Source: a virus
Reading direction: 5' to 3' (one strand)
IMG/VR virus record: IMGVR_UViG_3300032006_000043
Coordinates: 1-32,428 of that record
DNA length: 32,428 nt
The number at the start of each line of letters is the position of its first letter. The stretch's first letter is position 1. Positions 1 through 32,428 of the stretch are shown in pieces. The notes under the pieces are model-generated. The model made no database searches. It was not told the origin of the DNA and saw only the letters and a list, made by a program, of their open reading frames with translations. The position numbers and the translations under genes were made by a program.

Positions 1-364
1 CAAAGTCAATGTTGTATCCTAAGATTGCAATATTAGCATTGTATATATCTTTCTTAACTTCAAAGTCTGCTCTATAATCTTCACCCTCTCTCATAAAAAT
101 ATGATCAAAAGGAACTTCATTATCAAGCAACCATTGTTGCGTCAAGTCAAATACATCAACACCTTTTCTCTCATCAGGTCTACCTGTAGTGATTATAATT
201 TTATAACCAACATGCTTGTAAAGTCTGACAAGATTGATTATGTGATGATCAGGTCTGTCATCACCAACCAAATGATATTCGTGATGTCCTCTAGTTTGAT
301 TTCCATCCACATCATAGTGATGTGCTAAAGTTCCATCAATGTCTACAATTAAAGCGTCGTTCAT
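1..364 (-). CDS. HAD phosphatase like the polynucleotide kinase 3'-phosphatase domain (partial, 3' end outside window)
   Basis: The reading frame starts at the ATG at 364-362 and runs off the left edge, giving 121 visible residues. Near the N terminus is the HAD nucleophile motif DIDGTLA. An ITTGRPDERKG segment follows (HAD motif II with a Thr), then MREGEDYRADFEVKKDIY, which resembles the REQGDTRKDDVVKEEIF stretch of the T4 Pnkp phosphatase domain. No kinase P-loop domain precedes it, so this looks like a stand-alone 3'-phosphatase domain, presumably acting on 3'-phosphate ends of RNA or DNA. The start overlaps the stop of the upstream gene by one base (TAATG), so the two are probably translationally coupled. 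The last acidic HAD motif would lie beyond the window. A general acid-phosphatase HAD protein is the alternative. Confidence 0.75.
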   Translation of the reverse strand, partial: MNDALIVDIDGTLAHHYDVDGNQTRGHHEYHLVGDDRPDHHIINLVRLYKHVGYKIIITTGRPDERKGVDVFDLTQQWLLDNEVPFDHIFMREGEDYRADFEVKKDIYNANIAILGYNIDF

Positions 365-780
365 TATGCTGCCTCGATTTTTGCTAACCTTTCATCCCTA
401 TAATCTAGGGCGCCTTCACCTAAGTAAATGTTACCGTCGTCTGCTCTAAACAAAGTTTCAAGACTTGCATCTTGATCTTTTTGTTTTTGGATTAGTGAAA
501 ACTCTGCTTGTTCAAAAGTAATTGCTCCAATTTGAACAAAGTCTAAAAGCATGTCTGAGAATGGAACTTCACCATTTGATTTCCAAACTGTAAGCCCATC
601 TACTTGAGCTGTGTTTTGAAAATTCGTTTCAATTGAATTGTCGTAAGTTTCATTTTCTCTTAATTGAGATTTGAATAGAACATTACCTGTAAAAGTTTTG
701 TTCACATCGTGATGTGCAGCTAATCCGAAACGTTCTTTTCTTACTGTTTCGCCTGCTATTTCTACTGTATCTTTTAACAT
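364..780 (-). CDS. Hypothetical phage protein, 138 aa
   Basis: This is a soluble, acidic protein of 138 residues with no family I recognise. A longer reading from a GTG at 795-793 is possible. I prefer the ATG at 780-778 because a GAGG Shine-Dalgarno sequence lies 9 bases upstream and itself forms part of the first codons of the longer reading. The protein has no signal peptide, membrane segment or cysteine motif. A host-type promoter lies directly upstream (816-844), and the gene overlaps the downstream phosphatase by one base. It therefore belongs to a different transcription unit from the virion genes to its right. Function unknown. Confidence 0.7.
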   Translation of the reverse strand: MLKDTVEIAGETVRKERFGLAAHHDVNKTFTGNVLFKSQLRENETYDNSIETNFQNTAQVDGLTVWKSNGEVPFSDMLLDFVQIGAITFEQAEFSLIQKQKDQDASLETLFRADDGNIYLGEGALDYRDERLAKIEAA

Positions 781-815
781 AATTAAATTCCTCACTTTTT
801 ATTAATTATGCTACT

Positions 816-844
816 ATTATGCACTCTTACGAGGGTAAGGTCAA
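816..844 (-). promoter_or_regulatory. Host-type sigma70 promoter
   Basis: On the minus strand there is a -35 box TTGACC (844-839) and a -10 box CATAAT (821-816). They are separated by exactly 17 bases, and each matches five of six consensus positions. Transcription would start near 809, giving a leader of about 29 bases to the ATG at 780 that includes the GAGG ribosome site. It lies in the 77-base gap between the oxygenase-like gene and the 138-aa gene. It is the only sigma70-like promoter I noticed, and it fits an early or middle class of expression for the genes running off the left edge. Confidence 0.6.
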
Positions 845-872
845 CCTTTTTTTCAGGTTTTTTTATGTTTTT

Positions 873-1559
873 TTAGCTAATTTCTCCAGAAATGTCGTCA
901 ACCATGTTCTGCCATAGCTCTAAATGAGGGATTATGAATGCTATTGTAATGCGTGGTTCTAATGTTCCTGCAGAATGATAGTAAACCTTGTCTGGTTCTC
1001 TGCCTCTGCCATAATAACCAACCTTACAAGACCAACCACCAGGATCTTGCATGTGAATTATCTCTTGTTTTTCTTTATCTGCATCTGGAGTTCTGTATTT
1101 AAAAAATCCATTGCCATTTTTAGTATAAGATAATAAAATATTATACCCATGAGCGTTCCAATTATTGTGCCAACCCATATATCCATATTTAGGATAGTAA
1201 TTATGAACTGCTTGATTTCTTGCTCCTAAAAATGAACAAAGTTCATTGGAAACTGTTTTATATTTGTCTTTAAATTCTTGTGGTAAATTATTTTCATTAA
1301 GTTTTAAATCATATCCATAAGTTTTTTCAGGCCATCCTATATGTTCGCCATCTTTTTTAATTATATAATTTAAATATTCAGGACTTGTTGCGTAATCAAG
1401 AGATTCGGTAAGTCCTCTATTATTGTAAAAAGGCCACGATCCTTCTTTAGCTCTTTCTTTTGCTAAATCATTTAATACTGATAAGTCTTGTTTATAAAAC
1501 CAATCACTATATGGTTCTAAAAATTCTAATAATTCATCTGATACATTTACAAACTTCAT
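873..1559 (-). CDS. Putative 2OG-Fe(II) oxygenase-fold protein, 228 aa
   Basis: The C-terminal half resembles the double-stranded beta-helix core of 2-oxoglutarate/Fe(II) dioxygenases. A run from Y121 through GWHNN (H131) is followed by an ILLSY strand and a GNGFFKY strand. The distal segment has YYHSAGTLEPRITIAFII, where H195 would be the second metal His and R203 the 2-oxoglutarate-binding Arg. The usual HxD/E metal motif reads H131-N132-N133 here, so the carboxylate ligand is missing or lies elsewhere. T4-like marine phages often carry such oxygenases, but the substrate is unknown. The start overlaps the glycosyltransferase stop by four bases (ATGA), so the two are probably co-translated. 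The assignment is by motif layout only. Confidence 0.5.
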   Translation of the reverse strand: MKFVNVSDELLEFLEPYSDWFYKQDLSVLNDLAKERAKEGSWPFYNNRGLTESLDYATSPEYLNYIIKKDGEHIGWPEKTYGYDLKLNENNLPQEFKDKYKTVSNELCSFLGARNQAVHNYYPKYGYMGWHNNWNAHGYNILLSYTKNGNGFFKYRTPDADKEKQEIIHMQDPGGWSCKVGYYGRGREPDKVYYHSAGTLEPRITIAFIIPHLELWQNMVDDISGEIS

Positions 1560-2320
1560 GATAGTCTATCTATTTCACTTCTTTCATTTCGAGGTATTGT
1601 ATAATGATAAAGTACTATATCATCTCCTTCTAGTTCCTCCGGCTTTGTTCCATTAATAAAATTCCAACGACAATGTAAATCATCTGCCCACTTAACCTCA
1701 TGATCTCCATAAGTCAATAATTTCCACATCGTAAAAGTGTCCCATTGCCTAATTGAGTTTGGATAATCACCAATGTCTTCTACAAAATTTCCTTTATCGT
1801 CTTGTTCCCTTTGCTTTAAATAATCACCCCACCAAGCATTCATTAATTTAATAACTTCTGGTTTATTCCTATATAAAAACATTCCACAATGTGCTGTCAT
1901 TTCTTCTGTGTTTGTTAATTTTGTTACTTTAGCATTATAAGGTCTTATTTTTGAAAATAATAAATCTAAATCATCTGGTAACTGTTCAAATATATTTTGT
2001 ATGTCTTCATGTTGGCAATCCATATCAGCATCTAAATAACATGTAATACCTTTATATGGTGTTTGTCCTAATGCCCATAGTTTAGCTCTTATATGATTAG
2101 GTACGTCCCAATGTACTATCCAATCAGCACACTCGTACCAATGAGAAGGTTTAATCCAATCTTCATTGTCTACATATATTGTTATGTGTGCTTCTGGCCA
2201 AAAGAGTTTTATTGATTTAGCTAACTCTACTGCTGCTATATAAAATCTTTCAAGTCTAGAAGCAACAATTACAAAGCCATTTTCAGGGAAATCAGGCTCT
2301 TTATTTTTCTTCTTTGACAT
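1556..2320 (-). CDS. Putative GT-A fold glycosyltransferase, 254 aa
   Basis: The N terminus (residues 15-50) is a Rossmann-like start: a hydrophobic strand GFVIVAS, an amphipathic helix, then ITIYVDN. Residues 79-101 have the arrangement typical of GT8-like nucleotide-sugar transferases: AKLWAL, then ITCYLDADMD with the metal-binding DxD at D97-A-D99. A C-terminal YHYT (H239) sits where GT8 enzymes have a metal or diphosphate-binding His. There is no membrane segment, so it should be cytoplasmic. It overlaps the preceding gene by 20 bases and the following oxygenase-like gene by four. The acceptor could be a virion protein, phage DNA or host glycan; the sequence does not say which. Confidence 0.7.
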   Translation of the reverse strand: MSKKKNKEPDFPENGFVIVASRLERFYIAAVELAKSIKLFWPEAHITIYVDNEDWIKPSHWYECADWIVHWDVPNHIRAKLWALGQTPYKGITCYLDADMDCQHEDIQNIFEQLPDDLDLLFSKIRPYNAKVTKLTNTEEMTAHCGMFLYRNKPEVIKLMNAWWGDYLKQREQDDKGNFVEDIGDYPNSIRQWDTFTMWKLLTYGDHEVKWADDLHCRWNFINGTKPEELEGDDIVLYHYTIPRNERSEIDRLS

Positions 2321-2804
2321 TTAATAAACCTACTTGTTTTAATTCTTCAGCTATAAGAATTGTAGTATATGCTTGAACTTCCATTGGAGTTTTAGCCTTA
2401 CGAATAAGTCTTTTAAGGTGAGTATTTTTAGAATCCTTAACATAAGGTATTTCAAAAGAGTCTAGCTTTGATGCAAATAATACTTCTTGTTTTGCTCTTG
2501 CTGCTTCTGTTTCTCTTCTTTCAAGACGTTTTTTAATATTATCATCTCGTCTTTTAATACCTTCTGCTGTATTTTCATCTAGAACTTTTTCTCCAAACTC
2601 TTCTAATACTCTTGCTGCGTCTGGATTTGTTCCTTCTGGATCTTGAATAGAGGCTGTACTTTTCCTGCCGTCTGGATATACTATTGTTACAATAATATGA
2701 CGGTTCTCCTTATTAGCCCAATAAGGAAATTCATATTTGTATTTGGGGGGAGTTGATTGTTCTTTATCTAGTAATTCAACTTTCGTATTGATATTCTTTG
2801 CCAT
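2301..2804 (-). CDS. Hypothetical charged protein, 167 aa
   Basis: I do not recognise the family. Residues 28-50 look like beta strands (ENRHIIVTIVYPDGR). Residues 65-110 form a strongly charged helix rich in Glu, Arg and Lys, likely a coiled coil (ERRETEAARAKQEVLF). The C terminus is again helical. It has no signal peptide or membrane segment. It is the first gene after its own T4-type late promoter (2828-2835), with a GAG ribosome site before the ATG at 2804. That places it with the late genes, perhaps as a small virion or assembly protein. The glycosyltransferase gene begins inside its 3' end. Confidence 0.7.
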   Translation of the reverse strand: MAKNINTKVELLDKEQSTPPKYKYEFPYWANKENRHIIVTIVYPDGRKSTASIQDPEGTNPDAARVLEEFGEKVLDENTAEGIKRRDDNIKKRLERRETEAARAKQEVLFASKLDSFEIPYVKDSKNTHLKRLIRKAKTPMEVQAYTTILIAEELKQVGLLNVKEEK

Positions 2805-2827
2805 AATTTAATCTCATAATATAAAGT

Positions 2828-2835
2828 TATTTATA
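2828..2835 (-). promoter_or_regulatory. T4-type late promoter
   Basis: The exact late box TATAAATA lies on the minus strand in the gap between the repeat-protein gene and the 2804 gene. Counting six bases from the end of the box puts the start near 2822 and gives a leader of about 18 bases. By analogy with T4, the phage sigma factor gp55 with gp33 and the clamp gp45 would read it; those genes are not in the window. Confidence 0.7.
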
Positions 2836-2842
2836 CTGCTAA

Positions 2843-4207
2843 TTAAGCAGTTCTTAACCAAAGCTTCTGTGTACTAACCGTTTCTGATGAGCTTTGTACC
2901 GTTTGGCCTGCATAAACACCTGTGTATTGGCCTGTGTATATGCCTGTGTATATACCAGTATATATTCCTGTGTATGTTCCTGTGTATTCACCTGTGTATT
3001 GGCCTGTATATACAGAAGTTCCTACATAATTACCTGTATAAGCACCTGTGTATGCTCCTGTGTAAACACCTGTATAAGTTTTAGCACCTGTATAGTTGCC
3101 TACAAAAACACCTGTGTATGAACCTGAGTATGTTGTTCCTGTGTATGAACCACCAAATGTTCTTGCATAACCGCCTGTATAAGCGCCGGTGTATGAACCT
3201 TGATATGTAGATGTTCCTGCAAAGTTTCCTGAGAAGTTACCCGAGAAGTCTCCGGAATATTGTCCTGTATAAGTTTTAGCTCCTGTAAATCCACCTGTAA
3301 ATGTTCCTGCAAAGTCTCCTGAGAAGTTACCCGAGAAGTCACCCGAGAAGTTTCCAGTATAGTTACCTGAATAATCACCAGTATAGTTTGAATCTGATAC
3401 TGTTTTCCTAGTATCTGTCCAACCACCTGCATCGCCCATCTGTGTCCATGTTCCTGTTTCACTAGGTGTAGAAGCTTGTAATTTATATGTACCAACACCT
3501 TGTGTTGATCCAAAGTTTTCAATAATTCTATTTCTAAAATTAGGTGTAATTTGTTCCATTTCAGCAACAGTCATTTCTTTAATGCCTGTATCATTTTCTA
3601 CTTTACATGGTTTGTAATTATCAACTGCTGAACTTGTTGCTGTTGTCTTTTGCCAAATATACATATTATTAGTAGTACCATCTACCTGTGTATCTGCTAT
3701 TGTATATCTAGATGTCCAAGTTCCGCCTGCTGGACTAGAAGCTGCTAATGAATATTGTCCTGTTGTATAGTTGCCTTGTCCAACCATATCGGCTATTATT
3801 TTATCAATAAGATCTGAGTCTAATTCTGAATCAGTAAATTCGTTAATACCAACATCACCTGAGGTTTCATAACCTACTGGTCTGTTAGTAATACTTTCTG
3901 ATGCTGCACCTGTAACTTGCTTTGCAGTATATGTATTGACGGTCGTTGTGCCACCGCCTGAAGGGTGTGTTCCTACAGCATCTGATCTTTTGGTATCTAC
4001 ACATGTTCCTATTGTAGTACCTGATCCTGAAGCATCAGTAGTTACATTTAACTCTGCTGCTCCTGTGCCGTCGGCATTATCGGAAAATTCCTTTGTTATA
4101 ATTGCTGAATAATATTGTTCAATTTCAGCATCCGTCATCTCCTGCAAACCTTGATAGTTTGAAGAGCTAACCGGATATGCCGATGCTTTTACCCTTAATG
4201 GTCTCAT
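2843..4207 (-). CDS. Tail-fibre-like protein with aromatic-T/S-G tetrapeptide repeats, 454 aa
   Basis: The N-terminal part carries three copies of a helix motif of the EMTDAEIEQ type, near residues 23, 124 and 212. The second and third are followed by a GTW(T) beta segment (GGTWTSRYT, TGTWTQMGD). From about residue 275 to 434 the chain is almost entirely four-residue units of the form x-(Y/F)-(T/S)-G, broken at intervals by the dipeptides AK and TS. The C terminus (QKLWLRTA) looks like a conserved cap. The pattern suggests a regular beta-rich rod, and the position at the end of the baseplate/fibre gene run suggests a surface-exposed fibre or host-contact protein. I know no biochemical function for it. 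Confidence 0.7.
   Translation of the reverse strand: MRPLRVKASAYPVSSSNYQGLQEMTDAEIEQYYSAIITKEFSDNADGTGAAELNVTTDASGSGTTIGTCVDTKRSDAVGTHPSGGGTTTVNTYTAKQVTGAASESITNRPVGYETSGDVGINEFTDSELDSDLIDKIIADMVGQGNYTTGQYSLAASSPAGGTWTSRYTIADTQVDGTTNNMYIWQKTTATSSAVDNYKPCKVENDTGIKEMTVAEMEQITPNFRNRIIENFGSTQGVGTYKLQASTPSETGTWTQMGDAGGWTDTRKTVSDSNYTGDYSGNYTGNFSGDFSGNFSGDFAGTFTGGFTGAKTYTGQYSGDFSGNFSGNFAGTSTYQGSYTGAYTGGYARTFGGSYTGTTYSGSYTGVFVGNYTGAKTYTGVYTGAYTGAYTGNYVGTSVYTGQYTGEYTGTYTGIYTGIYTGIYTGQYTGVYAGQTVQSSSETVSTQKLWLRTA
2906..3388 (-). repeat. Tandem 12-base coding repeat
   Basis: About 38 units of 12 bases each encode x-(Y/F)-(T/S/A)-G within the 454-residue protein. The units are grouped. Blocks open with AK-TYTG, run for five units, and switch to TS plus another run, and this AK/TS alternation occurs twice. 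The units towards the C terminus (low coordinates) are nearly identical at DNA level (repeats of the cctgtgtat type on the plus strand), while those at the N-terminal end have diverged to F-S-G. Near-identical repeats can change copy number by slippage or recombination. Confidence 0.9.
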
Positions 4208-4208
4208 A

Positions 4209-4697
4209 TTAGTTTACCCTGTTACCGCTGCTATCGTAAATGATTGTTGGACTTAACCTATTCCACTTTGTTGCACTTACGCCTACTAATCTTAATGAAT
4301 GTCCTGAAGCCAGACTTACAGCTGCATTAGCTGAGCCACTATCAATAGACTCTCCCGATGCAGGAAATATATCAATTGTAACAGAAGTATCATTTAATAT
4401 TTCTATCATTAATCCTGCTGCTGTATCTGGAAGTTTTACGCCGTCTGCAGAAGTTGCTGTAGCACTTGTAACTATGTTCATAGTCTTAGTAAGTGCTGTT
4501 GCACCTGACTGATCGTTACCTGCTGCAGCTACACTTGCTGACAAACCAGCTGTTAATGTACCTGTGTAGGTTAAATTACCTGCCGATACGTTACTTCCCG
4601 ATTCATACTTGTCGGTATTCAGATTAGTAAAGTTAGCGTCAACCTCATTATTTGTTAAGGGTGAGCCCTTTACAGATCTTAATGTTATTGTTGCCAT
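4209..4697 (-). CDS. Tail-fibre-like structural protein, 162 aa
   Basis: The first 28 residues (TLRSVKGSPLTNNEVDANFTNLN) match a short N-terminal signature often seen in phage fibre and appendage proteins, where it may serve for docking. The rest is low in charge, rich in Ala, Ser, Thr and Gly, and looks all-beta. It ends in an SATKWNRLSPTIIYDSSG stretch like that of small fibre or adhesin domains. It lies two bases before the repeat-fibre gene, so they are probably translated together and may assemble together. There is no enzymatic motif. Confidence 0.65.
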   Translation of the reverse strand: MATITLRSVKGSPLTNNEVDANFTNLNTDKYESGSNVSAGNLTYTGTLTAGLSASVAAAGNDQSGATALTKTMNIVTSATATSADGVKLPDTAAGLMIEILNDTSVTIDIFPASGESIDSGSANAAVSLASGHSLRLVGVSATKWNRLSPTIIYDSSGNRVN

Positions 4698-4707
4698 TTA
4701 TACCTAC

Positions 4708-4947
4708 CTATTTTTTACTTAATTTATTTACTAATAATTCGAGAGTATGTCTTATTTCAGTTATCTCGCTCTTTAATGTATTTATATCATTTTCATACTC
4801 TGCAACTTTTTTTATTTGACTTCTTTGCATTTTATATGCTAGTAAGCCTGCATTGTCTGTTGAAAGTAATGCTTTAGAGTTTTTATCTCTAATTAATTTA
4901 CTCTCGCCATCTATATTTATTACTTCTTTTAACACCTTTTCTACCAT
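4708..4947 (-). CDS. Small coiled-coil protein, 79 aa
   Basis: The second half (about residues 45-77) is a heptad-patterned helix of the IKKVAEYENDINTLKSEI type, likely a coiled coil. The first half is short and basic-acidic with no motif. It sits one base after the stop of the giant DUF4815-type protein and just before the fibre-like gene, so it is a plausible connector, trimerising factor or fibre-assembly chaperone. This role is inferred from position only; I do not recognise the family. Confidence 0.65.
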   Translation of the reverse strand: MVEKVLKEVINIDGESKLIRDKNSKALLSTDNAGLLAYKMQRSQIKKVAEYENDINTLKSEITEIRHTLELLVNKLSKK

Positions 4948-4948
4948 C

Positions 4949-7900
4949 TTAAACCTGCAATGCTATAGCTCTAAAGTCTCTAAATTTTGGAACTTGTGCT
5001 GTGTCTGTTGTTGTTGGAACAATTTTAACAGAAAAAGTTTTAAATCCTGAATGTGTAACTGTACCTATTGTTACTGTACCTAATGTGGCAGCTGATGTCT
5101 GATATGTAGTATCTACTGTTACTGTTGGAGCACTTGTATATCCTCTACCAGGATTTGTAACCAATATTGAACTAATAGCTGTGCCATTCATTATTGCTTG
5201 TGCTGTCGCTCCTGTTCCTGCACCACCTGTAATATGTATTGCCGGTGCTTGTGAATAATTACCACCACCTGTTACTGGTATGGTATTTAAAGCTCCCACA
5301 TCATATTCTAATATTCCGCTAGCATTTAAACCAACACCCCCAGATTTCGCTGGGAATTTCCAACTATATTCAGCAAACTCACCTATTCCTGGTGTGTCAT
5401 TAGGTGTTGAATTTGCCGTTAATTGTATCCACGGCACATCCTCTTGGAAATTATATTCATCTGCTGCGTTTTGTACTTTAGCATAAACTTTTAAATCTGC
5501 TACTGCTGGTATATTACAATCTGCATACACTAATAAATCTTCTGCGTCCTGTCCATCTTCTAAAACTACCTTTCTTGTAATATATCTAGAAGCTGCGTTA
5601 CCGCCTTGTGGGTTTGTTTCATTTGTTACATCATTATTTACATCATTTTTAATACATAGTAAATCTAATTGATCAAGATCTATAAATGGTGATGTATTGT
5701 TTCTGTCTGTTCTCATAGTTATAACCAAAGTAGCTGTTTTGCCTGGTGAAGCTAAAGCTAATTCATTTGTATAACCATATATTGTTTTTTCTGTTTCTAA
5801 TGTTTCAGTTTGTCCAAAACCTACTTGTTGGAATACTGTGCTATTTGGATTAGCACCTGTATTTGTTAATGCAACTTTAGCAAATACTTGACTACCTTCT
5901 GGTGTTAATGCTGCTGAATTAAGAGCTATGTCATTAACTATTTTATTTCCTACTGTACTTACTGTTGCATATCCGTCTGCGTTTCCTACTACTATACTTG
6001 TTGCTCCAGGGTTTGTAGCATGATCATCTGTTTTAAATGAACCTTCTTTAGTTTCAACAGTAACATAATTATCTAAAGAATCATATTCGTAAATTAATCC
6101 TTTATTCAATGTTACTGATGCTGTAGCCGTATTACCAGATGTTGGGGCAGCAAATGATATTGTTGGGGCACTTGTATATCCAGATCCTGGATTTGTAACT
6201 GTTAATGATGCTATACTTTGTGATGAACCACTGCCTGTCATAACAGCAGTAATTGCCAATCCAGTACCTCCTGTTCCAGTATTTGTTACTGTTACTGCTG
6301 GTGCTGAACTATATCCTGTTCCTGCATCTGTTACGTTAAATGAGAAACAATGAAGATCTGTTCCTGCAGGGAATTTGGTTATTCCGCCTCCCCATGTTGT
6401 AGTATCAATACTTAACCAATCTAATGATCTGTTATTAAATGTTGCTGTATAATCTGTATTAACATTTTCAAATTTACATCTATATAATTTGTACATAACA
6501 TCTTTACTTTGATGTGGTGTCCAAGATCTATTATTAGCAGATGTAAACATAATACCTGCTGCTGGTTGTTGAGTAATTCTTTGTGTTGTTCCTATTTTAT
6601 TTTCGCCTATTTGGCCAATCCACATATCATAACCTTTGTCATCGTTTTCAGGTTTAACAACGAAACAATATTCTGTATTATTTTTTAAATATACAGGATT
6701 TGTAAATTCAAAATATGTTTTATTAAATGTTGTAACACCACCAGTTTCTGTTGAAGTAAGTATTCCGCCTGTTGGTCTATATGCAACACCGCCAGGAAGT
6801 ACTCTAGGTCCTGGTGTTCCATTAATAACTTCTCTAAGTTCTATTGTTACGCCGTTTTGTTCGTTTGATTTATTTTTAAAGAAAAGATCTATTCCTGGCA
6901 TATACATACCTCCAGGAACACCTTCAACTCTAAATGTTTGTGCTATAGGATCTCCAAATCCTCCACCTAAGAAACCAAAATTAAGGTTAGTTAAGTCTAT
7001 TTGGAAATCTTCAAATCTAAATTCAGTAAAGGGAGCAACGTCTGGAACATCTGTATCGGGTGTTGGAACTATAGAAATCTCTGTTCCTGTTATGCCTGCC
7101 GTATCATCTCCTAAGGCTATTGATAACCCTCCGCCGTTACTTACTCCGCCACCATTCATTACCCAAGCAGGATTAAATTCGTTACCGATATTTCCCATTC
7201 CTTCGCCACCAATAATCGCATTGGTTACTCCACTTTCATTACCGTCTCCAGTTGTTACTTGAGTTGTCGCAACTATTGCTGAGGTATCTACTGTGTTATT
7301 TACTACAGGTATTATAGTAACGTCATCTGTATCGTCTGTTGTAGTGTCTTGATCCCAAGTTGCTGGTACTTGTACTACCGGTGGTATAACAGGTATTGGT
7401 ATAGGAGGTGCAATTTGGAAATCAGTTTGCCAATCACTTACTGACCTTTCTTCAAAAAATTGTGAAGTATTTACTTGTGCTGTTTTTAAACTAACAATAC
7501 TGTCTTGAGTTGTAATTGATAAACCTGTAGACTCATATATAGCAGTCGCTTTTGTTTTCTCCATTCGTTCTCTATTTGAAGAATCGTCTGTTAATTTAAA
7601 TACTTTAGCTCCTGTTCTAAACACCCCTGGAGGTATTCTAAATACCCCTGTTATAGAACCGTTTTCGTCTGTCCATAAAGCAGATCCAACTGTTGGTATA
7701 ACATTGTCTCCAGACCATAAATCACTGTTTGCATCTTGATAACAATGTGCTGTTACATCTTCTCCATCAAAATATGGATAAACTCTTGTATTAGGTTTTA
7801 GCCTAGTTGCAATAAAGGTAACAGCTCTTTCTCTCATGAAAGGAGATATACTTGTATCTATAACTCTTTCACCTAAATTTTGACTTTGTATTTCAGGTAT

Positions 7901-10900
7901 TATTTCTGTTCTAATACCTTGTCTTGTTTGTCTTTGTTCTGTTGTAGTGGTTGTTGTTAAACCGCCTCCTCCAGGAGCTAGTGAACCTGAAGTAGTAGTT
8001 GAAACATTTGCAACACCTAGATTTTCCCATGATCCCCAATCTGTTCCCCAAGCATTTGCCATATTTTCCCAAGCATCATAGTTGCCATCAAAATTAACAT
8101 TGACTGCTGGTTGGACGCTCTTATCTACAAAATTATCTACGTTTGGTGTTAAGTACAAATCTCCCACATAACTAAATGTTAATTCTTGAGCTAGATTTAT
8201 TGTTTCACTTGCTTGATCTTGATTTAAGTATGTTAAATATGTCCAAGGCAAGGTTAATGATTGTCCAATTCTAAATAAATTATTTGCACCTGATTTAAAC
8301 TGTGTTTCAATATTTTCCATATTGAAGAATGGTCTTGCATGTTGTTCTTTTGAATCTATTGCTATCTTATAGTCTGGATCTGTTACTGCGCCTATGTTAT
8401 GTCCTGTAAATGGGTCAACTAATATACCATTTTTCCATCTATCTGCTCCGGTAGAACTTACTATTGTTGATTCTTTAGCATAAGTTTCTAATAGATTTAA
8501 TGAAGCATAATATTCTAATCGAGATATTCTTTGTTCTATTGTACTAATATCCCTCATAGTATATCTTCTATTATCTATTTGCTTAACTTGTATTCCGTAA
8601 TCTGGTCTACCAATTTGTTTTGCGTATGCTGGTGATAAACAAGGAAATGCTGGTAATAACATTGTTGCTAATGTCATTGACCCTGCCTCTGGATTTGGTA
8701 ATGTTGGTACATCAGCAAAAGCAGATTCAATTATTTTAAATGCTCCGTCTTCTGTTAATACCAATCTCAATCCTTTACCTTGATAATAGCATAAGTCTGT
8801 TGTGAATGTAGTTGTTGGTGTTGGGTTAGTTAAACCTCCAGTAATTGAACCGTTTGTATCAGGATTAACTGTTGCACTTCCTAATGTTCCTGTATTAGCT
8901 GCTGTATCTGCCATTCTAGGACGGAAGTCTACACAATCTCTTAAATCAAAGTCTCCATATTTTTCGGAAAGATACAAAGGTATGCTTTCAGTTCTTATAT
9001 TACCTGCTGCTAATGCTCCGTCATCGTCGATTGGATAACTATCTACACAGAAAAAGCTAGGTCCATTAGTGCCATAATTATGACTAAAGAATGAAAGTTT
9101 AACTACAATATATCTATTTGTGCTTAAATCGTATGAACTTGTTGATTTTTTAATAATTTTAGAATGGCCATAGTAATTGTCTGATTGGCCATTATCAAAT
9201 CTAAAATGACTTGTTACGTCTACTTGTCCTGTTGAATAATCTGAATTTGTTCCTGCTGTAATTGATTCTATTTTATATCCGTCTGAAACACCTAATGAAT
9301 ATGTACCACCCGTTCCTTCAGGGTGTGTTCCTGTATCTATTTTTACATATTTACTTTCGTTTAATGTTTTTGCAGCAAAAGCATCGGAAGTTTTTGTTAC
9401 TGTAATATATGCTTTTAATGAACCTGTGCCCGATGAAGGTGCACTACCTAAATCTACTGTAATTGATGTTGCCGAATTAACAGTAACAGTTGCTGCTGGT
9501 GTAGAACCGCCCCAAGAATTACCAGACGTTCTTAAATCTGCAACTTGACCTGCTACAACACTTTGACTATCTGCAGTAAACGATGCGTCTGCTACTACAA
9601 TAAAGTTTTCTAAAATAGTTGTATCAGAAGAAATAACTCCATTTGAAAAAGCAAACGATTCATTATCTCCTGCAGATACTGTAAATGTTGCTTGTCCGTT
9701 TGTTGATTGTGTTCCTGTGAGTTCTTTTTGGTATGTGAAACTATAATCTCTATTACCAGATGCGTCTGTAAGAGTTTTTACATTCTTATAAGGCAACCTA
9801 TATACTAATTTATTATTGTTTGCTTCTTTTACTAATGGTGCTGTTGCTCCTGAATATGTATATGAGGAGCCTGCATTGTTCATAACAAGGTCTGCCATTG
9901 CCTCATTTGAAGAGGATTTGTCGTCTCTTATTCCTTTAACAGCAGTAAAGTTTCCTGACGACATTTTTATATCATATAGATAAAGTCTATAGATACATGC
10001 TGCTGCACCTGGTGTTCCATTAGCCCATTGAATGTGTCTTACTTTTGCTGTTCCTACTTTTGTTCCTTGTGCTGTTCTTGCTGAATATCCATTTGATACA
10101 CCGCCTTGAGCTGAGGAATATAAATCAACTACTTGGCCTCCGTCAACGTCCCATACACCACATAGTTCTGTAACTTCTATATAGTTACCATATCCTGATG
10201 TAATTGCTGTTGCATCTCTTGAAACATTTCTTCCTGGTTTTGAATATTCAATTCTTTTAGTTGAAAGTAATTGTCTTCTATGTCCACCTACATACCCTGT
10301 TCCAGGTTCTATAGATGCTACAAGACCATGAACCTTACCGCCTTGAGCTGTTGTATATAAACCACCGTTATCATTTTGATTTAAATGTTCTCTTATATTA
10401 ACTTTTAAACCACGAACAACATAATCTCCTGATTCGTCATAAGTTCTAGAAGCTAATATGTCTCCTAAACCTGCTAATGGTTCTTCTTTTGTATATGAAC
10501 GTTTAAATCCACCATTTTCCCAATCTAAATATAGATAAAAATTTTCTGCTGGTGTATCTGATTTTTTAATTGATGCTAATGCTACTGTAAGTTTGTATCT
10601 ATCTGCACCAGGAGCATTATAGTTAAAAGAGCCTGATGCAGGATCTAATAAACTTGTATCTGTTGCTGAATCTACAGCTGTTTCTGTTACTGTAAACCCT
10701 ACTTTTTTATAAAGAAGTTTTGAATATTTGTCTATGAAAACAGTCATATCATCTGTTTTAATAAACTGTCCTCTTGCGTATATAACTCCTGCGTCTAATT
10801 TAAGTAACGGTGCACTTCCATAATAGTTTCCACTTTCTGTTGATGTGCTAGTAGTATTGTTTACAACAAAAGTTTTACCTATATTTGAACTTACTGTTGC

Positions 10901-11740
10901 AGTTCCTGCTGCTGCAGATCCTCCACCACCACTAAATGTTAATGTTGGTGCACTTGTATATCCTGAACCTGCTTGTGTAATATTTATTGCTGTAAGAGCA
11001 CCACTTGTAATAGTTGCTGTTGCTTTAGCTGCTCTACCTACATAACCTAATACTGCACTACCATTTGCTGTTTTACCATGTACATGAGTTGGTGCTGCAG
11101 TACCTGTGGAACCTGCTGTTGTAACAATATATAAATTATCACCACTAAATAATTGTGCGCCTAAAGTTACTGCTGTTGAAGCAGCCCATTCTGTACCAAC
11201 TTTTATTGTTGGTGTACTTGAATACCCCGAACCCGCATTTGTAATTGTTGAACCTGTTATTTTACTTGTAACAGTTAATGTTTCTGCTGATGTAAAATGT
11301 GTATATGTTGTTTGAGCACCTGCACTTGTGTATTTTAAATACAAAGTTTTCATATCAGGAGCTGCACCTGTTGTGCCTGTTGCTGTATCTAATATTTCTG
11401 CTCTTAATTCTGATCTAGTTGCTGAAACATGTGGAAGTGATTGTAATGTATCACCTTTAAACCCACTTAATGCTGTATTTTCTATTGTTGTTGCTGCTGC
11501 GTCTGTGTCATTAACTTTTATAAATGGAATCAATGTTACATGTTCTGCACAACCAGTTATTATGGCTCCATCTTTTAACATGTAGCCAAAACCTTTATTT
11601 AATTGATCTTGTAATAGAGTTTGAACTTGTGTTAATTCTCTAGCTTGGACTGCAAATCCAGGCTTAAATAAAAGCCTGTGGTAGTTTTTACTATCGCTAA
11701 AATCGTCGTAATATGGTGATGCGTTTAAATTTAATGCCAT
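4949..11740 (-). CDS. Giant DUF4815-type baseplate/tail structural protein, 2263 aa
   Basis: The N terminus (YYDDFSDSKNYHRLLFKPG, then FAVQARELTQVQTLLQ) is the hallmark start of the DUF4815 family of large phage tail/baseplate proteins. Copies of a G-x-GY-(T/S)-(S)-(A/T)-P module occur near residues 168, 260, 1807, 1852, 2160 and 2198. Residues about 1440-1530 are Pro/Thr/Asp-rich and probably flexible. The following domain (around FGDPIAQTFRVEGVPGG) looks like a beta-rich host-facing or attachment domain. No T4-type gp9, gp10, gp11 or gp12 is recognisable in the window, so this protein may take over peripheral baseplate and fibre-attachment roles. It is the longest gene here and follows gp8 by two bases. 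Assignment of the family is from the N terminus; the role is inferred. Confidence 0.75.
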   Translation of the reverse strand: MALNLNASPYYDDFSDSKNYHRLLFKPGFAVQARELTQVQTLLQDQLNKGFGYMLKDGAIITGCAEHVTLIPFIKVNDTDAAATTIENTALSGFKGDTLQSLPHVSATRSELRAEILDTATGTTGAAPDMKTLYLKYTSAGAQTTYTHFTSAETLTVTSKITGSTITNAGSGYSSTPTIKVGTEWAASTAVTLGAQLFSGDNLYIVTTAGSTGTAAPTHVHGKTANGSAVLGYVGRAAKATATITSGALTAINITQAGSGYTSAPTLTFSGGGGSAAAGTATVSSNIGKTFVVNNTTSTSTESGNYYGSAPLLKLDAGVIYARGQFIKTDDMTVFIDKYSKLLYKKVGFTVTETAVDSATDTSLLDPASGSFNYNAPGADRYKLTVALASIKKSDTPAENFYLYLDWENGGFKRSYTKEEPLAGLGDILASRTYDESGDYVVRGLKVNIREHLNQNDNGGLYTTAQGGKVHGLVASIEPGTGYVGGHRRQLLSTKRIEYSKPGRNVSRDATAITSGYGNYIEVTELCGVWDVDGGQVVDLYSSAQGGVSNGYSARTAQGTKVGTAKVRHIQWANGTPGAAACIYRLYLYDIKMSSGNFTAVKGIRDDKSSSNEAMADLVMNNAGSSYTYSGATAPLVKEANNNKLVYRLPYKNVKTLTDASGNRDYSFTYQKELTGTQSTNGQATFTVSAGDNESFAFSNGVISSDTTILENFIVVADASFTADSQSVVAGQVADLRTSGNSWGGSTPAATVTVNSATSITVDLGSAPSSGTGSLKAYITVTKTSDAFAAKTLNESKYVKIDTGTHPEGTGGTYSLGVSDGYKIESITAGTNSDYSTGQVDVTSHFRFDNGQSDNYYGHSKIIKKSTSSYDLSTNRYIVVKLSFFSHNYGTNGPSFFCVDSYPIDDDGALAAGNIRTESIPLYLSEKYGDFDLRDCVDFRPRMADTAANTGTLGSATVNPDTNGSITGGLTNPTPTTTFTTDLCYYQGKGLRLVLTEDGAFKIIESAFADVPTLPNPEAGSMTLATMLLPAFPCLSPAYAKQIGRPDYGIQVKQIDNRRYTMRDISTIEQRISRLEYYASLNLLETYAKESTIVSSTGADRWKNGILVDPFTGHNIGAVTDPDYKIAIDSKEQHARPFFNMENIETQFKSGANNLFRIGQSLTLPWTYLTYLNQDQASETINLAQELTFSYVGDLYLTPNVDNFVDKSVQPAVNVNFDGNYDAWENMANAWGTDWGSWENLGVANVSTTTSGSLAPGGGGLTTTTTTEQRQTRQGIRTEIIPEIQSQNLGERVIDTSISPFMRERAVTFIATRLKPNTRVYPYFDGEDVTAHCYQDANSDLWSGDNVIPTVGSALWTDENGSITGVFRIPPGVFRTGAKVFKLTDDSSNRERMEKTKATAIYESTGLSITTQDSIVSLKTAQVNTSQFFEERSVSDWQTDFQIAPPIPIPVIPPVVQVPATWDQDTTTDDTDDVTIIPVVNNTVDTSAIVATTQVTTGDGNESGVTNAIIGGEGMGNIGNEFNPAWVMNGGGVSNGGGLSIALGDDTAGITGTEISIVPTPDTDVPDVAPFTEFRFEDFQIDLTNLNFGFLGGGFGDPIAQTFRVEGVPGGMYMPGIDLFFKNKSNEQNGVTIELREVINGTPGPRVLPGGVAYRPTGGILTSTETGGVTTFNKTYFEFTNPVYLKNNTEYCFVVKPENDDKGYDMWIGQIGENKIGTTQRITQQPAAGIMFTSANNRSWTPHQSKDVMYKLYRCKFENVNTDYTATFNNRSLDWLSIDTTTWGGGITKFPAGTDLHCFSFNVTDAGTGYSSAPAVTVTNTGTGGTGLAITAVMTGSGSSQSIASLTVTNPGSGYTSAPTISFAAPTSGNTATASVTLNKGLIYEYDSLDNYVTVETKEGSFKTDDHATNPGATSIVVGNADGYATVSTVGNKIVNDIALNSAALTPEGSQVFAKVALTNTGANPNSTVFQQVGFGQTETLETEKTIYGYTNELALASPGKTATLVITMRTDRNNTSPFIDLDQLDLLCIKNDVNNDVTNETNPQGGNAASRYITRKVVLEDGQDAEDLLVYADCNIPAVADLKVYAKVQNAADEYNFQEDVPWIQLTANSTPNDTPGIGEFAEYSWKFPAKSGGVGLNASGILEYDVGALNTIPVTGGGNYSQAPAIHITGGAGTGATAQAIMNGTAISSILVTNPGRGYTSAPTVTVDTTYQTSAATLGTVTIGTVTHSGFKTFSVKIVPTTTDTAQVPKFRDFRAIALQV

Positions 11741-11742
11741 TT

Positions 11743-13341
11743 TTAAAACCTAATAATTGCCTTTAATGTTTCCACTTGATCTTCGGATCTAGTTATTGGT
11801 GTTCTGTTATCTAAATAAACAATTTCCCCTGAAGTATTTTTAACTTCAGGACTTGTAACACTATTTATACTCAAACCAGTTAAACTTTTTGTAGAATTTG
11901 TTAATGTTGAAGAAGCTGTAATAAGAGGAATTTTAGCAATTAAGTAAATATTTTTATTTGCTGTATCTACCTGAGCTACTGTAAAAGATCCGCCGTCGTC
12001 TGTTGTAATAAGATCATCTGCTGCGTATTTTGTTTCGTCTGCTACATTAATTATATAACAAACGGTTCCTGTTCCTGTTGTATATATTACATCTGAAGGA
12101 TTTGTTAAATTCTTAACTAATGCTATTTGCCTATAATCGTTACCTAAGATTAAATCTTTATTTGCATTATCAGATAATGATGTAACCAATCCTAAATTAC
12201 TAGCAAAACATTCCTTGGTTGGGTTAGAACCATGTCCTCCTTGTGGAGAAATAATTGCTCTTGCTGTTGCTCCTGTTCCAGATGCTGCTGTATTTGTAAA
12301 TGTAACATCTGCGTATGTATAACCTGAACCTGGTGTTGTTACTGTAACACCTGTTATTGCTCCGTCTGCAACAGTAGCAGTTGCTTCTGCGCCACTACCG
12401 TCTCCTGATATTGAAATTTGTACGTCTCCACTAGCATAGTTTACACCTGCTGCTGTAACTTTTATTCTATCTACAGTACCGTCTGTTGCTGCTGATTCTA
12501 CAGCACTTTGTAATGCTGGTAATGAATCTGCATCACCCAAATTAACTGTTGCTGTTGCTGCTGTTGAAGGTGTTCCTCCTACAAAACTAGCTAAAGCAAA
12601 ACTATAACCTGTGCCTGCTGTTGTAACTGATATACTTGAAACTGTTTGTGACCCTCCACTTCCTGCCATAGTTGCAGTTGCTCCTGCTCCTGTTCCATCT
12701 CCTGAAATAACTACTGAAGGAGTTGAATCATAACCTGAGCCTGCTGTATCTACTGTAATAGTATCTACTTCGCCCGTAACATCGTGTGTTGGATTGCCTG
12801 TAAGTTTTCTAACAGGAATATAATCATTATCTAAAAATTTTGTTTGATCTGATGCTGATATCTGGAATAAAAATTTCCATTGATACCCATCATCTAATGA
12901 GAAGACTGCTGTTCCTGTTGATGTTGGTTTGTTTACACTCTTTGAATTATTATTGTTATTAATACATTTATAAACCTTATATTCATCTGTAACAATAACC
13001 ATCGTTGAATCTGCTAAAGTACTTGCACCTGAATTGGTTTTGTTTGAAGTACTTATAGCATCATCATATTCATCATATACAGTATTACCTGTGTTATCCC
13101 AATCTATTCTTTTTGCCAACAAGCAAGCGTCGGCGCTAGTAAGTAATTGTGAGAACATCATACTACGTCTATATGTTTTTATATAGTCGTCAGAATCTAT
13201 AGGCGTTTCAGGACTTGCATCGTCCGCCCACGCAGTTGTTCTTCCTACAGTAAAATGAAAATAGTCATTATTGTTCCTAATATCACGAAGATATGAACGT
13301 GCTACTTCTACTCTACCAAGTCTCCTTAATACAAGCGCCAT
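11743..13341 (-). CDS. gp8: Baseplate wedge protein gp8-like, 532 aa
   Basis: Both ends match T4 gp8. The N-terminal part has a FTVGRTTAW segment (T4: FITFGRSEPW), then ADACLLAKRIDW (T4: LDAVIPRRDW), a YKVYKCI strand and GYQWKFLFQI (T4: GYVWEYLFEI). The C terminus GEIVYLDNRTPITR, followed by EDQVETLKAIIRF, matches T4 GEMIYMENRPPI, then DQTEEINILF. T4 gp8 has 334 residues. The extra 200 or so here lie in the middle (about 195-390) and contain Gly-Tyr repeat modules (AGSGYDSTP, AGTGYSFA, AGVNYASG, PGSGYTYA). In T4, gp8 dimers are part of the baseplate wedge; the same place is expected here. Confidence 0.85.
   Translation of the reverse strand: MALVLRRLGRVEVARSYLRDIRNNNDYFHFTVGRTTAWADDASPETPIDSDDYIKTYRRSMMFSQLLTSADACLLAKRIDWDNTGNTVYDEYDDAISTSNKTNSGASTLADSTMVIVTDEYKVYKCINNNNNSKSVNKPTSTGTAVFSLDDGYQWKFLFQISASDQTKFLDNDYIPVRKLTGNPTHDVTGEVDTITVDTAGSGYDSTPSVVISGDGTGAGATATMAGSGGSQTVSSISVTTAGTGYSFALASFVGGTPSTAATATVNLGDADSLPALQSAVESAATDGTVDRIKVTAAGVNYASGDVQISISGDGSGAEATATVADGAITGVTVTTPGSGYTYADVTFTNTAASGTGATARAIISPQGGHGSNPTKECFASNLGLVTSLSDNANKDLILGNDYRQIALVKNLTNPSDVIYTTGTGTVCYIINVADETKYAADDLITTDDGGSFTVAQVDTANKNIYLIAKIPLITASSTLTNSTKSLTGLSINSVTSPEVKNTSGEIVYLDNRTPITRSEDQVETLKAIIRF
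11828..11850 (-). other. 8-bp inverted repeat inside gp8, behind a late-promoter-like box
   Basis: CCTGAAGT and ACTTCAGG form a perfect 8-bp stem around a seven-base AT loop in the 3' end of gp8. A TATAAATA box on the minus strand at 11862-11869 would start transcription near 11856, so the hairpin would be at the extreme 5' end of such a transcript, about 115 bases before the giant gene. Both elements also encode gp8 residues, so either may be chance. Confidence 0.35.
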
Positions 13342-13351
13342 TGCCTACCTA

Positions 13352-13816
13352 TTAAGATATTGTTACTGTCCAAGTAATAGTCATTGAGTCAGAAGCTCCT
13401 TTGTTTACAGTTGAAAAAACTGTACGACAAAGAAGAGTTCCTCCAGAGCCTGCATTTAAAATACCTGCTTCTGTAACTGCTCCTGTACCTGTGCCTGCTG
13501 CAAAAGATGCAACATAAGCTACTGCATTACTTGTAACTGTGGTTGAAGTTAAGGCTGTTCTTGAACCTGAAATAATAGTTTCAAGAGTTGTGTTTCCAGC
13601 TGCTGCTGCAGTTGTACCTGTACCTAATTCCATGTGTGTCATGGCAGTCGCTGTAGCATCTTTCATTCTAGATGCTATATAAGCAAGACCTACGTCAACA
13701 ACCAAGTTGTCAACTGTAAGTTCTTGTTTGACTGAACCATGTTCATCTTTTACCACGATATCAAGCTTTCCTAGAGCTTTAATCTCATTTTGATTTTCCA
13801 TCGGTTTGTCTCCCAT
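13352..13816 (-). CDS. Small fibre-like structural protein between the gp7-position gene and gp8, 154 aa
   Basis: The protein resembles a conserved phage structural family that I know only as 'hypothetical' or 'tail fibre-like'. Its pattern is a LDIVVKDEHG strand, the segment VDNLVVDVGLAYIASRMKD, then THMELGTGTTAAAAGNTTLE, and a C-terminal LLCRTVFSTVNK strand before SMTITWTVTIS. It is all-beta with no enzymatic motif. Two starts are possible. The ATG at 13816 has AAGGA 8 bases upstream, and the ATG five codons later has GGGAG 8 bases upstream. A near-consensus late box (CATAAATA at 13839-13832) lies just upstream. Its location between wedge genes suggests a baseplate or fibre component. Confidence 0.7.
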   Translation of the reverse strand: MGDKPMENQNEIKALGKLDIVVKDEHGSVKQELTVDNLVVDVGLAYIASRMKDATATAMTHMELGTGTTAAAAGNTTLETIISGSRTALTSTTVTSNAVAYVASFAAGTGTGAVTEAGILNAGSGGTLLCRTVFSTVNKGASDSMTITWTVTIS

Positions 13817-13834
13817 TTAAAAATTCCTTTATAT

Positions 13835-16612
13835 TTATGTAAACGTCCAACCTGTTCCCACATAGTCCTCTGCACAATATAAGGGATCCCAATAGTCTTG
13901 CATTGAGCCTACCCCTGTATCTGTAGCTGTTCCTGTTTCTGTAAATCCAGGAAGTGTTAGTGCTTTTGCTACAGTTTCACTTATAGAACCTGTGTCGGTT
14001 GCTGCTTTACTTGTATTTATAACATTTGTCTCCGAAGTTGTTGCACTATCGGAAATATTTTTACCAGTTCCAATAACAAATACCTCTGCAGTACTAGATG
14101 TTGAAACTGTTTCTGTTAGATTTTTACCTACAGCTAGAACTAGACTATCTGCTACACTATTAGTTGATGTAGCTAGTACTCTAGGGAAATCAAATAATAT
14201 GGAAGAATCATTAGTTGTTGCCGTATCACTATACGACCTAGTTATCGTCCATACTTTGCTAAAGCTGTCTGTTGCTGTAAGTGCTTCGCTTAGTGGTTTA
14301 CTCATTGACCAACTAAATAATGGGTTGCCCACATTATAGTTGTCTGCATCATTTCCATCTGATGAATCGTTCCAATAAGCTGAATTGGGTGAACCACCAT
14401 CCCCTTCTTCAACGTATGGATCACCCCGTCCATCGTCTGAGCCTAATATTGACTCGGTGGTGTTTAGTCCGTAAGCCCAAGTTACTGAATCTGTAACATT
14501 TGCTGAATGCCCTAATGGTCTATAAAAGTGCATTGCATAAGCATCTGTCGCTGTTGCCTGTTCAGTAGCTATAAACTTGTAGAATAAGTTATCTGTAGAT
14601 GTTACTACAATTTCAGTATTAAAGTCTACAATACCTTTAACAATTAAGTCTGAATAAACTTGCATTCCTGCAGGGTGAGCTGCATCTCTTAATGCTTTAT
14701 TCCAAGAAGTTTGTGGTATTGTTGATTTAATAACATAAGAATATTGTTGATATCTTGCGTTGTCTGTTAATTTGTTTACGTCTGATAATTTTCCTTTATC
14801 ATCTTTATATTTACCTGCATAAGAAAATAAGTAACCTGTAGTTATTGTAATCACAATAGCTTCTCCTGTTGGAGAAGTTATAGTTATATCTGTAGTCTCA
14901 TTTAAGAAATTACTTCCTGGTTGTATTACTTCAAATGCTGTAGGCAATCCTGTAGATGAATTAATATTTGTTATTCTAATCCTTGCGTTATTTGCTCCGC
15001 CCATATAAGTATAGTCTTCTGCAAAATAGCCTGTAACAGCATAACCTAATCCATCATCACCTGACTCATTAATAATATATGTTTGTCCTTTTCTAAACCC
15101 TGCGTCAGAAGCTGAGCCAGAATAAGATTTATATGTAACATTTGCTAATGTTCTAAGTAAATAACCATACTTACTTGCATTGGTATCTGCTGCTCCATCT
15201 AATACAACATAAGTACGATGAGCATCAGTATTAAATTCAACTGTTGCTGAATTTAAAGTAGAAGTCGCTGCTGCACTAGAACCGCCTCCACCACTGAATG
15301 ATACAGTTGGTGCAGATGTATATCCGTCTCCAGCATCTGTTATTGTAATAGCCGTTACTACACCACTACTTACTGTTGCTGTACCTGTGGCTGTAGTACC
15401 AGATGTTGGTGCACTAAATGTTACTGTTGGTGCACTTGAATATCCTGAACCACCATTACTAATTGATACAGATTTTACAGAATCAGTATCAGTATAACCT
15501 GAACCTCCAGCAGTAATAGTAACTGCTGTAATTTCATTATCTACAACCGTTGATACTGCAGTAGCATCCGAGCCTCCTCCTTCTTGGAAAATATTAACAG
15601 CAGGTGACGCATGATATCCATATCCACCATTTGTTATTGAGACTCCTGTAACTGCTCCACCATCTATTGATACTGTTCCTAATGCTTGGGCACCTGGCCC
15701 TTCTATCCTTGTTTGTGCTGGATCAAATTGTAAAACCAATTGATATCTTTGTAATGTAGAAGATGTATATGCTTGTTTTTCTACTCTTGCTACAACGGCA
15801 TTGACTGTTTTAATAACGGTTACAGTACCTGTAGAAGAAAAATATCTTAAATCAACTTTTTTACCTTCTAGATCTAATGGATTTAAATCATGGCCATGAT
15901 TTGCGTCTTCTAATATAACTGCTTGTTCTTCAATCCATTCGCCGTCAGATGATTTTAATACATATTTTCCTGGAAAATAAACTTCTGCATCTTCACCATA
16001 TAAAACTCTAAAAAATACTTCTATAGATCTTTTTGTACCTTTAGCTTCATAAAAGTCTTTAGCCCGTTTAAAGAAAAATGCTTTATCTGTTTTTACTGTC
16101 CTAGGAATATCATTTGCTAATACATGTCTCCATTTTTCTAAAAATGCGTCTGATGCTTGATCTATATCTGCAGGTGTAAAATTGTTTATTAATGCTTGTT
16201 GCTTACCTGCTTGATCCATATATTCATAATATTTTTTTATAAATGTTACAAAATTGGGATGATTTTCTCTAATATAATCAGGTACTTGCTCATCAATATA
16301 TAAAGCCATACTATGTGTTTCAACACTAGAATCTAACGAAGCATCTAAAACTGCTGTCAATACTGCATCTGTTGTAATAGTATCTGAGGTATGTGCTGTA
16401 ACTGTAACGACAGGAGTACTTGTATATCCTGTCCCTTTGTTTGTAATTGTAACGGCTGTAATTGCACCGCCACTTACTGTTGCTGTAGCTGTTGCTCCTG
16501 TTCCGCCACCACCAGATATAGAAATTGTAGGCACATTATTATACCCTGCGCCTGCTGTTGTTATCGTTATAGACGAAACATATCTATAAAATGATGGTAT
16601 ATAATCTGTCAT
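13835..16612 (-). CDS. Large baseplate protein in the gp7 position, 925 aa
   Basis: The gene lies directly after gp6 and before gp8, where T4 has gene 7. A conserved core at about residues 105-235 ([34 protein letters not shown]) is shared, as far as I recall, with large structural proteins of marine T4-like phages. Around it are six Gly-Tyr modules, two before the core (near 24 and 58) and four after it (near 326, 372, 389 and 427). The last 250 residues are Ser/Thr/Asp-rich with recurring D-S-x-T and TES motifs. I see no convincing local similarity to T4 gp7 itself, so the equivalence rests on position and size (T4 gp7 is about 1030 residues). Its start overlaps the gp6 stop by one base. 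Confidence 0.65.
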
Positions 16613-18504
16613 TAGATCTCTGCTACTTCAGGTTTTGCTAATACTGTTAGTCCTGCCACCTCACCTGTTGTTGAATTTAGACTACTATCATCTAAAGATA
16701 AAACAGTATTTCTAGATGCTTTTGCTACTACTGCTGCTGTTGATGTATCAGAAGTTCTGATAAGAGCTTGTGTAGTAACATCTTTTATACTATCATGAGG
16801 TACGGCATTAATTCTTAATTTTGTTTCTGTTCCATAAAGTGATTTAATTACAGTTGAAGGAATGGATATTGTTCCTGAATCATAATCTACAGTTCCAATT
16901 GCTCCAACTACTGTTCCATCTGCTTGTATAGCATTAATTGTTCCTGTTCCATTGTATAATGGTGCAACTACTGATGATGCTGGAACATCTTGTAATGAAA
17001 CCTTTTGTGTAGTTCCTTCTAAAGTTAAATCAAAATGTGTACTTGTAATCTCTCTGGGTTGTAATTTAGTATTAAATTTAACTGTATAATTTTTAGACAC
17101 TCCTAAATCAACTGATGGTCTTTTCTGTAGCCTAATTTGTAGGTTAGTAGATAATATTGCGTCAGAAGAATCATTTATTAAATCATGTAATTTAGAGTAA
17201 TAAAAACTCTTATTTAATTTATTAAGAGTGTTAGTAAAATAATTATTAACAGCTGTGGTTATTGTTGTTCCAATTTCTCCTGCTGTAAATAGTGTCTCTT
17301 TAGGATTATAAACTGAATTAATTTCAAGTCCTATATATGTGTATTCCGGATCTACAAATTCCGGTTGGATTGCTACTGCTGCTTTTGGTGTAATAATTGT
17401 GTTTCTTATATTGTCTTTAATTGCATCTGTTATAATTGAACCTGTTACTGGATTTAAAGATATAAAAACTTTACCGTGCATAGGAGGATCGTTTTGTTCT
17501 CCTCCCCATACAGAAACTGACTGTATGCTAGAATTACTTGCTAATATAAGTGATTCATAATCTGAAGATGTTACTGCCCTATCTTTTGTTGCGTTATACT
17601 TAGGTGCATTAAATCTAATTTCATCTATTTTTTCTTTTAATGAACCAGAACCAGCATTAGAAGAAGTTGTAATTGTAATTATTTCTCCTCCCCCTGATAT
17701 TACAGAAGAACAAGAAAAAGTTTTACAACCATTTGGTTTGTCCCCGTTACTATTAAGATAATCAATTCTTATAAGATTTCCTTTAGATAATTTTTTGCCT
17801 AAAGTATCGTCTCCAAATCTTAATTGATATAAACCGTCTGTTCCTTCTTCTATCCAAAAGATTTTAGAGTCTGTTTTAACATCTAATATTGTACTAGATA
17901 CATTATAAGAAGTTAATGTTAAATCTGATAATGAAGTTTGAACTCTAACTCTTAAAGAAGTTGTATCTATATTTGTGTTGGGTATAACATAAGGTCCTTG
18001 TTCATTTCCTGCAACTACTGCAAACTGAGAGGATACTCTCACTCCTTCTTTTACTTCTAAATCATTAAACGTGAAAGTAGTGCCTGATTTTGTGGCTACT
18101 ACATCTTCTGCAGGGTAAAAAGTATAAGATACTCCATCTACAATAGATGTAAAAATAGTATTCCTACTCAATGTTAATGTAGTTGATGTATAAGAATCGG
18201 GTGGTGTAATAACTACATTTAATTTTGCTGTTGAACTTCTACGAGATCTTGGTGTATAACCAATTGCTTTTGCTAATGATGCTACTGATTCTCTTTTAAT
18301 TGCTGAATCTAAAAACGATTCATTTGCTAACATGTGCGCTATAACACCGTTATAATGTGTATTATATGCTAACAAATCTAATATTGCATTTAACCCTGAA
18401 CCTTCAAAATTCCAATCTGAGAATTCTGACTGACTTTCTAAAAATACTCTAAGATTTGCCTTTATGTCATCAAAATCTAATTCTGTTACTGTCTGTTGTG
18501 CCAT
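16612..18504 (-). CDS. gp6: Baseplate wedge protein gp6, 630 aa
   Basis: The length is close to T4 gp6 (660 residues), and the N terminus has the typical gp6/GpJ pattern. It begins [17 protein letters not shown], continues with [16 protein letters not shown] and [27 protein letters not shown], and then has beta-rich domains. In T4, gp6 dimers form the inner ring that ties the wedges together around the hub. The gene sits four bases after gp25 and overlaps the next gene by one base, keeping the T4 order 25-6-7-8. I see no truncation or frameshift. Confidence 0.9.
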
Positions 18505-18508
18505 TACT

Positions 18509-18913
18509 TTACCTTAATCTTGCTAAATTTGCTTCCAATGTTTGTGGTTGATTTACGCCTCTAATATCAAATTGAAGTTTCATGTGATAAGAATTGTTAT
18601 CATAATCAGGATCTATTTTTATAAACTCTAATCTAACTCTTGGCTCCCAATTATCAACTATATTTCCTATAACAGTTGCCATAGTTTCTGCTGTTAATGG
18701 ATCTAGAGGCTCAAATAATAAACCATATACTTGTGATCCTATTTCAGGATGAAAAGGTTTTTCAAAAGGTTGTGTTAAAATTAAATTCTTAAGGGATTGT
18801 TTTACGGCATTAACATCTAACTTTTTACCAATATCTCCTGTTACTGCATTGACATTGAAATCCATGTCAATATCAGAATAAATTCTACTTCTTTTCCCTT
18901 TTAATGTTGCCAT
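18509..18913 (-). CDS. gp25: Baseplate wedge protein gp25, 134 aa
   Basis: The length (T4 gp25: 132) and sequence fit the gp25/GpW family. The N terminus is IYSDIDMDF, followed by SLKNLILTQPFEKPFHPEIG and a VYGLLFEPLD helix. The conserved core NWEPRVRL carries the EPR motif that anchors the wedge core bundle. In T4, gp25 sits next to gp6 and gp53 and links the wedge to the sheath. It is the first gene after an exact late box (18919-18926) whose predicted start falls on its ATG, and I see no clear ribosome-binding site in the 13 bases upstream. Confidence 0.92.
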   Translation of the reverse strand: MATLKGKRSRIYSDIDMDFNVNAVTGDIGKKLDVNAVKQSLKNLILTQPFEKPFHPEIGSQVYGLLFEPLDPLTAETMATVIGNIVDNWEPRVRLEFIKIDPDYDNNSYHMKLQFDIRGVNQPQTLEANLARLR

Positions 18914-18918
18914 AATAG

Positions 18919-18926
18919 TATTTATA
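18919..18926 (-). promoter_or_regulatory. T4-type late promoter, predicted leaderless, before gp25
   Basis: TATAAATA occupies the 17-base gap between the coiled-coil gene and gp25. Six bases from the end of the box is 18913, the A of the gp25 ATG. If T4 spacing holds, the message begins at or within a base of the start codon. Confidence 0.65.
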
Positions 18927-18930
18927 CCTT

Positions 18931-19533
18931 TTAGTTACCTCTTACGAAGTTAAACCTTGTTATTTTTGCATTTAAAAAATCTTCGCCTGGCTTTCTTAAT
19001 TTTGTTCTACTTTCTATATCATATTTAGGTAATTTAAAGTCTGGAAGTTTGCCTTGTCTTAAAACTTCTCCCATTTTAATCTCTGGTGTACTACTAGGTG
19101 TTCCTGTAACAATAAAATCAACTCCTGATTTCTTTATATTGTCTACCATCTTACATAGATTTTCTAAATCAATAGCACCCTGTCTTAAAAGATCTGCAAT
19201 ATTATCAATATCAACATCATACATATTTTCCCATTTATCTTTTAATTGTTCTATTCGTTCTATTACTCTTGGGCCTTCATGTCCCCATATTAATATTAGT
19301 TTTAATAAATCTTCTACATCACTTTGGAGGCCTTGAGATGTTTTAGGAAACAATAAAGCTGGAATTGCACTTTCTATCTTACCCAATACACCATTAATTT
19401 TATCTTCAACATCATCTACAATTCCATTTAGTTTATCACCAATTTCTTCTTGTAGTGTATTTTCAATATTTGAAATAAGAGAATCTATTCCGTCTGCTAA
19501 TTCTCTCATCTGTTTACTAGGTCCGCAACTCAT
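18931..19533 (-). CDS. Coiled-coil protein between PAAR and gp25, 200 aa
   Basis: I do not recognise the family. Residues about 8-55 form a long acidic heptad helix (LADGIDSLISNIENTLQEEI). Residues 65-135 are more helices with a conserved-looking LILIWGHEGPRVIERI. The last 50 residues are basic and extended and end in ITRFNFVRGN. It has no signal peptide. It begins one base after the PAAR gene, inside the hub gene cluster, so a part in the hub, needle or tail interior is likely. It could replace one of T4's gp28, gp51 or gp29-linked hub proteins, but that is position-based inference only. Confidence 0.65.
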   Translation of the reverse strand: MSCGPSKQMRELADGIDSLISNIENTLQEEIGDKLNGIVDDVEDKINGVLGKIESAIPALLFPKTSQGLQSDVEDLLKLILIWGHEGPRVIERIEQLKDKWENMYDVDIDNIADLLRQGAIDLENLCKMVDNIKKSGVDFIVTGTPSSTPEIKMGEVLRQGKLPDFKLPKYDIESRTKLRKPGEDFLNAKITRFNFVRGN

Positions 19534-19534
19534 T

Positions 19535-19822
19535 TTATCCTCCTATATTTACGTTTCCAGAACCAGCGTTAATTGCTGAACCACAGTTAATAGCGTCGCC
19601 TTTTCTTGCAGCTGCTTTTCCGTTAATATTAACTTTACTTGAACCTGCACTTATTTTATTGCCTGAATGTGTATTAGGGCTATTTGTATGTGTTGTAACA
19701 GGATCGTCTACTCTTGCTGCTTTCAAGCTATTTGTGTAAACATTACTAGAGCCATCTTCTATTACATGAGAGCTCCATCCGGATTCTAAACACGCGTCTG
19801 TTTTTCTTGCTGCCTCTGCCAT
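19535..19822 (-). CDS. gp5.4: PAAR spike-tip protein (T4 gp5.4-like), 95 aa
   Basis: This is a short PAAR-type repeat protein. ARKTDACLESGWSSHVIEDGSSNVYTN is followed by a VDDPVTTHTNS segment and repeated ISAGSSKVNINGK and INAGSGNVNIGG strands. PAAR proteins form a sharp, metal-stabilised cone on the needle of contractile tails; T4 gp5.4 caps gp5 in this way. The residues available for metal binding are Cys and His (C11, H19 and the H residues in the TTHTNS and NTHSG segments, plus the Cys in INCGS). The gene follows gp5 by one base, exactly the expected partner position. Confidence 0.85.
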   Translation of the reverse strand: MAEAARKTDACLESGWSSHVIEDGSSNVYTNSLKAARVDDPVTTHTNSPNTHSGNKISAGSSKVNINGKAAARKGDAINCGSAINAGSGNVNIGG

Positions 19823-19823
19823 A

Positions 19824-21338
19824 TTAGTTTAAGTTTATGTTTCCTCCAGTATCAATATCAACATCTACACTAGCATCTAAGTCTAATGTACCTGTAATAT
19901 TTGTTGTCTGGTTTGCTTTATATGTTTCATTTACTGCACCATCAACTGTTTCAGTCAATGCTGCTTTAACCACTACGTTTTGATTTGATTCTGTTCTAAC
20001 TGTCATATTACCATTAGAGCCTATTGTCATTAAGCCTCCTGAACCTATTTGAACGTTAGTGCCTGCTTGGGTATAATATACTTTACCAATGTTGTTCATT
20101 ATATTTTTTGCTTGAACTATTTTTGATTCTGTAATTTGTTCTACAGAGTTTTTAGTAACAGTTAAAGTTCTATTTCCTTGAACTACAATTTCTTGAGACA
20201 TTGGATTAGCATCTGTTCCTTCTATTTCTTTATGTTCAAAGCCACCTTCATCGCCTTTACCAATAGTCATAAATCTATTTGCATTAACCAAAGTGTTTTC
20301 ATCTGTTCCAACACCTTTAATATCGTTTCCATTAATCTTTGTAATTCTATCTCCTAATATAGTTACAAAATGATCGCCTTCTATTTCTTCATATTTGTTT
20401 CCTTCTACTAGAAGTTTACAATCACCACCTATTGTTACATTAACAGCACCCTTTATAAGAACATTTTTGTCTTTAGCAACAATTTCATAATCACTTCCAA
20501 CAATTTTTTGAACTCTTGTTCCGTCTTTTTGTATTTCTCTAAATGTTCCTTGGTTGTGATACTCACTAATTCTTCCATTATTTGGTGTGTCATCTATTTC
20601 AAATACATGTCCTGATTCTGTTTCTCTTACTTTATTATATGGATATACTGAAGTTGTTTCATCAAAGTCAGGTCCTTTTTGTGCCTCTTCATCTGTTTGT
20701 GGATCAAAGTATTTTAATGTCTCAGCGCCTCTTGGGTGTGGTTCATCCCATGTCTTTGTTTCGTAATCTGCTTTTGATTTATCATCTGCTATTTTTTCTT
20801 CTTGGAAACTAGGCGCTCTTGCTGTTTTTATTTCTGTTACTCTTTGTTCCCTTTTGTTTGCTAATGATGCGTGTTCTTCTGCCTTTTTTCCTCTTGCAAG
20901 TCTTGGCAAGTCTGATTCGTTTATATCGTTCTCACCTTCTATTCCTGATTTAGGATATACACCACTAGGATCACTAAATCCATTTAAAGGTTTGCCGTTT
21001 TCATCTAAGATTTTTTCTATAGGGTGACCTGCTATTGTTCCTAAAATTATAGGTACCTGTCCATTTTCCCCATCAGCAAAAAATCCTATAACAGTTGAAC
21101 CAGGTACAATACTAGGTGTTTCCATAACACCTGAAATACCTGCACTTGTAACAGGATTCAATGGAGTCGCCCAAGGAAGATCTTCTGGAGGTAAAACTTC
21201 TTTGTTAGCAGTATGGTATCCCATAATTCTAACTTTGTATCTTCCTAATTCATAACCATCAATTCTATCTTCAACAACACCCAACCACCAATACCAGTCT
21301 GGTGAATTAAGATTTCCAAAGTTTGCTTTTTTAGCCAT
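19824..21338 (-). CDS. gp5: Baseplate hub/needle protein gp5 without lysozyme domain, 504 aa
   Basis: Residues 1-130 are the gp5/VgrG OB-fold: WWLGVVEDRIDGYELGR, YKVRIMGYH, LPPEDLPWATPLNP, and VIGFFADGENGQVPIILGT. Residues about 130-235 are charged and probably unstructured. From about 240 to the end are repeated short strands of the needle beta-helix (NVTIGGDCKLLVEGNKY, EEIEGDHFVTILGD). T4 gp5 (575 residues) carries a lysozyme domain between these two parts; here it is absent. The needle should trimerise below the gp27-like hub and carry the PAAR tip. The start overlaps the gp27-like stop by one base. Confidence 0.88.
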   Translation of the reverse strand: MAKKANFGNLNSPDWYWWLGVVEDRIDGYELGRYKVRIMGYHTANKEVLPPEDLPWATPLNPVTSAGISGVMETPSIVPGSTVIGFFADGENGQVPIILGTIAGHPIEKILDENGKPLNGFSDPSGVYPKSGIEGENDINESDLPRLARGKKAEEHASLANKREQRVTEIKTARAPSFQEEKIADDKSKADYETKTWDEPHPRGAETLKYFDPQTDEEAQKGPDFDETTSVYPYNKVRETESGHVFEIDDTPNNGRISEYHNQGTFREIQKDGTRVQKIVGSDYEIVAKDKNVLIKGAVNVTIGGDCKLLVEGNKYEEIEGDHFVTILGDRITKINGNDIKGVGTDENTLVNANRFMTIGKGDEGGFEHKEIEGTDANPMSQEIVVQGNRTLTVTKNSVEQITESKIVQAKNIMNNIGKVYYTQAGTNVQIGSGGLMTIGSNGNMTVRTESNQNVVVKAALTETVDGAVNETYKANQTTNITGTLDLDASVDVDIDTGGNINLN

Positions 21339-22711
21339 TAATCTTCACTCCCTAATGATCTACCTAAACCATTTTTAACTATTTCCAATGTCATTACATG
21401 CTCCCAAGTACCACCCAATCCCCTAGTCATTTTATGTCTTATTGCTGAAATTAAATAAGCACCAGATAAAACTTTATCAAAATGTTCTTGACCTGTAGGA
21501 TTGGAACCCCTTTCTTGAGCTGCAGGATAAAGGAATTTAATCATTGATCCTACTTCAATATCCGTTCTTCCAGGAACTTCTATTTCAAATTTTGTTGCTG
21601 CAAGTCCTAGTAAGTATGATATTCTAGTACCTTCATTAAATAAAGCATTTTCTATATTCATTGAATAGTCGTCATAATTAGCTGAATTTAAAACCTTTGA
21701 AGTTGACATGGTAAAACTATTTCTTGGTGTTCCTTGAGGTACAGGGTTACCATCATCTGTTGTCTCAAATTTAGTAAAGTCTTCCAAAGTGTCTATATAA
21801 GCTTCTCTATATTCTTTTGTTACAATATCATAACCTCTAGTAACGTTTGCATATTGTCCATTATTTTGAGATCTAACAATATCAATCGTACTAGGTATTG
21901 TTATATTAGTTATTTGATTCCATTTTGGAGGCAATACTTTACCATAAAAACTATCTCCACCTCCTCTGCCTGCAATATCCATTCCAGGAGGGTTATAAAC
22001 ATATTCTTCAAAGAAATTTTGTTTACCTTGCTTAACTAAAAACTGAACAGAAGTAAAGAAAAATTGTTTATTAGATTCATAGAATAAAAAATCTGAACCT
22101 GTTAAACTAGAGCCTTCTGATTTTCTAGTTAAATATGATAAATTATTTGCCGGCGTCCAACCGTTTGATATATATTGTATTTTTGTCTTGTGAGGTGTAT
22201 CTGTAATAAGCATAGGTGTTTTTTCTGTGCTCTCTGCAAATCTATAAACGTCTTGTTCCCTTGAATCTTTTTGAATATAATCCTCAAATATACTTGCCGC
22301 TATTTCATGTGTTGTTCCAAAAAATGGTTTACTTATTGTTGTAGCATTATTATTAATGTGTTCTTGTGATGTAAATTTTAATTTATATGTTTGCTGTCTA
22401 TCATTATTCAATATTCTTTCTTTAATTCCATAAACAAAAAAAGTTTTTGAAATTATTTGTGTTGGTTCATCATCAAAGGTTGGTGTTCTAAAACTCATAG
22501 TTAATTTTTCGGCACCTACTACGGGGAATTTTTCTATGAAATTTGTAGCATCATCAATAACACATTCTCCAGATAGAAACGGAGAATATATATCTTCGTA
22601 TAAATGTATTTCTAATACATAGTTTTCAATTTTTTCCGTCTTACCATACATACTGGTAAGAGAAAGAGATTCTTTTATTACCTCTCCTGGATTTTTAGTT
22701 GTTTCTTCCAT
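21338..22711 (-). CDS. Baseplate hub protein, gp27-like, 457 aa
   Basis: Residues 12-110 fit the first tube-like domain of gp27-type hub proteins (LSLTSMYGKTEKIENYVLEI, PFLSGECVIDDA, then YKLKFTSQEHINN). The C-terminal third has FEIEVPGRTDIEVGSMIKF, a VPGR-type strand pattern typical of VgrG/gp27 hub barrels, and ends with YLISAIRHKMTRG followed by WEHVMTLEIVKNG. T4 gp27 has 391 residues. The partner gp5 follows with a one-base overlap and gp53 precedes. A trimer capping the needle and starting the tail tube is expected. The gp27 assignment rests on pattern and gene context. Confidence 0.75.
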   Translation of the reverse strand: MEETTKNPGEVIKESLSLTSMYGKTEKIENYVLEIHLYEDIYSPFLSGECVIDDATNFIEKFPVVGAEKLTMSFRTPTFDDEPTQIISKTFFVYGIKERILNNDRQQTYKLKFTSQEHINNNATTISKPFFGTTHEIAASIFEDYIQKDSREQDVYRFAESTEKTPMLITDTPHKTKIQYISNGWTPANNLSYLTRKSEGSSLTGSDFLFYESNKQFFFTSVQFLVKQGKQNFFEEYVYNPPGMDIAGRGGGDSFYGKVLPPKWNQITNITIPSTIDIVRSQNNGQYANVTRGYDIVTKEYREAYIDTLEDFTKFETTDDGNPVPQGTPRNSFTMSTSKVLNSANYDDYSMNIENALFNEGTRISYLLGLAATKFEIEVPGRTDIEVGSMIKFLYPAAQERGSNPTGQEHFDKVLSGAYLISAIRHKMTRGLGGTWEHVMTLEIVKNGLGRSLGSED

Positions 22712-22717
22712 TTTTCA

Positions 22718-23245
22718 TTACTCAACCAATCTTTTATATTGTTGTATAAAACCTTTTAAGAAATTTTTGTGTAAGTAAAAGATTTGTCTTTTCTTATCAT
22801 TTAGTTCTTCTTCATATTGTAAATTTGTAACTGCTTGTATTTCTGCACCCGCTAGTCTTGTTGCATCCCACTCTTCAATAATGCTGGTATCTGTTGAGTT
22901 TACATAATGATGAACTGAGGTTATATTATTTGTACCATATTTATTTTTAGTATATGCTAATAAATCTCTTTGACTTCTTGCCCACTCTGTTCTAGGATTA
23001 ACAATATCATTACATATCAAAAGAATCCAATGATATTCTGATGAACCATAAAGATTGTATGCAGCTAATTCAGGTGTTTCACCGTCTTCTAAAAAATATT
23101 CTACTAAATTTGTTCTATTTTCAAAAAATTTATCTTTGTGAACTCTTCTAAAAATATCTGTTACTATTAGATTTTTTTCTTTCTTAACTCCCCCTGTATC
23201 TTCTACATAAGGATAAACCATATTTGGTAAAGTTTTAAAATACAT
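22718..23245 (-). CDS. gp53: Baseplate wedge protein gp53, 175 aa
   Basis: The sequence follows the gp53 pattern. It has VTDIFRRVHK, then VEYFLEDGETPELAAYNLYGSSEYHWILLICNDI and NPRTEWARSQRDL, and ends in a helical, basic C terminus. T4 gp53 has 196 residues and clamps wedge subunits around gp25 and gp6. The start is supported by AGGA eight bases upstream, within the last codons of the preceding gene. It lies between the tube-cap gene and the gp27-like gene. Confidence 0.88.
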   Translation of the reverse strand: MYFKTLPNMVYPYVEDTGGVKKEKNLIVTDIFRRVHKDKFFENRTNLVEYFLEDGETPELAAYNLYGSSEYHWILLICNDIVNPRTEWARSQRDLLAYTKNKYGTNNITSVHHYVNSTDTSIIEEWDATRLAGAEIQAVTNLQYEEELNDKKRQIFYLHKNFLKGFIQQYKRLVE

Positions 23246-23247
23246 TT

Positions 23248-24492
23248 TTATAATCCTGCGTCTATTCTTTCTGTATCCAGAGTTTCTAGTTCTGTAAATG
23301 CTAATTGTAATGCTATTTCTGAAGGAGCACCCTGGGTTCCTTTAATTGTTGTAAATATTCCGTCTGAACCATATGTAACTTTCATATCATTTAGAATACA
23401 TGTTGAAATTTTATGAATCCAATCATTTTCTTCATTTTTATATTTAAACATCATATTAAACTCTGAAGGATATATTAAAAACAGATCTTCCATAGACCTT
23501 TCTGGGTGCATATGGTATTTAAATTTCTTAAGTATTTCAACTATATTTTTTAATTCCACTTCGTTTCTAGGAGAAAAAACATAGTTAAATGCAAACTTTC
23601 TAAAGCCCATTGATTTAAATAATTGTTCCTTAAATGGATTAGCTACTTCTTTTGTTGCCGATTCCATTGCTCCGGCAAAATCGGCATCAGCTCCTAACGC
23701 TTTAGGAAGTGAAGCAGCTGCACCTATTACCCCTCTAGCACCAAACCGTCTCATTTCATCAGATCCAAAACTTCCATCTGGATTTTCTAATACTTGTGCT
23801 AAACTTACTCTACCACTGCCTGGCATTCCTGCAAGACCTAAATTAGTTTCTGTCCATTGAGCACTATATTGTGAGGTTTGAGATGTTGGAATATGTAATT
23901 GTATTGCATCTAATAATCTTACTGTTGATGTAGAGTGTACATTATCGGATAATACCTGTGCTGCTTTGATACCCGTATAAGCTGTAGCTAAAGGTGTTCT
24001 GAAAACGCCTTGTCCGCCTGTAACCATCTGAGATGCCGCTGGTCCAAAAGTTGTTCCTGACATCAGACCTGTTGCTGCTGCAACATCTTTTGCTGTTTCA
24101 CTTTTTGTTCTATTTTCATTTGTGTACCACTCATTTTTTTCATTTTGAGCTTCTAAAAAATCTTTTCTGGCGTTCTCATCTCCTGCTGCATGGGCCTGCA
24201 TTGATTTTTCCATCAAGTTGTGTGCCGCTTTGGATTGTTCCCTTGCATTTATTTTAAAAATAATACTATTAGGTTGGCTGTCTGTACCTATATCTTGAGG
24301 ATATCTATATGTATTGGGAGCAATAGACATTTTCCTGGGGCTATCTCTCCATTCTTGTTTTCCTTCTTTTGCTTTTTTATGAGTTGCAGTTTCATAGGTA
24401 TTAATGTTTGCCCTATTCCAAATTTGATCCTGGGTAACCTCTTCTAAGATTCCTTGCTCTTCTCCTGTTTTGCTGTCTGTAAACCAGCCCAT
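23248..24492 (-). CDS. Baseplate tail-tube cap/initiator (gp48/gp54-type), 414 aa
   Basis: The C-terminal 130 residues fit the tail-tube-like fold of T4 gp48/gp54. FAFNYVFSPRNEVELKNIVEILKKFKYHMHPE is followed by FLIYPSEFNMMFKYK, then WIHKISTCILNDMKVTYG and IALQLAFTELETL. The N-terminal 250 residues are charged, then small-residue-rich, and probably line the hub. I favour gp48 from size and position, but gp48 and gp54 are related and I cannot separate them by eye. The start has AGGAG seven bases upstream. It is the first gene of the leftward arm, and its ATG lies inside the late box of the opposite arm. Confidence 0.75.
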   Translation of the reverse strand: MGWFTDSKTGEEQGILEEVTQDQIWNRANINTYETATHKKAKEGKQEWRDSPRKMSIAPNTYRYPQDIGTDSQPNSIIFKINAREQSKAAHNLMEKSMQAHAAGDENARKDFLEAQNEKNEWYTNENRTKSETAKDVAAATGLMSGTTFGPAASQMVTGGQGVFRTPLATAYTGIKAAQVLSDNVHSTSTVRLLDAIQLHIPTSQTSQYSAQWTETNLGLAGMPGSGRVSLAQVLENPDGSFGSDEMRRFGARGVIGAAASLPKALGADADFAGAMESATKEVANPFKEQLFKSMGFRKFAFNYVFSPRNEVELKNIVEILKKFKYHMHPERSMEDLFLIYPSEFNMMFKYKNEENDWIHKISTCILNDMKVTYGSDGIFTTIKGTQGAPSEIALQLAFTELETLDTERIDAGL

Positions 24493-24532
24493 ATAAATAC
24501 TCCTGAAAGTGTTCTTTCTGTTATTTATATGG
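24489..24532. promoter_or_regulatory. Mirror-image divergent late promoter
   Basis: An 11-bp inverted repeat, CCATATAAATA (24489-24499) and TATTTATATGG (24522-24532), holds an exact TATAAATA on each strand: plus at 24492-24499, minus at 24529-24522. Each box overlaps the ATG of the gene transcribed the other way. Predicted starts are near 24505 (plus) and 24516 (minus), so the two transcripts would overlap by about 12 bases. The centre is a smaller inverted repeat, GAAAG-TGTT-CTTTC (24505-24518). Confidence 0.8.
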
Positions 24533-24975
24533 TTTATGTCAAAGAAATTTACAAAGGAAGGTTTATTCCTAAAAATATAATAAAGTACTTAGGAAATCCT
24601 TCGAACATAATTTATAGATCTAGTTATGAATTAAAATTCATGAACTGGTGTGATCAAAACGAATCTGTTATAGGTTGGGTATCAGAAGAAATAGCAATTC
24701 CATATCGCAACCCATTGGATAGAAAAGTACACAAATATATGGTTGATTTTTATGCTGAGATTAAACAGCCTGACAATAAAGTAAAGAAATATCTTATAGA
24801 AGTAAAACCAGAACGCTTTACAAAACCCCCGGAAAAAAGAAGAAAGACTAAAAGGTATTTACAAGAGGTTGCACAGTACGGAGTAAACGAAGCAAAGTGG
24901 AAAAGTGCTAAACAATTTTGTAAAAAACAAGGAATAGAATTTTTAATTATAACTGAAAAAGACCTTCGTATTTAA
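24529..24975 (+). CDS. gp4: Head-completion nuclease-fold protein gp4, 148 aa
   Basis: The protein matches T4 gp4, which repairs or completes DNA-filled heads before tail joining and has a restriction-nuclease-like (TnsA) fold. It begins VYVKEIYKGRF, then IIYRSSYELKFMNWCDQN with E34, HKYMVDFYAEI with D73, and YLIEVKPERF with E91-V-K93. These together form the E, D, ExK nuclease signature. A longer reading from 24454 would run through the opposite gene and both promoter boxes, so I take the ATG at 24529. The transcript from the plus-strand late box would have a leader of about 24 bases. Confidence 0.88.
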   Translation: MVYVKEIYKGRFIPKNIIKYLGNPSNIIYRSSYELKFMNWCDQNESVIGWVSEEIAIPYRNPLDRKVHKYMVDFYAEIKQPDNKVKKYLIEVKPERFTKPPEKRRKTKRYLQEVAQYGVNEAKWKSAKQFCKKQGIEFLIITEKDLRI

Positions 24976-24983
24976 TATAAATA
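24976..24983 (+). promoter_or_regulatory. T4-type late promoter, predicted leaderless, before the 24990 gene
   Basis: TATAAATA begins immediately after the gp4 stop codon. The predicted start, six bases past the box, is 24989, one base before the ATG at 24990. No ribosome-binding site fits between the two. Confidence 0.65.
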
Positions 24984-24989
24984 CATTAT

Positions 24990-25601
24990 ATGGCTAATCC
25001 ATTTCAAGAAATAAAAGCAGAGGCAGGCGGGCAAAACAGATCTGCTGATTGGTATATGAAAGCTGTTAGGGAATATGCTAACACTATTAATACACCTGTT
25101 GAAGTTTTTAATTCAGGTATAGGCGAGTTTGTTAATACTTTAGATGTAGGTTATATGTACATGTTTAGATATAAACCAAAGACAGCAGCTAAAATGAAAT
25201 ATTACGATACTTTTCCATTAGTACTAATGTCAGAACCTTTACCAAATGGATTTAGCGCAATCAATTTACACTATCTAGCACCGTTAGTAAGAGCAGATTT
25301 ATTAACAAAACTACTAGGAAGAACAAGAGACGAAGACATAAATAGAGAGACAAAGGCAGCTTCTGATTGGAGAATAATTCAAAATTTTATGAGATTTCCA
25401 GAAGTTAGGCCTTCTATTAAAAGATATTTGGTTGATCAAATGCAAGGAAAAATGTTAAAAATACATCAAGAACATTGGAGAGCAGCGATAATGTTACCTG
25501 TTCATAATTTTGTAGGAGCAGGTCCTAGTACAGTTTGGAGAGATAGTAATAAAAGACCCGAAAGAAAACCGCCTACAGGTGGTTCATTAGGAGGACTATA
25601 A
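24990..25601 (+). CDS. Conserved hypothetical virion/assembly protein, 203 aa
   Basis: I do not recognise a named family. The protein starts MANPFQEIKAEAG and contains SADWYMKAVREYAN. A beta-rich middle reads YMYMFRYKPK, then YYDTFPLVLMSEPLPNGFSAINLHYL. The C-terminal half is helical and basic, followed by a Gly/Pro/Arg-rich tail. The segment YYDTFPL...GFSAINLHYL resembles a small beta-barrel and is, as I recall, conserved in marine T4-like phages near gp4. It lies between the head-completion and tube-like genes, so it may act at the head-tail junction or in tail assembly. It ends three bases before the next gene and includes that gene's AGGAGG site. Confidence 0.7.
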   Translation: MANPFQEIKAEAGGQNRSADWYMKAVREYANTINTPVEVFNSGIGEFVNTLDVGYMYMFRYKPKTAAKMKYYDTFPLVLMSEPLPNGFSAINLHYLAPLVRADLLTKLLGRTRDEDINRETKAASDWRIIQNFMRFPEVRPSIKRYLVDQMQGKMLKIHQEHWRAAIMLPVHNFVGAGPSTVWRDSNKRPERKPPTGGSLGGL

Positions 25602-25604
25602 TAA

Positions 25605-26294
25605 ATGGCACAATATCCTAAAAGAAGAGATATAGGCAGACATGGATTGGCAGGTACACCTGCAAAATCAAATCTAGAACAATTTAAATCTCAATTTGCA
25701 ACTTCTGATTTAGCGAGAACAGAAAGATTTGAATGTGAGTTTCATTTTCCATCAGGAATTGTAAATAGTGATGAAAAACAACAATCAATGATTGCATGTG
25801 AAGAAGTACAAATACCTGGTATGGTATTACAAAACAAAGAAATGCCTATAGGATCATGGACTTTTTATAGAAATAATAATATGGGTTTTTTAGGAAACGA
25901 AATAAATTTTACGTTTTTGACAGATAATAATTGGGAATTAAGAGGTATTTTTGAAAGGTGGATAGACCTTTGTGTAGGTACCACATCAAAAGAAATTGAA
26001 TTTCCAGATAACTGTCATGGAATAATAGACATTAAAACTATAGACAGACAAGATAATGTAACTGCTTATTGGAAGTTATATGAATGTATGCCTAGAGTTT
26101 TAAATTTAATACCGATGGGAGCAGGAAATGTAGGTGTTGCGAGAACATCAATGATTGTAACCTCGGCATATTGGGAATCTTTAGATGTTGCTGTAGAACT
26201 TGGAACACTTAGCAGCACACCAACATCTAAACCAAAGAACGAAGCCGTAAGTAAAAGTCCTCAAAGGGACCGTGTCGGCAGAACAATAGACTAG
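25605..26294 (+). CDS. Tail-tube-fold protein (gp19/gp54-like), 229 aa
   Basis: The pattern fits the contractile-tail tube family. SDLARTERFECEFHFPS forms the first strand, then CEEVQIPGM with the usual tilt before a WTFYR strand. INFTFLTDNNWELRGIFERWIDL corresponds to gp19's TVTVMND...RQKFVDW region. It closes with YWKLYECMPRVLNLIPMG and SMIVTSAYWE. At 229 residues it is longer than T4 gp19 (163), with an added N terminus and a Ser/Pro-rich tail. With gp26 next to it, a baseplate-proximal tube ring (gp54-like initiator) is more likely than the main tube. AGGAGG ten bases upstream supports the start. Confidence 0.7.
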   Translation: MAQYPKRRDIGRHGLAGTPAKSNLEQFKSQFATSDLARTERFECEFHFPSGIVNSDEKQQSMIACEEVQIPGMVLQNKEMPIGSWTFYRNNNMGFLGNEINFTFLTDNNWELRGIFERWIDLCVGTTSKEIEFPDNCHGIIDIKTIDRQDNVTAYWKLYECMPRVLNLIPMGAGNVGVARTSMIVTSAYWESLDVAVELGTLSSTPTSKPKNEAVSKSPQRDRVGRTID

Positions 26295-26324
26295 GTAATT
26301 ATTAATATAATATAGGAGAAAAAT

Positions 26325-27020
26325 ATGGCATTACCAATTTTAGAAACTCCAACATTTGAGTTGACAATTCCTTCTACTAAGGAAACATTTAAGTTTAGAC
26401 CATTTTTAGTAAAAGAAGAAAAGTTATTAATGTTGGCATCCGAATCAGGACAATTTCAAGGAATGGTTGAAGCTTGTCAACAAGTTGTAACAAACTGTTC
26501 TTTTGGAGAACTTGACGGAACTAAACAAACTATGTTTGATCTTCAGTATCTTTTTATTCAATTAAGAAGTAATTCTGTAGGTAAAGATCAAACATTTACT
26601 TTAACATGTGGTGGTTGTGAAAAGCAAACCCCATATAAACTAAACTTAGAAGACATGGAAGTACATGGTCTTGAAGATGAGGTTAATAATAAAATAACTA
26701 TAAATGATACAATGGGATTGGTATTAAAATACCCATCATCTACTTTATTAGCTAGCCCAGATTTAACTGATTATGATATTATATGTGGTTGTTTAGATTA
26801 TGTTTATACTGAAGAAGAAACTATATCGGCTCAAGGTGAGTCTAAGGAAGAAATAGAAAATTTTATAGATGCTTTGCCTATAAGTGCAATGAATCAAATA
26901 AGAGACTATTTTGAAAAGATGCCTTTAGTTGAGTATGTAGTAGATTACAAGTGCAACGAAGAAGGTTGTGGACACGAAAATAAAATCTCCATTAATGGAG
27001 CGGAACATTTTTTCGTCTAA
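26325..27020 (+). CDS. gp26: Baseplate hub assembly protein gp26, 231 aa
   Basis: The N terminus ILETPTFELTIPSTKETFKFRPFLVKEEKLL is the typical gp26 start of T4-like phages. It is followed by FDLQYLFIQLRSNSVGK and MGLVLKYPS. Two cysteine pairs, C95-x2-C98 and C210-x4-C215, could bind a metal as a zinc ribbon. In T4, gp26 is needed for hub assembly. Here the product ends HFFV at 27020, but the codons for HFF form a T TTT TTC slip site. A fraction of ribosomes should therefore shift to -1 and add the 64-residue gp51-like segment. AGGAG six bases upstream supports the start. Confidence 0.85.
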   Translation: MALPILETPTFELTIPSTKETFKFRPFLVKEEKLLMLASESGQFQGMVEACQQVVTNCSFGELDGTKQTMFDLQYLFIQLRSNSVGKDQTFTLTCGGCEKQTPYKLNLEDMEVHGLEDEVNNKITINDTMGLVLKYPSSTLLASPDLTDYDIICGCLDYVYTEEETISAQGESKEEIENFIDALPISAMNQIRDYFEKMPLVEYVVDYKCNEEGCGHENKISINGAEHFFV

Positions 27021-27036
27021 CTCTTTCTCATGAAAG
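27008..27036 (+). promoter_or_regulatory. Programmed -1 frameshift site at the end of gp26
   Basis: T-TTT-TTC (27008-27014) lies in the gp26 frame as X-XXY-YYZ, the classic -1 slip site, two codons before the TAA. Eight bases downstream is a possible short stem CTTTC-TCAT-GAAAG (27023-27036), within the spacing usual for a stimulatory hairpin, though only 5 bp long. Confidence 0.7.
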
Positions 27037-27208
27037 CCTTGAAAACTATTATAGAACTAACTTCTTGTTAATGCAAGAACATAATTATAGTTTAACAGAA
27101 TTAGAAAATATGATGCCGTGGGAAAGAGAAGTATATGTATCAATGTTAGTTGATCATTTAAATAAAAAGGCCGAGGAGGCTAAAAAGAGGCAACAACAAA
27201 GAGGATAA
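27014..27208 (+). CDS. gp51-like extension, made as a gp26 frameshift fusion
   Basis: In the -1 frame after the slip site the codons read RLTLSHESLENYYRTNFLLM, a basic-acidic helix with ELENMMPWEREVY, then YVSMLVDHLNKKAEEAKK, and end at TAA 27206-27208. This resembles the short gp51-type hub-assembly factor found after gp26 in T4-like phages. The -1 frame is open only from 26996 and has no ATG or GTG before the conserved LENYYRTNF part. The first possible starts (TTG, then ATG in LLMQEHN) would cut it off. A 294-residue gp26-gp51 fusion is therefore the likely product. The stop is directly adjacent to the ATG of the next gene (TAAATG). Confidence 0.75.
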   Translation, partial: RLTLSHESLENYYRTNFLLMQEHNYSLTELENMMPWEREVYVSMLVDHLNKKAEEAKKRQQQRG

Positions 27209-30200
27209 ATGTCAGACTTAAAAACAATAACTGGAATGATTGATGAGATGCAACGTAATCAGCGTGAGCATGGTGCTGATATAAGTGCGCTTGAAAATCA
27301 CGCTAAAGATAATAAAATGCTTAACGTTGCACAGTTTGCTGAATCTGCTTATCAGAATATTGAACAAGGAAAGAGAGATAGGAAAGTTGAGGAAAACCAG
27401 CAATCGCAAAGAAAGCATAATAAGGCTGCAGCAGATAGTAGAAGAAGTCTCCAGGCAGGTATTAACAGAATAGAAAATGCTGTCTCGGGAGGCGGTGGTT
27501 CTGGTGGTGGTTCTGGTGGTGGTAGTGCCGCACCTAGTGGCGGAGGTTTAACCGGCGGAGGTGTAAAGTCTAGAACATGGCAAGGTAGAAATAGATTAGA
27601 TTATGATGTTACTTCGGCTCGTATAAAAATGTCTCAAGGCTATTCAGCCAATGAAGACCAAGCAAATAAAATATTACAAGAGGAAGAAGCTGCTGCCAAA
27701 GAGTTGAAAAAATTCTTTGAAATGATGGCAAGAATGAGAAGTGTAGTACCAAGAGCTGCAGATAAGGAAAGAGCAAAATTACAAAGACAATTAGAAAAAG
27801 CTTTAGCATTAATTAAAGACCCAGAAAACAAAGAGGCTTTAATTAAAATTTTTAATATAGAAGATGCTAAACTAGGATTAAAAGGAAAACTATCAGGTGT
27901 AATAGAAAGTTATACAGATAAGGATTCGCCTTTTCCTGGAAAACCAGGAGGAGTAAGAGGAAAGATACAAGGATTTACAGATAATTTATTAGGTATTGAT
28001 AGAAAGACAGGAAGAATTGGTGCGGGGTTTGAACGTCCTGACTTTATGAAAGGTGGCCTTTTAGGATGGGCCTCGACGAAAATGGGACTTGATAAACCTA
28101 CTAGAGGTTTCCAGGCAAATTGGCTAAACAGACAAGGTGCAGAAGAAGAGTTATTTACAGAAGAAGTAGAACAAAATATATCCAAAGGATTTGGTAACAT
28201 CTTTGGAAGTGAAGGTGGAAGCTCTGGAGGTAGTTTAGGTTCAGCTACAAGCAAAGCAAGCAAAGATGACGAACTTTTAACTGTTGTAAAAGAAATTAGA
28301 GACATAGTTAAAGATGGCTTCTCTCCTACACCAGGTGGAAGTTACGGTCCTCAAGGACCTTCAGGTGGTGATCCCTTAGATAAATCAGACGACATAAAAC
28401 TATTACCTCCTCCAGGTTCTAGAAGCAGTGATTTAATGAACATTCGTAAACACCACCAATCACAAAAAACAGGATATGGATTTTACGATCAGTCAAGAGG
28501 TGTTTGGCGTAAAGACGGAAACCTAGCAGTACAAACAGGTGCACAAGGAACATTAGCAGGATCTGCTATGGTAGCACATAAGTCTTCTTCTGACAGAAGA
28601 ATGACTGATGAAGAATATGAACAATTCCTAGGAAACGCTGATGATTATGGCGGTGAAGGAAGAATGGGGCTAGGAGGAATAGGCCTATTCATGGCTAGGA
28701 ATAAGATTCGGAGTTTCGCATCTCGTGTAGGAGGTAGGTTATTTGGAGGAGGAGCTCCTGCTAGAGGATTTGCAACAGCAGCACAAGCCGGCCCAGGAGC
28801 GGTACAGGCTAGATCAGGTAGATGGTACAATCCAAGCAGTACTCAAGGCAAAACTATATTAAACAGTCAAGGTGGTTCAGCCAAACCAACAAATATGTCA
28901 AAATTGGCAAGGCTTGGAAGATTTGCTCCTGGTATAGGACCTCTTGCGGCTGCTGGTGGAATTGGATTGGATTGGTGGAACAAAGCAGAGAATAGGGCTG
29001 CAAACGATGATGCACTAGATATGGGATTGGTTGATGAAGACATACACGAAGAAGTCGATTTGGCAAACCAAAATCCATGGCAGGAGACGGCAGCATCTGT
29101 TGCAACAGGTGCAGCAACTTATGCAACTGCGGCCGCTGTCTGGAGTCCTCCACATCCTATTGCCAAAGCTGTTATAGCTACAGGCGCAGGGATCGTCGGT
29201 GGAGCCGTCTATGGCGTAGGTTCTCTAATTAGAAGAAACAGGGCTAAGAAAATTGCAGCAGAAAGTAATGTATTCGGTGGCTTACGAGATCAAGAAGCTA
29301 AATTAAGCGATGTCAAGAATAAAATTCCTTCTAAGAATTTAGCTGCTATGAATGCAAACAAACAAAAAATTAAAAAAGAATTAATAGACAAATATGCAGC
29401 TGGAGATATATCTAGACTTACACCTAACGACCAAAGACAGCTTGATATATTAGCAGAAAAACAAGCAATGCAGGCAACACCTGAAATAGCTAATTTACCA
29501 GACGTTCAGTTAGCATTAAACGAGTTAGAAGAAGTTGGCGGTGACGAAAGTGATTGGGCACAACAATTACAAAATAGACCACAAGATGATACTATAGCTG
29601 GTAGGTTTGGAGACTTATACCAAGGAACAGAAGGTGGAGGAAGTGTAGCGAAATCAACTAGAGAGATAATGATGAGTGGTGAGGAAGGGGATTTAACTGG
29701 AAGGGGATTGATGGGCCCACCAGAACCAGGAAAGCCTAGAGGTTACGCGCAAGGTAATGCGTGGGATCTTGAAAGTATTAGAAGAAAAGAAGCACATGAT
29801 AGAGGTGAAGATCCTGGAAGAAGTAAATTTGGATTTAAAAAACTAAGCCATGGTGGTATGAAACCAGAACAGTATGACCAACAAGAAGTAACTGACTCAT
29901 TAATGAGACATTATGAATCTAAAGTTTCTAATGTAGGAGACACAGGCTCAGAAACTACAAAAGGATTTATGGGCATATTTGATAAGGATAATTGGCGAGA
30001 AGCTGCTAAAGGTAGTTTCCTTGATAGATGGGGTTGGACAGATGATGCAAAAGAACAAAGAAGTCCTGAAGAAGTTAATGAAGCTATTAAATATAGAGCA
30101 TCAATTCTTGTACAAGATATGATAAAAGGCTCTGGTTTAACTGGAGAAATACTTACAGAAATGAAACCTGATATGCTTGAAGAAGCAATGCACAAAGCAA

Positions 30201-30622
30201 GAATGGAATTTGCTAATGATGAAGCAGGCTTTATGGACAATTACGGAGGCAAACCTAAAGTAGAAGATCCTTATACAACACCTGGAGGGTTTGGTTCTAG
30301 AATTAAAGGAGCATTAGGTAGATTGTTTGGTGGTGAAGAAGAGCTTGATAGTGTAGCAAAATTAGAAGGTGGCTTTGAAGAAGACGATCCAGGACAACAC
30401 TTATTCAAATTTACTCCACCAACAGCAGATGCTGTTGATGCTGGACAAAGAGCTGTTGGGGCAGTTACAGGAGCACAAGCAGCTGGTAACAATGTTGTAG
30501 ACAATAGCACTGTTATTAACAACAATGGTGGCGGTGGAAGCATAACTGTAGCTCCTCTTAATGTAAGAGACACAGGATCTAGTGTTAGTGATACAGTAGA
30601 GAATTTCTTAAGAGTTAGCTAA
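27209..30622 (+). CDS. Large hub/tape-measure candidate in the gp29 position, 1137 aa
   Basis: The N-terminal 90 residues are a charged helix/coiled coil with QRKHN repeats. Residues about 93-119 are a Gly/Ser linker, and 120-250 are again helical. A Gly/Ala-rich region around 490-690 includes a hydrophobic stretch, AKAVIATGAGIVGGAVYGVG (about 651-670), that could cross a membrane. The C terminus is a helical region followed by NNVVDNSTVINNNGGGGS and a short final beta segment. Position directly after the gp26-gp51 assembly factors is where tail tape measures occur, and the hydrophobic stretch also fits. T4 gp29 has 590 residues, so this would be nearly twice the usual length. I cannot show homology by eye. 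Confidence 0.55.
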   Translation: MSDLKTITGMIDEMQRNQREHGADISALENHAKDNKMLNVAQFAESAYQNIEQGKRDRKVEENQQSQRKHNKAAADSRRSLQAGINRIENAVSGGGGSGGGSGGGSAAPSGGGLTGGGVKSRTWQGRNRLDYDVTSARIKMSQGYSANEDQANKILQEEEAAAKELKKFFEMMARMRSVVPRAADKERAKLQRQLEKALALIKDPENKEALIKIFNIEDAKLGLKGKLSGVIESYTDKDSPFPGKPGGVRGKIQGFTDNLLGIDRKTGRIGAGFERPDFMKGGLLGWASTKMGLDKPTRGFQANWLNRQGAEEELFTEEVEQNISKGFGNIFGSEGGSSGGSLGSATSKASKDDELLTVVKEIRDIVKDGFSPTPGGSYGPQGPSGGDPLDKSDDIKLLPPPGSRSSDLMNIRKHHQSQKTGYGFYDQSRGVWRKDGNLAVQTGAQGTLAGSAMVAHKSSSDRRMTDEEYEQFLGNADDYGGEGRMGLGGIGLFMARNKIRSFASRVGGRLFGGGAPARGFATAAQAGPGAVQARSGRWYNPSSTQGKTILNSQGGSAKPTNMSKLARLGRFAPGIGPLAAAGGIGLDWWNKAENRAANDDALDMGLVDEDIHEEVDLANQNPWQETAASVATGAATYATAAAVWSPPHPIAKAVIATGAGIVGGAVYGVGSLIRRNRAKKIAAESNVFGGLRDQEAKLSDVKNKIPSKNLAAMNANKQKIKKELIDKYAAGDISRLTPNDQRQLDILAEKQAMQATPEIANLPDVQLALNELEEVGGDESDWAQQLQNRPQDDTIAGRFGDLYQGTEGGGSVAKSTREIMMSGEEGDLTGRGLMGPPEPGKPRGYAQGNAWDLESIRRKEAHDRGEDPGRSKFGFKKLSHGGMKPEQYDQQEVTDSLMRHYESKVSNVGDTGSETTKGFMGIFDKDNWREAAKGSFLDRWGWTDDAKEQRSPEEVNEAIKYRASILVQDMIKGSGLTGEILTEMKPDMLEEAMHKARMEFANDEAGFMDNYGGKPKVEDPYTTPGGFGSRIKGALGRLFGGEEELDSVAKLEGGFEEDDPGQHLFKFTPPTADAVDAGQRAVGAVTGAQAAGNNVVDNSTVINNNGGGGSITVAPLNVRDTGSSVSDTVENFLRVS

Positions 30623-30756
30623 TGAAACAAAAAAGACCAGGAGAAGAATCCTGGGAATACATTCTTCGTATTAGAAATAGAATTAATTATCCAATTGAAT
30701 TAGTTTCTTTTGCTTGTATTTTTCTATGTGCTGTTCTATTAGTTCTTTTCTTCTAG
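30622..30756 (+). CDS. Possible small membrane protein, 44 aa
   Basis: The ATG at 30622 overlaps the stop of the 1137-aa gene (TAATG), with AAGAG seven bases upstream. The product has a basic start (MKQKRPGEE), a middle IRNRINYPIE and a C-terminal membrane-like segment ELVSFACIFLCAVLLVLFF. It would be a one-pass protein with the charged end inside. Against it: the last 74 bases are antisense to the 3' end of the radical SAM gene, and the Lys-rich codons there give Phe/Leu on this strand by chance. The terminator hairpin of the opposite gene also falls inside it. Confidence 0.35.
   Translation: MKQKRPGEESWEYILRIRNRINYPIELVSFACIFLCAVLLVLFF
30629..30654 (-). terminator. Intrinsic terminator for the leftward radical SAM unit
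   Basis: On the minus strand CCAGGA and TCCTGG pair around a six-base loop (30654-30637). A TC and a run of six T (30634-30629) follow. It lies about 30 bases past the radical SAM stop codon. On the plus strand no T run follows the hairpin, so it should stop only leftward transcription, before it runs into the rightward arm. Confidence 0.75.
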
Positions 30757-32200
30757 GACCAATTTCCATAAAACTTTTTATTGCAATATCTTTCCATGTA
30801 ACTTCTGGATCAATATAATAATTATCAACAGCAAAAGGATCTATATATTGTGTATGAGGAAACTCTTCCGTTAGCCATTTAAGAGCTTCATATGTTGTCA
30901 TGTTTCCATTATCCCAAGAAAGATACATACCTGTTTTATATAAATCATAAAGTTGTTGATACCATGGATAGTCGCCTGTATCTATTCCTTTATTTTCTGG
31001 ATCAAAAGGAACTTGTTTATAACCATACTCTTTCCAAGACTTATCTAATTTTGAAAAATGACTAAGATCAGGAGCAAAAATATTTAAATCTTTAATCATA
31101 AGAACAGTCATTTGAAAGGGATTGCCTTGCCAATAATTATCAATCCATCTTTTTGTTTCTCTAAGTGAATCTATTGTTTCATATGGAAGTCCTGCAATTA
31201 AAGATAAATGCCCCTTGTAATAACCTGCTTGCTCTGTAAAATATTCTTTTACTTCTAATAATCCATCTTGTAAACGACCTGTATTCATTCCTTTACCTAT
31301 TGTTCTTGCAGAAGAATTATTAAATGATTCAATACCATAAAAATGAGAACAAAATCCCATTGATATTAAATTGTCCCAATCTTTTTTTCTAGATGCTATT
31401 AAGTCTGCTCTAATATATCCTGTAAGTTTAGGTTCAAATGGTAATCGTTTCATTACATTAGCATACTTTTCAATCTTTTCACTTGTATCATTAAATGTTT
31501 CATCTAATACAATGTATGATTCTGTACCCCACTTATCATAATTTTCTAATAATTCATCATATAAATTATTTGCTGATCTAGTATGATCTTCTTTAACTCC
31601 TAATACAGGAAAAGAACAGAAACCACATTTGAACTTACAACCACGAGAAAACTCTAACAACAACACCTCTCTTTCTGTTATATTATCACGTTCTTCATAC
31701 CTTACTGTTAAGTCTGCTTTTGGATATGCTTGATAGTTATGATATGCATCTATAGTTTTATTTACATTAACTGGTTCAGGACCGCCTTGAAAGTGTCTTA
31801 ATAGTTCTAATATAGCGTATTCTCCATAGCCAAATATCTGCCACTCACAATTTAATTCTTTCATAGAAATGTTTTGACTTCCTGCTACAGTTGGAATATC
31901 TGGATATTGTTCTTTTAAATAGTCAACAAGTTTTAAGAGTTCAGGAGTTGCAATTGGAAATGTAGAACTAAATCCGAAGAAAAGAGTATCTTTTGTAATC
32001 CTATCTTCTACTAAAATTTTAAGTTGTTCAAAAGACCATGCGTGTATGTAATCAATTACTTCAATATTGTAATTGTGTTCTCTTAAAAAAGAAGCTATTT
32101 TATGTGCACCTGAGGATCTTCTAATACTGGGTTCAGTACCTTTGTACTGACTTACCATTCCCCCAAATATTAAGCCGTGCATTCTTTGACTCGTTTGCAT
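30683..32200 (-). CDS. Radical SAM protein with B12-binding-like N terminus, 505 aa
   Basis: The cluster-binding motif is C188-x3-C192-x2-C195 (SRGCKFKCGFCSF), preceded by LLLEFSRG as in B12-type radical SAM enzymes. Downstream are GYIRADLIAS, then FYGIESF and LSLIAGLPYET, matching the usual strands of the partial TIM barrel. Residues 30-140 resemble a cobalamin-binding Rossmann domain (IASFLREHNYNIEVIDYI, FFGFSSTFP, IPTVAGSQN), but no DxHxxG motif is visible, so it may not bind B12. The substrate is unknown. The start could be at 32200 or at the ATG six codons later (32182); both overlap the lysozyme 3' end. A terminator follows at 30629-30654. Confidence 0.85.
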   Translation of the reverse strand: MQTSQRMHGLIFGGMVSQYKGTEPSIRRSSGAHKIASFLREHNYNIEVIDYIHAWSFEQLKILVEDRITKDTLFFGFSSTFPIATPELLKLVDYLKEQYPDIPTVAGSQNISMKELNCEWQIFGYGEYAILELLRHFQGGPEPVNVNKTIDAYHNYQAYPKADLTVRYEERDNITEREVLLLEFSRGCKFKCGFCSFPVLGVKEDHTRSANNLYDELLENYDKWGTESYIVLDETFNDTSEKIEKYANVMKRLPFEPKLTGYIRADLIASRKKDWDNLISMGFCSHFYGIESFNNSSARTIGKGMNTGRLQDGLLEVKEYFTEQAGYYKGHLSLIAGLPYETIDSLRETKRWIDNYWQGNPFQMTVLMIKDLNIFAPDLSHFSKLDKSWKEYGYKQVPFDPENKGIDTGDYPWYQQLYDLYKTGMYLSWDNGNMTTYEALKWLTEEFPHTQYIDPFAVDNYYIDPEVTWKDIAIKSFMEIGPRRKELIEQHIEKYKQKKLIQLDN

Positions 32201-32428
32201 AATCTTTCAGCCCGTGCTCCTACTTGATTATACCAACGACTGTCTTTCATTTCCTCTGCTGCTTGTTTCCAGTCTCTTCTTTCTAATGCTGCTTTGAAAT
32301 TTTTAAACTTGCTTAATCTTGGACGTCCTAAATTAAACATCATATTAACAAGAACTTCTTGGATTTCATCTGGCCAATCGTCCCAATCGTAAGCATAAAG
32401 AACTTTACACTCTGATATTGCTATATCT
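32170..32428 (-). CDS. T4-type lysozyme/endolysin (partial, 5' end outside window)
   Basis: The frame enters from the right edge and stops at TAA 32172-32170, giving 85 residues. It matches the C-terminal lobe of GH24 phage lysozyme. VLVNMMFNLGRPRLSKFKNF is followed by ALERRDWKQAAEEM, then DSRWYNQVGARAERL, compared with T4 RWYNQTPNRAKRV. The catalytic Glu, Asp and Thr lie in the missing N-terminal part. The enzyme cleaves peptidoglycan for host lysis. Since gp5 here has no lysozyme domain, this may be the only muramidase, though the rest of the genome is not visible. The radical SAM gene starts within its last codons. Confidence 0.88.
   Translation of the reverse strand, partial: DIAISECKVLYAYDWDDWPDEIQEVLVNMMFNLGRPRLSKFKNFKAALERRDWKQAAEEMKDSRWYNQVGARAERLCKRVKECTA

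Follow-up and report, generated by a model that had tools for sequence, protein, structure and literature searches.

The tail-assembly chaperones gpG and gpGT of phage lambda are made from a slip site that reads G GGA AAG. For T4-like phages, Vladimirov, Gautam and Davidson are said to have identified the tail-assembly chaperone (TAC) genes in 2022, reportedly in Virology 566:9-15, with gp26 as TAC-N and gp51 as TAC-NC. The lambda pair consists of a short form and a -1-frameshifted long form, is located directly upstream of a long ORF and is absent from virions, and G-T frameshifting was described in a 2016 review as widespread, with T4 as an exception (PMC5009743). Passages of both PMC10885494 and PMC12846349 cite the 2022 report of T4-like tail-assembly-chaperone genes; the former passage adds that, in place of frameshifting, certain T4-like phages have a short gene alongside a long fusion gene, and the latter (2025) that T4-like TAC-N genes are known to carry poly-T slip signals. 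The TAC loci of Vandenendeviridae and Andersonviridae (PMC12846349) also slip by -1 on a poly-T motif where TAC-N ends, and their downstream part is likewise often misannotated as a separate gene; however, these are other virus families with an invariant GTTTTT, whereas the locus described here has the full T TTT TTN. In cyanophages, gp51 has been recorded as missing or truncated (PMC3037559). Since T4-like TAC genes and poly-T slip signals are already cited, we consider the arrangement to be of a known kind, which occurs in other tailed phages and whose recognition in T4-like phages, as far as the cited passages go, largely dates from 2022. The conservation figures, lineage distribution and covarying stem presented below may exceed published work.

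In this study, we analyzed the IMG/VR virus contig IMGVR_UViG_3300032006_000043 (32,428 bases, hereafter the window), which comes from a T4-like marine virus and carries a T4-like baseplate cluster. We conclude, with a probability of about 0.9, that genes 26 and '51' of this cluster form a single gene in which a -1 ribosomal frameshift is programmed.

Layout and homology of the locus

The gp26 ORF, which codes for the putative short chaperone form (TAC-N, 'G-like', 231 aa), occupies positions 26325-27020 of the plus strand, where the other elements of the locus are also found. Its 3' end reads GGA GCG GAA CAT TTT TTC GTC TAA. The slippery heptamer T TTT TTC (27008-27014), of the X XXY YYZ type, is phased in the gp26 frame as (CA)T TTT TTC, as required for a tandem -1 slip, and is separated by the single codon GTC from the stop TAA at 27018-27020. 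A Shine-Dalgarno-like GGAG (26997-27000), a possible stimulator, lies 7 nt before the heptamer. TAA codons at 26993-26995 and 27206-27208 bound the open -1 frame (26996-27205), and the ATG (27209) of a 1137-aa ORF directly abuts the second of these stops. From the upstream stop to 27065, the -1 frame of the window contains no ATG, GTG, TTG, CTG or ATN codon; the first possible starts, TTG at 27065 and then ATG at 27071, both fall within the conserved LENYYRTNFLLM motif. The -1-frame extension (27014-27208, 64 aa plus stop), a gp51-like C-terminal domain (TAC-C, 'T-like'), is not an independent gene in the window. An earlier note on this DNA had reported the heptamer near the gp26 stop and a gp51-like helical domain in the -1 frame with no upstream ATG or GTG, and both observations were confirmed.

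According to the proposed mechanism, the majority of ribosomes would halt at the TAA at 27018 and release the 231-aa gp26, and a minority would slip back one base, with two tRNAs re-pairing from (CA)T TTT TTC to TTT TTT at 27008-27014. The slipped ribosomes would continue to 27208 and produce a 294-aa gp26-51 fusion (TAC-NC, 'GT-like', 26325-27208) with the predicted junction peptide ...GAEHFF-RLTLSHES... (EHFFRLTLSHES). We infer both slippage in vivo and its efficiency. If they work as lambda gpG/gpGT do, the two chaperone forms would cover the tape-measure protein, bring in tube subunits and then be gone from the completed tail.

Homology analysis revealed that the window gp26 matched PF12322 (T4_baseplate; E = 2.5e-53, 181 bits against a curated cut-off of 24.5, residues 9-230 of 231) and phrog_150 (E = 7e-54), and that the -1-frame domain matched not only phrog_634 (gp51; E = 5.2e-29) but also the C terminus of the gp26 family, phrog_150 (E = 1.9e-7). 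The last match arises because T4 gp51 is, as judged by these profiles, a full-length gp26-like protein with an extension: T4 gp26 and T4 gp51 both belong to PF12322 (8.8e-64 and 3.9e-52, respectively), and only gp51 of this pair has the extension and continues through the end of phrog_150. By hhalign, the two halves aligned head to tail with adjacent parts of T4-type gp51: residues 6-200 for window-type gp26 (E = 9.8e-14) and residues 200-245 for the -1 domain (E = 2.9e-6). The 294-residue fusion could be aligned over its whole length with T4 gp51, and the product without the shift with T4 gp26. In predicted structures, gp26 (AlphaFold model pLDDT 94) and full-length T4-type gp51 had an identical order of elements, with gp51 adding C-terminal helices where gp26 ends; among solved structures, none was found for gp26 by sequence and no significant match by fold.

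At the level of sequence, the gene product is thus a PF12322 member whose predicted long form ends in the gp51 C-terminal extension, and, as in G/GT-type systems, a conserved slippery sequence lies close to where the short ORF ends and the second ORF has no start of its own in the window. Given that T4 gp51 is matched collinearly by the fusion and T4 gp26 by the short product, the locus has the G/GT (TAC-N/TAC-NC) arrangement of tail-assembly chaperones. The chaperone role that we infer for gp26 and gp26-51 is well founded. The comparison with lambda G/GT drawn in the earlier note was right in function; the likeness is one of arrangement, with T TTT TTC in place of the lambda heptamer. The proposed link between two T4-like hub factors also proved real, but it was not new, T4 gp51 being itself a gp26-like protein with an extension and the TAC genes having been reported in 2022. 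T4 has the same short/long pair from the same family; however, it uses two genes on opposite strands without the heptamer, whereas the window appears to use one frameshifted gene for both. These results correct a common annotation, in that gp26 and gp51, entered as two genes for many cyanophage and related genomes, are probably one frameshifted gene, and the role of T4 gp26/gp51 becomes directly testable as a chaperone ratio. They also provide a natural contrast between phages that would set this ratio by frameshifting and those that would set it by two genes.

Conservation of the slip site and rival explanations

Relatives were drawn from GenBank phages and IMG/VR, which gave 169 loci with both parts, 144 distinct junctions and a divergent set of 122 representatives (<80% identity). 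The loci were selected by protein similarity of both halves and not by the heptamer; thus, the presence of the heptamer is not built into the set. We found an in-frame T TTT TTN at all 144 distinct junctions (the last base being C in 107, T in 32 and A or G in the others), compared with 0.058% of the codons in the remaining ORFs of these loci, although this and the other conservation counts do not represent independent events because the sequences are related. The heptamer was present in Kyanoviridae, pelagiphages, Sinorhizobium/Rhizobium phages, Vibrio phages nt-1 and Va3, Cronobacter LPCS28, Pseudoalteromonas XG4, Stenotrophomonas BUCT608 and Aeromonas P19. The site itself is under selection, as seen at its synonymous positions: the third base of the two slip codons was T in 103/103 and 122/122 cases, compared with 0.734 gene-wide, and no other conserved gp26 column exceeded 0.884. 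Just past the slip, the -1 codon specified Arg in 75 of the 122 representatives and drew on all four CGN codons, while the 0-frame residue at that point varied freely (G/V/E/A). The comparative sequence evidence argues very strongly for a programmed -1 frameshift. The earlier note had proposed this fusion of gp26 to a gp51-like domain and had named conservation of the heptamer and of the missing start in relatives as its own test, which the proposal passed.

It is very unlikely that gp51 is instead a separate protein, translated either by reinitiation after termination at the gp26 stop or from a start of an unusual kind. Database records do annotate gp51 on its own, but at differing starts, and TGATG/TAATG overlaps occur in some relatives, with an ATG overlapping the gp26 stop in several phages (nt-1, Va3, BUCT608 and Y68) and with a TAATG but no heptamer in Vibrio phage D528. 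However, the window offers no start, near-cognate codons included, before 27065, and 102 of the 122 relatives (84%) have no ATG, and 73 no ATG, GTG or TTG, upstream of the conserved motif. A possible start before the motif was thus found in 16% (ATG only) to 40% (ATG/GTG/TTG) of relatives, at scattered positions, and was accompanied by a Shine-Dalgarno match in just three of the 122. Moreover, a separate gp51 would leave both the fixed T TTT TTN and the fused form of T4 gp51 unexplained.

Slippage of RNA polymerase, rather than of the ribosome, on the six-T run could also yield the fused frame, and a run of six to seven Ts is indeed present in every relative. However, six Ts are short for transcriptional slippage, the run is broken by C at 107 of the 144 junctions, and the conservation of exactly these positions is explained by a tandem-slip site in the right codon phase; in addition, the downstream structure and Shine-Dalgarno enrichment described below fit ribosomal slippage, which makes this explanation even less likely than a separate gp51. 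Least credible is that the frame break reflects faulty sequencing or the decay of a fusion gene, with the T run kept only for Phe-Phe. Homopolymer runs are error-prone and Phe-Phe is conserved, but the gp51-like domain was in the -1 frame at 168 of the 169 loci, with the identical break in finished isolate genomes (the sole exception, L145, has a broken gp26). Phe-Phe would also permit TTC, whereas the first Phe was always TTT in the 122 representatives, and the preceding codon varied in amino acid (Ser, Asp, His or Asn) yet always ended in T. Furthermore, the -1 extension is under clear protein constraint. On these comparative sequence data, error or decay is already refuted.

Candidate slip stimulators

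With regard to elements that may promote the programmed frameshift, the short stem highlighted in the earlier note, CTTTC-TCAT-GAAAG (27023-27036), does exist with a spacer of 8 nt, but it is weak. Its 5 bp folded no better than shuffles (z = -0.40), and all five pairs were kept in only 11 of the 122 divergent relatives (0 in slid controls), these being near relatives; it was therefore rejected in general as a conserved stimulator. The 60 nt 3' of the heptamer were more structured than gene-internal controls (z < -2 in 45 vs 10 of 122, p = 8e-8). Part of this excess is a long stem found in a minority of relatives, in which the 5' arm begins about 7 nt past the heptamer and the 3' arm follows some 47 nt later, near +55. 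The arms change yet stay matched (GCTGAGTCA/TGGCTCAGC, GTATTGCA/TGCAATAC and others): the mean pairing score was 14.3 for the true arms compared with 12.4 +/- 0.2 when arms were swapped between phages, and a strong long stem was present in 26/122 (e.g. L064, L129, L136, L068 and L055) vs about 7 expected by arm swapping. The long covarying stem is absent from the window itself. In S-PM2 (L003, about 4013-4050), a 14-bp hairpin just past the slip site (z about -4.4) is distinct from the long-range stem.

Upstream of the site, the Glu codon ahead of the slip was GAG in 31 of 41 cases, compared with 25% gene-wide (p about 1e-11), and Shine-Dalgarno matches of at least 5 nt occurred in 24% vs 15 +/- 3% in synonymous shuffles. 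Thus, with enrichment ranging from weak to moderate, relatives give modest and mixed support to the SD-like GGAG as a possible stimulator.

Lineage exceptions and the downstream ORF

In T4-type phages, gp26 and gp51 are separate genes (on opposite strands in T4), and the heptamer was absent from the eleven T4-type gp26 genes examined, one of which is cut before its end. On the other hand, the frameshift arrangement was kept in other Straboviridae, namely Vibrio nt-1 and Va3, Aeromonas P19 and Cronobacter LPCS28. Vibrio phage D528 (L173, 4560-4600) has lost the heptamer (CTT TTC AAG TAATG) and kept the -1 domain, with an ATG overlapping the stop, which suggests a probable switch to reinitiation. 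An unrooted tree separated T4 gp26, T4 gp51 and the frameshift types into three groups, without indicating which two are sisters, and is compatible with gene duplication having occurred within the T4 lineage. It seems an evenly balanced question whether T TTT TTN frameshifting was the ancestral mode of making short and long chaperones in the T4 superfamily, for which the T4 lineage would have substituted two paralogous genes, with lineage-specific stimulators, including the covarying long-range stem, having evolved. In one genome (L187, 2982-3755), a T4-type gp51 was present as two overlapping ORFs in different frames, reflecting either an error or a natural frameshift.

The 1137-aa ORF at 27209-30622 is, from its position and length, a candidate tape-measure protein. 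It contains a Gly/Ser linker and would correspond to 171 nm if each residue spans 0.15 nm; searches for a tape-measure identity gave no good match, with no hit in Pfam and only a weak one in PHROGs, to a PHROG of unknown function. T4-sized relatives had ORFs of 568-705 aa at the equivalent position. The length of the downstream ORF fitted the tail of S-N03 (933 aa, 138 nm) and roughly that of S-CRM01 (864 aa, 140-170 nm), but not that of S-CREM2 (1565 aa, 418 nm). In the published table of the S-CREM2 virion proteome, ORF206 (gp26) and ORF207 (gp51) were not detected, whereas the next gene, ORF208, had 73 peptides; in this relative, the two products may resemble lambda gpG/gpGT, which are absent from virions. 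T4 gp51 is needed for assembly yet absent from the particle.

Two further observations concern the surroundings of these genes. In S-CREM2 (L176, 5484-14555), gp26/51 is followed by a pair of very long ORFs that carry the label endolysin and whose products were well detected in virions; the first of them alone does not match the reported 418 nm tail. On the minus strand of the window, a radical SAM protein with a weak B12-binding match (30683-32200) lies beside the tail genes and is a possible auxiliary gene.
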